Below are positions 1 through 64,000 of a DNA stretch of 64,000 nucleotides, piece by piece (positions within the stretch are counted from its first letter, which is position 1; each line of letters starts with the position of its first letter). A program made the position numbers and the translations under genes. The notes under the pieces are model-generated. The model had not been told where the DNA came from and made no database searches. It saw nothing but the letters and a program-made list of their open reading frames with translations. This DNA is from Mariniblastus sp. (GTDB lineage: Bacteria; Planctomycetota; Planctomycetia; Pirellulales; Pirellulaceae): contig JAKVBG010000002.1 of NCBI GenBank assembly GCA_022447605.1, positions 124,001-188,000 on the forward strand. Reading direction: 5' to 3'.

Positions 1-10
1 GGATAAAAGC

Positions 11-39
11 TTGACGCTGCTGATTGGCAATGATTAAAT
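11..39 (+). promoter_or_regulatory. Putative promoter of the secreted Gly-rich protein gene
   Basis: TTGACG at 11-16 and TTAAAT at 34-39 are separated by 17 bp, a good sigma-70-like arrangement with a 4/6 match at -10. Transcription would begin near 46, which leaves the TTG at 55 almost no leader and favours the ATG at 136. Confidence 0.4.
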
Positions 40-135
40 AGTTATATATAGGTTTTGGCATTGCCACTCCCTGCCACGCTTTCAGGTCGGTCGTTGGCCG
101 ACGAATTGGTTGACAGCTTTGATTTGGTGCGCTTG

Positions 136-1341
136 ATGAAAGATTTTCTTGGAATATTGCGGCTCGGTGCCTACCTGTTGGCACTTCCGTTAATCGCTAC
201 CGCCGCTGCTTCAGCTCATCAATGGGCGGCCGACAGTGCTCCCCTTGTGGCTTCTGGTCAGGTGCTGGCCGAGGAATTGGTCGCCGTCACAGCCCCGGTT
301 CAGCCGCCGCTGCAGGATCATGTGGTGGCCAAGAACGAAGCGGGTGAAGTGGTCGGGCAGGTGGCCGTCTATGACCGGTCTCAATTGCGAACTGGTTTGC
401 GAAACCTGACGATTTACTTCGTGCGGGAAGGCAAGATTGTGGAAGAAACCCGAACCGATCCAGAAGGCGGGTTCAAGGTAGGTGATTTAAAAGATGGTCA
501 CTATACCCTGATTGCTGCCGGAGATTCCGGGTTTGCCGTGGTCGGTCTGAATGTCGTGTCCGGTGCGGAGGATCAGCCAGGCTTGTTTGAGGTGACGGCC
601 GCGACTCCCGAATTCAATACCATCAAGCAGACCCTCGCTGAATTTACCGGCAGCCCCGCATCCCAGATGGCCCGTTCGCAGGCCAGCCAACAGGGTGAGA
701 ACGAGGTGGCCGCTTCCAGCCGGGTCTGGCTGACCAAGGAGGGGCAGTTGAACGGGCGCGTGATTTCGCTGAACCAGGTCTTGTCCGGTTCCACCGCCGT
801 TGCCTTTATCAGAGACGACAAGACCGTTGCCACGGCGGTAGCTGGGCAAGATGGTTCGTTCCAGGTCAGTGGTCTGGAGCCAGGCGTTTACGATGTGATT
901 GCGACTGGGCCGAACGGCGTTTCGGTGGTCAGCCTGCAGGCCGTACCGGAGGGGGCGGTCAACGGGGTCTATACCAGTTTAAAGACGTTTCACACGGCGG
1001 CCATTGCCCCGACAGCTGACCTGGTACTGGCCGATGTGGGGGACAGTACGATCGTCAAAAAATCGATTGAATTCTACACCCAGCTGGAGTCGGGTGCCGA
1101 CGTCGTCTCCTACGACTCGTCCGCCATGGCGGTGGTTGCCGATGATATGTGCATGGCAACTGCCTGTGGATGCTCTGGCGGTGCCGGTGGCGGTGGCGGC
1201 GGAGTCGGTGGCATCGGCGCGTTGGCCATGGTGGCCGCGATTGCCATTCCGCTGGGGGTGACCAGCAACAGCGATCCGGGCGGTGGTTCGTCGCGAAGCG
1301 GTGGCGGTGACAACCGTTCGGTGTCTCCCTCTGAGCCGTAA
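136..1341 (+). CDS. Secreted protein with carboxypeptidase-regulatory-like repeats and Gly-rich C-terminus
   Basis: The frame is open from a TTG at 55, but the ATG at 136 begins with a typical signal peptide (MKDFLGILRLGAYLLALPL... ending near ASA), so I start there (401 residues). Two segments of the form G-x-V-x-V-[YF]-x-R ... G-x-[FY]-x-V-x-x-L-x-x-G-x-Y look like carboxypeptidase-regulatory or SdrD-B-like beta-sandwich units, at about residues 80-150 and 200-265. The C-terminus has a CMATACGC cysteine cluster, a run of glycines, a hydrophobic stretch (IGALAMVAAIAIPLGV) and a Ser/Gly/Asp tail. This suggests an exported or envelope-attached structural protein. I do not recognise a named family. 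It is convergent with the SprT-like gene. Confidence 0.7.
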   Translation: MKDFLGILRLGAYLLALPLIATAAASAHQWAADSAPLVASGQVLAEELVAVTAPVQPPLQDHVVAKNEAGEVVGQVAVYDRSQLRTGLRNLTIYFVREGKIVEETRTDPEGGFKVGDLKDGHYTLIAAGDSGFAVVGLNVVSGAEDQPGLFEVTAATPEFNTIKQTLAEFTGSPASQMARSQASQQGENEVAASSRVWLTKEGQLNGRVISLNQVLSGSTAVAFIRDDKTVATAVAGQDGSFQVSGLEPGVYDVIATGPNGVSVVSLQAVPEGAVNGVYTSLKTFHTAAIAPTADLVLADVGDSTIVKKSIEFYTQLESGADVVSYDSSAMAVVADDMCMATACGCSGGAGGGGGGVGGIGALAMVAAIAIPLGVTSNSDPGGGSSRSGGGDNRSVSPSEP

Positions 1342-1374
1342 TCAGGCCACCTTGCTCTTTTAGTTTGACTCATG

Positions 1375-1402
1375 AACCACCGTCGCTTGGCGGTGGTTTT
1401 TT
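1375..1402 (+). terminator. Rho-independent terminator
   Basis: An 8-bp stem, AACCACCG (1375-1382) with CGGTGGTT (1391-1398), has an 8-nt loop and a run of T to 1402. It closes the gene ending at 1341. Confidence 0.85.
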
Positions 1403-1448
1403 CGTGTTGAAGTTGCGGGGATGAAGAGCGTCCGCCGCGCCATTTCTG

Positions 1449-2216
1449 TCAGGCCGATTTGCGCAGGCGATCAAAGGGGACGTAGAACTTGGCATACCGT
1501 TTCCCATCGCTGTAACGGGTGCCCTGGCCACACGGCACCAGTACCGTCGCCCGTTTGGTAATCCGGTTGACGCGGCCAGCCAATTGAGAACCCCGGTGCG
1601 AAAAATGAACCCAGTCACCGGGAGCGATGTCGTGGTCCCGGCGGGCGATATCCCGGGGTGTCAACAATTGGTGATTCGATTGACTGTGGCCAAAGATCCG
1701 GGCAGCGATCGAGCGGAATCGCCTGGCCGAGCAGTTGGAATCGTCCCATACCATCAGCTCGATCAAATGCAGCATTTCGTGCTCGATAATTTTCTGTAAA
1801 GCCTCCAGTCGATTCAGGCAGGGAACTCCGGTGACCAGCGTCGCCTTACCAGCACCTTCCTGGAAGGAATGAAACAGGAGAGGGGCCGAAACGGCAATTT
1901 CGAAATCCCTTTTCCGTTTCCGTCCCGGCAACGCCGTCATCTTGGTGATACCGCCCGAATGGGTCATCCGCTGGGAAACCCTGAAACGGACGGGGAAACC
2001 GTGACTCTCCGCCATTTGACGGACCATTCCATCAAAAAAAAGATCGTCGGTCGCATTAAAAACGAACTGCAGATCGCGGTTATCCAAATGCTGGAAATTT
2101 CCCGCTTGCCAACCTGGCCGGCAGGCGAGGGCGGTCTGGTAAATTCGCCTGGAAATGGCCCGGGATTGGGCCGGCGAAAGTCTTTGTTCGGAAATAAAGT
2201 GTTGGAGTTGGCTCAT
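1449..2216 (-). CDS. SprT-like zinc metalloprotein
   Basis: This 255-residue protein carries H146-E-x-x-H150 inside IIEHEMLHLIE, the zincin signature of the SprT/Spartan-like family. The core lies at about residues 40-195, followed by a basic beta-rich tail (155-250) that may bind nucleic acid. SprT-like proteins in eukaryotes cleave DNA-protein crosslinks; the bacterial members are largely uncharacterised, so the role here is inferred. The gene is convergent with the upstream secreted-protein gene and diverges from nrdA, sharing the 2217-2722 interval. Confidence 0.7.
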   Translation of the reverse strand: MSQLQHFISEQRLSPAQSRAISRRIYQTALACRPGWQAGNFQHLDNRDLQFVFNATDDLFFDGMVRQMAESHGFPVRFRVSQRMTHSGGITKMTALPGRKRKRDFEIAVSAPLLFHSFQEGAGKATLVTGVPCLNRLEALQKIIEHEMLHLIELMVWDDSNCSARRFRSIAARIFGHSQSNHQLLTPRDIARRDHDIAPGDWVHFSHRGSQLAGRVNRITKRATVLVPCGQGTRYSDGKRYAKFYVPFDRLRKSA

Positions 2217-2354
2217 CGATAACCGTTTTCAGCCCTGGACAGACAAGTTTCCCACAATCGGTCAGCTGTCAGCCATTCTGATAAATTTGCTGATTTCTGA
2301 CCATAACAGTAGAAAAATTTGACTTTTGATGACATTCGCTCGATCTTAATGCAA

Positions 2355-2370
2355 GCACTATATTTTGTGT
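2355..2370. promoter_or_regulatory. NrdR box 1
   Basis: GCACTATATTTTGTGT matches the palindromic NrdR consensus ACACWATATATWGTGT at 14 of 16 positions. It abuts the -35 element of the nrdA promoter, where bound NrdR would block RNA polymerase. Confidence 0.75.
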
Positions 2371-2397
2371 TGACAAGGTTTCCAACACCGATATATT
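2370..2397 (+). promoter_or_regulatory. nrdA promoter (-35/-10)
   Basis: A perfect TTGACA at 2370-2375 and TATATT at 2392-2397 are 16 bp apart. Initiation is expected near 2404, giving a leader of about 320 nt before nrdA. Both hexamers touch NrdR boxes, so the promoter should be repressible. Confidence 0.75.
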
Positions 2398-2401
2398 GGG
2401 C
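2386..2401. promoter_or_regulatory. NrdR box 2
   Basis: CACCGATATATTGGGC keeps the central ATATATTG core, 10 of 16 consensus positions. It lies exactly 31 bp (about three helical turns) downstream of box 1, the usual spacing of paired NrdR sites, and covers the -10 hexamer. Confidence 0.6.
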
Positions 2402-2404
2402 TCC

Positions 2405-2722
2405 CGCCACTTTTGGAAAATTGGCCGTTGAGAGGGTTGGGCTGTTTAGGCAACCTTTTCGAGCAATCGTTCAAAAGTGCAAATTGAAACGGATTTGCAA
2501 CGGCAATGTTCATTCTTTGGACACGCGGCAATCGGTTCCTGGCAAAAAAGTTTCGCTAGCATGGACCGGACGTGTCGCCAACATCAAGGAAGATAATCAA
2601 TGTGTCATGGAAGACTCGCTCTGTTGTCGCTGGCGTGTCACATGGCACGAGAAATTGGCGGGTCGCCGGTCAAGGCGATGGAATTTCCGACAGAACGGGA
2701 CTAGATCAAGGAGATCGATGGA
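2405..2722 (+). other. Long nrdA 5' leader, no gene seen
   Basis: The stretch between the predicted start point and nrdA has no convincing ORF and no riboswitch fold I recognise. It ends with AAGGAG at 2708-2713, nine bases before the nrdA ATG. Confidence 0.4.
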
Positions 2723-5542
2723 ATGGTAGACAAAGTCGTCCAGCAAGAAATGATTGTCAAAAAACGCGATGGCCGATTGATTCCTTTTGAGCGGGAATTG
2801 ATTTCTCGGGCGATTCAAAAAGCATTTCGGGCCGACTTGGGTATCGGCGCGAGCGAGCCGCTGAAGATCGACCTGGTCACTGAAATCGAGCAGATCACCA
2901 GCGAAGTTGTCAATCATGTCATCGATGCGTCCCATTCTCCCGAGGGTGCCGATGTCGAGAAAATTCAGGACTTTGTCGAACAGGAGCTGATGCGGGCCCA
3001 GTATTTTGCCGTTGCGCGTCGCTACATCCTGTACCGTGCCGAGCAGACAAAAATCCGCCACTTGCGTGCCGAAGAGCGGATGGAGAGCACGTCCCCGTTT
3101 CCGCAGATGATGGTCCAGCGGGAAAACCGCCTGGAGAACTTCGATTTCGCACGACTGCGCAGCCAGGTGACAGCGGCCTGTGAGGGCTTGGATGACGACT
3201 GCAATGCCGAGGAACTGTTTGCCGAGGTCGAGAAGCAGTTTTTCAACGGGATTACCCCGAAAGAAATCAGCCGAGCGATGGTCTTGGCGGCGCGATCGCG
3301 GATCGAATTGGATCCGAAGTACGATCAGGTGGCGGGCCGACTGGTCCGCAATATCATCTACCGCGAATCGCTCGGAAAATCGACCAGTGACAACAACCTT
3401 GAACAGTTGTATGCCGACAAATTTGCCGGCTTTGTTCACGAGGGGATCGCGGCAGGCCGGATTGGCTCGGAACTGGCTGAATTTGATCTGCTTCGCCTGG
3501 CCGCGGCCATCTGTCCGGAGCGGGATGCCCTGTTCCCCTACCTCGGGCTGCAGACGATCTATGACCGCTACCTGCTGCATATTGACGGTCGGCGGATTGA
3601 GGCGCCGCAGTATTTCTGGATGCGGGTCGCGATGGGGCTGTCGATCGGCGAAGGTGACCAGCGGAACGAGCGAGCGATCGAGTTCTATAATATTCTCTCC
3701 AGTTTCCGGTTTACATCGGCGACGCCAACCCTGTTTAACTCGGGCACCCTGCATCCCCAGCTGAGTTCCTGTTACCTGAGCACGGTCAGCGATGACCTGG
3801 ACAACATTTTCAAACTGATTTCGGATAATGCGAAACTGTCCAAGTGGGCTGGTGGCCTGGGCAATGACTGGACGAACATCCGGGCGACCAATGCTCATAT
3901 CAAAGGAACCAATGGCCAGAGCCAGGGAGTGATCCCGTTTTTGAAGGTCGTTAGTGACACGGCCGTGGCGGTCAATCAGGGTGGCAAGCGGAAAGGTGCT
4001 GTCTGTTCCTACCTGGAAACATGGCACATGGATATCGAGGAGTTCCTGGACCTTCGCAAGAACACGGGCGATGACCGTCGTCGAACGCACGATATGCATA
4101 CGGCCAACTGGATCCCTGACCTGTTCATGAAACGGGTGGTGGAGGAGCGGGATTGGACGATGTTCAGCCCGGATGAGACGCCCGACCTGCACGACCTCGT
4201 CGGCCAGGCATTTGAAGAGCGTTATGAATTCTATGAGAACGAGGCGCGCGAAGGCCGCATGAAGCTGCATCGAACGATTCCGGCGGTCGATCTGTGGCGA
4301 AAAATGTTGACCCGTGTGTTCGAAACGGGACATCCCTGGATCACCTTCAAAGACCCGTCCAACATCCGTTCGCCACAGGACCATTGCGGGGTTGTCCACA
4401 GCAGCAACCTTTGCACGGAAATCCTGCTCAACACCTCGGAAACGGAAACGGCCGTCTGCAACCTCGGTTCCATCAACCTGTTGAGCCATGTGAAAGATGG
4501 CAAACTCGACACGGAAAAACTGGAAGAGACCGTTTCCACGGCGATTCGCATGTTGGATAACGTGATCGACATCAATTACTACCCGACCGACGAAGCGAAG
4601 AACTCAAATCACAAGCATCGCCCAATTGGCCTCGGCCTGATGGGTTTTCAGGATGCGTTGGCTGCCTGTGGTATCAGTTACGCCAGTGAGGCGGCCGTCG
4701 AATTTGCCGATCGGAGCATGGAGGCCATTTCGTATTACGCGATCATGGCTTCCAGTCGTTTGGCCGCTGAGCGGGGTGCCTATTCCAGCTACGAGGGTTC
4801 CAAGTGGGACCGGGGGCTGTTGCCGATCGATACGATTGAATTGTTGGAAGAGCAACGGGGAATGCCGATCCAGATGGATCGCTCGATGACCATGGACTGG
4901 GATGCAGTTCGCAGCCAGGTTGCGTCGGCCGGTATGCGAAACAGCAACGTGATGGCGATCGCACCGACGGCGACCATTTCGACCATCATCGGGGTGACCC
5001 AATCGATCGAGCCGACGTACAAGCACTTGTTCGTCAAGAGTAACCTTTCCGGCGAGTTCGTGCAGGTTAACATTAAGCTGGTCAACGAGCTGAAAGAACG
5101 AAACCTGTGGGGCGAGGAACTGTTGGAGACGATCAAGTATTACGACGGATCCCTGGGTGAAGTGCCCGGACTGCCGGATGATATCAAGTCCCGTTACGCC
5201 ACCGCGTTTGAAATAGAACCGAAGTGGATCATCGAGTGTGCCAGTCGCCGACAGAAGTGGATCGACATGGGGCAGTCCCTGAATCTTTACATCGAACAAC
5301 CGAGTGGCCGCAGATTGGACGAAATGTACCGTTTGGCGTGGCTGACCGGCTTGAAAACGACCTATTACCTCCGTTCGCTCGGTGCGACGCAGGTTGAAAA
5401 ATCAACGGTGGACATCAACAAGTTTGGGGTGCAGCCCCGCTGGATGAAGAACTCCAGCGATTCCTCCAATGTGGTCGTTGAGCGCCAGGCCGAGGTGCAG
5501 GAATGTTCGATTGACAACCCGGACTGCGAGGCCTGTCAGTAG
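2723..5542 (+). CDS. nrdA: Ribonucleoside-diphosphate reductase, large (alpha) subunit, class I
   Basis: This catalytic subunit reduces ribonucleoside diphosphates to deoxyribonucleotides (939 residues). An ATP-cone at about residues 8-105 (IVKKRDGR...) is followed by a second cone-like segment (about 135-215, ending AARSRI...[13 protein letters not shown]), giving a two-cone N-terminus as in some class I enzymes; cones bind ATP/dATP for overall activity control. The active-site triad is N562-C564-E566 (SSNLCTEI), the paired redox Cys is in QLSSCYL, the radical-transfer Tyr pair is in TTYYLRS, and the C-terminal shuttle cysteines are in [18 protein letters not shown] nine bases upstream supports the ATG. 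It forms an operon with nrdB under a NrdR-like operator. Confidence 0.95.
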
Positions 5543-5672
5543 TACCCGCCGATGGGACCCACCATTGGGGGTGTCGCGCGGGACGGGGTTACATCGAGTG
5601 TCCACCGAACTTGAAATAACGATTAATTAATTCCAGTAATGATAGAAAACCAAGATTGCAAGGAGTAGCAAT

Positions 5673-6731
5673 ATGGCGACAGATATTCGTAGCAACGAGA
5701 CGCTCAAGGGAGCCGTTTCCAGGGTTGATGCCAGTGAAAAACGACTGATCAACTGCCACCAAGTCGACGTCAATCAGTTGATGCCACTCAAGTACAAGTG
5801 GGCTTGGGAGCATTACGTCAATGGCTGTGCCAATCACTGGATGCCCACCGAGGTCCCGATGAACAAGGACATCGAAATCTGGCGTTCCAACCAGCTGACC
5901 GATGGGGAGCGGCATGTCATCATGCGCAACCTCGGGTTCTTCTCCACTGCTGAAAGCCTGGTTGGCAACAACCTGGTGCTCGCCGTTTTCAAGCATATTA
6001 CCAATGCCGAATGCCGCCAGTACCTGTTGCGGCAGGCTTTTGAAGAGGCCGTTCATGGCCATACGTTCCTGTACGTGGTGGAGAGTTTGGGCCTGGATGA
6101 GGGCGAAGTCTTCAATATGTACAACGAGGTCCCGGCCATTGCGCGGAAAGACGCTTTTGAAATGGAGCTGACCCGCGAAGTGCTGGACCCCGATTTTACG
6201 ACCACTTCCTTCGAGGGTGCCCAGAGTTTGCTGAAAAACCTGATCGGGTTTTATCTGATCATGGAAGGTATCTTTTTCTACACCGGTTTCGTGATGATTC
6301 TATCTTTCCATCGCCGGAACCTGATGAAGGGGATTGGTGAGCAGTTCCAGTACATTCTGCGGGACGAGTCGATCCATTTGAATTTTGGAATCGACCTCAT
6401 CAATGGGATCAAGGCGGAGAATCCGGATTTGTGGACGCCCGAGTTCCAGCAGCAGATGATCGAACGTGTGCGTGAGTCGGTCGAGTTGGAAATCGCCTAC
6501 GCCCAAGATTGCCTGCCCAACGGAGTGTTGGGGCTGAATGCCAATCTGTTCCGCGATTACGTTCAATTCATCGCCGATCGTCGGCTGGAGAGAATTGGAC
6601 TGGCGACCCAGTACGGCAGTCCCAACCCGTTCCCTTGGATGAGCGAAACGATGGACCTGTCCAAAGAGAAGAACTTCTTTGAGACACGTGTCACCGAGTA
6701 CCAGACGGGTGGTACGCTCGATTGGGACTAG
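5673..6731 (+). CDS. nrdB: Ribonucleoside-diphosphate reductase small (beta) subunit, class Ic type
   Basis: This 352-residue R2 protein provides the oxidant that starts nucleotide reduction in NrdA. Metal ligands are visible as E94, E125, H128, E198, E232 and H235. The position that holds the radical Tyr in class Ia (E-x2-H-x3-Y in E. coli) is Phe132 here, with Tyr134 two residues on, exactly as in Chlamydia trachomatis R2 (F127/Y129). The whole protein resembles the chlamydial sequence closely ([38 protein letters not shown]). It should therefore use a Mn/Fe cofactor instead of a tyrosyl radical. AAGGAG lies just upstream, and the gap to nrdA is 130 nt. Confidence 0.95.
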
Positions 6732-6763
6732 CTGACCGGCGTCGCTCGAGTATCTTGAGAATC

Positions 6764-6790
6764 AAGCCGCAGCTGGTCTGCGGCTTTTTT
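6764..6790 (+). terminator. Rho-independent terminator after nrdB
   Basis: AAGCCGCAG (6764-6772) pairs with CTGCGGCTT (6778-6786) around a 5-nt loop, followed by T to 6790. It ends the nrdAB unit only 15 bases before the next start codon. Confidence 0.85.
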
Positions 6791-6804
6791 GTTGGGAGAA
6801 CCTG

Positions 6805-7602
6805 ATGGAAACAGGATTGGATTCCAAAAAGGTCGTCATTACCGGGGCGAGTGGTGGCATCGGCCAGGCCTTGGTGCGCGGCTTTGCCGATGAAGGGGCG
6901 CGTGTGGCGATCCACTATTTCCGTGGCCAGCAGAGTGCGCAGCAACTGGCCGAGGAGTTCCCCGATTCAATCACGGTTGGTGCCGATTTGCGGAGCGAAA
7001 CCGAAGTTTGTCGGATGTTTGAGCAGATCGAGCAGGATTTGGGGGCTCCCGATATCCTGATCGCCAATGCCGGTTTTTGGCCTGCCCCGGATACGCCGAT
7101 TCACGAGATGTCGCTGGAACAATGGAACGACACGCTGGCTGCCAACCAGACCAGCGCTTTTCTCTGTGCCCGGGAATTCCTGGCTTGCTGTGTCCGTCGA
7201 TCGATCGAAACGCCATCGATCGTCCTGGTCGGTTCCACGGCAGGCGCCGTGGGAGAAGCGGGGCATGGTGACTATGCCACCGCCAAGGGCGGTTTGATGA
7301 GTGGCCTGTTGAACTCCCTGAAAAATGAAATTCCCCGTCTGATTCCTGGAGGACGTATCAACGCCGTCTGCCCTGGCTGGACTCTCACGCCGATGGCTGA
7401 AAAATTGACGGCTGATGCAGGTGTCATGCAACGGGTATTGCAGACCATCGCTCTGCAAAAAGTGGGACGCCCGGAAGATGTTGCCTCGGCGGTCATGTTC
7501 CTTGCCTCGCAGCGCCTGGCGGGCCATATCACGGGGCAGAACCTGTTTGTCAGTGGTGGCATGGAAGGCAGGGTCCTTTATGACAGTCATGAATGTGTGT
7601 AA
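6805..7602 (+). CDS. SDR-family NAD(P)-dependent oxidoreductase
   Basis: A classical short-chain dehydrogenase/reductase of 265 residues. The N-terminal dinucleotide-binding motif is TGASGGIG (about 12-19), the structural NAG is in LIANAGFW, the catalytic Ser is in VLVGSTAG, and the Tyr/Lys pair is in YATAKGG. The C-terminus has the usual PGW...GRPEDVASAVMFLAS and TGQNLFVSGG segments, as in FabG-like enzymes. Substrate is not predictable. GGGAGAA lies just before the ATG. The ATG sits 15 bases past the nrdB terminator, so it must depend on read-through or on a promoter I cannot place. Confidence 0.85.
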   Translation: METGLDSKKVVITGASGGIGQALVRGFADEGARVAIHYFRGQQSAQQLAEEFPDSITVGADLRSETEVCRMFEQIEQDLGAPDILIANAGFWPAPDTPIHEMSLEQWNDTLAANQTSAFLCAREFLACCVRRSIETPSIVLVGSTAGAVGEAGHGDYATAKGGLMSGLLNSLKNEIPRLIPGGRINAVCPGWTLTPMAEKLTADAGVMQRVLQTIALQKVGRPEDVASAVMFLASQRLAGHITGQNLFVSGGMEGRVLYDSHECV

Positions 7603-7728
7603 CGGGTCCGGTTTAGGTCGCCCCGCAGCAAGCGAGGTTGGCTGGCAGGACGTTGATCGAGGTGTCGAAAGTGTACGGGTGCTCCATGTGGTTCAGCCGG
7701 CGCCTCGACGAGAACGGGAATAGATCGA

Positions 7729-8568
7729 GTGAACCGGATGGAAACCGAACCTGTCCTTTGCCGTGAGACCAGCCAGTTGGGTGCAATCATCGAGCGATTG
7801 TCAGATTGCCCGGAGTTGGTGGAGCCGCAACTGCAGGTCTACAGTCAAGCCAACATCAGCTCGGGTGACGGATTGCAGACCGACTACCAATTGTCGGTCG
7901 TGATCCCCGTGTTCAACGAGGTGAATACGATCATCCGGGTGATTACTCGCGTGGCTGCCTTGCCCTTGAATACGGAGATCGTTGTTGTGGACGACCACAG
8001 CGATGATGGGACCCGGGATCTGTTGGAGCGGCTGGAGGCCATTGACGGGATTCGTCTGATCTTTCAGCCTGAAAACCAAGGGAAAGGTGCGGCGTTGCGA
8101 ACGGGTTTCGAATGCTGTTCGGGAGATTTTGTGGTGGTTCAGGACGCCGACCTGGAATACGACCCGCGCGACATCCCGCGGTTGCTGGAACCCTTGTTGC
8201 GGGGTGATGCCGACGTGGTTTACGGATCTCGATTCATGGGATCAGAGCCGCAGGATGAATCGTTGGTCCACCGGATGGGAAATGCGATGTTGACCGGCGC
8301 ATCGAACCTGCTGAGCGGTTTGAGGTTGACCGATATGGAGACCTGCTACAAGGCGTTTACGCTGGATGTGATCGAGAGCATTCGGATCGAACAGGACCGG
8401 TTTGGAATCGAACCGGAAATCACGGCCAAACTGGCCCGCCGCGGGTTCCGGTTTGTCGAGGTCCCGATTTCCTATAACGGTCGCCGGTATAATGAAGGAA
8501 AGAAGATCGGCGTGAGAGATTTGTTCAATGCGATTTATTGCATTGGTCGATATGGGGTAAGTGATTGA
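7729..8568 (+). CDS. GT2-family glycosyltransferase (polyprenyl-phosphate sugar transferase type)
   Basis: The 279-residue protein has a GT-A fold: SVVIPVFNE, VVVDDHSDDGT and QDADLEYDP supply the nucleotide-sugar and metal-binding residues, then DVVYGSRF and a conserved YKAF...EITAKLARRG segment as in dolichol-phosphate mannosyltransferase-like enzymes. No transmembrane helix follows, so it is the soluble form. About 55 residues precede the catalytic domain and look unstructured. The GTG at 7729 has GGGAA nine bases upstream; an ATG at 7738 is the alternative. The next gene begins 25 bases after the stop. Confidence 0.85.
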   Translation: MNRMETEPVLCRETSQLGAIIERLSDCPELVEPQLQVYSQANISSGDGLQTDYQLSVVIPVFNEVNTIIRVITRVAALPLNTEIVVVDDHSDDGTRDLLERLEAIDGIRLIFQPENQGKGAALRTGFECCSGDFVVVQDADLEYDPRDIPRLLEPLLRGDADVVYGSRFMGSEPQDESLVHRMGNAMLTGASNLLSGLRLTDMETCYKAFTLDVIESIRIEQDRFGIEPEITAKLARRGFRFVEVPISYNGRRYNEGKKIGVRDLFNAIYCIGRYGVSD

Positions 8569-8593
8569 TCGACTCTGCCGTAAGGGAAATGTG

Positions 8594-9649
8594 ATGATGT
8601 GCCATGCTGCCAAACGATCCGTTTTATTGTTGACGCTGGCTGCGTGCCTGCCCGCCCTCGACCAATCCAGTTTTGCACAAACAAGGATCATCGAAATAGA
8701 AGTGAGCGCGGATCAGCGAGCCGAACTGCATACCCAGCAGCGCTGGATGGAGGCGCTGTCGGAAATTGGAGCGGACCGGGTCCGCTCGCGCACCAACCCG
8801 GTTGGCAGACCCGATGTCAAGGAATACAGCTCGGGCAAGACGGTCGTGGTAAAAGTCAAGGGCGTGATCGATGGCAACCAGTTGATTGTTCCCGGTCGAC
8901 GTTTCTTTATCGGTGATCAGGCCGGCATGCGAGACTATGTCCAGCAGTTGCGAGACGACGGTTCCAAGGTCACCCTGGCCGAGAAAAAAGCGTTTGGTTT
9001 GACGTCGGAACAGTTGGTTGGTCTCTACCAGCGACTTTCCCAACCGATCGAAACGAGCACGCTCAAGCAGCCCGCATCCGAGGTGCTGAAATTACTGCTC
9101 GCCCAGTCGGGGATGGAAGCGACCTGGGACGAATCGGCCCGGCAGGCGGTCGAGGGGGACAATGTTGTCTCCGAGGAGTTGCAAGGTGTCAGTACCGGGA
9201 CAGCCCTGGCCGCCGTGCTGCGCCCACTGGGCCTCGTGATGGTCCCGCAAAGGAAACAGGGCGGAGCGACCAAGCTGCACCTGGTCGATTCCCGCGCTGC
9301 CGATGAGCACTGGCCGGTCGGTTGGCCTACGGACAAGCCGTTGACAGCGTATCAGCCGAAGCTGTTTGATCGGCAGAATATCGCGATTCGAGATTACCAG
9401 TTGGATCAGGCCTTGGCGGCCATCCAGAGACGGGTGGCCGTTCCGTTCCTGTTCGATCAAAACAGTCTGGCGCGGGCCGGTATCGAACTGGACAAGACCG
9501 AAGTCACGCTCGTTCGCGAAAACCTGGCCTACATGGTGGCCATTCAGAAATTGCTGAGTCAGTCCCGCCCCCGGATGCGGGCCGAGATGCGGTTGGATGA
9601 GGCGGGCAAACCGTTCCTCTGGTTTTCCACCGCCTTCGTGCAGCGTTAA
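8594..9649 (+). CDS. Exported hypothetical protein
   Basis: About 351 residues from the ATG at 8594, which has AAGGGA six bases upstream; the frame extends to a GTG at 8561. The N-terminus is a signal sequence with LLTLAACLP, which could be a lipobox or an ordinary signal cleaved near SFAQ. The body is mixed alpha/beta; two segments (EVLKLLLAQSG...ALAAVLRPLGL and YQLDQALAAIQRRVAVPFLFD) look like the short beta-alpha domains seen near secretins and TonB receptors. I cannot assign a function. It follows the glycosyltransferase in the same orientation. Confidence 0.6.
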   Translation: MMCHAAKRSVLLLTLAACLPALDQSSFAQTRIIEIEVSADQRAELHTQQRWMEALSEIGADRVRSRTNPVGRPDVKEYSSGKTVVVKVKGVIDGNQLIVPGRRFFIGDQAGMRDYVQQLRDDGSKVTLAEKKAFGLTSEQLVGLYQRLSQPIETSTLKQPASEVLKLLLAQSGMEATWDESARQAVEGDNVVSEELQGVSTGTALAAVLRPLGLVMVPQRKQGGATKLHLVDSRAADEHWPVGWPTDKPLTAYQPKLFDRQNIAIRDYQLDQALAAIQRRVAVPFLFDQNSLARAGIELDKTEVTLVRENLAYMVAIQKLLSQSRPRMRAEMRLDEAGKPFLWFSTAFVQR

Positions 9650-9679
9650 AGGTCGGCACGCCAATGGGAAGATGGAAGT

Positions 9680-10645
9680 CTAGCGACTGGAATTTTTTTC
9701 GGTGCTGGATGCCGTAGCCGGTGCTGTTTCCTGTTTCGGTTCATCCAGGTGGATTCGCATTTCCACTTCACTGCCCGGTTGCAGCACCCATCGTTCGTTC
9801 TCGAAACGGTTGTCAACTTCGGCCCAGATCGAGTGCCGTCCGCCCCGTTTCTCGATCCCGACAAAGGTGATTTTTCCCTCGAACTCGGCGGTTCGACCGC
9901 GGGCCAATTGCAGTGTGACGGTGACGGGTCGGTTCACGAGTTCATGCGGATCGAACAATGAGCTCTTGACGTGTCCTTGCACGCGAAGACGGTCAATCCT
10001 CGCGATCCGCATGATTTTTTCTCCGGCGGTGACCCACTCACCACCCTCGCGGAATCGTTCGAAGACGAGTCCGTCGATCTTGGAAGTGACTTTATGGCGT
10101 TCCACGCTATGCTTGGCTGTGTCGGCGCGAATGGCCCCGGCCTGGGCATCAGCTGCTGCGATCTCGCGAGCGGTGCGGGCAGCCAGCAGATCGAATTCGG
10201 AACTTTCCATCGAATATTGAGCGCGCTTGTACTCGAAGTCGGATTTCGAACCCTTGGCCCGCAGCTCCCGGGTCTTGGAGAACTCCTCGGTCGCCAGCTT
10301 GACCCGGGCTTCGGCCGCCTTGACCTCGTTTTCGTCTTCGGCCCGCAACTTGGCGCTTTCGTATTTCTTGGTCGATTCTTCTTCCATTCGCTGGGCGATA
10401 CGATCATCCAGTTGAGCTACGGTTTGCCCCTGTTTGACCGGGTCACCCTCTTTGACAAACACGTCGCTCAGCTGACCACTCTCCAAAGCTGGCACGTCGA
10501 TATCCTCGATCAGCACAACCACGCAGCTCTGCAGGTCGACCGATTCCGGGACGCGCGGTGACGTGTCGGAAGGTTGCCCCCACGCAGTGGTGACAGGGCA
10601 GGATACCAGGAGGGCGGCTACGATCAGGAGATAGGTTGTTTTCAT
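9680..10645 (-). CDS. HlyD/RND-type periplasmic adaptor protein
   Basis: About 321 residues from an internal ATG that begins a signal peptide (MKTTYLLIVAALLVSC...). The order is a biotinyl-lipoyl-like half (LESGQLSDVFVKEGDPVKQGQTVAQLD), a coiled-coil hairpin rich in Glu/Lys/Ala (about residues 85-165), the second lipoyl half (SKIDGLVFERFREGGEWVTAGEKI) and a beta-barrel (VQGHVKSSLFDPHEL). This is the membrane fusion protein fold. No transporter gene is adjacent. It is third in a minus-strand row after the GAF-HlyD and DUF456 genes. The signal has a possible lipobox, LLVSC. Confidence 0.8.
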   Translation of the reverse strand: MKTTYLLIVAALLVSCPVTTAWGQPSDTSPRVPESVDLQSCVVVLIEDIDVPALESGQLSDVFVKEGDPVKQGQTVAQLDDRIAQRMEEESTKKYESAKLRAEDENEVKAAEARVKLATEEFSKTRELRAKGSKSDFEYKRAQYSMESSEFDLLAARTAREIAAADAQAGAIRADTAKHSVERHKVTSKIDGLVFERFREGGEWVTAGEKIMRIARIDRLRVQGHVKSSLFDPHELVNRPVTVTLQLARGRTAEFEGKITFVGIEKRGGRHSIWAEVDNRFENERWVLQPGSEVEMRIHLDEPKQETAPATASSTEKNSSR

Positions 10646-10819
10646 CGGTCGAATCGTTCTTTTAAACAAGGGGTACCTGGCCAGCTGGTTCGGCCACCGG
10701 TCAGAGGGGCGATAGCGATCCGCTTGTTTGAGGCGGACCTTGAATCCCCGCGGGCTGACCGGACCCGAAATTGTACGCGCTAGCCAGACGTTTTGCCCTC
10801 ATTATCACAAAAACTGGTT

Positions 10820-11356
10820 TCAGAAAAAGAGACTTAGAACCACAATTACCAGTATCACCGCTCCAAACGCAATTTTACCGACAGTACCTACCAATCGACC
10901 CAGGAAGGCAGCACTTCCCACTTTGAGGCTGGCATTCATATCGCTCCCCTGCCATTTCTCCCCCAGGGCGGCTCCCACCAGGGCGCCGAGACAGGCAAAA
11001 AGCAGACTGCCGGCGATCCATCCAACGACCGGGATTGGCAGACCGAAAAAGACACCTGCGATGCCGCCGACAATCGAACCGACCACGCTGAGGACCGCGG
11101 CGCGGCGGCTGCCACCTACCTGCTTGGTTCCCAGCACCGACGCGCCGAACTCGAGCAATTCCCCCAGCAACGCCAGGATGATCACGGTCAGAATGGCGAG
11201 CCAGCCGATTTCACTGAAGGATTCGCCCACCAGCCAGGCCCAAAGGCCGGCTGCCACGATCATCAGCCAGTTGCCAGGCAGGCCAAACAGGTTGGTCAGC
11301 CAGAGAACCACAAGTAGCAGGATGAACAGGACAATCCAGAGATAGATCATGACCAT
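10820..11356 (-). CDS. DUF456 family membrane protein
   Basis: 178 residues with about four to five hydrophobic helices: residues 4-22, 28-45, 50-68, 88-125 (Gly-rich, GSIVGGIAGVFFGLPIPVVGWIAG) and 155-178. The motif LPGNWLM, the ELLEFGAS segment and the Gly-rich membrane segments fit DUF456, a widespread inner-membrane family of unknown function. It sits between two HlyD-type adaptor genes in the same orientation, with gaps of about 150 and 175 nt. Confidence 0.75.
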   Translation of the reverse strand: MVMIYLWIVLFILLLVVLWLTNLFGLPGNWLMIVAAGLWAWLVGESFSEIGWLAILTVIILALLGELLEFGASVLGTKQVGGSRRAAVLSVVGSIVGGIAGVFFGLPIPVVGWIAGSLLFACLGALVGAALGEKWQGSDMNASLKVGSAAFLGRLVGTVGKIAFGAVILVIVVLSLFF

Positions 11357-11504
11357 GACCAGTGGGAGGCCTCGACACAGGAGAATACGGATTGGAAGCG
11401 ACTCTCGATTTTAGGCATCTACATTTTAGGCCTTTATTTTTCGCCGGCCATTGCGTTGCCGCTTGGCCGCTCCCTCGGTGGTTCCCGGCGCGGATGCCGG
11501 CCTG

Positions 11505-13616
11505 TCAAAACCACTTCAGGAAGGTGGCTTGTACCGTTTCAAAAAATTCATGGAACCAGACATAGCCGATCGACCCACTGCCACAACCAATCTTGGCCGT
11601 GGCCCGGGTGCCGGATCTCAGCAAGCCTGGGGGAATCTCCGCAGATTCGAATTCCACCCAGGCCAGGGCCGAGTTGCCCGTGTCGGAGTAGACATCCAGC
11701 TTGAGGTCAACTGATTTGAGCCGGCCCGTGAACTCCCGGCCCGGTAACGAGGCGAGGGTAAACTCGACGGTCGGACTCTCCGCATCCTGTTGGAGCCGTT
11801 CCATCAGGTGGCCCATTTTCCGTTCTGGGATCTCCAGCTCGACTTGCCAGGTCGTCTGCGGGTCAACGACCGTCATCAATGCCTGTCCTTTTTCAACCGG
11901 TCGCCCCAGCAGCTGTTGCCGGACTTTCCAGTTGACGATCTGTCCATCGGCCGGGCAGAGGATCTCCAGCTTTCTGGCTTGCTCCCGTTTCAGGTCGAGT
12001 TCGCGACGGAGACTGATCTCTGCCTGTTCGGTCTTGATCCTTTCCCCTTCCATCATGATGTCATCGACCGGTTCCATCCGTTCGTGCATCGCCCGTTCCA
12101 GCTTGCGACGTTGCTCGCGCACCTGGTTGATCTGCCCCTGCAGGTTCTGAATCTGCACCATCAGGTCATTGTTGGTCATGCGGGCCAGAACCTGGCCTGC
12201 CTGCACGGTTTGCAGGTTCTCTTCACTGATAGGAATCTCCTGCAGAATGCCATCGACCTGGGCGAACACCTGGTACTGGGATTCGGGCACGAGTTGCCCG
12301 CTGCAGCGGACTTTCAGCGGGTAGGGGATCAGGGTGAGCAGCGCCAGGAAACCGGTGGCCAGGCCGAGACAAGTCAAGGTTCGCGCGCGGTGTTCGCCCC
12401 GAAAACGCTCCCTCACTTGCCCCAACGTTTTCCAGAGCGGTAGCAGGAACAGGTTGTCATAGCGGAGGGCATTGCCCAGCGCTGACTGGCTGGGCGGGAC
12501 GATCAATTCGGCCCGTGATTTCATCGCGGGATCGACCTGGCTCTCTTTGAGTTGTTCGATGATCAGCGCCCCGATCGGCCGACCGACAGCCGACGCGGGT
12601 GCCTCGCCAGTGACCGCCTGCTCGGTTTCGCGCAAGGGGAGAATGGCCAGCCATCTTGGGTGGGCGATCGCCTGGTAGGCTTCCAGCACGTGGCGGAGTT
12701 GGGGCGGCCAGGAACTCGTTTCCCCTTCCAGCCAGAACGGTTCACCGGTTTGCAGGGTGAGTGTGGCCAATTCACCCAGCCGCTTCACCTGTTCGGCGCG
12801 GCGTTCGATCGAGTCGAGTCCGCTGACTGCCCGCACCTGGCATTCCTTGCCCTGTTGCAGTGCCACGCTGACCCGGTCACAGCCGACCAGGCGCCGACCT
12901 TCATTGGCGACCTGATACAGCGTTTGCTCGAGATCGAGGCCCTGATGAACGACCTGGCCGAACTGTTCCAGGTCTTGCCAAAACGCCTGTTGCTCCGATA
13001 GCGACCGGAGTTTCTGGTTCCGCAAAAACTGACTGGCCAGCTCGCCGACCTGGTGGGCGAAGTGGAGATAGCCGGCCTGGGTCGATCGATTGGCACCCGT
13101 TCGCTGGAATATTTCGACCAGGCCCACAGGCTGCTGGTCGATGCGGAGTGGGACCACGATCAGCAGGAACTCGGTCGGGTTGGCGGGGCGGTCGTCATCC
13201 TGCGGTTCGGTCTGGGGCGGGACGAGTTGTCCCGCTTCAACTCGGGCCACCTGGTCCAGCAGGCGTTGGTGGGACGTGACAGCGGGGTGGGGTGGGAGAC
13301 AGGATGCAGGAAGGTTGACCTGGCAGGCCAGGTGACGTTGCCGGGAGCCGGGGTCGTTCAGCCAGATCGCCCCGCCTGCGGCTGCCAGGGCATGAATGAC
13401 TCGGGCCAGGAAGCCCTCGAAGAACGCCTGTTGGGTCATCTCTGCCTGGCTCAACTCCCTGATTTCAGAGACGAGTTGAAGGATTTCCGATTTGGCCTGG
13501 TCGACCAGGTCGTTGGCCGCCGGATCGGGCGGTCCGGTCGGCGGAACGAAGGGGTGTGGAGTTTCCTCCCCGCCGGCGGCTGAATCGTGGCGCGAGATAG
13601 AGGGGTCGGTCGACAT
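11505..13616 (-). CDS. GAF-HlyD fusion: sensor-like adaptor protein
   Basis: This 703-residue protein combines cytoplasmic and periplasmic modules. After a Pro-rich N-terminus come two GAF-like regions (about residues 45-205 and 210-400) linked by a coiled coil. One transmembrane helix follows at about 410-428 (LGLATGFLALLTLIPYPL), then a lipoyl-like half (VFAQVDGILQEIPISEENLQTVQAG), a Gln/Glu/Arg-rich hairpin, the second half (CPADGQIVNWKVRQQLLGRPV) and a beta-barrel. Such fusions occur in planctomycetes, often beside an M50-peptidase-like membrane protein; none is seen here. Role inferred: ligand-controlled export or envelope protein assembly. Confidence 0.75.
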   Translation of the reverse strand: MSTDPSISRHDSAAGGEETPHPFVPPTGPPDPAANDLVDQAKSEILQLVSEIRELSQAEMTQQAFFEGFLARVIHALAAAGGAIWLNDPGSRQRHLACQVNLPASCLPPHPAVTSHQRLLDQVARVEAGQLVPPQTEPQDDDRPANPTEFLLIVVPLRIDQQPVGLVEIFQRTGANRSTQAGYLHFAHQVGELASQFLRNQKLRSLSEQQAFWQDLEQFGQVVHQGLDLEQTLYQVANEGRRLVGCDRVSVALQQGKECQVRAVSGLDSIERRAEQVKRLGELATLTLQTGEPFWLEGETSSWPPQLRHVLEAYQAIAHPRWLAILPLRETEQAVTGEAPASAVGRPIGALIIEQLKESQVDPAMKSRAELIVPPSQSALGNALRYDNLFLLPLWKTLGQVRERFRGEHRARTLTCLGLATGFLALLTLIPYPLKVRCSGQLVPESQYQVFAQVDGILQEIPISEENLQTVQAGQVLARMTNNDLMVQIQNLQGQINQVREQRRKLERAMHERMEPVDDIMMEGERIKTEQAEISLRRELDLKREQARKLEILCPADGQIVNWKVRQQLLGRPVEKGQALMTVVDPQTTWQVELEIPERKMGHLMERLQQDAESPTVEFTLASLPGREFTGRLKSVDLKLDVYSDTGNSALAWVEFESAEIPPGLLRSGTRATAKIGCGSGSIGYVWFHEFFETVQATFLKWF

Positions 13617-13886
13617 CGTTTACCGGTTTGGTCCGTTTTGCTCGGTGTTTGGTTGATGAGGCGACCAACTTTCCCTGAAAACCGGATTCGGAGCAACAGC
13701 GAATTGGGGAACGGTTTGCCTGGACCGACCACCGTTCAATTTGGCCCTCTCGGATAGATAATTTGAGCCGTTCCAGTAAGATTGCACGTTCCCCGCCTGA
13801 CCGATTTGCTAGCGGACCTGGGCGCGGCAGTGATATCGTCTGTTTACCGAACATCAACCCGGCGCCACCGCGGCGCGTAAATTGAC

Positions 13887-14876
13887 ATGCGACTGATTGG
13901 ATCATTAACGGATGTCGACCAGGTGCGGCGGTTCTCGGCCTACCTGTTTACCCAGGGCATTCAGAATCATGTCGATCGGGTCGACGAGCAATTCGAGATC
14001 TGGGTCAAGGACGAGGATCAGTTGGCCGAGTCGAAGGCCTGCCTCGAACAGTTCCTGGCCAACCCGCAGGATGCCAAGTACCAGGTCGCCCTGCAGCAAG
14101 CCGATTCGCTGGCCCGTCAACAGGAGAAGAGACGACAGGAAGCCCAGAAGCGAGTGGTCAAGATCAACCCGACCCGCCCTGGTAAGCGGCGGCAACCGCT
14201 TACTTTGCTGCTGATTGGTATCAGTATCATGGTCGCCCTGTATACCAATTTTGGGAATTCCCAGACGTGGGACAAATCCGTTTTTCGGGCCCTCTCCTTC
14301 AACGGCATGACGGGCCCAGCGCTGCAGAAACTGATGCTGGAAAATGACAACAATCTGGAGGCGGCGCCCGTCCGCTGGGCAAGCATCCGTCGCGGCGAAC
14401 TGTGGCGGATGATCACGCCGATCTTTATCCACTTCTCCGTGATTCATCTCCTGTTCAACTCGATCATGCTTTTCCAGTTGGGGGGCCGGGTGGAGCATCG
14501 GTACGGCACGCTCTACATGGCGGGCCTGGTGATTGCCGCGGCGATCGTCGGCAACCTGGCGCAATGTCTGGTCCCGGTTGCGGTCGGTGGATCGGCGCCG
14601 ATCATCAAGGCGGGCGTCTTGCTGAACCCGATGGGCGGTTTGTCGGGGGTTGTCTTTGCCATGTTCGGTTTTGTCTGGATGAAATCACTGTTCGATCGAT
14701 CCAGTCGGTTTTACCTGCCCCCTTCCTCGGTCCTGATCATCATGGGGTTCTTCTTCTTCTGCATGATGCCTGGTTCACAGCAGATCGTTGGCAATGTGGC
14801 CAACTGGGCCCACGCGGGTGGCTTGGTGGTCGGCCTGGTGGCCGGTTACTGGTCGACGCTCGTCGGTCGCACGTAG
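13887..14876 (+). CDS. Rhomboid-family intramembrane serine protease
   Basis: 329 residues. The N-terminal 100 residues form a small soluble domain (MRLIGSLTDVDQVRRFSAYL...) as in GlpG-like rhomboids with cytoplasmic extensions, then a basic linker. The membrane core follows from about 104, with H187-LLF-N191 in the second helix, the nucleophile S253 in GLSG and the catalytic H309 in NWAHAGG. Rhomboids cut transmembrane segments of membrane proteins; no substrate is indicated by the neighbours. The gene diverges from the GAF-HlyD gene over a 270-nt interval. Confidence 0.9.
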   Translation: MRLIGSLTDVDQVRRFSAYLFTQGIQNHVDRVDEQFEIWVKDEDQLAESKACLEQFLANPQDAKYQVALQQADSLARQQEKRRQEAQKRVVKINPTRPGKRRQPLTLLLIGISIMVALYTNFGNSQTWDKSVFRALSFNGMTGPALQKLMLENDNNLEAAPVRWASIRRGELWRMITPIFIHFSVIHLLFNSIMLFQLGGRVEHRYGTLYMAGLVIAAAIVGNLAQCLVPVAVGGSAPIIKAGVLLNPMGGLSGVVFAMFGFVWMKSLFDRSSRFYLPPSSVLIIMGFFFFCMMPGSQQIVGNVANWAHAGGLVVGLVAGYWSTLVGRT

Positions 14877-14902
14877 CGTGTGTTCCGCTGGGCTAATCCC
14901 AG

Positions 14903-14930
14903 CAAAAAGCCCGACCTGGTGGGCCGGGCT
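14903..14930 (-). terminator. Terminator of the TIGR03009-like gene
   Basis: Read on the minus strand, AGCCCGGCC pairs with GGTCGGGCT (one G-U) around CACCA and runs into TTTTT. It lies just past the stop at 14974. A second small hairpin (14888-14904) belongs to the end of the convergent rhomboid gene. Confidence 0.75.
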
Positions 14931-14973
14931 GGGCAATGCTGGCTGAAGGTTCGATCCACTGGAACTACCAGGT

Positions 14974-16044
14974 TCACTTGATGATCTGGTCAGTGGGGGC
15001 CGAGGCCGGGCGGTTCAAGGCGCCTGGTGGCATGGCCGGTTGGCTCGTTTGCAGACGATTGCGATCGACCCGCTTCCAGCCGATCGGTGTCTGGGGTCGA
15101 ACGAACCAGCCGAGGGCGTTCTGGATATTCGACCAGTTGCTGTTGATCTTCCGGTTCTGGAATTCAAAGGCCCGGCTGACCGGGTTTTTGACCGGGTCGT
15201 AGTTGGGGGCATAGATGTGCAGTGACTTGGGCAGGAAATCTTCCTTGGCAATGACCAGTTCGATCCGCTGATACGTCTGGGCATCTTCCCGCCGCTTCGG
15301 CCACGCTTCCAGCCAGTACTCGTCGACGGCGCCCTGGGGCGTGATGACGCGCACCCAGAACCGCTCCAGGATCTGTTCCTTCTTCGCCCCAAACAGGAAG
15401 GGGAGGGGACTGTTGACCAGGCCCTGGCCCTGCATTTCGGCCGGGATGTCCGTTTCGTAAAGGCGCTGATTCTGGAAATCGAACTCATAGATCGCCTTGC
15501 CGTCGCAGATCCAGCGTTCACGGTTCTGCTCTTTCTCGCGCTGTTGGTACTTCGGGTCCTGGCCCGGCTCGGCAGGGGGCCCGGCAAAACCCCACAGGGC
15601 AGACGTTTCAAACCGCGCCTTGTCCGGCTCGGAGAAACGAATTTCACCCGTCTTGATCATGTAGGCGGCCAGCTTGTGGTTTCCGGGGTCGCGCCAATTG
15701 CAGAATTCCGGGTCGTATTCCCAGCACATGAAGTCACACGTGTAACGTTTGACCTGGCTGCTACTCTGTTCCCAGATGCCGAGCAGATCGTCGATGTACT
15801 TGATATGTTCGGGGGAGAGTTCCGGGAATGGCTGGGTTGGCGGTTGCTGCATGCCGGGGTTCGGCAAGGCCTGATTCGGTAACGCCTGGCTAGGCAATGC
15901 CTGGCCCGTGACGGCCGCTGGCTGGTTGTCGTTCAGGTTTGTCTGGACCGGGCCCGTATTCTGTGCGGCCAAGGGGCTGGCCAGGCAGGCGACCAGCGCC
16001 CAACAGAGCACAATAACGGCGGTTGGATATCGGCCATTTCGCAT
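14974..16044 (-). CDS. TIGR03009-like planctomycete secreted protein
   Basis: 356 residues with an N-terminal signal peptide (VIVLCWALVACLASPLAAQ). A Pro/Gln/Asn-rich low-complexity stretch (residues 30-75, with LPSQALPNQALPN repeats) leads into a domain containing LLGIWEQSSSQVKRYTCDF, EIRFSEPDKARFETSALW, WICDGKAIYEFDF and PLPFLFGAK. This pattern fits the planctomycete paralogous family TIGR03009, which has a LolA/outer-membrane lipoprotein-sorting-like fold; the biochemical role is unknown. Recognition is from memory of the family, not a search. Confidence 0.65.
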   Translation of the reverse strand: MRNGRYPTAVIVLCWALVACLASPLAAQNTGPVQTNLNDNQPAAVTGQALPSQALPNQALPNPGMQQPPTQPFPELSPEHIKYIDDLLGIWEQSSSQVKRYTCDFMCWEYDPEFCNWRDPGNHKLAAYMIKTGEIRFSEPDKARFETSALWGFAGPPAEPGQDPKYQQREKEQNRERWICDGKAIYEFDFQNQRLYETDIPAEMQGQGLVNSPLPFLFGAKKEQILERFWVRVITPQGAVDEYWLEAWPKRREDAQTYQRIELVIAKEDFLPKSLHIYAPNYDPVKNPVSRAFEFQNRKINSNWSNIQNALGWFVRPQTPIGWKRVDRNRLQTSQPAMPPGALNRPASAPTDQIIK

Positions 16045-16179
16045 GATTTGATCGTCCTTGATCCGATGGTCTTGATAGCTAATTGGACGCGTGAGTCTAT
16101 CACGAAGCCGGATGGCGACCTAGGCTGATTTGCCATTGCTAGCCGATCCTCCGGCCGCCGATGCCACTGCTGAAAACGT

Positions 16180-17004
16180 CTAAGAATTCCGGTGGATGGC
16201 ATCCAGCACGATCGCCTCCAGCTTCGGCGCGCCGGCCCGGGCGGCCTCGATCACCTCCTCACCGGACGTCGCCTGGGGCGCATCGGGCGAGGCGACGTTG
16301 GTGATCAGCGAGAGTCCCAGTACCCGCATGCCGTGGCGGGTGGCCGCGTTGACTTCGGGTACCGTCGACATGCCGGCCACGTCGGCGCCGATTCGCCTCA
16401 GCATGCGGTACTCGGCCCGCGTTTCATACGTCGGGCCGAGCATGGCGGCGTAGACGCCCTGGTGGACCGGAAAATCATGGTGCCGGCCGCAGGCCAGACC
16501 GCTGGCCAGCAGGTGCGGGTCGTACGGATCGGTGCGCCGGCTGGTGGGGACTGCCTGTCCAGGGTCACCCGCCCAAGGCGGGCGAAACATCAGGTCGATG
16601 TGGCTCTCGATCAGCATCACGTCGCCTGTGGCCATGGCCGGGTTCAAGCCTCCGGCGGCGTTGCCGACAAACAGGAACTCGGTCCCCATCTGCGCCAGCA
16701 TATCAATCGGCAACGTGACCCGTTCCCGCGGGTAGCCTTCGTACAGGTGAAACCGCCCCTGCATCACCACGATCGGCTGGTTGGCCAGTTGGCCGCAGAC
16801 GAGCCGGCCCCGGTGGCCCAGGGCGGTGCTGCGGGGGAAGTGGGGGATCTCCCCGTAGTCGATGACTGTTTCGGACGAGACGGCATCGGCCAGCTGGTTG
16901 GAACCGGTACCGAGGATCAAGGCAAACCGGGGTGTGGCGGAAAACTGTCCCTTGACGAAGTCGGCCGCCTCGCTGGCAGCTCGGTCCAGCTCGGCCCGCT
17001 TCAT
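16180..17004 (-). CDS. Purine nucleoside phosphorylase, Asn-type paralogue
   Basis: 274 residues of the trimeric PNP family, which splits purine nucleosides with phosphate into base and ribose-1-phosphate. Visible are LGTGSN (phosphate loop), GEIPHFPRST, GRFHLYEGY, NAAGGLNP, GPTYETRAEYR with E194, GMSTVPE and LSLITN with Asn236. Glu plus Asn at these positions (human E201/N243) is the pattern of 6-oxopurine (inosine/guanosine) enzymes. The start overlaps the stop of the upstream paralogue by 4 bases (ATGA), so the two are translationally coupled. Confidence 0.9.
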   Translation of the reverse strand: MKRAELDRAASEAADFVKGQFSATPRFALILGTGSNQLADAVSSETVIDYGEIPHFPRSTALGHRGRLVCGQLANQPIVVMQGRFHLYEGYPRERVTLPIDMLAQMGTEFLFVGNAAGGLNPAMATGDVMLIESHIDLMFRPPWAGDPGQAVPTSRRTDPYDPHLLASGLACGRHHDFPVHQGVYAAMLGPTYETRAEYRMLRRIGADVAGMSTVPEVNAATRHGMRVLGLSLITNVASPDAPQATSGEEVIEAARAGAPKLEAIVLDAIHRNS

Positions 17005-17831
17005 CGCTCATTCTCGTCGGGCAAGACACCCAGGACCAGTTCGGTCAGCTTTGGCTCGGCCTCGTTGGCTGTCTGGATGATCTCATCGATGTTGACCGGA
17101 TGCAGGGCGTCAGGCAGGCACATGTCGGTGATGATCGAGAACCCGACCACCTGCATGCCACAGTGCGCTGCGACAATCACCTCGGGAACCGTGGACATGC
17201 CGACCACGTCGGCGCCGATCGTCCGCAGGAAACGGTATTCGGCCCGCGTCTCCAGGTTGGGGCCGGAAACGGCCACAAAGACGCCCTTGTGCGCCACGAT
17301 GTCTTTTTCCCGTGCCACTCCCAAAGCCTTTTCAATCAATTCATGGGAGTATGGCTCGCACATGTCGGGGAACCGTGGGCCGAGCCGGTCGTCATTGATG
17401 CCGATCAACGGATTGTCACCCATCAGGTTGATCTGGTCTTCGATCAGCATGATATCGCCCAGTGCGAAATACGGGTTGAGTCCACCGCAGGCGTTCGAGA
17501 CGACCAGCAGATCGGCACCCATCGCTTTCATGACGCGGACCGGGAGGGTGATCTCCTTGAGCGAATACCCCTCGTACATATGCAGGCGGCCTTCCATGGC
17601 AATCACGGGGATGCCGCGCAGTTCTCCGCAGATCAGACGACCCTTGTGGCTGATGGCCGTTGACTTAGGGAAGTGCGGGATGTCCCCGTACTCAATCGTG
17701 GCCTGAACCTCGATTTTCTCGACCAGGCAACCGAGTCCTGTGCCCAAAATGATGCCGGCCCGGGCCTGTCGGTCCCAGTGGTTCTTGATGGATTGGACGC
17801 AGTCCTGGATTTTGTCATAGAGATCGAGCAT
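17001..17831 (-). CDS. Purine nucleoside phosphorylase, Asp-type paralogue
   Basis: 276 residues from the ATG at 17831; the frame extends upstream to 17915 but the extra residues do not resemble the family. Motifs mirror the downstream copy: LGTGLG, GDIPHFPKST, GRLHMYEGY, NACGGLNP, GPNLETRAEYR with E194, GMSTVPE and FSIITD with Asp236 (codon 17124-17126). Asn at this position reads 6-oxopurines, whereas Asp occurs in MTA phosphorylase and broadens human PNP to adenosine when introduced. This copy may therefore accept 6-aminopurines. First gene of a two-gene unit. Confidence 0.9.
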   Translation of the reverse strand: MLDLYDKIQDCVQSIKNHWDRQARAGIILGTGLGCLVEKIEVQATIEYGDIPHFPKSTAISHKGRLICGELRGIPVIAMEGRLHMYEGYSLKEITLPVRVMKAMGADLLVVSNACGGLNPYFALGDIMLIEDQINLMGDNPLIGINDDRLGPRFPDMCEPYSHELIEKALGVAREKDIVAHKGVFVAVSGPNLETRAEYRFLRTIGADVVGMSTVPEVIVAAHCGMQVVGFSIITDMCLPDALHPVNIDEIIQTANEAEPKLTELVLGVLPDENER

Positions 17832-17993
17832 CGTTTTGCCTGGTCTAGCTGGAAAGGATTGGCAACTCAAGGTTAACCGATCCGGACCCTGGCTTGAAGT
17901 GGCGGCTGCCCTCACTCAAACATCCATGACCGTCTTGGGGACCGATTGGCCCCGCAGATTTTCCACTTTTATTTCTGCCTGCGGTGATCCGAA

Positions 17994-19382
17994 TCAGCGG
18001 ATCGTCTCGCTGGACTCGTTCCGGGTTTGTCGCTGGGCCGCCAGCTTGAAGCGGTTGACGAATGTCTGGTCGGCCTTGCCAAACTGGTCAGCCAGTTTCT
18101 TTTCCAGCGTGAAAACGCAGGTGACACAGACCCCCTCGTCGTTGGAGATGTGATAGTACAACCACTGGATCGGCACATCCGATTCATAGCCTTCTACCAC
18201 GACTCGCAGGGTCGCGTGCCCGGTCGCCGTTTCCGTTTCTTGCGATGACTCGAATGTCAATGTTTCCTGGTCCTGGATCATCTTGCGCACCTCGGCTTCG
18301 AAATCCACCAGTTTCAGGGGTTGGTCGGCCGGGCGATTGGGCAGGCGAACAATATTGCACTGGGCCAGCATGTTGCCATCCTGGATGTAGCGCAGGACGG
18401 CCGCTTCTTTTTCTGCGGCGATGATCCGCCAGCGCGGGCTGTGGATCACTGAAAACAGGGCCCCTTCCGGCTGCAGCAGGAAGGCTTGCTTGATCTTGTT
18501 TTCGGTCATCACGGCGGCCAGTTTTTCGCGGGTCAAGTGTTGGCTTGCCTGGATCGGCTTGACCCGCATATCGAGCTTGATCTGACCCTCGAAACCGGGG
18601 GCGACGTGCCCCGGATCGGTTTGCTGATTGATGTTGATGCGCACCGCTTTGACGCGACCGAGTTCCCGGTCAAATTGCAGGGAACCGGCGACGTCCAATT
18701 CGGTGACCACGTCGTCGATTTCCCCTTTCAGATGGCCTGAAACATGGATCAGCGCAAAAGCCGCATCGATCGATTTGAGTTTGAACTGGACGTCTGTCGA
18801 GATGACGTGGTCAATATTGAGGAAACGCCCCAGGGTTCCCTGGTCGATTTCCCATTGATCTCCTACCTTCACATTCTTCTGATTGATCAGGCCCATCAGG
18901 GCGATCGGGTCGCACGGGTTTCGCAACAGTTCATACTCGGAGCGTTGCAAAACGGAACCGATCGAGGCGATTTGAAACTCGTTCTGGTTCTCCTTCGTCC
19001 GAATCCGGCTGAGAATGTACCTGTTTTCCGGGGTCAATTCGGAGGCTTGATGCCCTTTGCCCGACTCGATATCGGCTGTGGCCTCGTTGTAGCAGCGGAC
19101 CGCTTGCATCGACCCGGGTTCGCCGCTCAATTGCTGGTCAAATGCAAACCGTCCGGTGACATCCAGGGGCAGAACATTCGGCTCCCGGTCGCCTTGACGG
19201 GAGAGATCGACGATGATGTCACCGTAATATTCGACCTGGTATCGAACGGCCTGGAATTCTCCCTGCCGGACATCCGAAGCGAGATCGATCGTCTGGCCGA
19301 GGCCAGAACTGGTCCAGCTGCCTAACAGCAAGAGGCTGAAGCAGCTGATCAGGTGGGTCGAGGGGGGCGGAAAAACTTTCAT
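17994..19382 (-). CDS. Exported hypothetical protein
   Basis: 462 residues from an ATG that opens a signal peptide (MKVFPPPSTHLISCFSLLLLGSW). The frame continues upstream to 19478, but that part is not signal-like. The body is rich in beta strands, with VRYQVEYYGDIIVDLSRQGD, GRFAFDQQLSG and GSLQFDRELGRVKAVRININQQTD, suggesting repeated beta-sheet units like lipid-binding or envelope proteins. No family is recognised. It diverges from the sigma-factor gene across a long AT-rich interval. Confidence 0.6.
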   Translation of the reverse strand: MKVFPPPSTHLISCFSLLLLGSWTSSGLGQTIDLASDVRQGEFQAVRYQVEYYGDIIVDLSRQGDREPNVLPLDVTGRFAFDQQLSGEPGSMQAVRCYNEATADIESGKGHQASELTPENRYILSRIRTKENQNEFQIASIGSVLQRSEYELLRNPCDPIALMGLINQKNVKVGDQWEIDQGTLGRFLNIDHVISTDVQFKLKSIDAAFALIHVSGHLKGEIDDVVTELDVAGSLQFDRELGRVKAVRININQQTDPGHVAPGFEGQIKLDMRVKPIQASQHLTREKLAAVMTENKIKQAFLLQPEGALFSVIHSPRWRIIAAEKEAAVLRYIQDGNMLAQCNIVRLPNRPADQPLKLVDFEAEVRKMIQDQETLTFESSQETETATGHATLRVVVEGYESDVPIQWLYYHISNDEGVCVTCVFTLEKKLADQFGKADQTFVNRFKLAAQRQTRNESSETIR

Positions 19383-19996
19383 AATTTTCCTATATTTTTG
19401 CCAATATTTCCTCAAGTCCGGCGAAATAAGGGTGACCGTAAGGTCCGTTTGAGAGACAAACCTGGGAAATCGGGTCACCTGACGCGGTATCTTTTGGAAC
19501 TTATCGTCTCACAAACTGTCTCAAATCGAGAAAACTCGTTCATGGCCAACATAAATTGCCAAGCATTTGAGGTATGCTTTGGTAGCGACCGACTTCCATT
19601 TACCCCAGTCCCAAGCGGACCACTTCCACAATTAGGGTGCTTTTTCGACAAACTCTGTGAAAACCAGGGATTTGGTCGGAATTTGGAATGGCATTTGCGG
19701 TTTGGCATTTGCTGATTGTTCTTATACCGAATCATACGAGTCTGGAAGTGACGATGAGGGCGAGTCGAAGCAGGGTCGATCGATGCGATTCAACCTGGCC
19801 TTTGATCTACGACCGCGCGATTGTCGTCGAACCGACTTGGCATTTTCGGCGTAAGTTCTAGACAGAGGCAGCGTCCCTAAGACGGCGGCAACCGGGATGG
19901 TTGTTGAAAAGCAAGGAACAGGTTCTCAGTTGAAGTGACTCTCTTGCCACAGGATGGCAGGCGAATCGTCGATCTGGGTAGGAATGAGGATTACAG
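19383..19996. other. Long divergent intergenic region, no gene seen
   Basis: 614 bp separate the exported protein and the sigma-factor gene. Short ORFs here have no protein-like composition. A weak candidate promoter toward the sigma factor is TTGGCA 19702-19707 and TATACC 19723-19728, but the 15-bp spacing is short. The length suggests regulation of the sigma gene. Confidence 0.35.
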
Positions 19997-21682
19997 ATGC
20001 ATACCGATTACAAATGTGACGCGATTCGCGAACTACGTGATCAACAGGTTCGGTTTGCACCCCGCGAAAAGAAAATCGAACAAGTTGATTGCGCTGAGAA
20101 TCTCCTCCGGGATATCCAATCGCAACGAAATTACAACTATGAATACGTCTGCTTTCGTGTGACGGGCTTTCGTCCGGAACAATCTCCGATCATCAAGATC
20201 AAGGGAGACGAACTGCGGCATGACCTTTTCTGCTTGATCGAGGACCTGTCCGAGTCCGCCAATGTGCGCGCTGACGAATCGGGACAACCTGTCCACACGG
20301 TCGATGAGCTGAGCAAGATGTTCAACGTCTCCAGCAAGACGATCTCCCGCTGGCGCCAGCAGGGATTGGTCAGCCGTAAGTTTATTTTTGACGGGGGCCG
20401 AAAACGTGTCGGTTTCCTGCACACGAGCGTTGACCAATTTGTGCGGAACAACCGGGAGAAGATCCGACGAGGTGAGCGTTTTAGCCAGCTGACCAAGGAA
20501 GATAAAGACGAGATCATCGAACGCGCCAGGCGGCTGGCCCGTGCCGGCGGCTGTCCGGCTGACGTCACCCGGCGGATTGCCAAGTCGATGGAACGTAGCG
20601 TGGAGACGATCCGCTACACGATCAAGCAGTTTGACCAGGTTTACCCGGAAATTGCTGTGTTCCCGGACCAGACAGGTCCCCTGAATCTGGAAATGAAAGA
20701 GCGCATCTACTCCGATTTCGTCTCGGGAAAGAGCGCTGATAACCTCGCCCAGCGGTATTGTCGCACCAAAACGACGATTTACCGGGTCATCAATGAAGTC
20801 CGGGCTAACATGATTCTCGATTTGCCCCTGGATTTCATGGATAACGCGGAATTTCACCGCAAGAGTGCCTTCAAGAAAATTGTCGAGTCGGAAATGCCGC
20901 AGCCTGAAAAGGCAGCGCGTCGGACCCGCCCACCCGCGGGGTTGCCTCGCTATCTTGCCTCACTGTACGAAGTCGCCCTGTTGACGCGTGAACAGGAACA
21001 GTACGTCTTCCGCAAGTTCAATTTCCTCAAGTGCAAGGCCCGCCAGTTGCGCGACAAGCTGGACCCGAGCCAGGCCCGATCATCCGAAATGGACAAGATC
21101 GAAGAATTGTACGGAGAGGCCGTCAAGGTGAAGAACCTGATCGTCAAGTCGAACCTGAGACTGGTTGTTTCGATCGCCAAGCGGCATGTTTCGGCCAGCG
21201 ACGACTTCTTCCAATTGGTGAGTGATGGCAATATGTCTCTGATCCGAGCGGTCGAGAAATTCGATTATGCCCGTGGCAACAAGTTCAGCACGTACGCCAG
21301 TTGGGCGATCATGAAGAACTTTGCCCGGACCATTCCGGATGAGTTCAAGCAGAAGGATCGTTTCCGACCGACTTCCGAAGAGATTTTCCTGTCCAAGGAA
21401 GATTTGAGGAGTGATCGCTACCTGATTGAATCGGCCCAAAAACGTCGTGAAGAACAGGTCAACCAGATCCTGGAGAGCCTGGACGAACGGGAAAGAAAGA
21501 TTGTCATCAGCCGGTTTGGCCTGGATTACAGCCAGGAGCCGCAGACCCTCAAAGAGGTTGGCGCTCTGCTGGGTGTGACGAAGGAGAGAATCCGTCAAAT
21601 CGAGGCACGCGCCCTGACCAAGCTTCGCGCTGCAGCCAAGGATGAGAATATCGAAGACCCGAAAGGCCCCGAGTCTTTCTAG
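19997..21682 (+). CDS. Sigma-70 family factor with three extra N-terminal HTH-like segments
   Basis: 561 residues. After about 95 residues of unknown fold come three helix-turn-helix-like segments: 100-150 (TVDELSKMFNVSSKTISRWRQQG, MerR/excisionase-like), 166-215 (DVTRRIAKSMERSVETIRYTI) and 232-272 (SADNLAQRYCRTKTTIYRVI). The sigma part follows: region 1.2 (316-345), region 2 (378-445; NLRLVVSIAKRH, FDYARGNKFSTYASW) and region 4 (488-545; TLKEVGALLGVTKERIRQIEARAL, close to the RpoD -35-binding helix). Region 3 is missing and region 2.4 is unlike RpoD. AGGA lies six bases before the ATG. Probably an alternative sigma factor; its regulon is unknown. Confidence 0.85.
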   Translation: MHTDYKCDAIRELRDQQVRFAPREKKIEQVDCAENLLRDIQSQRNYNYEYVCFRVTGFRPEQSPIIKIKGDELRHDLFCLIEDLSESANVRADESGQPVHTVDELSKMFNVSSKTISRWRQQGLVSRKFIFDGGRKRVGFLHTSVDQFVRNNREKIRRGERFSQLTKEDKDEIIERARRLARAGGCPADVTRRIAKSMERSVETIRYTIKQFDQVYPEIAVFPDQTGPLNLEMKERIYSDFVSGKSADNLAQRYCRTKTTIYRVINEVRANMILDLPLDFMDNAEFHRKSAFKKIVESEMPQPEKAARRTRPPAGLPRYLASLYEVALLTREQEQYVFRKFNFLKCKARQLRDKLDPSQARSSEMDKIEELYGEAVKVKNLIVKSNLRLVVSIAKRHVSASDDFFQLVSDGNMSLIRAVEKFDYARGNKFSTYASWAIMKNFARTIPDEFKQKDRFRPTSEEIFLSKEDLRSDRYLIESAQKRREEQVNQILESLDERERKIVISRFGLDYSQEPQTLKEVGALLGVTKERIRQIEARALTKLRAAAKDENIEDPKGPESF

Positions 21683-21725
21683 AATGGAGAAAGCTTTCCC
21701 TCTGGTCGTTTGACAAGATTGCGAG

Positions 21726-21754
21726 AGGCCCGCTTCAAAAGCGGGCCTTTTTTT
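21726..21754 (+). terminator. Rho-independent terminator of the sigma-factor gene
   Basis: A perfect 10-bp stem, AGGCCCGCTT (21726-21735) with AAGCGGGCCT (21739-21748), has a CAA loop and seven T. Confidence 0.92.
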
Positions 21755-22064
21755 CGTCCATTGAGAGTTGGCCCGGCGGACCGCTTGCTGTCGCGGAGGT
21801 CCAGGAATCATGGCGGGCCTCGGGCAATCTCGCCCCACTGTCCCACGATGCCCCGCTATCAGAGCAAGTTTGGACCGAAAATGGTTTTCTTTCCGGAGCG
21901 AGTGAGGGCCAACCTGGCAGGTGTTGGGCCATTCTGCCAAGTCACCAAAACCACTGTTTCCTTGGAAAAAACGAGTCAAATCGGAGTGATGCGAGGTTGG
22001 TAGCAGGGGGAACTGAATACCGGAACCAGTGGAAAATGCTCGCATTTTCTCGAGTCATTTCGTA

Positions 22065-22092
22065 TTGCGAGCCTAAATGAATTCGATATATT
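22065..22092 (+). promoter_or_regulatory. Promoter of the tRNA-tuf-secE unit
   Basis: TTGCGA at 22065-22070 and TATATT at 22087-22092 are 16 bp apart, placing initiation near 22100, about 12 bases before the first tRNA. The 22032-22049 segment just upstream forms a 7-bp GAAAATG/CATTTTC hairpin. The rest of 21755-22064 holds nothing I recognise. Confidence 0.6.
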
Positions 22093-22111
22093 TACGTTTC
22101 TTCCGGTTTTG

Positions 22112-22184
22112 GCCAGCGTAGCTCAGTTGGCAGAGCAGCTGATTTGTAATCAGCAGGTCGTGGGTTCGACTCCCTCCGCTGGCT
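22112..22184 (+). tRNA. tRNA-Thr (anticodon TGT)
   Basis: A 73-nt cloverleaf with acceptor GCCAGCG/CGCTGGC, D-arm GCTC/GAGC, anticodon arm GCTGA-TTTGTAA-TCAGC and T-loop TTCGACT. CCA is not encoded. The T-stem GTGGG/CCCTC has a U-U mismatch at 50:64. It corresponds to thrU of the E. coli tufB operon. Confidence 0.95.
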
Positions 22185-22245
22185 CTTTTTTTTTGACTAA
22201 GCTGTTTCTGGTTAATGATTTAAGACGATTATCGAGTTCACCCCA

Positions 22246-22327
22246 GGGGGGTTACCGAAGCGGTCAAACGGGACAGACTGTAAATCTGTTGGCTCAGCCT
22301 TCGCAGGTTCGAATCCTGCACCCCCCA
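22246..22327 (+). tRNA. tRNA-Tyr (anticodon GTA)
   Basis: An 82-nt class II tRNA: acceptor GGGGGGT/ACCCCCC, anticodon loop CTGTAAA, long variable arm, T-arm GCAGG-TTCGAAT-CCTGC and discriminator A. Second in the row, matching E. coli tyrU. Confidence 0.95.
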
Positions 22328-22573
22328 TTTAACGGCGTCGTGACCGGCCAGTCTGGCCATCGGCGCTGATTCCTACCGATTTTTTGCCTCCGTGCCGGGA
22401 TGGAGATCGCCTGGCGGTGAAACGGGTGAAAAGCCCGGTCTTCTGCCGTTTTGGCCATTGGGGTTTTTGCTCGATTTGATACATTAGCCGATGGCGCTTA
22501 TGTAGTTCAGGGCTACCTTAGCGCAATTGAATCGTAGGTGGCCTGTGGTCGCAATTCGGTTTGATTGAGATTC

Positions 22574-22645
<72 letters not shown>

Positions 22646-22692
22646 TAATATGAGACGACTGACGGGACTAGATTTTAGGCCGAGAAATATCT

Positions 22693-22765
<73 letters not shown>

Positions 22766-22852
22766 TTGAGTTTGTTTTTTATTAGTAGCTTCGGCCTTGC
22801 GTGGCCGAGTTGTTTATTAACTTGGTTAGTAATCAAACAGGTGAATTAAAGT

Positions 22853-24049
22853 ATGGCCAAGGAAACTTTTAATCGTAGTAAGCCACATGTAAACGTAGGT
22901 ACCATCGGTCATATTGATCATGGCAAAACGACCACGACCGGTGCCATTCTTGCCGTTCAGGCGGCCAAGGGTTTGGCGGAAGGTAAGTCGTACGCCGATA
23001 TCGCAAAAGGTGGTACGGTTCGTGACGAAACCAAGACCGTGACGATTGCGGTTTCTCACGTGGAATACGAAACGGATAATCGTCATTACGCTCACATTGA
23101 CTGTCCTGGCCACGCCGACTTTATCAAGAACATGATCACTGGTGCTGCTCAGATGGATGGTGCGATTCTGGTTGTGTCGGCTGCCGACGGTCCGATGCCT
23201 CAAACGAAAGAGCACGTGCTGCTGGCTCGCCAGGTAGACGTCCCGGCGTTGGTAGTATTTCTGAACAAATGCGACTTGGTCGATGATGAAGAACTGCTCG
23301 AGCTGGTCGAAATGGAAGTGCGGGAGTTGCTGTCCAAATACGATTTTGACGGTGACAACACGCCGGTCGTGCAGGGCTCTGCTCTTCCGGCGTACAACAG
23401 CCCGGCCGATCCGGATGCCAGCAAGTGCATTTCGGAGCTGATGGATGCGATCGACAGCTATATTCCCGAGCCGCCACGTGAAGACGACAAGCCGTTTTTG
23501 ATGGCGATTGAAGACGTCTTTTCGATCGAAGGTCGCGGAACGGTTGCCACCGGTCGTATCGAACGCGGTGTTGTGAATACGGGTGACGAAGTCGCCATCA
23601 TCGGGATGCAAGCCGAGCCCCGCAAGGTTATTTGCACGGGGGTTGAGATGTTCCGCAAGATCCTCGATCAAGGTCGTGCTGGTGACAATGTTGGCTGTCT
23701 TCTGCGTGGTATCAAGCGGGATGAGATTCAGCGTGGTCAGGTTTTGGCCAAGCCGGGTTCCATTGAGCCGCACACGAAATTTGAAGCGGAAGTTTACTGC
23801 TTGAGCAAAGAGGAGGGTGGTCGCCACACTCCGTTTTTCAGTGGTTATCGGCCGCAGTTTTATTTCCGCACCACAGATGTAACGGGAACAGCGAACCTGG
23901 TGGGTGCTGAAATGTGCATGCCGGGTGACAACGTCAAGTTGAGCGTTGAATTGCATAAGCCGATCGCGATCGACGATGGCGTTCGTTTTGCGATTCGCGA
24001 AGGTGGCCGGACGGTTGGTTCTGGCGTGGTGACTAAGATTATCGAGTAA
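22853..24049 (+). CDS. tuf: Elongation factor Tu
   Basis: A 398-residue translational GTPase that delivers aminoacyl-tRNA to the ribosome. The P-loop is GHIDHGKTT, switch II is DCPGHADF, and the base-specificity motif is NKCD. Domain II begins near residue 210 ([26 protein letters not shown]) and domain III near 305. Length and ends are standard. It follows four tRNA genes and precedes tRNA-Trp and secE, so EF-Tu is made with some of its own tRNA ligands. It is absent from the rpsL-rpsG unit 15 kb downstream. Confidence 0.98.
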
Positions 24050-24063
24050 TGAAGTGTTTCGAT

Positions 24064-24095
24064 CGGGCAGCTGCTGAATTGGCAGTTGCCCGTTT
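24064..24095 (+). terminator. Hairpin after tuf, probable attenuator
   Basis: An 11-bp stem, CGGGCAGCTGC (24064-24074) with GCAGTTGCCCG (24082-24092), is followed by only three T. This is a weak terminator that may lower transcription into tRNA-Trp, secE and the genes beyond, or protect the tuf 3' end. Confidence 0.5.
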
Positions 24096-24184
24096 GGGTT
24101 ACGCGTTGGCGTCGGGCGATTATTCGTGCGACGCTTTTGGCGCAGAAAGGGGATTCAGGACTCGAGTCGAATGCACCAGGTTTT

Positions 24185-24257
24185 AGGGGTGTAGCTCAAT
24201 TGGCAGAGCACTGGTTTCCAAAACCAGCGGTTGCGGGTTCAAGTCCCTCCGCCCCTG
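24185..24257 (+). tRNA. tRNA-Trp (anticodon CCA)
   Basis: A 73-nt cloverleaf with acceptor AGGGGTG/CGCCCCT, anticodon arm CTGGT-TTCCAAA-ACCAG and T-loop TTCAAGT. The discriminator is G. The T-stem GCGGG/CCCTC has a C-U mismatch at 50:64. The location between tuf and secE is common in bacteria. Confidence 0.95.
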
Positions 24258-24379
24258 TTTGCTGGTAGACGGATAGGGTTTTGATGGTGTCGGCATTAGC
24301 CGGTTTTTACAGGTTTAGTTGAGCCGAATCACGAGCAGCATGGATTGAGTCGTTCGTGGTTGGGTAATTGAGGTAGTCC

Positions 24380-24832
24380 ATGAGTTCAATGGCAAAACAA
24401 AAGCAGGTCAGCCAGGGAGGTTTCTGGTCCGAGCTTTTCCAATTGGGTTTGTATAAACCGAACCAGGGTCGGATTGTCCGACAGCTGACATTCCTTGGTA
24501 TTGTGATCATGATGTTTCTCGCAGCTTTTGAAATCGGCAAGGTTTCGTTTCTGCGGGAGCTGTTTTTCGCTTCGAAATACCTGATTCCGGCTGTGATCGG
24601 GTTGGTTGGCCTGTGGTTCGGTTACCGGATCGTGAATTACACCAGGTTTGCCGACTTCCTGATTGCTGTGGAAGCGGAGATGAACAAGGTTTCATGGCCT
24701 GGGAAGACGGAGTTGTGGAGCGCCTCGTGTGTGGTGATTTTCGTGATCTTTGCCATGGCCTTTGCACTGTTTGGCTTTGATTTGGTTTGGACCTTTATTT
24801 TTGAAAGAATCGGTATCCGGTATACCGGATAG
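24380..24832 (+). CDS. secE: Preprotein translocase subunit SecE
   Basis: 150 residues with three hydrophobic segments (about 35-52, 62-80 and 115-137), like the three-helix form of E. coli instead of the minimal one-helix SecE. The conserved cytoplasmic amphipathic region ends in AEMNKVSWPGKTELWSAS, the family signature before the last helix. It clamps SecY in the protein-conducting channel. GAGGTAG precedes the ATG. The stop is 10 bases before nusG. Confidence 0.92.
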   Translation: MSSMAKQKQVSQGGFWSELFQLGLYKPNQGRIVRQLTFLGIVIMMFLAAFEIGKVSFLRELFFASKYLIPAVIGLVGLWFGYRIVNYTRFADFLIAVEAEMNKVSWPGKTELWSASCVVIFVIFAMAFALFGFDLVWTFIFERIGIRYTG

Positions 24833-24842
24833 GGCGTTGCAG

Positions 24843-25676
24843 ATGGTTGAAGAAAATTCCATTTCGAATGACGAAACCGTCGAGCCGGACGCTGAATCGG
24901 CCCTGGTTTCGGAGGTCGACGATGCCCAGGTAGAGGAGTCGAACATGACAGCTGCGGATTCGCCGGATGCTTCCACGCTTGTGGAGCAGGAAGGCGTCGA
25001 TGAAGAGGTCAATGAATTCGGTTTTCGGCCGGACGAAATGGTGGTTGAAGACGACGAGGATGAGGTGGGGGATGAAGATGCCTCGCCGATTGAAGAGTTG
25101 GTCGACGATGAGGTTGTCGTGGATGATGACCTGGAGATGGAGTGGTATATCCTGAAGGTCCAGGTGAACCGTGAAACCTCCATCTGCGCCGCCTTGCAGC
25201 GTCGAGTCAAAATGGCCGGCTACGAACCTTATTTTGGTGACATCCTGGTGCCGACCGAGGATGTCCGGGAATTTGCCAAGTCAGGAAAGCAGCGAATCGT
25301 CAAGCGGAAGCTTTACCCCGGTTACATCGTGGTCAAGATGGCGATCAATGACGATACCTGGTTCTTGGTGCGAGAGACGCCAGGGATTGGTGATTTTACG
25401 GGGGCGGCTGGAAAGCCGGCTCCTTTGTCGGCGGAAGAGATTCAACGGATTATCGAAACGACGCGACCTCCGGAAGACGAGGAAAGTGAAGAGCCGAAAA
25501 CGGCCATCAAGTTCAACGTGGGTGACCGGGTGCGTGTCAAAGAGGGATATTTTCAGAATTACGAAGGCGAAGTTTCCAATATTGACGAGCGCAATGGACG
25601 TGTCACGGTGATGATCAACATTTTTGGTCGGCCTAACCCGGTCGAGTTGGATCATTGGCAAGTGGAAGACGTTTAG
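24843..25676 (+). CDS. nusG: Transcription termination/antitermination factor NusG, acidic N-terminal extension
   Basis: 277 residues from the ATG at 24843; the frame is open upstream inside secE but this start follows secE by 10 bases. NusG binds the RNA polymerase clamp and links it to ribosomes or Rho. The NGN domain begins at about Trp101 (WYILKVQVNRETSICAALQRRV; KRKLYPGYIVVKM) and the KOW domain at about 225 (FNVGDRVRVKEGYFQNYEGEV). The first 100 residues are extra and very acidic (VVEDDEDEVGDEDASPIEEL, VDDEVVVDDD). A second acidic spacer (EDEESEEPK) lies between NGN and KOW. Usual NusG is about 180 residues. Confidence 0.93.
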   Translation: MVEENSISNDETVEPDAESALVSEVDDAQVEESNMTAADSPDASTLVEQEGVDEEVNEFGFRPDEMVVEDDEDEVGDEDASPIEELVDDEVVVDDDLEMEWYILKVQVNRETSICAALQRRVKMAGYEPYFGDILVPTEDVREFAKSGKQRIVKRKLYPGYIVVKMAINDDTWFLVRETPGIGDFTGAAGKPAPLSAEEIQRIIETTRPPEDEESEEPKTAIKFNVGDRVRVKEGYFQNYEGEVSNIDERNGRVTVMINIFGRPNPVELDHWQVEDV

Positions 25677-25724
25677 GCGGTCGGTTGTTTGGATCGTGCC
25701 CTGCAATAGAACGAGATTTTTGAG

Positions 25725-26150
25725 ATGGCAAAGCAGTTAGTTGGACAGGCGAAATTCCAGGTCCCCGGCGGCCAGGCGACACCGGCCCCGCCGGTGGGAA
25801 CGTCGCTCGGTAAGTTTGGTATCAACCTTGGACAGTTCGTTCAGCAGTTCAATGATCGGACGAAGGAGTTCAACGGAACTCCGATTCCGGTCATCGTTTC
25901 GGTTTACAACGACCGGACGTTTGATTTTGTAACCAAGAGTCCCCCGGCGGCGGCTTTGTTGAAGATGGCTGCCGGGATTGCCAAGGGTTCAGGGGTTCCC
26001 AACCGGGATAAAGTTGCCACCGTTTCCCGCAAGCAGGTGGAAGAGATTTGCCATAAGAAAATGGCTGACTTGAATGCACGTGATTTGGATCATGCGTGCC
26101 GGATGATTGAAGGAACGGCCCGGAGTATGGGCATTGAAGTGTCTGATTAG
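25725..26150 (+). CDS. rplK: Ribosomal protein L11 (uL11)
   Basis: 141 residues, standard length. The N-terminal part AKFQVPGGQATPAPPVGTSLG and the C-terminal rRNA-binding domain (PPAAALLKMAAGIAKGSGVPN) are typical. L11 forms the GTPase-associated stalk base with 23S rRNA. It is first of the rplKAJL row, 49 bases after nusG. Confidence 0.97.
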   Translation: MAKQLVGQAKFQVPGGQATPAPPVGTSLGKFGINLGQFVQQFNDRTKEFNGTPIPVIVSVYNDRTFDFVTKSPPAAALLKMAAGIAKGSGVPNRDKVATVSRKQVEEICHKKMADLNARDLDHACRMIEGTARSMGIEVSD

Positions 26151-26210
26151 ATCGGCGCTTCAGTGAAAGCTAACAAAGTATGCTCGTTGGAAGCACGGAA
26201 ATAAAAAGTA

Positions 26211-26888
26211 ATGGCTAAGCATTCTAAACGTTACCGCGAAATGGCGGAAAAGGTGGGCGAAGATCCGGTTGCCCTGGCCGACGCCGTCGAGGTGTTGAAA
26301 GGTTTTGGTGGAACGAAGTTTGACCAGGCAGTCGAAGTTCATATGCACCTGGGTATCGATGCCAAGCAGGCGGATCAGTTGGTCCGCGGTTCGATCGTGT
26401 TGCCGCACGGGATTGGCAAGAGCCAGCGGATCGTTGTGTTTGCCAAGGGTCCGGCTGCCGAGGCGGCTTCGGAGGCAGGTGCCGATGAAGTTGGGCAGGA
26501 GGAGTTGGCCAAGAAAATCCAAGGCGGTTGGCTCGATTTCGATGTCTGTATTGCCTCGCCCGACATGATGGGTGTCGTCGGTCCTCTGGGTCGTGTACTG
26601 GGCCCGCGCGGGCTGATGCCTTCACCTCGGGCGGGAACGGTTACCCCGGATGTGGCGACCGCCGTGACGGAGTACAAGGCTGGTAAGGTTGAGTTCCGCA
26701 ACGACAGCGGAGGCAATATTCATGCCGTGGTTGGCCGAATGAGTTTTGAGCCGAAGCAGTTGGAGGAGAATATTTCTGCTTTTGTTGACTACATCCTTTC
26801 CCTTAAGCCCAATTCAACGAAGGGCACCTACGTGAAGAGTGTTTCCATTTCAGCGACCATGAGTCCAGGCATTGCTGTCGCTGCTTAG
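26211..26888 (+). CDS. rplA: Ribosomal protein L1 (uL1)
   Basis: 225 residues, standard length. The hinge and family motif [21 protein letters not shown] is followed by [11 protein letters not shown] and [16 protein letters not shown]1 forms the mobile stalk near the ribosomal E site and often represses its own mRNA. I did not find a clear L1 operator copy before rplK. Confidence 0.97.
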
Positions 26889-26931
26889 GTCCCCATGAAT
26901 CATTTGATAGATAACTGCAAAGATTTTTCCA

Positions 26932-27453
26932 ATGAGTAAATACGTTAAAGACCTGTTGTCCCAGGATATCTCCAGCCGGCTGGAAGGAGTGGCGGATTGT
27001 GTTCTGGCCAATGTGATTGGCCTGGATGCGAACTCCAGCGTTGCCCTGCGAAAGCGGCTTCGAGAAAAGGACATTTGCCTGTTGGTTGTCAAGAACAGCT
27101 TGATCCGTCGGGCAACCGAAGGGACGGCGCTCGAGCCAGCCTTTGAAGGCATCAGCGGAACCAACGCGGTGTTGTGGGGAGCAGAGGACTTTGTTTCCCT
27201 GGTCAAGGAAGTTGAAGAGCTGAACAAGGATGAGACTTTTGAGGAATTTGAGACTCGCGGTGGAGTCATGGATGGCGAGCAATTGACGCCGGAGCGAGTC
27301 GCCGAGATCAGCAAGTGGCCCAGTCGCGCTGAACAGCTGAGTATGCTGGTCGGCCAGATTCTCGGTCCGGGTAGCCAGTTGGTTGCTCAATTGACCGGAC
27401 CCGGATCGGCGCTTGCCAGTCAGGTTAAGGAAAAAGCTGGAGGAGAAGAATAA
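26932..27453 (+). CDS. rplJ: Ribosomal protein L10 (uL10)
   Basis: 173 residues. The N-terminal rRNA-binding half includes LRKRLREKDICLLVVKNSLIRRA; the helical C-terminus (about 130-173) that carries L7/L12 dimers ends in SQVKEKAGGEE. It is followed by a 146-nt gap to rplL. Confidence 0.95.
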   Translation: MSKYVKDLLSQDISSRLEGVADCVLANVIGLDANSSVALRKRLREKDICLLVVKNSLIRRATEGTALEPAFEGISGTNAVLWGAEDFVSLVKEVEELNKDETFEEFETRGGVMDGEQLTPERVAEISKWPSRAEQLSMLVGQILGPGSQLVAQLTGPGSALASQVKEKAGGEE

Positions 27454-27599
27454 GGATCGCCTCTGGTTCAATGGCAAAAAATCTGTCCGTTGTTTGTGCG
27501 GCAAGCGGTCGGAATAATTCAATAGATTGTAGTGACGAAACGCGGCTCTCATTCCCGCAGGTGTTGAGCTGTATTTGATTTAAGAAAGGTGACGACGAA

Positions 27600-28010
27600 A
27601 TGTCCGAAGAAACAGCAACCGTAGAATTTTCTGATGCGACCAAGACAATGGGCGATCAGATTGCAGAAATGACGTTGAAAGACGCAAAAGAGCTGAGCGA
27701 TTACCTTGAAGAAGTTCATGGTATCAAGGCAGCTGCTGGTGGCGCCGTAGTCATGGCCAGTGGTGGTGGCGGTGGTGGCGAAGCAGCCGAAGAAGCGCAG
27801 ACTGAGTTTGATGTCGTGTTGACTGGTTTCGGTGACAAGAAACTGGACGTCGTCAAGCAGGTCAAGGCGATCACAGGTGCCTCGCTGATGGACGCCAAGA
27901 AAATGGTTGAATCCTGTCCGGCTACTTTGAAAGAAGCCGTTTCCAAAGAAGATGCTGATAAGATCAAAACCGACATCGAAGGTGCCGGTGGTAGCATCGA
28001 ACTGAAGTAG
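27600..28010 (+). CDS. rplL: Ribosomal protein L7/L12 (bL12)
   Basis: 136 residues. The N-terminal dimerisation helix region (about 15-45) is followed by a hinge that is Gly-rich (VVMASGGGGGGEAAEE) and the globular factor-binding domain with EFDVVLTGFGDKKLDVVKQVKAITG. It recruits translational GTPases. GAAAGGTGACG lies upstream. The hinge is more glycine-rich than the usual Ala/Pro type. Confidence 0.96.
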   Translation: MSEETATVEFSDATKTMGDQIAEMTLKDAKELSDYLEEVHGIKAAAGGAVVMASGGGGGGEAAEEAQTEFDVVLTGFGDKKLDVVKQVKAITGASLMDAKKMVESCPATLKEAVSKEDADKIKTDIEGAGGSIELK

Positions 28011-28437
28011 GAGCAGTCGACTTGTCCCCAGAGGGCGAGTCGAAACCGTTTTTCGTTGCATTGCGGGAATGGGATGGCCTCGCAGTGCAAATGTGTTCCA
28101 AGCCTGTCCGTGTTTTGTTCGTTGAGAGTTGCGTGCAAGGCTACCGACGAACCCGCGAAACTGGGTTTTGGTTTCGGTCGAGTCCGACGAAATCGGCATC
28201 GCCCAAAACCGTTTCACGGTACGCGCTGCGCGAAAGTCGAAATCCTTTGTCGGGTCAAAAAAAGGGTGCATGCGCCCGCTTGGCTTGTCAGGAGATCGGC
28301 GCCTCGCAGGTCGGGTGTGGGGAGGTCGATGCCTTTCACCGGATTGGACAAACTTGGAACGTCTCGCCTCGGAAGAAAACTAAAGACCCAGGGTTGAAAC
28401 ACCTCGGTTTCAATTTTTGATTGGAGATTCTGCGCGT
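28011..28437 (+). other. rplL-rpoB intercistronic region with two hairpins, possible attenuator
   Basis: This 427-nt gap has no credible gene. It contains an 11-bp hairpin (28056-28066 with 28080-28090, two G-U pairs) and a larger structure at 28164-28210: GGTTTTGG/CCAAAACC enclosing a bulged TTTC-GTCG/CGAC-GAAA helix with an AGTC loop. In E. coli an attenuator and an RNase III site lie in the same place. The function here is inferred from position. Confidence 0.45.
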
Positions 28438-31400
28438 ATGGCAACCCCTGTTGAGCGACGATTACAACCGAAAAGTGTTCGAAAATTTGGTAGCGGCCGC
28501 AATTATGAGCTGCCTCCTGACCTAACCACAATCCAGACGGTGAGCTATGGGAATTTCCTGCAATCCGGGCTGGATATGGAAAAACGGAAAGATCAGGGCA
28601 TTGAAGGTGTTCTGAAAGAGATTTTCCCGATTGAAAGCTACGACAAGCAGCTTCGTCTGGAATACCTGCATTACGACCTTGGCAAGCCGCGGTATACCCC
28701 GGAGGAATGCCGGCAGCTCCGTTTGACCTATGGGCAGCCTTTTCGTGTCTGGTTGCGCCTGGTGAAGGACGAGCCGATTGAAGAAGAGGTGTTTTTGGGC
28801 GACATCCCGATCATGCTGGGTGGTGGCGAGTTCATCATCAACGGTGCCGAGCGGGTGGTTGTCAGCCAATTGCACCGTAGTCCCGGTATCGATTTTGTCT
28901 TGGAGAATGACACCACTTCCGATCGAAAACTGGCCAGTTGTCGGGTCATTCCCGAGCGGGGAAGTTGGATCGAACTGAATGTTACGAAGAAGGACTCGAT
29001 GACGGTCCGGATTGACCAGAGCGGGAAATTCTCTGCAATCACATTGCTGCGGGCAATGGATCCCAAATATGGGGAAGACTCACAGATTTTGCGGGCATTT
29101 TATGACACCGCCAAAGTCAAAGTGGTCGATGGGCGAAGTGCTTCCAAGCTGGAAGGCAAGATTGCGGTCGATGACATCGTTTATCCAGGTACCAGTGAGC
29201 GGGCCGGCGAAATTATTGTCGAGGCCGGCTGCAAGATTTCGAAAGATGCGGCCGAAACGATCTGTACTGCCAACGTGAAGACGTGTGAGGTGATGCCGGC
29301 GCCAAGGACGCAGATTATTTTTAACGCGTTGGCCGATGACACCACCTCGAGCCATGAAGAAGCGCTGCTGCGTATCTACCAACGCCTGCGACCAGGAAAT
29401 CCGCCCGCTCTGGAAAAGGCTCGGGCGCTCTTTGCTGAGAAGTTCTACGATGAGAACCGTTACCGCCTTGGCAAGGTGGGCCGTTTCCGTATCAACCGGA
29501 AACTGGACCTCGGGGTTTCCGAAAAGGAGATGACGCTGCGTCCGGCGGACATCCTGGCCTCGATCCAGTACCTGCTTGAGCTGTCAGCGCCGGGCGGTGA
29601 GGCAATGATCGATGACATTGACCACCTGGGTAACCGGCGTCTTCGCACGATCGACGAGTTGGCGAGTGATGAGTTGCGGAAAGGTTTCCTTAAGCTTCGC
29701 CGGACCGTTCAGGAACGGATGAGCCTCAAGGACCAGGAAGACATGACGCCTCGTAGCCTGGTGAATCCCAAGAGTATCTCTGCGGCGATCGAGTACTTTT
29801 TTGGCCGAGGTGAATTGTCCCAGGTTGTGGACCAGACCAACCCGTTGAGCCAGTTGACCCATGAGCGGCGGTTGTCGGCGTTGGGGCCTGGCGGTTTGAA
29901 CCGTAAACGGGCCGGCTTTGAGGTGCGGGATGTGCATATTTCCCACTACGGGAGGATCTGCCCAATTGAGACGCCGGAAGGGACCAACATTGGTCTCATT
30001 TCCAGCTTGGCCATTTTCGCCAGTGTGGATGATTACGGTTTCCTGGTGACGCCGTATGCCGAAGTCAAGAAAGGGAAGATTACCGAGAATATTGTCTGGC
30101 TCCGGGCTGATGAGGAATCGGAGGCCTATGTGGCACCGGCCGATACTTCCGTGGAAGACGGGGTCATCGTCGGGTCGAAGCAGCTGGGTGGGAATATTAT
30201 CGCCCGTTACCGAGCGGACTTCGATTTGGCCTCCCCGGAGATGGTCCAGTACATCGATATTGCACCATCCCAGATGGTAGGTGTTTCTGCCGGTTTGATT
30301 CCCTTCCTCGAGCATGATGACGCAAACCGTGCCTTGATGGGTTCCAACATGCAGCGCCAGGCCGTTCCCCTGCTGGTGGCCGAACCACCGATCGTGGGCA
30401 CCGGCATGGAGCGGATTGTTGCCGAGAACTCAAGCATGGTGATCAAGGCCGCCAAGGCTGGGAAAGTGACCTATGTCGATTCGACCCGAATCGAAGTGGG
30501 CCCGGATACGTACCCGTTGAAAAAATATGTGGGCCTCAACGAGAGGACCTGTTTGAACCAGAAGCCATTGGTGACGCCCGGTCAACGGGTCGAGAAGGGT
30601 GAAGTGATCGCCGATGGGGCGGCCACTTACCAGGGTGAACTGGCGCTGGGGCGGAACGTCCTGGTCGGGTTCATGTCGTTTGACGGCTATAACTACGAAG
30701 ACGCCATCATTATCAGCCAGGAACTGGTCCAGAATGATACGTACACGTCGATTCATATCGAGGAATTCGATGTGGAGATACGAGAGACGAAACTGGGCCG
30801 TGAGGAATTCACCCGTGACATTCCCAACGTCAGTGAAAAGGCCCTCAAGAATCTTGACGACAACGGGATCGTGCAAGTCGGTACCTACGTCCGGCCGGGT
30901 GACATTCTCGTCGGTAAGGTCTCTCCCAAGTCGAAGACCGAATTGACACCGGAAGAAAAACTCTTGCATGCCATTTTCGGTCGCGCCGGCGAGGACGTGA
31001 AAAATGATTCGCTTGAAGTCCCCTCCGGGATCGAGGGAATCGTGATTGACGCGCAGCGATTTTCTCGCCGCATGAGCCTTGCCGAAGAAGAGCGAAAAGT
31101 CTTTGAAAAGGACCTGAAAGCGGCGGAAACCGAAGGTAACGAAGCGGTGGCAGCTGTCTTCACCGACCTGATTTCTTCGATGGAAAAGGTGACAGGTAAG
31201 ACCTTGACCGATGAAGACGAAACGCCGCTGACGCGGGATCAGAATCCGAAGTTCATTGCCGAGAAAGCTGTCAATTTCCGGCTTTCAACGATTACCTCGG
31301 GGATGCGCAGCGCAGACCGCTTGGCCCAGGTCGAGCGAATCTACCAGGAACAGTGGCCAGCCGTCGAGGCGGCGATTGATGTTCGTGATCGAATCGTCAA

Positions 31401-32172
31401 CAGCATGAAGCGTGGCGACGAGTTGCGGAGTGGTGTCCTGCAGATGGTCAAGGTCTATATCGCCACCAAACGGGTGATATCGGTCGGTGACAAGATGGCC
31501 GGTCGTCACGGTAACAAAGGTGTGATTGCCAAGATTTTACCGGTCGAGGACATGCCCTTCCTGGAGGATGGAACCCCGCTGCAGATCCTGCTCAACCCGC
31601 TTGGCGTTCCGAGCCGGATGAACGTGGGCCAGATTCTGGAAACCCATCTCGGTTGGGCCGGGTCCAAGCTCGGCTTTCAGGCGATTACGCCCGTGTTCGA
31701 CGGAGCCACGGAAGAGAAGATCAATGATTGCCTGGAAGAAGCCGGGTTGCCCCGCCATGGTAAATCGTACCTTTACGACGGGCGAACCGGTGAGCGACTG
31801 GGTCAGGAAACGACCGTCGGCTACATCTATATGCTGAAACTGCATCACTTGGTGGATGACAAGGTTCATGCCCGTAGTACGGGTCCTTACTCCTTGATTA
31901 CCCAACAACCTTTGGGTGGCAAGGCGCGATTTGGTGGCCAACGTTTTGGAGAGATGGAAGTCTGGGCGCTCGAGGCGTACGGAGCTGCTTACATTCTCCA
32001 GGAGTTGCTGACCGTCAAAAGTGATGACGTGGAAGGGCGGACCAAGATTTATGAATCGATGGTCAAGGGCGAGAACACGCTGGAGGCTGGAACGCCTGCC
32101 AGTTTTGATGTCTTGACCAACGAAATTCGTGGTTTGGGACTCAATATGCACCTGGAAAAACGGCGCGGTTAG
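28438..32172 (+). CDS. rpoB: DNA-directed RNA polymerase subunit beta
   Basis: 1244 residues from the ATG at 28438 ([18 protein letters not shown]), with TTGGAG upstream; the frame opens 21 bases earlier at a non-ATG codon. Recognisable parts are the rifampicin-pocket region [31 protein letters not shown] (in pieces near residue 465), the catalytic-site segments [22 protein letters not shown] and [11 protein letters not shown], and the C-terminal clamp [24 protein letters not shown]. It is followed by rpoC after 125 bases that include an 8-bp hairpin (32188-32211). Confidence 0.98.
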
Positions 32173-32297
32173 ACCGCTTTGGCGGGTAGCGGGTGACTGG
32201 GTCCACTCGCTGCCAACCGTGAATCACCCATGTACGAACCCAACAACTGACCGTTTCGAGACAATTCCCGCAGTGTCCATAAAAGGAGCAGGTGAAC

Positions 32298-35200
32298 ATG
32301 GCAATTGCCGACACCTCATACGAACGAGTTAATGATTACGCTTCGGTAAAAATCAGTTTGGCGCGACCCCATGACATTCGCAGCTGGTCGATGGGAGAAG
32401 TCAAGAAACCGGAAACCATCAACTACCGAACCTACCGGCCTGAAAAGGACGGTTTGTTTTGTGAGCGTATTTTTGGTCCGGAAAAAGACTGGGAATGTGC
32501 CTGCGGTAAATACCGAGGCATGAAATACAAAGGGATGATCTGTGACCGTTGTGGCGTCAAAGTGACCCATTCCAGGGTTCGTCGCAAGCGGATGGGGCAT
32601 ATCGAACTGGCCGCACCGGTTGTCCATATCTGGTTCTTCAAAGCGATGCCGAGTCGTTTGGGGAACCTGTTGGCGATGAAGACCAGCAGTCTCGAAAAGG
32701 TGATTTATTTTCAGGATTACGTCGTCACCGATCCCGGCACGACCGAACTCGAAAAACAGCAGTTGTTGACCGAGGAAGAGTACCGAGCCGCCAAGGCGCA
32801 GTTTGGTGCGGATTCCTTCAAGGCCGGCATGGGCGCTGAGGCCGTGCGGTCATTGTTATCCGATTTGGACCTGGTCGAGCTTTCCGGACAATTGCGTGTC
32901 GAATTGGCAGAAACCGGTTCCAAGCAGAAAAGGAAGGACCTGACCAATCGCCTGAAGATCGTGGAGGCGATCCGTGACAGTGACAACAAGCCCGAGTGGA
33001 TGGTCCTCGATGTCATTCCGGTCATTCCACCCGACCTGCGGCCTCTGGTTTTGTTGGATTCCGGCAATTTTGCCACCAGTGACTTGAATGACCTCTACCG
33101 TCGGATTATCAACCGGAATAACCGGTTGCGGAAACTGGTTGACCTGAACGCACCCGAAGTGATTATCCGCAACGAAAAACGGATGTTGCAGCAATCGGTC
33201 GACGCTCTGTTTGACAATAATCGTTGCAAGCGACCTGTTTTGGGCAGCAGCAACCGGCCCCTCAAATCCTTGACCGACATGATCAAGGGTAAGCAGGGAA
33301 GGTTCCGTGAAAATCTGTTGGGCAAACGGGTGGACTATTCGGCCAGGAGTGTGATTGTCGTCGGTCCAAGGCTCAAATTGCACCAATGCGGCTTGCCAAA
33401 GAAGATTGCCCTGGAACTCTATCAGCCCTTCATCATTCGCAAGCTCAAGGAACTGGGGCACGCCGATACGATCAAGAGCGCCAAGAAGATGCTTGAGCGC
33501 AAAGATGAAGAGGTTTGGGATATCCTCGAGTTTGTCATCAAAAATCATCCGGTTCTGCTGAACCGGGCACCCACCCTGCACCGGATGGGGATCCAGGCCT
33601 TTGAGCCGACCCTGGTCGAAGGGAATGCGATCCATTTGCACCCGTTGGTTTGCAAAGGATTCAACGCCGACTTCGATGGTGACCAGATGGCTGTCCACCT
33701 GCCGCTGTCGATCGAGGCCCAAGTTGAGGCGCACACCTTGATGTTGTCTACCAACAACATCTTTGCACCTTCCAACGGTAAGCCGATCATGAGTCCTTCT
33801 CAGGATACGGTGATGGGTTGTTATTACATAACCCTGATGCTGCCCAACCAGCTTGGTGAGGGTATGGTCTTCAGCTCGCTGGACGAAGCCGACTCGGCCT
33901 TTTCCCAGGGCATCATCACGATGCATGCCAGGATCAAGGTGCGGTTACCGGAATCGCAATTTGTCCGCACCGGCGAGGAAGAGCGGTTGCCCGGTCAGAT
34001 TATCGAGACTTCGTACGGTCGTGTCCTGTTCAACATGATGTTGCCTGAAGGGATGGATTTCTACAACTATGGAATGCGTAGTGGTGATCTCGCTACCGTG
34101 ATTTCCGACTGTTACCAGGGACTCGGTCGCCGCGCGACGATCAACCTGTTGGACGACATGAACCAGCTTGGTTTCCGCGAGAGTACTCGCAGTGGTCTTT
34201 CGTTTGCGACCGATGATCTGGTGACCCCCGATAGCAAAGAAAAGATTGTTGCCGAGGCGGAGAAAGAGGTGTTGAAGTACCGTAAACACTATGAACGGGG
34301 TGTGATTACGGAAAAAGAGCGCTACAACAAAGTGCTCGATACTTGGACACACGCTCGTGAGAGCATTACCAAGGAAATGATGTCGGCCATGGAAGTTGAC
34401 GACCGGGGTGGCATGGGCTACGTCAACCCGGTTTACCTGATGGCTCATTCAGGTGCCCGTGGTGGTGTCGAGCAGATTCGACAATTGGCCGGTATGCGGG
34501 GTTTGATGGCCAAGCCGACCGGCGAGATCATTGAGACGCCGATTAAGGCCAACTTCCGGGAAGGCCTTTCCGTGCTGGAGTATTTCAGTTCGACCCACGG
34601 TGCCCGAAAAGGATTGGCCGATACCGCGTTGAAGACGGCCGACTCTGGTTACTTGACCCGTAAGCTGGCGGATGTGGCCCAGAACGTCGTGATCACGATG
34701 GACGACTGCGAGACGACCCAGGGGATCACCAAGGGTGTTATTTACCGGGGTGAGCAGGTCGAGGTGCGGTTAGCAACGGCCATTAATGGACGGGTTTCTC
34801 GTCAGAATATCGTCAATCCGGTCACGGACGAGGTGATTGTCCAAGAGAACCAGATGATCACCCCGGAAATTGCCAGGAAGATCGAACAGATGGGTCTCGA
34901 GAAGATCCAGGTTCGCAGCCCGATGACCTGCGAGGCGTCTCTGGGTGTCTGCCGTAAATGTTACGGGATGGATATGTCGACCGGTGCCGAAGTCGAAGAG
35001 GGAATGGCGGTTGGTATCATCGCGGCCCAGAGTATTGGTGAGCCGGGGACCCAGTTGACCATGCGGACGTTCCACATTGGTGGTGTGGCCAATACACAAA
35101 CCGAGGAAAATGAACGGAAGTGCAAGAAGGCTGGTACGGTCAAACTGACTCGTATGCGGTACGTTACCAACTCCAGCGGCGACACAGTTGTTTTGAACCG

Positions 35201-37472
35201 AAATGGTGAAATTGCCATTCTCGATCCGCGGGGACGTGAACTGGAGAATCATACGGTTCCCGCAGGTGCGGTCCTGAAAGTTGAGGATGACTCGACCGTC
35301 AAAGCCGGCCAGGTGTTGTGCCAATGGAACCCGCACGCGGTTCCCGTATTGGCCGAAGTCGGTGGCCGTGTACGGTTCGAAGATATTGTCGAAGGGGAAA
35401 CGGTCCAGTCGGAAAAAGACAGTAGTGGAACCGTCCGGCGGACCATTATCGATTTCAAGGGGGACATGCATCCCCAGATCGTGATCGAAGATACCGACGG
35501 CAAGCCGTTGGATGTCTACTATTTGCCCGAGCGGGCGAACGTCATGGTCGACGAGGGCGATACGATCTCGGCCGGTTCGGCCGTTGCCGAAACACCGCGC
35601 GAGTCCTCTGGCGTATCTGATATCACCGGTGGTTTGCCGCGAGTGACAGAGATCTTTGAAGCCCGTAAACCGAAAGACCCGGCCGTCCTGTCCGAGATCG
35701 ATGGTGTGGTTGAGATTTTGGCCGAGAAGAAACGTGGTAAACGGATGATCATCGTCCGTAACGAAGCGGGTATCGAGGTTGAACACCTCGTACCACCCGG
35801 AAAACGATTCCGCGTCCATACGGGTGATTTCGTAAAAGCAGGTCAACAATTGATTGATGGGCCGTTGGTGCCCCACGATATTCTGCACGTCTCCGGTGAA
35901 GAGGCCGTTCAGCAATACCTGACCCATGAAATCCAGAGCGTTTATCGAAGCCAACGGGTCGAAATCAACGACAAGCATATCGAGATCATCGTGGCCCGAA
36001 TGCTCCGCAAGGTGAAGATCGAAACGACCGGCGATACCAGCCTGTTGCCCGGGTTGGTCTGCGATCGCTTTGATTTCAACCTGGTCAATGAAGAGCTTGC
36101 CCGGTCGCTCAAGATTTCGGATCCGGGTGACAGTGACTTTAGCAAGGGACAAATTGTCAAGAAAGTCATTGTCGAGGACACCAACTCGAAGATTGAAGCG
36201 TTGGGTGGCAAGCCTGCCAAGGGCAAGAAACCGGCTTCGGCCACTGCCAGTACCCAGTTGCTTGGGATTACCAAGGCATCGGTACAGAGTTCCAGCTTCA
36301 TTTCGGCTGCCAGTTTCCAGGAAACGACCAAGGTTTTGACCGAGGCGGCCCTGTCCGGGAAGATTGACAATCTGGTCGGATTGAAGGAGAACGTCATCCT
36401 GGGCCACTTGATCCCAGCCGGTACCGGGTTCCGTACTTTCCAGGATTCGGATGTCCAGTACAACCTGGAAGCGCTGCGGTCGATGGCCGCTGCCCCGATT
36501 CAATCACTGGAGGAGACGTTCCCGCTGTTGGAGCCAGGTTCGTCGGCAGTCCCGGCTTCCGGGGACACGCCTCAAGTGGGACTGGATGTGATGACCGGGA
36601 CCTTTGATGATCCTTCGGTGGTAAGCGGTGACAGTTTGACCGGGGCGGCGACGATCGAGATGCCGGTGACTGAGTCGGCCCTGGAGACAGGTCCAAATGA
36701 TTTAACCCAAATCGTGGGCATCGGCCCTGACGTGGCAGAGATGTTGAATGCCTTCGGCATCACCACCTATTCCGACCTGGCAAGTCGTACGCCGGACCAG
36801 ATCCGGGAAATGCTGGGCCCCCAGTTCGCCTCTTGCGATCCGACCACCTGGTCCGACCAGGCTCAGCTTGCCGCTTCGGGAGACTGGGAGGGGTTGCGTG
36901 CCTGGCAGTCCCAGTTGTCCGGAGGTGGGGAAGTCGCAGTCGAAGTTGAAGTCGCGCCTTCAGCACCAGCTACGCCGGATGACCTGACACGTATCAACGG
37001 TATCGGTCCTGAAGTTGCCCAGGTCCTGGTGGCCAGTGGCATCGGGACGTATGCCGATCTCGCCGCGATGAGTGCCGAACAGATCAATTTGCTGTTGGGA
37101 GGCGATTCGGCTGCCCATGACTCGTCCACTTGGCCGGGACAGGCCCAAATGGCAGCTGCCGGCCAATGGGATGACCTGCTGGCCTGGCAGGGTCAACAGG
37201 ATCGGGGCCAGTCGACCCATGCGGCGGATGACCTGAAGTTGATCGAAGGGATCGGGCCAAAAATAGAAGAGATCCTAAATGCTGCAGGAATAACAAGTTA
37301 CGTCCATCTTGCCGGTGTCACTTCCCAGCAGGTCGCCGAGTTGCTCGTAGCTGCCGGGAACCAATATTCGGCTCACGACCCGACGACTTGGCCGAATCAG
37401 GCCCAGATGGCGGCCGAGGGGCGGTGGGAAGAGTTACGCGCCTGGCAGGAAGAGCTCGATGGCGGGCAATAG
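32298..37472 (+). CDS. rpoC: DNA-directed RNA polymerase subunit beta' with C-terminal triple-repeat extension
   Basis: 1724 residues from the ATG at 32298, with AAGGAG nine bases upstream (the GTG at 32292 is too close). The zinc ribbon is CACGKY...CDRCG near residue 70, the catalytic Mg site is NADFDGDQM (D458, D460, D462), the bridge-helix/trigger-loop region includes [27 protein letters not shown], and the second zinc site ends in CRKCYG. The ordinary protein ends near residue 1381 ([13 protein letters not shown]). An Ala/Ser/Pro linker follows, then three repeats at 1467-1724, each a helix-hairpin-helix-like GIGP unit plus W-x2-QAQ-x-A and a final AWQ. Confidence 0.97.
36696..37469 (+). 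repeat. Three tandem HhH-like repeats coding the RpoC C-terminus
   Basis: Repeat starts are at 36696, 36978 and 37227 (about 94, 83 and 81 codons). Each reads [ND]DL-x3-x-GIGP-x5-L-x3-GI-x3-Y-x-LA, then D-x2-TW-x2-QAQ-x-AA-x-G-x-W-x2-L-x-AWQ. The pattern resembles COG3743-like helix-hairpin-helix domains appended to other proteins. Confidence 0.85.
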
Positions 37473-37480
37473 GGCTTGAT

Positions 37481-37507
37481 GGGCCGGTGCGGCGGCGGGC
37501 CCGTTTT
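37481..37507 (+). terminator. Possible terminator after rpoC
   Basis: GGGCC (37481-37485) can pair with GGCCC (37498-37502) around a 12-nt GC-rich loop, followed by four T. The stem is short, so termination may be partial. Confidence 0.4.
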
Positions 37508-37541
37508 CCAGGCCTGGAGGGTGCAAATCGGCAATTAGAGC

Positions 37542-37569
37542 TTGACGTTATGTGGAAAACGGGTAGCCT
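37542..37569 (+). promoter_or_regulatory. Putative promoter of rpsL-rpsG
   Basis: TTGACG at 37542-37547 and TAGCCT at 37564-37569 with 16-bp spacing would start transcription near 37576, about 45 bases before rpsL. The -10 match is weak. Confidence 0.4.
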
Positions 37570-37620
37570 TACGGGTTCCCGTTGAGTGTTGAAAAGAAGG
37601 CTTTTTCAAGGCAAACCTGA

Positions 37621-37992
37621 ATGCCAACCATTAATCAGTTAGTACGAAAACGACGTAAACAGAAGCGGAAGTTTACCAAGGCTCCCGTCTTGGATCGCTG
37701 TCCCCAGAAACAGGGCGTTTGTTTACAAGTACGAACGATGACGCCCAAAAAGCCAAATTCAGCCCTGCGAAAAATTACCCGGGTTCGACTTTCCAACGGT
37801 AAAGAAGTAACGGTTTACATCCCGGGTGAAGGACACAATCTTCAGGAACACTCGATTGTTCTGGTACGTGGCGGCCGAGTGCGGGATTTGCCCGGGGTGC
37901 GCTACCAGGTGGTTCGAGGAGCTCAGGATACGCTGGGCGTCGAGAATCGAAAACAATCACGCAGTCGCTACGGCGCCAAGAAACAGAAATAA
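37621..37992 (+). CDS. rpsL: Ribosomal protein S12 (uS12)
   Basis: 123 residues, standard length: [13 protein letters not shown] at the N-terminus, [22 protein letters not shown] with the decoding-centre lysine, and [20 protein letters not shown]. It monitors codon-anticodon pairing in the 30S A site. rpsG starts 27 bases after the stop. Confidence 0.98.
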
Positions 37993-38019
37993 CTCGTAGG
38001 CAACAGATAGACGTAAATC

Positions 38020-38490
38020 ATGGGTCGCATAACTTCCAGTCGAACACAACTCAAGCCGGATCCGAAATTCGATTCCGAGTTGGCATCCAAGTTTATTAAT
38101 TGCTTGATGTGGGATGGCAAAAAAACGATTGCCCAGGCCGTCTTTTACGACGCCTTGGACGAAATCAAGCGACGCCTTCCTGATCAGGAGTCGATCGAGG
38201 TTTTTAACCAGGCGATTGAAAACGTGAAGCCCCAGATTGAAGTTCGCTCGAAACGAGTGGGGGGTGCTTCGTACCAGGTCCCGATGCAGGTCAGTCGACA
38301 GCGACAACAGTCATTGGCCATCCGATGGTTGCTCAATGCGATCCGTGACAAGAAAGGCCGGCCGACGCACCTCAAATTGGCCGATGAAATTTGCGCCGCG
38401 TTTAACCGTGAGGGGGCGGCGATGACCAAGCGGGATAATACCCACCGCATGGCAGAAGCCAACAAGGCCTTCGCCCATTTTGCCTGGTAG
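38020..38490 (+). CDS. rpsG: Ribosomal protein S7 (uS7)
   Basis: 156 residues, standard length. Motifs [21 protein letters not shown] and [12 protein letters not shown] are diagnostic. S7 nucleates the 30S head and contacts E-site tRNA. A strong terminator follows directly, so fusA is not co-transcribed as in the usual str operon. Confidence 0.98.
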
Positions 38491-38511
38491 GCGCACTGAG
38501 ACAACTCAATG

Positions 38512-38538
38512 ACCGCTCGGATAGCGAGCGGTTTTTTT
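38512..38538 (+). terminator. Rho-independent terminator after rpsG
   Basis: ACCGCTCG (38512-38519) pairs perfectly with CGAGCGGT (38525-38532) and runs into seven T. Confidence 0.92.
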
Positions 38539-38765
38539 GTGCGCCTGCTGCTTCGGAGCCTGGCTGACCTAAACGGATGGATTCGTCCGCTACCCAGTCA
38601 GTCTGCCGGTTGGCTCATTGCCTTGGGTGGTTGTCATGAAATCGTGGTGTCGACGTATCCAAATAAAGACGCGACCAAGATATACTGGGAATGCTAAATT
38701 TTTTCATGGCCGACCAGCCGGCGGCCAACCCACTGATGGAACGGGGCCTGAAGAGCCAACGGTCA

Positions 38766-40841
38766 ATGTCACGCAAGCTCGAAAAACTTAGAAATATTGG
38801 CATCATCGCTCATATCGATGCGGGGAAAACCACAGTCACCGAGCGCATGCTGTTCCTCAGTGGAGCGAAGCATCGTGTTGGGAAAGTCGATAGTGGGACG
38901 ACCACGACCGATAGCGATGAGGAAGAACAGAATCGTGGCATTACGATCTACTCCGCCTGCGCCACGTTTGAATGGGACGATGTCTATATCAACCTGATCG
39001 ATACACCCGGGCACGTTGATTTCACGGCCGAAGTAGAACGGAGCCTGCGGGTACTCGATGGTGCGGTGGTTGTGTTCAGCGCCCGTGAGGGAGTTGAGGC
39101 GCAAAGTGAAACGGTTTGGCGACAGGCCGACCGGTACCATGTCCCACGGGTTGCATTTATCAACAAGATGGATCGGGAAGGTGCCGAATTTGAGCGGGTG
39201 GTTAGCGATATTGAATCAAGGCTCAACGGCCGGCCGGTCCCCATTCAAATACCTGTGGGCCAGGGACCTGCCCACATCGACAACTGTTTTCGTGGCATCA
39301 TCGACTTGATCGACATGAAGTTGGTTACGTTTTCCGATGAAGGCAAAACGATGCAAACATCGGAAATTCCGGATGACCTCCAGGTGGAGGCCGAGGTGGC
39401 TAGGACCGAGTTGCTGGAAGTGTTGTACGAGTTCAGTGATGAGATGATGGAAAAGGCGTTTGCCGATGAACCGATCCCCAGCAGTTTGATCGGAAAGGTC
39501 ATCCGTGAAGCGACCTTGCAACGGATGATCCAGCCGGTTGTCTGTGGTAGTGCACTCCATGGTGTGGGCGTGCAGGGAGTGTTGGATTGTGTCAGGGATT
39601 ATCTGCCCAGCCCGCTTGATCGGCCCCCGGTCGAAGGGGTCAACCCACAAAAGCCGGATCAGCCCGAGGCGCGGAAGCCGGACATTAAGGAGCCGTTTTG
39701 CGGGCTTGTATTCAAGATACTGCCAGCCAAGACAGGCGATTTTTATTGGGTTCGGGTCTACTCGGGCGAACTGAAGTCCAATTCGAGGGTTGCCTGTCCC
39801 GGCCAGGGGAAAAAAGAGAACGTGGCCCAACTCTGGCAAATCCATGCGACCAAAAAAGAGACCCAGGTCGAATCCGTGACCGCTGGCGATATTGTTGGCG
39901 TGATCGGCCCGAGGAACGCTGTGACGGGTGACACGTTGTGTGATCAAAAATCATTGATTCAGCTCGAGTCGATCGAGTTTCCCAATACAGTGATCGAAAT
40001 GGCGATCGAGCCCGAGAGTACGGGAGAACGGTCCAAGCTGGCCGATACACTGGTGCTTCTCCGCCGACAGGACCCGACGTTTAAGGCGGTCGAAAACGAG
40101 GATACGGGCCAAACGTTGATTGCCGGCATGGGTGAGTTGCATCTGGAAGTTATCAAGAACCGCCTTTTGAGGGATTTCAACCTGAACGTCAAGGTTCATA
40201 AGCCGAGAGTTTCCTACCGCGAGACGATCAGTGCTGCGGTGGAGGTCACGGGTGAGTGCCACCGCCTTGTCAACGGCCAACAGCTGTTTGCCAAGCTCAA
40301 GATACGTATGGAACCGGACGAAAATGTGGAAGCGGGAGTGAGTGTTCGCACGGCTGGGGTCGCCGGTAAACTTTCGGGAGAATTGATGGAAGCGGTCAAG
40401 GAAGAGATTGTTGCCCGGGGTGAAGGCGGGGGCGTGATTGGCAGTTTTCCGCTGACCAAGATACGGGTTAGCCTGTTGGACGCCGAGGTCACGGAGGAGT
40501 CGTCAGAAATGGCTTTCAGCATCGCCGCAGGCGAAGCGTTTGAAGAGGCCTTGAAACAGGCCGGTCCGCTTTTGCTGGAGCCGATCATGAAACTGAATAT
40601 CACGACTCCCGATGACTACCACGGTGATTTTGTCAGTGATTTGATGCAGCGTCGGGCGAGGATCGTCAACACCGACCATCGAAATGGGATGACCTTTATC
40701 GAGGCGAACGCACCGCTGGGTGAGCTGTTTGGATATTCCAACGCGATGCGGAGCCTGAGCCAGGGCCGAGCGGGAAGTTCCATGGAGCCGCTGGAATACG
40801 AACCGGCTCCGCCGGAAGTGGCAGCAGCTTTTGCGATGTAG
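38766..40841 (+). CDS. fusA: Elongation factor G
   Basis: A translocation GTPase of 691 residues from MSRKLEKLRNIGIIAHIDAG; the frame is open from an ATG at 38691 and another at 38706, giving up to 25 extra residues that do not look like EF-G. The P-loop is AHIDAGKTT, switch I is RGITIYS, switch II is DTPGHVDF and the specificity motif is NKMD. The C-terminus reads LFGYSNAMRSLSQGRAGSSMEP. Switch and C-terminal details match the planctomycete EF-G as I remember it, which differs from the E. coli type. Planctomycetes can carry more than one EF-G, and sequence alone does not settle whether this one serves translocation or recycling. TATACT at 38681-38686 may be its -10. Confidence 0.9.
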   Translation: MSRKLEKLRNIGIIAHIDAGKTTVTERMLFLSGAKHRVGKVDSGTTTTDSDEEEQNRGITIYSACATFEWDDVYINLIDTPGHVDFTAEVERSLRVLDGAVVVFSAREGVEAQSETVWRQADRYHVPRVAFINKMDREGAEFERVVSDIESRLNGRPVPIQIPVGQGPAHIDNCFRGIIDLIDMKLVTFSDEGKTMQTSEIPDDLQVEAEVARTELLEVLYEFSDEMMEKAFADEPIPSSLIGKVIREATLQRMIQPVVCGSALHGVGVQGVLDCVRDYLPSPLDRPPVEGVNPQKPDQPEARKPDIKEPFCGLVFKILPAKTGDFYWVRVYSGELKSNSRVACPGQGKKENVAQLWQIHATKKETQVESVTAGDIVGVIGPRNAVTGDTLCDQKSLIQLESIEFPNTVIEMAIEPESTGERSKLADTLVLLRRQDPTFKAVENEDTGQTLIAGMGELHLEVIKNRLLRDFNLNVKVHKPRVSYRETISAAVEVTGECHRLVNGQQLFAKLKIRMEPDENVEAGVSVRTAGVAGKLSGELMEAVKEEIVARGEGGGVIGSFPLTKIRVSLLDAEVTEESSEMAFSIAAGEAFEEALKQAGPLLLEPIMKLNITTPDDYHGDFVSDLMQRRARIVNTDHRNGMTFIEANAPLGELFGYSNAMRSLSQGRAGSSMEPLEYEPAPPEVAAAFAM

Positions 40842-40859
40842 TTCCTCGATGTAGTTCCT
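40834..40859 (+). repeat. 13-bp tandem duplication across the fusA stop
   Basis: CGATGTAGTTCCT occurs twice head to tail (40834-40846 and 40847-40859). The first copy contains the fusA stop codon, so the protein end is unaffected. Confidence 0.9.
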
Positions 40860-40954
40860 GAAACGCTTCGGGAGCCGGGATAGGGGCTGTGAAATTCGGC
40901 TGGCGGAGCTGAGCGGTGCCTTCCCAACGGATTTTTAATAGGTTTTTCGATTCA

Positions 40955-40982
40955 TTGACCCTGTTTTGATACGGGTTAAAAT
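40955..40982 (+). promoter_or_regulatory. trxA promoter
   Basis: TTGACC at 40955-40960 and TAAAAT at 40977-40982 are 16 bp apart, giving a leader of about 50 nt before the trxA ATG. Confidence 0.6.
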
Positions 40983-41040
40983 TCTGTCACCACAAACTTA
41001 TGATGGTATTATAAAAATTGCATTTCAACGGAGTGCCCGC

Positions 41041-41358
41041 ATGGCAACTGAATTCACTGCTGATAATTTTGAAACAGAAGTTCTTCAATCAGACCATCCC
41101 GTCGTGGTTGATTTCTGGGCGCCGTGGTGTGGCCCCTGCCGTCAGATTGCTCCTATCATTGAGGAACTGGCTACTGAGAACTCGGATGTGACAGTTGGTA
41201 AACTCAACGTGGACGAAGGTGAAGGGATCGCCTTGAAGTATGGGATCAACACCATTCCGACTATCCTGCTGTTCAAAGGTGGGGAAGTGGTCGAGCGGGT
41301 TCAGGGTGTAACGCCCAAGAGCAAGCTGCAGGAGTTGATCGATTCGCATAAAGCGTGA
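41041..41358 (+). CDS. trxA: Thioredoxin
   Basis: 105 residues from the ATG at 41041, with CGGAG seven bases upstream. The frame is open from 40966 but that part lies in the predicted promoter and leader. The redox site is W-C30-G-P-C33 ([12 protein letters not shown]), and the cis-Pro loop is [10 protein letters not shown]. It reduces protein disulfides in the cytoplasm and can regenerate the C-terminal cysteines of ribonucleotide reductase. Monocistronic, convergent with the HAD gene. Confidence 0.96.
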
Positions 41359-41407
41359 GATCGCGGCGCGTCCAACTCACCTTCGCTGGCTCAACGATCA
41401 TCCTGAT

Positions 41408-41992
41408 TCAGGTGATTCGGCGAGGTGAGTGAAACGTTCGAACATCAACCCAGTGCATCCCGGCCGCCTGCGCGGCCTGAATTCCCAAGTCGGAATCCTC
41501 GTAGACGCAGCAGAAGCCAGGCTCGATCTGCATCAACCTGGCGGCCTTGAGGAAGACGTCCGGTTCCGGTTTGTGTCGTTCCGTGTCTTCCGCTGTCACG
41601 ATGACGGGGAACGTGTCGTGTAATTCGATTTGGCGGAGTTGTGCGAGCACGGCATCCCGGGTGCCACCGCTGGCGACCCCGATTGGGCAATGCTTCATCA
41701 CCGATTTGACCTTGGCCACAACCGGTTCGATGGGGACCAATTGGTCGATCGATTCGAGGAAAGCTTGTTCCTTTTCCAGGCTTGCCAATTCCGGGTCGAC
41801 CTGGACGGATTGCTCGGTCGCCAACAGCTGGATGATTTTATCAGTCGGCACGCCGGCCAGCTCATAGAATCGGTCTTCGGAAAACCGGATTCCGTGTCTT
41901 TCCATGGTTTTGTGCCAGGCGACATAGTGCAGTGGCATTGAGTCCGTCAAAGTACCATCGCAATCGAAAATGTAGCCTCGAATGTCGTGCAT
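41408..41992 (-). CDS. HAD-superfamily phosphatase (beta-phosphoglucomutase-like)
   Basis: 194 residues from the ATG at 41992 (MHDIRGYIFDCDGTLTDSMP), preferred to upstream codons because the nucleophile motif FDCDGTL must be N-terminal. A helical cap follows (about 15-80), then GVASGGTRDAVLAQL (motif II), HKPEPDVFL (motif III Lys) and VYEDSDLGIQAAQAAG (motif IV). This is the subfamily of phosphoglycolate phosphatase and beta-phosphoglucomutase; substrate unknown. It lies 78 bases downstream of ptsI, probably one unit. Confidence 0.85.
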   Translation of the reverse strand: MHDIRGYIFDCDGTLTDSMPLHYVAWHKTMERHGIRFSEDRFYELAGVPTDKIIQLLATEQSVQVDPELASLEKEQAFLESIDQLVPIEPVVAKVKSVMKHCPIGVASGGTRDAVLAQLRQIELHDTFPVIVTAEDTERHKPEPDVFLKAARLMQIEPGFCCVYEDSDLGIQAAQAAGMHWVDVRTFHSPRRIT

Positions 41993-42070
41993 GGTTAGCA
42001 GTCCTGTTGGAGCCAATGCCAGAAGATCGACAGGTGCGGAGTGAAGGCCACGCTTTCCTGCCAAGTGGTT

Positions 42071-43840
42071 TTAACTGGGAGTATCCAGGATCGTCAGGTT
42101 GGGAGCGATCTGTTCAATTTGGCGTGTCATGAATTTTTTCACCTGGGAGATGGTCTTCAGCTTCATGACCGAGTCGACAATCTGTTCCGCTTCGGCGACG
42201 CTAATCTGGCTTGCCAATTGTTTGATGGAGGGGATGAAAGCGGGGCTCATGCTGAATCGTCGCAGTCCCATGCCCAGTAGCAGGACAAACGCTTTCGGTT
42301 TCCCAGCCATCTCACCGCATACCGTCACCGGTTTGTTGGCCTGGTTGCAGGCGGTAATCACGTTCTTGAGAACATGCAAAACGGCGGGTGCCAGGGGTTG
42401 GCAAAGATGGCTGACCTTCGGGTTGTCGCGGTCGGCTGCCATCAGGTACTGAATCAGGTCGTTGGAGCCGATGGAAACAAAATCAACGAGGTCCAGCATC
42501 GTCCCAATCGACACGGCTGCGGCCGGGACTTCCAACATCATGCCGATCGGCAGCTCTTTGGCTGGTAATCCTCGACCGACAAGTGTCTTGTAAGCCCTGC
42601 GGACCATGTTGCGCAGACGGCGTATCTCTTCCACGGTGGTGACCATGGGGAACATCAGCCGGACGGTTCCCTCAGGAAAGTCGCTGGCAGCGCGAACGAT
42701 CGCCCGGATTTGGGTGTTGAAAAAATCGGGGTGTTCAAAGGAGAGGCGAATGCTTCTCCAGCCCATGAAAGGGTTCGCTTCCTGATGATCATGCCCCAGG
42801 TAGGCAACCGTTTTGTCACCGCCAATGTCGAGAGTCCGGATCGTCACATTGTGGTTGGGGCTGTTGGCAACGATTTCTTTGTACACCTCGTATTGTTCAT
42901 CTTCGTCGGGAACATCGGGATGGGTCAGGTAGAGGTATTCGGTCCGATAAAGACCAACGCCTGAGGCTCCCATTGCCGAGGATGCAATGGCGTCGGGCAA
43001 ACCATTGATATTTGCCTCCAGCCGTAGCGAGGTATGGTCTTCTGTTTCGGCCCGTTGATCGCGGTTTTCGGCCAGGTGGTCCTTGAGATCGAAGAACTCC
43101 CGTTCCAGTTTTCGAAAAGCTGACAATGACTCGGGGTTTGGGTTGACCTCGACGTGACCATCACGGCCATCGACCACCACCGTATCACCATTTTTGATTC
43201 GTTTGAGAACACCCCTGATTCCCGATACGGCGGGGATGCCGCGGCTGCGCGCGATGATGGCTGCGTGGCTGGTTTCACTGCCGGCCTGGGTGACGATGCC
43301 CCGGACATCGAGGTCGCCCAGCACCACCGCCTGACTTGGCAGCAGATCGTTGGTGACAACGATCACAGGCCCTTCCAGTTCTTCGTCCCCAAAGGGCTTC
43401 AGTTGGTCGGACAGGTGACTGCTCAAACGGATCACGACATCACGAACGTCATTCAATCGTTCCTTCAGGTAATCATCATTGGTTTTGGAGAAAAGGGTCG
43501 TGTATTCTCCCAGCAGGCGGTGCAGGGCGGCGGCTGCCGTCATTCGATCATCGACGATCCAACCCCGGATCTTGTTGGTGAAGGCGACGTCTCTCAGGAT
43601 CGAGCGGTGGACGGCAAAAATGGCCGCTTCCTCGTGTCCTACCTGCGCGTCGACCTTTCGTTCCAGAGCGCGCAGGTCGGCACCTGCCTTGTCTCGGGCC
43701 GTTTCATAGTTTGCCAACTCGGCGGTGATTTCCGTATCCTTGAGGCGCTTGGTGTCGGGATTCACGAATATTTCGTGGATCACATAGGCGGTCCCGATTG
43801 CGACGCCCGGGGATACTGCAATTCCTCGGCGCATGAACAA
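42071..43840 (-). CDS. ptsI: Phosphoenolpyruvate-protein phosphotransferase (PTS enzyme I)
   Basis: 589 residues. It transfers phosphate from PEP to its own His and then to HPr. The phospho-His is H192 in GSETSHAAIIARSRGIPAV, the PEP-binding arginines lie in LYRTEYLYL and SIRLSFEHP, and the C-terminal Cys is in VTVCGEMAGKP. MRRGIAVSPGVAIG is a possible start two codons later. No ptsH or sugar permease gene is in the window, so it may serve a regulatory or a distantly encoded PTS. Divergent from the fatty-acid-like cluster. Confidence 0.93.
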   Translation of the reverse strand: MFMRRGIAVSPGVAIGTAYVIHEIFVNPDTKRLKDTEITAELANYETARDKAGADLRALERKVDAQVGHEEAAIFAVHRSILRDVAFTNKIRGWIVDDRMTAAAALHRLLGEYTTLFSKTNDDYLKERLNDVRDVVIRLSSHLSDQLKPFGDEELEGPVIVVTNDLLPSQAVVLGDLDVRGIVTQAGSETSHAAIIARSRGIPAVSGIRGVLKRIKNGDTVVVDGRDGHVEVNPNPESLSAFRKLEREFFDLKDHLAENRDQRAETEDHTSLRLEANINGLPDAIASSAMGASGVGLYRTEYLYLTHPDVPDEDEQYEVYKEIVANSPNHNVTIRTLDIGGDKTVAYLGHDHQEANPFMGWRSIRLSFEHPDFFNTQIRAIVRAASDFPEGTVRLMFPMVTTVEEIRRLRNMVRRAYKTLVGRGLPAKELPIGMMLEVPAAAVSIGTMLDLVDFVSIGSNDLIQYLMAADRDNPKVSHLCQPLAPAVLHVLKNVITACNQANKPVTVCGEMAGKPKAFVLLLGMGLRRFSMSPAFIPSIKQLASQISVAEAEQIVDSVMKLKTISQVKKFMTRQIEQIAPNLTILDTPS

Positions 43841-44026
43841 AATTTACCAAGCATCGGGCTTCATGACAAACGACCCCCAGGATTGGGCACGGTCCGAGAT
43901 TTCTGTCGGAAGGCCGTCTGAGGATGCCCTTGAAACGGCTGAAACGGGGGCTTTGTAAATGCAAGACAAAGCGCGGAAAATCTGCTCAAAGCTCGGTTTT
44001 TGTGGGGTGATATGGGGGTTTTGTTG

Positions 44027-44055
44027 TTGTGGCAGTTTGGGCGAGTTGCTATATT
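44027..44055 (+). promoter_or_regulatory. Putative promoter of the fatty-acid-like cluster
   Basis: TTGTGG at 44027-44032 and TATATT at 44050-44055 are 17 bp apart in the 300-bp divergent gap after ptsI. The -10 is strong and the -35 moderate. Transcription would start about 80 bases before the first gene. Confidence 0.45.
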
Positions 44056-44140
44056 GTCGACTTTTACACAAGGCGACTTCCTGCGGGCTTTGCGGTAATC
44101 GGATCGTCGATCCCGGGAACTACCTAACGACGGAAAGTGA

Positions 44141-44653
44141 ATGCGTTTCACACAGTTGGATCGAATCCTTACGCTCGAGAAAGGCGAGTCCATCGAGGCT
44201 TGTCGTTGCTTGGCACTGTCGGAGAGTTACCTGGCCGATCATTTTCCCCGGTTTCCGGTCATGCCTGGTGTTTTGATGCTGGAGGCTTTGTACCAGGCCA
44301 GTATGTGGCTGGTCCGGGTTTCGGATGATTTTGAGAACTCGTATGTCGGTTTGCGAGAAACGAGAAGCATGAAATTCAAAGGATTTATGCAGCCAGGGGA
44401 CAAATTGGACGTTCGGTGCAAGATTCAATCTCGCAAGGAAACGTTGACAACGTTGCAGGTTGCAGGTTCGATTAACGGCGAAACAGCCGTTGTTGGCCGG
44501 ATGGTCCTGGAAAGCTACAATTTAAAGGAACGTGGTTTGGCGGATGACTACGTGGACACCTTCACCCGTTCCGAGCACAAGAAGATGTTTCGGTTACTTT
44601 GTGACCCGATGAACCCAAATAACCCCTCAAAACCGGCCCTGTCAACAAGCTGA
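44141..44653 (+). CDS. 3-hydroxyacyl-ACP dehydratase, FabZ-like
   Basis: 170 residues, hot-dog fold. The active-site His34 in HFPRFPVMPGVLMLEALYQ and Glu48 are both present, as in FabZ. The C-terminal 40 residues (NLKERGLADDYVDTFTRSEHKKMFRLL) extend beyond the usual family end. It should remove water from 3-hydroxyacyl thioesters on an acyl carrier protein, plausibly the one encoded next. First of four genes: dehydratase, ACP, dehydratase-like, ketosynthase. No reductase is in the cluster. Confidence 0.85.
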   Translation: MRFTQLDRILTLEKGESIEACRCLALSESYLADHFPRFPVMPGVLMLEALYQASMWLVRVSDDFENSYVGLRETRSMKFKGFMQPGDKLDVRCKIQSRKETLTTLQVAGSINGETAVVGRMVLESYNLKERGLADDYVDTFTRSEHKKMFRLLCDPMNPNNPSKPALSTS

Positions 44654-44741
44654 TGCGGATGGTTTTGGGTATAGATAACCAGACTAGTACGCGGCCACAC
44701 GGCCCCATGTCCTTACTGAAAAAACCAGGAGAATGAAACAA

Positions 44742-45125
44742 ATGCCCAGTAACGAAGAGGTGTTTGAAAAAGTTAAAGAGGCTCTCATGGATGCTTTGGG
44801 GGTCGATGATGACGAAGTCACACCCGAAGCGACCTTGGTGGGTGACCTTGGTGCTGAATCAATCGACTTTCTGGATATTATTTTCAAAGTAGAAAAAGCT
44901 TTTGACATCAAGATCGAACGTGAAGAGTTGTTCCCGGAAGACGTTCTTTCAAATGCAGAATATGTTCAGGATGGACGGGTTACGGAGGCGGGGCTTGCCG
45001 TCTTGAAGGAGCGAATGCCCTTCGCGGACCTTACCAAATTCGAGGAAAACCCGATTGTTCAGGATTTTGGAAACCTGCTAACGGTTCAGGATCTCTGTAA
45101 TTACGTTTCAACGAAAGTTGCTTGA
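44742..45125 (+). CDS. Acyl carrier protein, long variant
   Basis: 127 residues from the ATG at 44742, ten bases after AGGAG; an ATG at 44733 is too close to that site. The phosphopantetheine Ser is in GDLGAESIDFLDI (Ser40), in place of the usual DSLD. Helix II is followed not by a short loop but by about 45 extra residues (from ELFPEDVLSNAEYVQDG to PIVQDFGNLL) before the last helix TVQDLCNYV. Ordinary ACPs have about 78 residues. The gene lies between two dehydratase-like genes and probably carries their substrate. Confidence 0.88.
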   Translation: MPSNEEVFEKVKEALMDALGVDDDEVTPEATLVGDLGAESIDFLDIIFKVEKAFDIKIEREELFPEDVLSNAEYVQDGRVTEAGLAVLKERMPFADLTKFEENPIVQDFGNLLTVQDLCNYVSTKVA

Positions 45126-45224
45126 TCACGGCTTGCTGGGATTGTGCAAGATAACTTTTGGGATGTCTCTCATGGGCTGGCCTTTTAGTAGAGACCAGCT
45201 CTTTGTTTTTTGACGGTAGAATCG

Positions 45225-45764
45225 ATGCGTTGGTTTTTAATTGACCGTTTCACCGAGTTTGTCAGCCAGCAATATGCTGTGGCAGTACGGTCAATCAGTT
45301 TGAGTGAAGAGGCTGTGGATGAATACGTCCCCGGCATTCCGACCTATCCATCTTCACTGATTGTCGAAGGGATGGCTCAAACGGGCGGCATCTTGTGCAG
45401 CCAGATCAGCGATTTTGAGCAGCGGATGGTTTTGGCAAAAATCATGAAGTTGAAGTTGAATGCCGAGGCGGTCCCGGGAGATCTTTTGACGTTGCGGGCC
45501 GACCTGCAGACACATACGGCCGATGGTGCCGTCATCCGAGGTACCGTTCACCGCGAAGATTTTGTCTTGGCTGAAATGCAACTCATGTTTGCCATATTGA
45601 ATGATGAACGCTTTGAGAATGTCCAGCTGTTTGAGCCGGCCGGGTTCTGCCGCATGTTGCGGGTGTTGAAGTTGTTCAATGTTGGCGTGTACGAGGATGG
45701 AACACCAATTGAGATTCCGGAATTCATGCTGGAAGCAGAACAGGCTGGATTAACCGTCGGCTAA
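45225..45764 (+). CDS. FabZ-like hot-dog protein lacking the catalytic His
   Basis: 179 residues from the ATG at 45225; an in-frame TTG lies at 45210. The central helix region reads YVPGIPTYPSSLIVEGMAQTGG: Tyr34 stands where FabZ has His and SS replaces GV, while Glu48 and the MAQTGG helix are kept. The aligned positions are identical to those of the first dehydratase of the cluster (His34/Glu48). It may therefore be a non-catalytic partner or use different chemistry. The next gene starts 69 bases on. Confidence 0.8.
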   Translation: MRWFLIDRFTEFVSQQYAVAVRSISLSEEAVDEYVPGIPTYPSSLIVEGMAQTGGILCSQISDFEQRMVLAKIMKLKLNAEAVPGDLLTLRADLQTHTADGAVIRGTVHREDFVLAEMQLMFAILNDERFENVQLFEPAGFCRMLRVLKLFNVGVYEDGTPIEIPEFMLEAEQAGLTVG

Positions 45765-45833
45765 ATGCGAGCCAGTCATTGGGCCTGCCTGCTTGGGCTG
45801 CCCAATTCGCTTCCGAAAACGAGAGAGCCAGTT

Positions 45834-47135
45834 ATGATTGCAAATGATAGTCGGCGTCGCGTTGTCATCACCGGTGTTGGAATGATCAACCCGATGGGAA
45901 ACGATGTAGAGACGGTTTGGTCCGGCGTTCGCGAGGGCCAATCCGGGGTCGGTTATACAACGATTTTTGACGCCAGTCAGTTTCCCACACGAATCTCTGC
46001 AGAAATTAAAAACTGGGATATCTGCGATACGGGTGAAGATCCGGAAATCTGGAAGTTCCGCGGCCGTCATACGAAATTTGCCGCCGGTGCCGCCAAGCAG
46101 GCGATGGAGCAATCGGGCGTACTCGATTCCATTTCGGACCCGTTGCGGTTTGGTGTCTACATGGGCAGTGGTGAGGGCAAGCAGGACTTCATGTCGTTTG
46201 CTGAGATGATGGCCGAGTCGATTGATGACGAAGGAAATCTGGACGTCGTCAAATTCACCAAATCCGGTTTGGATAAGCTCAACCCGGTTCTGGAACTTGA
46301 GCAGGAACCGAGCATGCCCGTTGGCCATATCGCCAGCCTGTTCAATGCTCAGGGACCCAATGCGAATTGCCTGACCGCTTGTGCCGCCAGTAGTCAGGCG
46401 GTCGGGGAGGCCACCGAAATTATCCGCCGCGGCGAGGCGGACGTGATGTTGTCTGGTGGAACCCATAGCATGATTCACCCGTTTGGCGTGACCGGATTCA
46501 ATCTGCTGACGGCCTTGTCGACCAATAACGATAACCCGACGGGTGCCTCCCGCCCCTTCGACCGACTCCGGGACGGGTTTGTGCTGGGTGAAGGCGGTGC
46601 CATGGTGGTCCTGGAGGAATTGGAGTTTGCCCGGAAACGGGGAGCTTCGATCCTGGGGGAGATCATTGGCTATGGCTCGACCGCGGACGCGTATCGTATT
46701 ACCGATATTCACCCCGAGGGTCGGGGTGCGATTGGTTGCATGAGAATGGCATTGCAGGATGCCGGGTTGAACCCGGAACAGGTGGATTACGTCAACGCGC
46801 ACGGTACCAGCACCACCGTAAATGACAAGGTTGAGACAAAGGCGTGCCGTGAGGTGTTCGGCGACCGTGCCATGGACACTCCGATTTCCAGCACCAAGAG
46901 CATGATGGGGCACCTGATTGCAGCGGCGGGCGCTACTGAGCTGATTGTCTGCTTGCTGGCGATTCGCGATGGCGTGGTGCCACCCACGATCAATTATGAA
47001 AATCCGGATCCTCTTTGCGATCTGGATTACATCCCAAACGAAGCGCGCGATGTGAACGTCCAGTACGCGTTGAATAACAGTTTTGGTTTTGGCGGTCAGA
47101 ATATTACACTGATCGCTTCCAGGTTCAACGGCTAA
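45834..47135 (+). CDS. Beta-ketoacyl-ACP synthase II-type enzyme (FabF-like)
   Basis: 433 residues from the ATG at 45834 (MIANDSRRRVVITGVGMINPMG) with GAGAG upstream; the frame extends to 45765 without a family match. The thiolase-fold triad is complete: C183 in CLTACAASSQ, H323 in NAHGTSTT and H360 in TKSMMGHLIAAAGA. It condenses acyl and malonyl groups on ACP. Within this cluster it probably elongates a dedicated acyl chain, with ketoreduction supplied elsewhere. The stop lies in the loop of a 7-bp hairpin (47125-47144). Confidence 0.92.
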   Translation: MIANDSRRRVVITGVGMINPMGNDVETVWSGVREGQSGVGYTTIFDASQFPTRISAEIKNWDICDTGEDPEIWKFRGRHTKFAAGAAKQAMEQSGVLDSISDPLRFGVYMGSGEGKQDFMSFAEMMAESIDDEGNLDVVKFTKSGLDKLNPVLELEQEPSMPVGHIASLFNAQGPNANCLTACAASSQAVGEATEIIRRGEADVMLSGGTHSMIHPFGVTGFNLLTALSTNNDNPTGASRPFDRLRDGFVLGEGGAMVVLEELEFARKRGASILGEIIGYGSTADAYRITDIHPEGRGAIGCMRMALQDAGLNPEQVDYVNAHGTSTTVNDKVETKACREVFGDRAMDTPISSTKSMMGHLIAAAGATELIVCLLAIRDGVVPPTINYENPDPLCDLDYIPNEARDVNVQYALNNSFGFGGQNITLIASRFNG

Positions 47136-47159
47136 AACCGTTGACTTCCGTTGCTGCTC

Positions 47160-48290
47160 CTAGCACGTAAGTTGCCGGTCCCGGGCGGCAATCTCCCATT
47201 GATCGACTCGCTCCCCCTCGGCAATGACGTGTGCGAACTTGTGGACGGCCATGGTCGGGCAGGCATGGCGTGGAATGGCGATCAGGTGATCGCCCAAGTT
47301 GAGGTCGTCGACGCCGGGATCCATCAGGATGAGATGTTCCTCGGTTTGACCGATCTCCTTTGCCAGGGGGAAGCGGGGAAACCTCAAGCGATCACCGGCG
47401 GGTTGATCGGCGGCGCACGATTTATGTCCGACATCGAGGGTTACCTGGTGTGGCCGGTTGTTGGAGACGACTCGGGTCAGGATTGCCATGGCGGGTTGAA
47501 AGGGGAGTTCGGGGAAAATCTCGGCCAACTCGGAATCGAACAGGACGGTGGTGCCGGGGCTGAGTTGCAGGCCGGGTTCTCCTTTTTCCGCCAGGATTGG
47601 GAAGGACCCGGACCCGGCTGTGACGATTCGCTGGATCGGGATTCCGCTCAGCAGGACCTGATCGCGAAAGCGGATGAACTGGTCCCAGCCCGAGTTGACG
47701 GCGATCCGTCGCTCCTGGAGGTCGGGCTGCCGGTTTTGGCCGTCGTACCAGTGAAGTCCTTCCAGACGGAGTCCTTTCAGTGTCATCACTAATTCCATGA
47801 GTTCCAGGGCGTCTGCCCCCAGGTCAATCCCTGTGCGGTCCATGCCCGGGTTGAGGTCGATCAAAACGCCCATTTCAGACCCGTTGGATTCCATCACCTG
47901 CGCGAGTTGGGTGGCTGCTTGGGGATGGTCGACCAGCGAAGTAAAGCGGGACTGTGGATATTTCCTGATCAGCTCAGCCATGCGGTTCAGGTTCGGTCCT
48001 ACCAGTTGATAGGCCAGCAGGATATCGGGGATTTCCTCGCTGGCCAACATTTCTGCTTCGGCAATGGTGGCGCATTTATGACTCAGGATCCCCAGTTCTT
48101 TCTCCATGCGGATGATTTCCCGTGTCTTATGTGTTTTGCAGTGTGGGCAAAGTCGATCGGGGCCACCTGCCATCTCGATCATGGCACTCAGGTTCTGTTC
48201 CAGGAGATCACGGAAAATCAGCAGGCCGGGAGAAAAGATCTGGCTGACATCGGTAATCGAGTAAGGATCGGTCGGTTTATTTTCGTTCAT
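47160..48290 (-). CDS. D-threonine aldolase-like PLP enzyme (alanine-racemase fold)
   Basis: 376 residues. The N-terminal barrel has the PLP lysine K52 in CPHCKTHKTREI, the typical D-TA family signature. Later motifs are LIDLNPGMDRTGI, HWYDGQ, VTAGSGSFP and LDVGHKSCAAD. The C-terminus has a metal-binding pattern, IPRHACPTMAVH. D-threonine aldolases cleave D-threonine or related D-3-hydroxyamino acids to glycine and aldehyde with a divalent metal; substrate here is inferred. It is convergent with fabF and has its own minus-strand promoter region shared with metG. Confidence 0.85.
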   Translation of the reverse strand: MNENKPTDPYSITDVSQIFSPGLLIFRDLLEQNLSAMIEMAGGPDRLCPHCKTHKTREIIRMEKELGILSHKCATIAEAEMLASEEIPDILLAYQLVGPNLNRMAELIRKYPQSRFTSLVDHPQAATQLAQVMESNGSEMGVLIDLNPGMDRTGIDLGADALELMELVMTLKGLRLEGLHWYDGQNRQPDLQERRIAVNSGWDQFIRFRDQVLLSGIPIQRIVTAGSGSFPILAEKGEPGLQLSPGTTVLFDSELAEIFPELPFQPAMAILTRVVSNNRPHQVTLDVGHKSCAADQPAGDRLRFPRFPLAKEIGQTEEHLILMDPGVDDLNLGDHLIAIPRHACPTMAVHKFAHVIAEGERVDQWEIAARDRQLTC

Positions 48291-48404
48291 CTGGTTTTCC
48301 TGTAAAACGCCTGCCCTACGCGGTGGAGGAATTTGGGCTAAAATCTGGGTTCGGAGATTTTGCCTATACGGGTTGACGGGTCACCCCGTCAGATGGACGT
48401 CATT

Positions 48405-50486
48405 ATGAGCGAACGAAGGATATTGGTCACGTCGGCATTGCCGTATGCCAATGGTCCCATCCACCTGGGTCACCTGGTCGAGTATATCCAGACGGATATC
48501 TGGGTCCGTTTTCAGCGATTGCGGGGAAACCGCTGTATTTATGTCTGTGCGGACGACACCCATGGGACGGCCATCATGATCCGGGCCAGGAAGGAATCGC
48601 GAACCGAAGAAGAGGTGATTGCCCAGTCCCAGCAGGAACATGAACGGGATTTTGCTGATTTTCAGATCCGTTTCGACAATTACGGCAGCACCCACAGTGA
48701 TGAGAACCGGCAGTTGTGTGGCCAGATCTGGGAGTCGATTCAGTCGGCCGGGCTGGTGAAAACCAAGGATGTGGAACAACTTTACGATGTGGCTGAACAG
48801 ACGTTCCTGGCCGATCGGTTTGTTCGGGGGACCTGTCCGCAATGTGGCAGCCCGGACCAGCCGGGGGACAATTGCAGCCAGTGTGGGATTACTTATTCGC
48901 CGATCGACCTGGTAGATCCGGTGAGTACGCTGTCAGGTTCGACGCCCGAAGTTCGTACTGCCGAACACCTGTTCATTGAACTGGAACAGTTGCATCCATT
49001 CCTGCGCGAATGGACACAGAACGGTCAACACCTGCAGGCTGAGGTGGCCAATTACCTGAAAGGCCATTTCCTGGGGTCGACCGAGGATCCCGATGGCATC
49101 AAGACTTTACGGGACTGGGACATTTCACGACCCGCACCCTATTTTGGCTTTGAAATACCGGATAGCCCGGGGAATTTCTGGTATGTCTGGTTTGACGCGC
49201 CGATCGGATATATCGCCTCGACCCAACAATGGTGTGACCGCAACGGTGAGTCGCTGGATGACTGGTGGCGCAGCGAAGAGTGTGAGATCCACCATTTTAT
49301 TGGCAAGGATATCACGTATTTTCATACGTTGTTCTGGCCCGGTATGCTCAAGACGGCCGGGCTTCAGTTGCCGGAAAAAGTTCACATTCACGGGTTCCTT
49401 ACGGTGGATGGTGAAAAGATGTCAAAGAGCAAAGGTACGTTTATCAAGGCGGAGACGTATTTCCGACATTTGGACCCTTCTGCCCTGAGGTATTTTTACG
49501 CTTCCAAGCTGGGACCGAAACTGGATGATATCGACTTGAACCTTGATGAATTTGTCAGCAAGGTCAACTCCGACCTGGTCAATAAGGTGGTTAACCTCGC
49601 CTCGCGAAGTGCCAAATTTATCAAGGACGTTGGGCTGTCCCCGGTCTACCCACCGGATGGCGGGTTGTTCGAACGGGCCGCTCAGGCGGGTGATTCGATC
49701 GCGGAGGCGTATGAGAGCTGTGACTACAACCGGGCGATGCGCTTGATCATGGCCTTGGCCGATGAAGCCAACCCGTTCGTGGAGCAGGCCGAACCGTGGA
49801 ACCTTAAGAAAGACCCGGAAAAATCAGGCGAATTACAGGATGTTTGCACGGTGGCGATCAACCTGTTCCGGCAGTTGGTGATTTACCTGGCTCCCGTTTT
49901 ACCGGACCTGGTCGCGAAAACGAACGAATTGCTTGGTGATTCGATTGATCATTGGGATCAATCCAAGACACCCTTGCTGGGAACGAGTATCGCCAAGTTC
50001 AAGCATATGATGAAACGAATTGATCAAAAGGATATCGACAAAATGGTAGATGAGACACGAGCAGAACAGACAGAGGAACTCTCGGATAGCGATTCACAAG
50101 ATGGACAGGAACAGTTCCACGATGGGCCGGAAGCGCTGGCCGCGGAGCCGTTGGCTGAAGAATGTACCATTGAGGATTTCATGAAGGTCGATTTGCGCGT
50201 GGCCCGTGTGATCGAGGCGGAGCATGTCCCTGAGGCTCGCAAGCTGTTGAAACTCAAGCTGAGTCTGGGAGGCGACGAGACGCGCACCGTTTTTGCCGGA
50301 ATCAAGGCGGCCTATGAGCCAGAAAAACTGGTTGGGCGTTTGGTGGTCATGGTTGCGAACCTCAAGCCGCGGCAGATGAAATTCGGTTTGAGCGAGGGCA
50401 TGGTTTGTGCCTCCGGAACGGGTGGGGCCGAAGTGTTCCTGCTCGGCCTGGATGACGGTGCCGTGCCGGGCCAGCGCGTTCACTGA
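48405..50486 (+). CDS. metG: Methionyl-tRNA synthetase
   Basis: 693 residues from [17 protein letters not shown]; an upstream in-frame start at 48360 would add 15 residues. The HIGH signature is PIHLGHL, the zinc knuckle is [18 protein letters not shown] and KMSKS is complete ([11 protein letters not shown]). The C-terminal 110 residues form the dimerising tRNA-binding (Trbp111-like) domain, [20 protein letters not shown], after an acidic linker. A TGACGGG/CCCGTCA hairpin (48374-48391) lies just before the ATG, which could affect translation. Confidence 0.96.
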
Positions 50487-50506
50487 ACGGTTGCCTGGCC
50501 GTTTGA

Positions 50507-52072
50507 TCAGCGGGCGAGTTTGCTGAGGTCTTCCAGCAGCGACTCCGGAAACAGGCAGAAGCTGTATTCCCGAGAACGCAGGAGCCGGTTCCGCTCAACC
50601 CGAGAAGCGAGCTGCGTTTGTTCCTCGGCAATTTCCTGTTCCGATGGGCAGGCGTAGCGACGTAGTTGCTGGTTGCAATATTCGATCTGTTGGTGGCGCG
50701 CCGCACGTCGGCCCCTCGGTAATACCTGGTTCAACCAGTGTTGTTTGAGTGCAACCAGTTCGCCGACGGGCGGCTGCGTCTGGTCGACGTATTCTTCCGG
50801 GTGAAACCGAAGTTCTCTTGCCAGGACATTCAAGCGGCCGACATCGGCAGGCATGACCTGTTCTTCCCGACAGGGCAACAGGGCCGTCGCAGTCAACGTC
50901 ATGTAGCTGGGCATTTCGTACAGGAAGAAGCGACTGACGATCGCGTCGGTCAGTTGATCGTACTTGGAACCGCCGATTCCATGCAGGAAAAGATCGCTCA
51001 GGACCAGCCGACTGAACATGGTCGTTACCAGCGCTCGGGGCCGGATTGCCACACCGTGTTGACCGAGTTGGCAAAACTGGTCGATGAAGCCGGAACGGTC
51101 CAGGCTGATTTGCCAGCCGGAACGGTCCGTTAGTTGAAACAAGTTGCCTGACTTTTGCAGGTACAGTTGGCGGCGGACCGGGCGATCGGCTTCCCAGATC
51201 CAGAGGGGGGTCTCCAGCCAGCCGTTTTCCTGCCGCAGCGGAGGGACGGGGTGAGCGTTGCTGCGGATACGATGGACGGCCCGGTACTGCAGCAGGCAGT
51301 GATTGTAGGCCTCGTGAAATTCTTCGATCCGCTGGAATATTTCCAGTACAAATTCAGCAAACGTCCTGGTTTGGGCGATCTGACTCAGGGGGACCTCCAG
51401 TGTATTCAGCCCAGCCTGTTGCTCCAGCTGATGTCGGCCCTGCGAGATGGCCAGGCCCAGGTTGTTGCCACTGGCGGGGATTTGCCGGCAAACCAGGGGC
51501 CACAGGCGCTGGACTAGCGGAGCGTCGACCAGGCTGGAAATGGCCTGCGTAGTACGTTGGTCAAACGACTGAAAAAAGGGCAGGTCCGTGATCGAGCGGC
51601 ATTCGTAAGGGATGTGATGGCTCGGCCGGTCGAGGGGAACATCCTGAAGCGAAACGGATGTCTGGTTGACCCGCGGCGCCTGAATCGAAGGGTCCTTGGC
51701 GATGTCGTTGTCGACGATCAGGTTAACGGGTGTGGCAGCCAGCTGTTGGCCCAGTCGGGAGAGGACGAAGTTCTTGAACCAGACGCCCGGATGAAACAGG
51801 TTCGGTTGGTGTCCCGACAGGATGACCGGTGAGGTGGGACCGGTTTCCAGATCCACATCCCGGTAGGACAGGGTATAGTCCCTGGCCAGCTGGAGCAGCT
51901 CGTGCCGCCCCTGTTCCTGCAGATCTAACAGGGACCTGCCATGAATCGACAGGGATTGCCTGGGCGCGGCTTGGCGGTTTTCGGCCATCCGTTGGGAGGC
52001 TTGCCCCAAGGGAGGGTCGATCAACGTCTGCTGATCCTCACCCGGAGCCCGCAAGCGTCGATATTCGATCAT
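50507..52072 (-). CDS. Conserved hypothetical protein, weak BshC-like N-terminal pattern
   Basis: 521 residues from the ATG at 52072; a GTG at 52099 is possible and would overlap the upstream glycosyltransferase. A segment SGHQPNLFHPGVWFKNFVL with VNLIVDND (about residues 85-125) recalls the nucleotide-binding start of BshC, the cysteine-adding enzyme of bacillithiol synthesis, but the rest does not let me confirm it. The protein is Gln/Arg/Leu-rich, with a long helical C-terminus (LVALKQHWLNQVLPRGRRAARHQQ in pieces). Function is open. It follows the GT2 gene closely in one unit. Confidence 0.55.
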   Translation of the reverse strand: MIEYRRLRAPGEDQQTLIDPPLGQASQRMAENRQAAPRQSLSIHGRSLLDLQEQGRHELLQLARDYTLSYRDVDLETGPTSPVILSGHQPNLFHPGVWFKNFVLSRLGQQLAATPVNLIVDNDIAKDPSIQAPRVNQTSVSLQDVPLDRPSHHIPYECRSITDLPFFQSFDQRTTQAISSLVDAPLVQRLWPLVCRQIPASGNNLGLAISQGRHQLEQQAGLNTLEVPLSQIAQTRTFAEFVLEIFQRIEEFHEAYNHCLLQYRAVHRIRSNAHPVPPLRQENGWLETPLWIWEADRPVRRQLYLQKSGNLFQLTDRSGWQISLDRSGFIDQFCQLGQHGVAIRPRALVTTMFSRLVLSDLFLHGIGGSKYDQLTDAIVSRFFLYEMPSYMTLTATALLPCREEQVMPADVGRLNVLARELRFHPEEYVDQTQPPVGELVALKQHWLNQVLPRGRRAARHQQIEYCNQQLRRYACPSEQEIAEEQTQLASRVERNRLLRSREYSFCLFPESLLEDLSKLAR

Positions 52073-52082
52073 CGTCGCATTA

Positions 52083-52823
52083 TCATCCAACTCGATCACC
52101 TACCATGTTGGGACAGTCCTCGGGCAATGCGGCAAAACTTCGGTTCAATACATCCTGGTAGTAGGCAATGCGTATTTCGGCATCGTCCAATTTTCCCCCG
52201 AACGAACGGGATTCATCCAGGTAGATGAGGGGAACCGCAACTTCGACCACGGCCAGTTTGTGACAGGCGGCCTGGACCCACAGCTCCAGGGGCATGGCGT
52301 ACCCGGATTCCCGCAGATCGAGACGGCGCAGAGATTTGACACGGTAAGCTTTGAAACCGCAAAATGCGTCCGTCAGACCGAGTCCCAGTTTTTCGTTCAA
52401 GGTTTGGGTGATCGCGTGATTGATCTGTCTCCGCTGTTCTGGGGGCGGCGTGTCGGATTCGAACGACTTCAGGTAGCGACTGCCAGAGACAATGTCGGCA
52501 CCCGTGTTCTGGCAGGCTGTGACAAACTGCTGGATCCGTTGGGGTTCATGTTGCCCATCGCAGTCAATCGTTATCAGGTACTCGTAGTCGTGCTCAATGG
52601 CGTAGTCAAAGGCCGTCGCCAAGGCCGCGCCGTAACCGCGATTGACGGCGTGGCTGACCAACAGGATGTCATCCCGCCCGGCAAGTTTTTCTGAAGTCCC
52701 ATCGGTCGAACCATCGTCGATCACCAGGACATGGGGGCTGAACCGGACGACTTCATCGAGGACCGGTTCAACGGAAAGCACTTCGTTGAAGACCGGCAAA
52801 GCCGTCAAATAATTTTCGCGCAT
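52083..52823 (-). CDS. GT2-family glycosyltransferase
   Basis: 246 residues from an ATG at 52823; an in-frame GTG at 52859 is possible. GT-A motifs are LPVFNE, VIDDGSTDGT, NRGYGAALATAF and TIDCDGQHEP, then GSRYLKSFE and a C-terminal ELWVQAACHKLAVVEVAVP segment. It resembles polyprenyl-phosphate mannosyl/glucosyltransferases without membrane helices. It ends just before the unrecognised 521-residue protein and probably shares its mRNA. Confidence 0.82.
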   Translation of the reverse strand: MRENYLTALPVFNEVLSVEPVLDEVVRFSPHVLVIDDGSTDGTSEKLAGRDDILLVSHAVNRGYGAALATAFDYAIEHDYEYLITIDCDGQHEPQRIQQFVTACQNTGADIVSGSRYLKSFESDTPPPEQRRQINHAITQTLNEKLGLGLTDAFCGFKAYRVKSLRRLDLRESGYAMPLELWVQAACHKLAVVEVAVPLIYLDESRSFGGKLDDAEIRIAYYQDVLNRSFAALPEDCPNMVGDRVG

Positions 52824-52932
52824 CAAAACATCCAAACTGCCGAAGGAAGAGCTCCTCACATTTTAGATCGGTATGATGTGGGGTCAACGCAAACTGGCAA
52901 ACGGCCGGTTCGGACTGGGAAAAATTGTCCGA

Positions 52933-53724
52933 TTAGACCCTTTTTATCGGATCGGACTCTGCCTGGCTGGCCCAAACTTCTGTCCCCGGGAATTTTTGTT
53001 CCAGTTCTTCGGCCAACTGTTCCAGGGCGAAACGCTCGCTGGCATAATGCCCCAGCAGGATCAATTGGACGCCGGTCGCCTCCGCTTCCAGACAGGTATG
53101 AAAACTTGCCTCACCAGTCACCAGGGCTTCGCATCCGAGCTCCCTGGCGGGTGCCAGGAACGTACCGCCACTGCCACAGGCAAAAGCGATCTTCTGGACC
53201 GATTGCTCGAGTTGACCGACTAGTCCCACAGGTCCGGCTACCAGGGATTCTCGTAGGTGATCGATCAACTTGGCCACGGGGACCGGTTGTTCGAGTAAAC
53301 CGATTCGGCCGGCGCCTGTTTGGATTTCTCCATCCTCGCTGGGTACGATCGGCTGCGGGTCGGTGATGCCTGCCAGGGTGGCCAGTGAATGATTGATTCC
53401 GTGTGGGGCGGAATCGAATCCCGTATGGGGGCTGTAAATGGCGATCCCGGCCCGGATCAGGTCCCATAGCATCCGCGTGGACGTTTGGTCGGTCGTAATT
53501 TTCTTGATGGGCTGAAAAGGGAGGGGGTGGTGCGTGATAATCAGGTCACAACCCCGGTCGATCGCTTCCTTGGCACTGTCGGGCGTGATGGTCAGGCAGG
53601 TCATCAAGCGATTGGCGGTGGATTGAAAATCTCCCGCCAACAAGCCAACATTGTCCCAGTCCTCGGCCAGGTCGGTGGGAGCAAAGTCGTCAAGAAAATC
53701 GCAAATATCCTGGATCAAAGGCAT
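52933..53724 (-). CDS. Nif3-like dinuclear metal-centre protein
   Basis: 263 residues from MPLIQDICDFLDDFAP; upstream in-frame codons to 53778 lack similarity. Family motifs are LAEDWDNVGLLAGD, DLIITHHPLPF (metal-binding HH), SPHTGFDS, GGVFL-like GSGGTFLAPA and LLGHYASE. Nif3/YqfO proteins form hexamers with two metals per subunit; they are annotated as GTP cyclohydrolase type 2 but the cellular role is unsettled. Divergent from the TIM-barrel gene. Confidence 0.85.
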   Translation of the reverse strand: MPLIQDICDFLDDFAPTDLAEDWDNVGLLAGDFQSTANRLMTCLTITPDSAKEAIDRGCDLIITHHPLPFQPIKKITTDQTSTRMLWDLIRAGIAIYSPHTGFDSAPHGINHSLATLAGITDPQPIVPSEDGEIQTGAGRIGLLEQPVPVAKLIDHLRESLVAGPVGLVGQLEQSVQKIAFACGSGGTFLAPARELGCEALVTGEASFHTCLEAEATGVQLILLGHYASERFALEQLAEELEQKFPGTEVWASQAESDPIKRV

Positions 53725-53841
53725 CGAACTATCTCGTTCGGCAAAGGCGTGAAACCAAGCCGATACGGTTCGGCTCATTCAACAAACCAGAAATGTAACA
53801 TACGATGATTGGAAAAGTGGGTCCGCTATCCCGGGAATGAC

Positions 53842-54630
53842 ATGTTAAAGCTAAAAAAAGGGCTGTGCCTGGAGAGCCTGCGGCAGCCATTGAAAAAAGC
53901 GCTGGCCACGGCTTCGGAAATCGGCGCCGATGGCGTGGAAATCAATGCCAGGACCGAGTTGCGGCCCACCGAGCTGAGCCGAACCGGCGTCCGACATCTG
54001 AAGAAGATGTTGGCAGATCTCAATTTACAGGTCTCGGCGATCTACTTTCCAACACGCCGCGGTTACGACGAACCGGAAGATCTCGAACGCCGGATCAACG
54101 CGACCAAACAGGCGATTGATATGGCCTACCAACTGGGGGCCAAGGTGGTGACGAACCGGATTGGTTGGATTCCCGACGACTTGACTGACCCACGGGGCCA
54201 GACCTTGCTACAGGCTTTGACAGAGATCGGTCTGTACAGCCAACGATCGGGCGCGTGGTTGGCCGCGCGGACAACGGGGGAGAGTGGGGAAACACTGAAA
54301 GGGTTGATTGACCATCTGCCACCGATGGCGTTGGGTGTCGATTTTGATCCGGCCGAGTTCACCATGCAAGGTCATTCAGCTGACCAGGCGTTGCAGGGAC
54401 TGGGAAGCCATGTCATGAATTTCAGGGCGCGGGATGGGGTTCGCGATCTTTCGCTGGGGCGCGGCCTGGAGGTCCAGCTGGGGCGTGGGTCGGTCGACTT
54501 GGCCGGGCTGTTGGGACGGTTGGAAGAAAATCGTTACCAAGGCTACATCACGATTGAACGTGACAGTGAAACCGACCCGGTGGTGCAGTGCGCCCAGTCG
54601 ATCGAGTACCTGGACAACCTGTTCTCCTGA
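53842..54630 (+). CDS. Sugar-phosphate isomerase/epimerase-like TIM barrel (AP-endonuclease 2 fold)
   Basis: 262 residues from the ATG at 53842. The pattern LKKALATASEIGADGVEINAR, LADLNLQVSAIYFP, ATKQAIDMAYQLGAKVVTNRIG, ALGVDFDPAEF, MNFRARDG and YQGYITIERD follows the alternating strands of the xylose-isomerase-like barrel. Metal-binding acids occur at the strand ends (VEIN, DFDPAEF, TIERD). Substrate is not predictable. The gene stands alone between two minus-strand genes. Confidence 0.75.
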   Translation: MLKLKKGLCLESLRQPLKKALATASEIGADGVEINARTELRPTELSRTGVRHLKKMLADLNLQVSAIYFPTRRGYDEPEDLERRINATKQAIDMAYQLGAKVVTNRIGWIPDDLTDPRGQTLLQALTEIGLYSQRSGAWLAARTTGESGETLKGLIDHLPPMALGVDFDPAEFTMQGHSADQALQGLGSHVMNFRARDGVRDLSLGRGLEVQLGRGSVDLAGLLGRLEENRYQGYITIERDSETDPVVQCAQSIEYLDNLFS

Positions 54631-54682
54631 GGCGATTTTCTGACAGGCAGCGGAGTTGCGGTCCAGCCGCGCGACAGGGTTC

Positions 54683-55696
54683 TCAGGCCAGCACCGTTTT
54701 GGACGGCTGGCCAGGCTGCTCCTGAACGTACCTGGGCACCATGTACCCACTCAGCTGGCTGCGCATTTGCCGGACCAATTCCCGGCCCTGATCGATCGGT
54801 ACGTGGAAGTTCTGGCTACCGGTTACCGGGTCGAGTTGATGGAGGTAATAAGGTAAGACACCACAATCGATCAGTCGGCGGCTCAATTCAACGAGCACGG
54901 GCCACTCGTCATTGACCCCGCGCAGCAGGACCGATTGGTTCAACAGGGTAACCCGGCTTTGAGCGAGGACGCGCAGCTGGGTTACTACGGTATCATCGAT
55001 TTCGTTGGGATGGTTGGCGTGGACTACCATGACAGGAGCCAGGCGTGAAGGTTGGAGGATCTCGACCAGCCGCGCGGTGACCCGCTGGGGTATCACGATC
55101 GGCAGCCTGGTGTGGATTCTCAAAGATCGCAAGTGTTCGATCTGTTCCAGTCGATGGACCAGGTCTGCCAGGGTTTCATCCACAACGGTCAGTGGGTCAC
55201 CTCCGGACAGGATGACCTCGTCGATTGACGTATCCGCTTCGATCTGGTCCAAGGCCTGGTCCCAGTGCTGCGTCGATTGTAGTGATTCCTGATACGGGAA
55301 GTTCTGTCGGAAGCAATAACGGCAATGAACGGCGCAGGTCCCGTTGATCACCATCAGGGCTCTCGATCCGTACTTCTTCAGCAGACCGGGGGAGAGTGCG
55401 TATTGGCTTTCATCGAGCGGGTCTGACCGGTAGCCGGCCATCGGCTTTTGCTCGTCGGAGGAAGGCCAGATCTGCCGTAACAGTGGGTCCTCGAGGTTGC
55501 CCGGTTGGATGCGGGAGACAAAGGGCAGGGGGGCAAACAGGGGGAACGGGAGGCGGGCTCCATCCGGTTCCACCGGCAGGGGAATGCCCAGCGTCCGGGC
55601 CAATTCCCCCGGGCTGCGGATGGCATGTTTGATGTGCTGCTGCCAGGACCACCCGGTTTTCGGGTCGAGCTTGTCTTGGGTGGTGGGTGGGACCAT
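54683..55696 (-). CDS. epmB: EF-P beta-lysylation protein EpmB (lysine 2,3-aminomutase family)
   Basis: 337-residue radical SAM enzyme with C121-x3-C125-x2-C128 (GTCAVHCRYCFRQNFPY). The downstream SGGDPLTVVDETLADL, IHTRLPIVIPQRVT and VMVVHANHPNEI motifs define the KamA/EpmB group. It lacks the C-terminal extension of true lysine 2,3-aminomutases, as EpmB does. It should make (R)-beta-lysine for attachment to EF-P. It is divergent from efp, the same arrangement as in E. coli. The partner ligase EpmA is not in the window. Confidence 0.9.
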   Translation of the reverse strand: MVPPTTQDKLDPKTGWSWQQHIKHAIRSPGELARTLGIPLPVEPDGARLPFPLFAPLPFVSRIQPGNLEDPLLRQIWPSSDEQKPMAGYRSDPLDESQYALSPGLLKKYGSRALMVINGTCAVHCRYCFRQNFPYQESLQSTQHWDQALDQIEADTSIDEVILSGGDPLTVVDETLADLVHRLEQIEHLRSLRIHTRLPIVIPQRVTARLVEILQPSRLAPVMVVHANHPNEIDDTVVTQLRVLAQSRVTLLNQSVLLRGVNDEWPVLVELSRRLIDCGVLPYYLHQLDPVTGSQNFHVPIDQGRELVRQMRSQLSGYMVPRYVQEQPGQPSKTVLA

Positions 55697-55879
55697 TAAA
55701 AACCTGTAAAAACAGCTCGGTTGTCGAAAAAAACAGGGACGGTTCGGCGCTCACACCAATCCGATTTTTAGATAGAATTGGCGACAATCCAAAATAGTAA
55801 AATTTCGCGACAAGACCAGTCGGTCGGTTGCCAAGTTTTCAACATCCGTCAAATAAACCGATACGCAGGACGTAATCCA

Positions 55880-56446
55880 GTGGCCTATAAAACCAACGAT
55901 TTTCGCAAAGGACTCAAAGTTCAAATTGACGGCGAACCCTACCTGATGACCGAAATGAATTTCGTTAAGCCTGGCAAAGGTAACGCCCTTTATAAGTGCA
56001 AACTGAAAAACCTGTTGCGGGGCACGACGTTGCAAAGGACTTACAAAGGGGGAGACACGCTGGACGAGGCCGATGTGCTGGAGATTTCCGTACAGTTCCT
56101 CTACCGGCAGGGAGAGACCTTCGTGTTCATGAACAGCGAGTCATTTGAGCAATACGAACTCACGTCGGAACAGATCGGCGACGATTGGAAATATCTCAAG
56201 GATGGAATGAACTGTTCGATGACGTTATTCAACGGCAACCCGATCATCATGACGCCTCCCAACCATGTCGAGTTGAAAGTGGAGTACTGCGAACCAGGTG
56301 CCAAGGGCGACACGTCCACCAATGTGACCAAGCCGGTCAAGGTCGAAACGGGTGGCGAATTCCCCACCCCCATTTTTGTCAACATGGGTGATGTGATCCG
56401 GATTGACACCCGCACGGGCGAATACGTTGAACGTGTTAAGTCCTAG
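55880..56446 (+). CDS. efp: Elongation factor P
   Basis: 188 residues from the GTG at 55880, nine bases after AGGA. The frame is open to 55778 but the family starts at (M)AYKTNDFRKGLK, matching the 188-residue E. coli protein. Three beta-barrel domains are visible. The modified tip lysine is K33 in FVKPGKGNA, the residue that EpmA/EpmB beta-lysylate. EF-P relieves ribosome stalling at consecutive prolines. The C-terminus ends in IRIDTRTGEYVERVKS. Confidence 0.95.
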   Translation: MAYKTNDFRKGLKVQIDGEPYLMTEMNFVKPGKGNALYKCKLKNLLRGTTLQRTYKGGDTLDEADVLEISVQFLYRQGETFVFMNSESFEQYELTSEQIGDDWKYLKDGMNCSMTLFNGNPIIMTPPNHVELKVEYCEPGAKGDTSTNVTKPVKVETGGEFPTPIFVNMGDVIRIDTRTGEYVERVKS

Positions 56447-56536
56447 AGCAGCGCTGTCGCGGTGTTGCGACCGACCGACCGGTCGAGTGAGTGGCCGTGA
56501 GCCAAGGGGTTATTTTTTTCAACCACGGACCATGTC

Positions 56537-57949
56537 ATGAACGTTCAGTTTTGGGGCGCCGCGCAAACGGTGACCGGCTCGATGCATCTGGTTCAGTACC
56601 AGGACAAGAAAATCCTGCTTGATTGTGGCTTGTACCAGGGGCGACGGCAGGACGCATTTCATCGCAACCGAGATTTTCCTTTCCCGGGCTCCGAGATCGA
56701 TGCAGTGGTCCTGTCCCATGCTCATATCGATCATAGTGGCAACCTGCCGTCGTTGATTCGCAGCGGGTTTGATGGGCCGATCTTTTCAACGTCGGCGGCC
56801 CGCGACCTGGCGGTTTACCTGCTGCTGGACAGTGCCAAGATCCAGCAGAGCGACGTGAAGTACGTCAATCGAAAACGGAAGAAACAGAACAAGAAACCGT
56901 TTACCCCGTTGTATGAGCAAGAGCATGCCGTTACGGCCATCAAGAAATTTCGCGCGATCGACTACGGGGAATCGTTTGAGCCGGTGCCCGGAATGAAATG
57001 CCGGTTTCATGTGGCGGGCCACATGTTGGGCGCCGCGATCATCGAGTTGGACCTGGAACAGCCGGGCCAATCCCCCTTCAAGCTGGTCTTCAGTGGCGAT
57101 CTGGGGCGACCTGATATGCCAATCCTCAAGGACCCCGTCACAGTCCCTGGTGCCAATATGATCATCATGGAGGCGACTTACGGTAACCGGCTGCACCCTC
57201 AGGGAGGCGATGCCAAACAGATGCTGTTGGACGCGGCGTTGGCTGCCTATCAGGGTGGAGGAAAGCTGATTATCCCGGCCTTTTCCGTGGGTCGAACCCA
57301 GGAAATTGTCTATCGGTTGAACCTGCTGGCCGAGGATGGCGAATTGCCTCGTATGAAGGTGTTTGTGGACAGCCCGCTGGCGGTCAACGCCACAGGCGTC
57401 TTTCGCGATCATGATGAGTGTTATGACGATGAGATGTTGGAGAGGATTCTGACCGAGGAGGATGAGGATCCGTTGGCTTTTGACGATCTGTATTATGTTC
57501 GTAGTGCCGAGATGTCCAAGGCAATCAACCAACTCAAGGAGCCTTGCGTGGTGATTAGTGCCTCGGGAATGTGTGAATCGGGGCGGATTCTCCATCATCT
57601 GAAAAACAATATCGAGAAACCGGAGACGATCATCCTGTTTGCGGGATACCAGGCGCCCCACACACTGGGCCGGATCCTGCTCGACCAATCCCTGGAAACC
57701 GTGAAAATCTTTGGTCAGCCGTATGAAGTAAAAGCGCAGGTGCGACGGTTGGACAGCAGTAGCGGGCATGCTGACCAGGCCGAATTGCTGGCCTGGGCCA
57801 AGGGGATGGCCAAGGAAGGCGATTTGAAGAAATTGGCCTTGGTCCACTGTGAAATGGAGAGCGCTGAACCGTTTCAACAGCTCCTGGAGCAGGCGGGGAT
57901 CGGGCCTGTGATCATACCTGAACGTGGACAAACTGTCCCGTTGGCCTGA
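56537..57949 (+). CDS. Beta-CASP metallo-beta-lactamase-fold RNA nuclease
   Basis: 470 residues. The metal motif is H61-A-H63-I-D65-H66 (SHAHIDHSG), followed by VAGHMLGAA, VFSGDLGRPDMPI and TYGNRLH. The beta-CASP cap and motifs follow: FSVGRTQEI, FVDSPLA, ISASGMCESGRILHHL and HADQAELLAW. This is the family of archaeal/bacterial RNase-like proteins related to CPSF-73 and YsgA-type MBL-fold exonucleases. It probably acts on RNA 3' or 5' ends. It lies 90 bases after efp, possibly co-transcribed. Confidence 0.88.
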   Translation: MNVQFWGAAQTVTGSMHLVQYQDKKILLDCGLYQGRRQDAFHRNRDFPFPGSEIDAVVLSHAHIDHSGNLPSLIRSGFDGPIFSTSAARDLAVYLLLDSAKIQQSDVKYVNRKRKKQNKKPFTPLYEQEHAVTAIKKFRAIDYGESFEPVPGMKCRFHVAGHMLGAAIIELDLEQPGQSPFKLVFSGDLGRPDMPILKDPVTVPGANMIIMEATYGNRLHPQGGDAKQMLLDAALAAYQGGGKLIIPAFSVGRTQEIVYRLNLLAEDGELPRMKVFVDSPLAVNATGVFRDHDECYDDEMLERILTEEDEDPLAFDDLYYVRSAEMSKAINQLKEPCVVISASGMCESGRILHHLKNNIEKPETIILFAGYQAPHTLGRILLDQSLETVKIFGQPYEVKAQVRRLDSSSGHADQAELLAWAKGMAKEGDLKKLALVHCEMESAEPFQQLLEQAGIGPVIIPERGQTVPLA

Positions 57950-58223
57950 ACCGTTTCCAATCCTGGCTGACCGACTGTCCATTGCCGACCGACGGGCAGG
58001 ATCAGCGGTAGCTTTGCGCGGTTTGACAACCGTGCTCTTTCCATCAAGGATCTCTTCCACCCGGGCCATAATGTTCAGGAAACGGTTGCGTTGGCCAATT
58101 CGGGAAAATTTTGCGAGTCGGGCGGCTTTGACGTCATCCGGGGTGGCTCTCTTCCCGGCATTTTGCAAAAAACGTGTTTCCGTATCTAATGGATATTCAG
58201 CCCCCGGTTTTGTGCAGGCGTTC

Positions 58224-58703
58224 ATGATGTTGTTTCAAAATCTATCATCCAACGGTCCAGGCCCCTCGGTGAGCTGGATGGAACTGAGTTGCGGTAGTCC
58301 GACGATTGCTGCCTTCGCCACGTTGTGTGGCCATGCCCTGAGCAGGGGTGTGCCTTCACCAGGTGAACTGGATGAGTATGCTCAGACGCTGCTGTCGGCG
58401 GCCCGGCACCGCGGCATGTTTGACTTGCGGGGAAACCCGGATGCGTTCGATGCCAGTGACCGGTTGCTTGCCATTTGCGTGGAACTGGATGAAAACCGGA
58501 AATTGCTGTTTCGGCAAAAGGAGATGCCCCGGGAGACGATGAAATTCATCGATGGTTTTCGGCAATTGTGCCAATCCGGGCTGGTTGTGCATCATCTACA
58601 GCGGGATTTCTCGTTAACACGACAAGGTTTCGATCAGGCCGACTCCCTGTCGCCCGAGGCATTCCTGGAGTTGCGCAAATTCGCTGTCGAAGTCGAGCAT
58701 TGA
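58224..58703 (+). CDS. Small helical hypothetical protein
   Basis: About 159 residues from the ATG at 58224 (ATG ATG; AGG five to eight bases upstream). The frame is open back to 57924, inside the previous gene, but the upstream 100 codons look like untranslated DNA (Arg/Ser/Ala-rich, no structure). Segments CVELDENRKLLFRQKEMPRE and ALSRGVPSPGELDEYAQTLLSAA predict helices. No family is recognised. The 57950-58223 gap holds nothing else that I can support. Confidence 0.5.
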   Translation: MMLFQNLSSNGPGPSVSWMELSCGSPTIAAFATLCGHALSRGVPSPGELDEYAQTLLSAARHRGMFDLRGNPDAFDASDRLLAICVELDENRKLLFRQKEMPRETMKFIDGFRQLCQSGLVVHHLQRDFSLTRQGFDQADSLSPEAFLELRKFAVEVEH

Positions 58704-58720
58704 ATCGGAGGTACCAGGCA

Positions 58721-59884
58721 ATGGCGATGCAATGTTCAGGTTCGGTTGGTAGGCATCCTGTTTCCAGGCTGTCTCGCCGTCTGTTTTGGTCGTTTCTGTT
58801 GTTCACTTTATTGCGCCCGCTTCCGACATTGGCTGTGCAATCGCAGATTGTTTTACGCAACCTGCAGATTCCCGCTTCCAGCGTGGATAGGTTTGACGCC
58901 AGCGCGGTTTACCTCGCCGATAGCACGATCGTTCACTGGGACGATGTCTTAAAGGCGAAACTCGCTGAACCAGGTTCTGTGAACGAAGCTGACCTGGCCC
59001 GGCAAAATTCCTTTGACGCCATCCTGGCATCTCGAGGTCAACCTCTGTTCCAGGTCCGCCACCGGCTTGCCCTGGGGGACTGGTTGTCGCTGGCAGAGGT
59101 GGCAGAACCGTTGTACCGTGAGTTAAAGGCGTTTCCCGAGAGTCCGGAAATGGCCAGGCAGGAATACCTGATTTCGTTGGGGACCCTCTATGCGCGGTTG
59201 TCCCGGGGGGATCGAGCCGGCGCGGTTCCACCTTTTTTGAGAGCTTGTCGCCTGAAGGCGGAATTTGATTTTGATTCGGGATTGCCGCCTGCGGTGAATC
59301 TATCGAGCGAGCAGGTCAGAGACCGGTTGCATCCCCGCTTGGTACCCGTTTTTTTCGATCCGGTCAGTGCTGGCCAACAATTGGAAGGACGTGCAATCGA
59401 TGTGGACAACTCCGATCCAAGGGACAGGGTTTACCTGGTTGCCTTGGCGATCGCTGCCGGGCAGTACGATTTGGCAAGAGGCACCCTAGTCAGGCTGCAA
59501 GGCGGCCAGGAGAACTGGGCCAAGATATTCTCTTCCCAGCTGGAACTCGTCGATCAGCCAGCCAGTTCGACAGAGCCAATTCGCGATCGCCAGTGGCGGG
59601 AAGGATTGACGACCAGCCAGGCTGCCGTGGTCGACTATATCCTGGCCATGGTTGACAGCCGGAATGCCACGGATGCCGATGCGGCAACGCTCGCCTTTTT
59701 GCAGCTGGTGGCTGAAAATCAGGAGAAGGACCGGCAGTTGGCTGCCGCTGCACTCTACCAGGCCTTTTTGATTGCCGAAAAAAATGACCGCTTGGGAGAG
59801 GCGAAAATTTTCAAAAGCGAGTTGTTAGACAAGTATCCCGAGACGTATCATGGACAGAAGATCAAATCGAGTAAACAACCGTGA
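58721..59884 (+). CDS. Exported helical-repeat-like hypothetical protein of the ExbBD module
   Basis: 387 residues from the ATG at 58721, eight bases after GGAGGT. The N-terminus has a signal or anchor helix (RLFWSFLLFTLLRPLPTLA). The body alternates helices with regular Leu/Ala spacing (EVAEPLYRELKAFPESPEMARQEYLISLG in pieces; AIAAGQYDLARGTLVRLQ), like TPR-type repeats. It ends with a Lys-rich tail. It directly precedes exbB-like, exbD-like and another helical-repeat gene, so it probably acts with that energised envelope machine. No specific family recognised. Confidence 0.65.
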   Translation: MAMQCSGSVGRHPVSRLSRRLFWSFLLFTLLRPLPTLAVQSQIVLRNLQIPASSVDRFDASAVYLADSTIVHWDDVLKAKLAEPGSVNEADLARQNSFDAILASRGQPLFQVRHRLALGDWLSLAEVAEPLYRELKAFPESPEMARQEYLISLGTLYARLSRGDRAGAVPPFLRACRLKAEFDFDSGLPPAVNLSSEQVRDRLHPRLVPVFFDPVSAGQQLEGRAIDVDNSDPRDRVYLVALAIAAGQYDLARGTLVRLQGGQENWAKIFSSQLELVDQPASSTEPIRDRQWREGLTTSQAAVVDYILAMVDSRNATDADAATLAFLQLVAENQEKDRQLAAAALYQAFLIAEKNDRLGEAKIFKSELLDKYPETYHGQKIKSSKQP

Positions 59885-59920
59885 TGGACTGATCCCTTCC
59901 CTGCACCCGAGGTTGACGTT

Positions 59921-60718
59921 TTGTCCAGGAAACCAAAAAGATGCTGTTGGGGCCTGTTGTCTCTTGCCGTGTTCAGCCTGACCTGTGCGTCGGTGGCTGA
60001 ATCGCCCGGTCAGGAAACGCCAGGACCGGGCGCCGTCCCAGCGATCGACATGCCGGGCCCCGGCGCTTCCTCGTTGCTGGAGATGGTGTTTGCCGGAAAT
60101 CCACTGGGGGTAGCCATTGTCTGCCTGATCCTGCTGCTTTCCGTGGTGAGTGCCTATTTCATCATCGACCAGTGTTTTGCAATTACACGCCAACGATTGA
60201 TGCCGGAAAAAGTGATGGATGAACTGGAGGAGTTGATCCAAGCGGGTGAAATAAAACAGGCCATTGACTACTGTCAGGAGAAAGAGAATTACAGCTTGGC
60301 TACCGAAGTAGTATTGGCAGGTCTCGTTCGTTACCAGAGTTCCGAATTCGGGTTTGCCGAGTACCGGTCGGCGGTGGAGGAGGCGGGTGAGGACCTGACA
60401 GGCCGGCTTTACCGACGCACAGAAGTACTACATGTAATTGGCGCTATCGCGCCGATGCTCGGATTGACGGGAACAGTTCTGGGAATGATCGAGGCCTTCA
60501 CTACCATGGCGACGGTCAATGGGGTTGCTCCGGCTCAGGAATTGGCAGGCGGAATTGGGCAGGCGCTGTTGACGACCTTGTTGGGTCTGTTGGTTGCGAT
60601 ACCTACGATGGTTGCTTTCAGTTATTTTCGAAACAAGATCGACTCGATTGTGGCAGAGGCCGGGAAGCGTGTTGAACGCGTCATGATGCCTTTGGGACGC
60701 AAAAGAACACTGGCCTAG
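59921..60718 (+). CDS. MotA/TolQ/ExbB proton channel family protein
   Basis: 265 residues from a TTG start with CGAGGT about eight bases upstream. There is an extra N-terminal signal-like segment (GLLSLAVFSLTCASVA) and a Pro/Gly linker. The three ExbB helices are at about residues 64-84, 162-185 and 205-226. The conserved channel region reads IGAIAPMLGLTGTVLGMIEAF and GGIGQALLTTLLGLLVAIP. It forms the inner-membrane proton-driven motor with the ExbD-like proteins encoded next. Confidence 0.9.
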   Translation: MSRKPKRCCWGLLSLAVFSLTCASVAESPGQETPGPGAVPAIDMPGPGASSLLEMVFAGNPLGVAIVCLILLLSVVSAYFIIDQCFAITRQRLMPEKVMDELEELIQAGEIKQAIDYCQEKENYSLATEVVLAGLVRYQSSEFGFAEYRSAVEEAGEDLTGRLYRRTEVLHVIGAIAPMLGLTGTVLGMIEAFTTMATVNGVAPAQELAGGIGQALLTTLLGLLVAIPTMVAFSYFRNKIDSIVAEAGKRVERVMMPLGRKRTLA

Positions 60719-60803
60719 CCGGGGTTTGCCAGCGGTGTCGAGAGTTCGCCTTGCGGGGTGGTTTCGGCCCCGACCGCGCGGAACCGGCTGACAGGATCGA
60801 ACC

Positions 60804-61220
60804 ATGAAACTCAGCAAGACAAAACGGAGTCATTCACTCGGGTTCAGCATGACCCCAATGATTGATATTGTCTTCCTGTTGATCGTTTTTTTTCTCACCG
60901 TTTCACAGTTTTCCAGGGATGTACAACACCCGCTTTCCTTGGCCCAAGTTGCCCAGGGCGCCGTTGCGCCGGTACCCACCGAGGTGACAATCAATCTGGA
61001 CGAGGATGGAATAATTTTCGTCTCAGGAGAACAATTGACTTTGCCCGGAACGATTCGACGGCTGCAGCAGGAACTTGCCCGAAATGGGGACGATGCTTTG
61101 CGATTCAGAATTGAATTGCGCTGTGATCGGCGTTGTCCCACGGACCCTGTTAACCAGTTGATCGACCGGTTGGCGGACCTGGGGATTCGTCAGGTATTCG
61201 TCTCGGTAACGGACAGGTAG
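60804..61220 (+). CDS. ExbD/TolR-family protein, first copy
   Basis: 138 residues: a cytoplasmic stub, one transmembrane helix with the conserved Asp (FSMTPMIDIVFLLIVFFL; Asp19 carries protons in the family) and a periplasmic domain. The periplasmic part contains VTINLDEDGIIFVSGEQL and ELRCDRRCPTDPVNQLIDRLADLGIRQVF, as usual. It pairs with the ExbB-like channel; a second ExbD follows after about 30 bases. Confidence 0.92.
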   Translation: MKLSKTKRSHSLGFSMTPMIDIVFLLIVFFLTVSQFSRDVQHPLSLAQVAQGAVAPVPTEVTINLDEDGIIFVSGEQLTLPGTIRRLQQELARNGDDALRFRIELRCDRRCPTDPVNQLIDRLADLGIRQVFVSVTDR

Positions 61221-61250
61221 TGAACAGTGTTTTAACGGCAAGTATTGATC

Positions 61251-61688
61251 ATGAAGTTGAGTAACCAGCGGAATAAGGGTGACACCAATCCAATCGAGCT
61301 GTCGATGACGGCCATGATTGATGTCGTTTTCCTGCTGCTGATTTTCTTCCTGGTGACCTCGACGTTTGTCCAGCCGGAACAACAGTTTGCCGCCGACATC
61401 CAGACGGAAAGGGCTGCGGGAAAACAGGCATCCACGGACTTGCAGCCCGCGCTGATTGAAATTATTGGTTCCGATCAACAGACCATTTTCCAGCTCGGTG
61501 CCATTCGGACAAATCGCCTTGCGGATTTGAGAGTCCCGCTGCAACAGTTCACGGACAAGTCCCAGGGTGCGTTTGTGCGGGTCGGTGATGGGGCGTCCTT
61601 TGAACAGGTGGCTCAGGTTATTGGAATGTGCAAGTCTGCCGGTTTCGTTTCGGTTGCCTATTTACCTGGAGACGGAGATGGCTGGTAG
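61251..61688 (+). CDS. ExbD/TolR-family protein, second copy
   Basis: 145 residues from the ATG at 61251 (a TTG two codons earlier is possible). The helix with the conserved Asp is ELSMTAMIDVVFLLLIFFLV. The periplasmic half is shorter and different (LQPALIEIIGSDQQTIFQLG; GASFEQVAQVIGMCKSAGFVSVAYL). Two non-identical ExbD genes after one ExbB suggest a hetero-oligomeric stator. The stop overlaps the start of the next gene by 11 bases. Confidence 0.92.
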   Translation: MKLSNQRNKGDTNPIELSMTAMIDVVFLLLIFFLVTSTFVQPEQQFAADIQTERAAGKQASTDLQPALIEIIGSDQQTIFQLGAIRTNRLADLRVPLQQFTDKSQGAFVRVGDGASFEQVAQVIGMCKSAGFVSVAYLPGDGDGW

Positions 61689-64000
61689 GCAATGGGTAGG
61701 AAGAAAAGGATCAGTTTTTTGGTGGTCCGCCGGGCTGGCGGTTCTCTGGTCGGCCGTGTTGTGTGGGCAGACGGACCGACCGCCGCAGGCAGGGGACCCA
61801 CCGCTGGAGCAATTCCTGCAAGCGCGAGGGCTGGACCGTCTGCTGATTCGCCAAGTCGAAATGCAACTGGCCAGGGAGTTTGATCCGGAGAACCAGGTCG
61901 TTTTGGGGCGACGCCTGGCAGGTTTGTATCAGGCAGCCCTGCTGTCGGAGCAATGGCAGGAGATTGACTCCGCCATTATCGAACGGTCTGGGCAGCTGTT
62001 GGCAAACTATCCGGCTGTCGGAAACGCTGGGCTCCGGCTGGCGGTCGAGCACGCCCGATACCGCGACGTCGAAATGGCTTTTCGCCAGTGGTGGTACCAG
62101 GGGCGGGATCCGGCCAGGCAGGGGGAAGCGGCTGGTGATCTGGTGGCCAGTTACGACCGCCTGAGCAATTTGACGGCCAGGTTGGAAACCGATGTTCGCC
62201 AAGCCCAAATCCTGCCCGAGGCAACCCCGGCCGAAGTGGCCGGAAAGGACCGGGTCCTGACGGCGGTCGAAGGCCGACTTGCCCATTGTCACTATCTGCT
62301 CGGATGGGCCAGTTACTACCGTGGAATCCTGGACAATCAGGGTGCGTCTGCCTGGTTGTTGAAATCGCAAAAGTACTTTCAGCAGTTTTTGCAGTTGCCC
62401 CCCGAGGGACCCTTGCCCGATCTGAATACGTGGCCAACCGATCTGCAGTTGAGCTGGCAATGGCGTTCGCTGCTGGGCATCGCCATGGGCCTGCGGGCCC
62501 GAGGTGACCACCAGGAGAGCGACGCGATGTTTCAATTCCTGGCCAAAACCGGGGCCGACAGCGTCGAGGGTCAATGGTTGGAAGCCTGGAACCTGGAGTC
62601 GATGGTCCTGGCGCGGCAATGGGACCGGGCAGCTGATTATCTGGCACAAGTCTCTACCGGGTCGTGGGGACGGGGGAAACAGAGAGCCTTTTGGCGTCGT
62701 GTTTTACAGGCGAGTCGGGCAGCTAGCCTGTCGGCGCCCGAGCGCGCTGATTTTATGCGAGTTCAGGCGCTGCTGTCACTGGTCCGGAATCGTGAGTCGT
62801 CAGTCCTGCAGCAGTGGATGGACGAGCGGCAAACCGAAGGGGTGAGCAACGCGTTCGTCCGAGGGTGGGTCGAGGGATATCTGGGTTGGGTCAAGGCAGA
62901 GCAGGGAGGGGACGCCCTGATCGAGGTAGGCAAGACCTTGTCGAGCGCGATCCAGGCGGCCGATGAATCCGTCCTGGCTGAAGACCTGGCCCGTTGTCGA
63001 TTCTTAAGGGCCTTGGTCGATTTTCGCACGGGCCAGCTGGTCGAGTCGGCGAAGGAGTTTGCAGAGGTCAGCCAGGCACTGCAGAAGGCCGATCCGCAGA
63101 TGGCTGCCGAGTCATCCTGGATGAATGTTCAGGCATGGATTGCGATGGCGATGCTCGACCGCCGCAGGACGAGCGAGGCGTTGGCTGCCATCGATCAGTT
63201 TGCCTCGAGATTTCCCGCTAGCCTGGCAGTCGAGGAGCTCCCGTTCCAGAAGCTACGGCTCTCCTGCCAGGCCCTGCCGCCTCGACAGGCGTTGGAGCGG
63301 CTGGTGAGATTTCAGTTGAGCCATCCAGAGGTCCATCAAGTCAGAATGGAGTTGGTCCGCTGTCATTACCGTGATTGGCAGGATCAGTTTCAGTCGAACC
63401 GACAGGCGGCCCAGGCCGCGTTGACCGAATTGCAGCGGTTCGATCGTCAATTGCAGGAAGATCCCCAGATCGGAGACCCACAGAAGCTGCGCTCGGTCTT
63501 GTGGGTCATCGATGCCATGTTGCAAATGGACGTGGCCAATGCCGAAATCGAGGCCTTGTTACAAACGGCCATCGCACTGGCCGATACCCCGAATATTTCT
63601 GCTGACATGAATCACCTGTTGGCGTATTACCAGATGATGTTTGCCCGCCAATCCGGGGACCAGGAAATGGGCATCGCACTCGCCCGCGAACTGGTCACCC
63701 AGTCGGCGGGAACCCCTTTTGAACGGTCAGCGCTGCTCTATTTGGTGGAGTCTTATCCCACCAATGGCGAACTGGACCCTGACAACCGGACCGCCGCCAT
63801 TGCTGACCTGGCGCGGCTGGTCGAGTTGCTCGGAGACGACGCCCGCTCCTTGACTCGATCCAGAAATAGTCGTGTCGCGCTGTTCCGCTTGAGTGAACTC
63901 TGCTTGCAGGATCGCCAATGGGAGCGGGCCGACCAGTACCTGGACCAACTGGTCAATGTTTTTCCTGAGCGAAGGGAGTATCTGGCCGCTTCGGCCCGGG
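61678..64000 (+). CDS. Large exported helical-repeat (TPR-like) protein, truncated by window end
   Basis: The frame opens at the ATG at 61678 with GGAGACGG before it and stays open for 774 codons to the window edge, where it has not stopped. The N-terminus is a signal sequence (GSVFWWSAGLAVLWSAVLCGQ). The rest is a chain of helix pairs rich in Leu, Ala, Gln, Trp and Arg (LLGWASYYRGILDNQ; LAEDLARCRFLRALVDFRTGQLVE in part), typical of a TPR-type solenoid. It is translationally coupled to the second ExbD gene. Probably the periplasmic partner of the ExbBD motor. Confidence 0.8.
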   Translation, partial: MAGRQWVGRKGSVFWWSAGLAVLWSAVLCGQTDRPPQAGDPPLEQFLQARGLDRLLIRQVEMQLAREFDPENQVVLGRRLAGLYQAALLSEQWQEIDSAIIERSGQLLANYPAVGNAGLRLAVEHARYRDVEMAFRQWWYQGRDPARQGEAAGDLVASYDRLSNLTARLETDVRQAQILPEATPAEVAGKDRVLTAVEGRLAHCHYLLGWASYYRGILDNQGASAWLLKSQKYFQQFLQLPPEGPLPDLNTWPTDLQLSWQWRSLLGIAMGLRARGDHQESDAMFQFLAKTGADSVEGQWLEAWNLESMVLARQWDRAADYLAQVSTGSWGRGKQRAFWRRVLQASRAASLSAPERADFMRVQALLSLVRNRESSVLQQWMDERQTEGVSNAFVRGWVEGYLGWVKAEQGGDALIEVGKTLSSAIQAADESVLAEDLARCRFLRALVDFRTGQLVESAKEFAEVSQALQKADPQMAAESSWMNVQAWIAMAMLDRRRTSEALAAIDQFASRFPASLAVEELPFQKLRLSCQALPPRQALERLVRFQLSHPEVHQVRMELVRCHYRDWQDQFQSNRQAAQAALTELQRFDRQLQEDPQIGDPQKLRSVLWVIDAMLQMDVANAEIEALLQTAIALADTPNISADMNHLLAYYQMMFARQSGDQEMGIALARELVTQSAGTPFERSALLYLVESYPTNGELDPDNRTAAIADLARLVELLGDDARSLTRSRNSRVALFRLSELCLQDRQWERADQYLDQLVNVFPERREYLAASAR

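Follow-up and report, generated by a model that had tools for sequence, protein, structure and literature searches.

The RNA polymerase beta' subunit (RpoC) encoded in the analyzed stretch of Mariniblastus sp. DNA (64,000 nucleotides, hereafter the window) ends in three acidic HhH modules, and this tail is a genuine, clade-wide extension of the polymerase that is maintained by selection. No description of HhH domains on RpoC was found in the open-licence literature searched, which has most subscription papers beyond its reach, and within that literature the remark of an initial annotation, made from the sequence alone, that no function had been described for such a tail still stands. To our knowledge, it is rare for the core subunits of bacterial RNA polymerase to acquire a new domain at a terminus; in the present case an acidic HhH array is found on one of them throughout a clade, kept under purifying selection and with modules duplicated more than once. 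RpoC is also a tractable case, with a single tail on a single polymerase, a terminus that can be deleted and a bait for pull-downs, so that the role of a widespread and unexplained module becomes directly testable.

The fusion is seen directly in the window, where rpoC is an uninterrupted open frame of 1726 aa (Table 1), listed with a GTG start (ATG is the third codon) and matching the NCBIfam model rpoC_TIGR with 1721 bits. As the initial annotation had noted, the normal end of the core is followed by a low-complexity linker, whose length is about 80-130 residues in the tail-bearing genus and 88 in the window. Three modules of 77-80 residues come after it, and the stop lies one residue past module 3. 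Of the roughly 340 extra residues with three HhH-like repeats that had been proposed, the threefold motif is present, but the novel part, consisting of the three modules and their spacers, is smaller and comprises 258 residues from residue 1469. From 'VLTEA' to the end of RpoC there are 379 residues in the window versus 93-152 in five relatives from its family that lack HhH, whose RpoC ends are acidic and of low complexity. Among 21 RpoC rows that are intact, one has two modules, 10 have three and 10 have four, and in all 21 the last module sits 1-2 residues from the stop, i.e., at the extreme C-terminus.

Table 1. Position of rpoC and of the parts of its C-terminal tail in the window.
Feature	Position	Strand	Evidence
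rpoC with C-terminal HhH array	32292..37472	+	open frame, Pfam, NCBIfam
Acidic low-complexity linker, 88 residues, from PAGTGF (residue 1380, core end) to module 1	36432..36695	+	
HhH module 1, residues 1469-1545	36696..36926	+	profile E 6.6e-34, structure prediction
Spacer, 17 residues, low predicted confidence	36927..36977	+	
HhH module 2, residues 1563-1639, ends DRG	36978..37208	+	profile E 4.5e-31, structure prediction
HhH module 3, residues 1646-1725	37227..37466	+	profile E 1.9e-38, structure prediction

The assignment of the tail to the HhH superfamily is based on a profile score above the curated cut-off together with a G-x-G hairpin between two helices. Against Pfam, the window tail matched HHH_5 over three stretches (E 1.3e-17, 64.5 bits, cut-off 27), DUF4332 (E 1.8e-15), Cdd1 (E 4.4e-13) and other HhH models, while RNA_pol_A_CTD (PF03118) gave no match up to E 1. 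The G-x-G hairpin is found at module positions 8-10 in all 88 RpoC modules recovered by profile search, and in the predicted model of the tail helices flank it. The best NCBIfam matches were to the models of L21 (8.5e-24, falling on the C-terminal part of the model), NuoE (1.2e-20), the phasin PhaH (1.9e-20) and S2 (1.8e-15), all under the whole-protein cut-offs because the tail alone is in common. On module 3 these stretches stop at its residue 43-69 of 81, and thus leave the last helix (W-x-x-L-x-x-WQ-x-x-L-x-GG) uncovered. The tail is therefore homologous in sequence to the C-terminal HhH domain of L21/NuoE/S2/PhaH, which we take to be COG3743. By sequence, the nearest solved chains in a PDB profile search were RC protein O and NuoE, both belonging to membrane complexes; DNA polymerases IV, beta and iota as well as RadA were present among the best 60 of 68 PDB matches of a single-module profile (A2), and phmmer matched the tail to Topoisomerase V at E 0.99.

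The fold of the tail is predicted. An AlphaFold2 model built on the tail alignment (A3, 19 rows) reached a mean pLDDT of 86.8 and a pTM of 0.41, and consists of three all-helical beads, with pLDDT below 50 only between them; the pTM implies no fixed orientation among the three. A Foldseek search with this model returned 206 matches, none at E 0.001 or better. Among the best 50 of these, all weak, RadA ranked first (E 0.21), NusA was found at ranks 3, 8 and 26 and, judged by an incomplete title, at rank 2 (E 0.29-1.6), and the others included chains of Rad51 type and of Y-family polymerases, along with unrelated proteins of helical fold, e.g., myoglobin. The HhH identity and the COG3743-like kinship suggested by the initial annotation, together with the profile search against HhH families that it had proposed, are thus borne out by Pfam, NCBIfam and a predicted structure of the HhH kind, the lack of such folds having been named there as a ground for rejection.

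To follow the tail among relatives, 60 genomes were searched, 28 of which belong to the genus of the window (g1, the genome of the window counted). Profile searches recovered RpoC modules in 26 of the 28, with 2-4 in each and 88 in all; the RpoC C-terminus was not found in the other two (G011 and G013). Elsewhere in the family, RpoC frames measure 1432-1543 residues in nine plus four other genera, and six fetched sequences from other genera (L081-L086) showed no terminal HhH by reading. At the phylum level, 368 of 392 genomes gave an RpoC match. Among the matches listed, ten long sequences from other parts of the phylum, a set without G270 (1893, at a contig edge), likewise showed no terminal HhH by reading, their length coming from an upstream open frame, internal extras (L201, L202) or low-complexity ends. 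In addition, the tail as query matched 16 of 294 phylum genomes at E 0.001 or better, with host frames outside the window of at most 1218 aa. In Bacteroidota, the module was detected in 33 of 296 genomes (E 1e-15 or better); no host frame exceeded 776 aa, which means that none of them is RpoC, and in viral contigs 82 pattern matches yielded no confirmed module. The tail is thus a lineage-restricted RNA polymerase domain in the sampled genomes of the phylum and the domain. In a quickly built RpoC core tree, with SH-aLRT support only, the 26 rows that carry the tail group together as one clade (SH-aLRT 100) versus 16 rows without a tail. These 26 comprise 23 rows from g1 and three records (L096, L098 and L105) that branch just outside it, and therefore the gain of the tail looks slightly older than the genus.

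An assembly or frame error as the source of the tail was considered and rejected, since the tail is found in a one-contig genome of 6.57 Mb (G025) and in assemblies that, by their titles, come from several projects. Some MAG copies of RpoC are themselves broken or cut, by frame breaks (G007, G027), an N run (G026), an in-frame stop plus a contig end (G008) or a contig end (G018). The comparison of RpoC ends across Planctomycetes called for in the initial annotation thus shows the tail in close relatives, whose lack of it would have pointed to such an error, and its absence from the other genera sampled.

Conservation and selection are likewise observed directly, and the RpoC modules are under strong purifying selection. 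The dN/dS estimates (NG86) for ten close pairs were 0.008-0.019 in the RpoC core, 0.025-0.115 in the linker and, in the nine computable pairs, 0.014-0.047 in the modules; several pairs have a dS above 1 (some saturated) and one was incomputable. In most pair comparisons the linker evolves faster than both the core and the modules. W..Q[AS] and WQ are kept in all 88 modules and the terminal GG in 87, the only exception being module 2 of the window (DRG). These counts come from the profile-found modules with no motif filter. An earlier pattern, which demanded the hairpin, WQ/LQ and GG, gave 77 modules and missed module 2 of the window; invariance in that set is thus partly built in. The module tree indicates positional orthology within subclades as well as recent duplications, e.g., of modules 3 and 4 of L056, and its deep forks are weak, including those bearing on an origin from the L17 of the genus or from Bacteroidota. 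A number of modules varying from two to four, with lineage-specific duplications, suits multivalency. The same variation, along with that of linker lengths, could also be expected of a tolerated spacer or solubility tail without a specific partner, a reading made very improbable by the module dN/dS, near that of the polymerase core, and by the motifs invariant in 88 of 88 modules.

The acidity of the tail was read from the modules themselves. Each of the 88 RpoC modules has a negative net charge, from -5 to -10 (mean -7.4), and the modules of other hosts have a mean of -4.0 and a range from -10 to +3 (72 rows, including four from the RpoC fragment L106). For a comparison by column, 86 RpoC and 68 other-host modules were used, both pattern-picked with the hairpin demanded and with L106 left out. 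Basic residues occur at column 4 in 2/86 RpoC versus 53/68 other-host modules, at column 46 in 0/86 (35 RpoC rows gapped) versus 54/68, at column 57 in 0/86 versus 24/68, and at columns 67 and 73 in 13/86 and 6/86 versus 50/68 and 34/68, respectively. K/R is more common in RpoC at column 5 (69/86 versus 45/68), at column 70 (38/86 versus 12/68) and just after the module (column 82, 36/86 versus 2/68), and after the hairpin (position 12) it is present in 51 of the 86 RpoC modules. On balance, and as far as sequence allows to judge, the RpoC modules look shifted away from nucleic acid.

The G-x-G hairpin is typical of DNA-binding HhH, and as it is intact in the RpoC modules, contact with the DNA backbone could still be made. 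It is conceivable, though unlikely, that the beads act as additional alpha-CTDs, gripping DNA upstream or the nascent RNA and thereby raising processivity or promoter affinity. We keep this possibility because the modules share superfamily-level similarity with DNA-binding HhH, and the invariant hairpin, the K/R at positions 5, 12 and 70, the DNA-polymerase and RadA HhH among the PDB matches, the first rank of RadA in Foldseek and the match to Topoisomerase V would agree with it. A nucleic-acid grip is disfavored by the acidity of all modules, the rarity of basic residues at columns 4, 46, 57, 67 and 73, and the lack of a match to RNA_pol_A_CTD in the tail. The non-specific DNA binding considered in the initial annotation is accordingly disfavored by the uniform acidity and the nearly empty basic columns, while the hairpin and the K/R following it would still allow contact with DNA. 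Of the ligands listed there, a partner fits best.

We tentatively favor a reading of the tail as a flexible and multivalent docking arm through which RNA polymerase binds proteins. With a linker of about 80-130 residues, the two to four acidic HhH beads would dangle from the beta' C-terminus and may keep a partner (a transcription factor, an alpha-CTD protein or a component of the translation machinery) close to the polymerase during transcription, much as AR1 and AR2 at the end of NusA do in E. coli. We infer both the protein binding and the service to the polymerase's own partners. According to two reports, the repeats AR1 and AR2 are acidic; AR2 is a dual HhH that binds only one of alpha-CTD and SuhB at a time, and when NusA is not on the polymerase its repeats keep it autoinhibited (PMC6614801, PMC12297416). 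The RpoC tail is like them in its class of fold, its acidity, its tandem arrangement and the place where it acts, and for this reason the docking arm is favored: both are tandem acidic HhH ending a polymerase-bound protein. Unlike the NusA repeats, the modules occur in up to four copies and are located on beta', covalently part of the enzyme, and not after the KH domains of NusA, which is a separate gene.

In sequence, the tail profile A3 matched E. coli NusA 347-470, a stretch with a net charge of -21, at E 0.002, and hhalign of the tail with the NusA repeat of the same order gave a probability of 86 (E 4.9e-6, 37 columns); NusA was absent from the best 60 of 68 PDB matches of profile A2. In Pirellulales, NusA (L300:591-2024, L259-L274) has one degenerate acidic HhH repeat and an acidic low-complexity end in 15 of the 17 loci listed. 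The second hairpin glycine is missing in this repeat, and G-x-G is not kept in the 15. The acidic repeats of NusA can be taken as the best functional analog, with similarity at the superfamily level. That level, the lack of a Foldseek match at E 0.001 or better, the hairpin invariant in RpoC and not kept in the NusA repeats of the order, and the higher frequency of K/R in RpoC at positions 5 and 70 and just past the module all weigh against the docking arm. A replacement of NusA's own repeat by the tail was rejected, as NusA in the genome of the window keeps its HhH.

Unusual candidate partners of a docking arm in the same genome would be a 441-aa protein with twin alpha-CTDs (L298) and a frame of 139 aa that has a single alpha-CTD. 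The former (L298:518-1843) is encoded on contig C146, outside the window, and carries two PF03118 domains (E 6e-21 and 1e-20) and further repeats that are TPR-like by eye; the latter is on contig C101. The alpha-CTD, too, is small, helical and HhH-like and is joined to the core enzyme by a flexible linker; the tail differs from it in having no PF03118 match up to E 1. Lineage-restricted domain repeats on core RNA polymerase, e.g., beta'i6 and SBHM repeats, are described in PMC2939025. The tail resembles these beta/beta' insertions as a large, lineage-restricted set of domain repeats on the core enzyme but is terminal, made of HhH and on a flexible linker, and not composed of inserted SBHM repeats.

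The recurrence of the module on other large complexes was also observed, and the tail is, by sequence comparison, built from a widespread module that is likewise found at the ends of ribosomal, NuoE, NrfD-like and reaction-centre proteins. The domains of the L21/NuoE/S2/PhaH models and of RC protein O are its clear homologs near protein C-termini, from which RpoC differs by its 2-4 copies in series. As stated in PMC12079452, the C-terminal domain of RC protein O is not visible in the RC-LH1 map and common to NuoE and others, and its functions in these proteins are called obscure. A scan of genomes for the module gave at least 80 loci, 18 of which were by reading RpoC and 62 other hosts. Hosts tested with Pfam that bear the module at the C-terminus include L27 (L122, L245, L246 and L102, the last with three modules), S16 (L147), S6 (L156, L239), L19 (L124), L20 (L033), L17 (L137, L243 and the congener L075), L21 (L138, L255), NrfD (L128, L241) and six-S1-domain proteins taken as S1 (L168, L116, L120, L251). 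For L245, L246 and L255, Pfam gave the ribosomal domain alone (E 0.001 or better) and the modules rest on profile A2. L074 is a further module-bearing L17, by reading alone. Several tagged proteins can occur in one genome, e.g., S6, L27, S1 and NrfD in G451. Tagged ribosomal proteins are found in Planctomycetota, in Bacteroidota (many of them Saprospiraceae) and in one record titled Gammaproteobacteria.

Given these hosts, the tail might touch the ribosome directly, with the module as a tag shared by the machinery of gene expression. Such coupling would be in keeping with the presence of the module on the L17 of two congeners (one of which, G012, also has the RpoC tail), on the L20 of a planctomycete from a different family, and elsewhere on L17, L19, L21, L27, S1, S6 and S16, as well as with the contacts between RNA polymerase and the 30S subunit known in E. 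coli (PMC5655137). We consider it distinctly improbable, since the window genome's own L17 has no HhH, a tagged L17 was seen in no more than 2 of the 28 members of the genus (L074, L075), and the tagged proteins vary by lineage and include the NuoE, NrfD and phasin families, so that the tag lacks specificity for coupling. The L17 of the window's genome (L297:1351-2070, minus strand) ends in an acidic low-complexity tail.

It is similarly improbable, if slightly less so, that one mobile HhH module serves as a common address tag for RNA polymerase beta', ribosomal, complex I, NrfD-type and photosynthetic machines in several lineages and wires the polymerase of the Mariniblastus clade into that network; recognition of the tag, in place of NusG or direct contacts, would then bring the polymerase together with the ribosome or with a shared hub protein. 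A somewhat better, still low, chance is given to self-association, in which the beads would bind each other or like-tagged proteins and cluster polymerases into foci. The multivalent bead-and-linker build would suit it, as would the recurrence of the module on many complexes, of which single Saprospiraceae genomes have several. Against self-association, profile A2 has three matches in the window's own genome (E 0.001 or better), all of them in RpoC, and the uniform negative charge would disfavor simple homotypic packing.

Some further hosts were noted along the way. Saprospiraceae have NrfD-like membrane proteins with a C-terminal HhH module (L128, L241 and, by reading alone, L244), and a 314-aa protein with a C-terminal HhH (L256:292-1233, minus strand) is phasin-like by eye alone. 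In two Bacteroidota proteins, L252 (Pfam-tested) and L258, a starch/glycogen binding domain and a lysine-rich stretch are combined with the HhH module.
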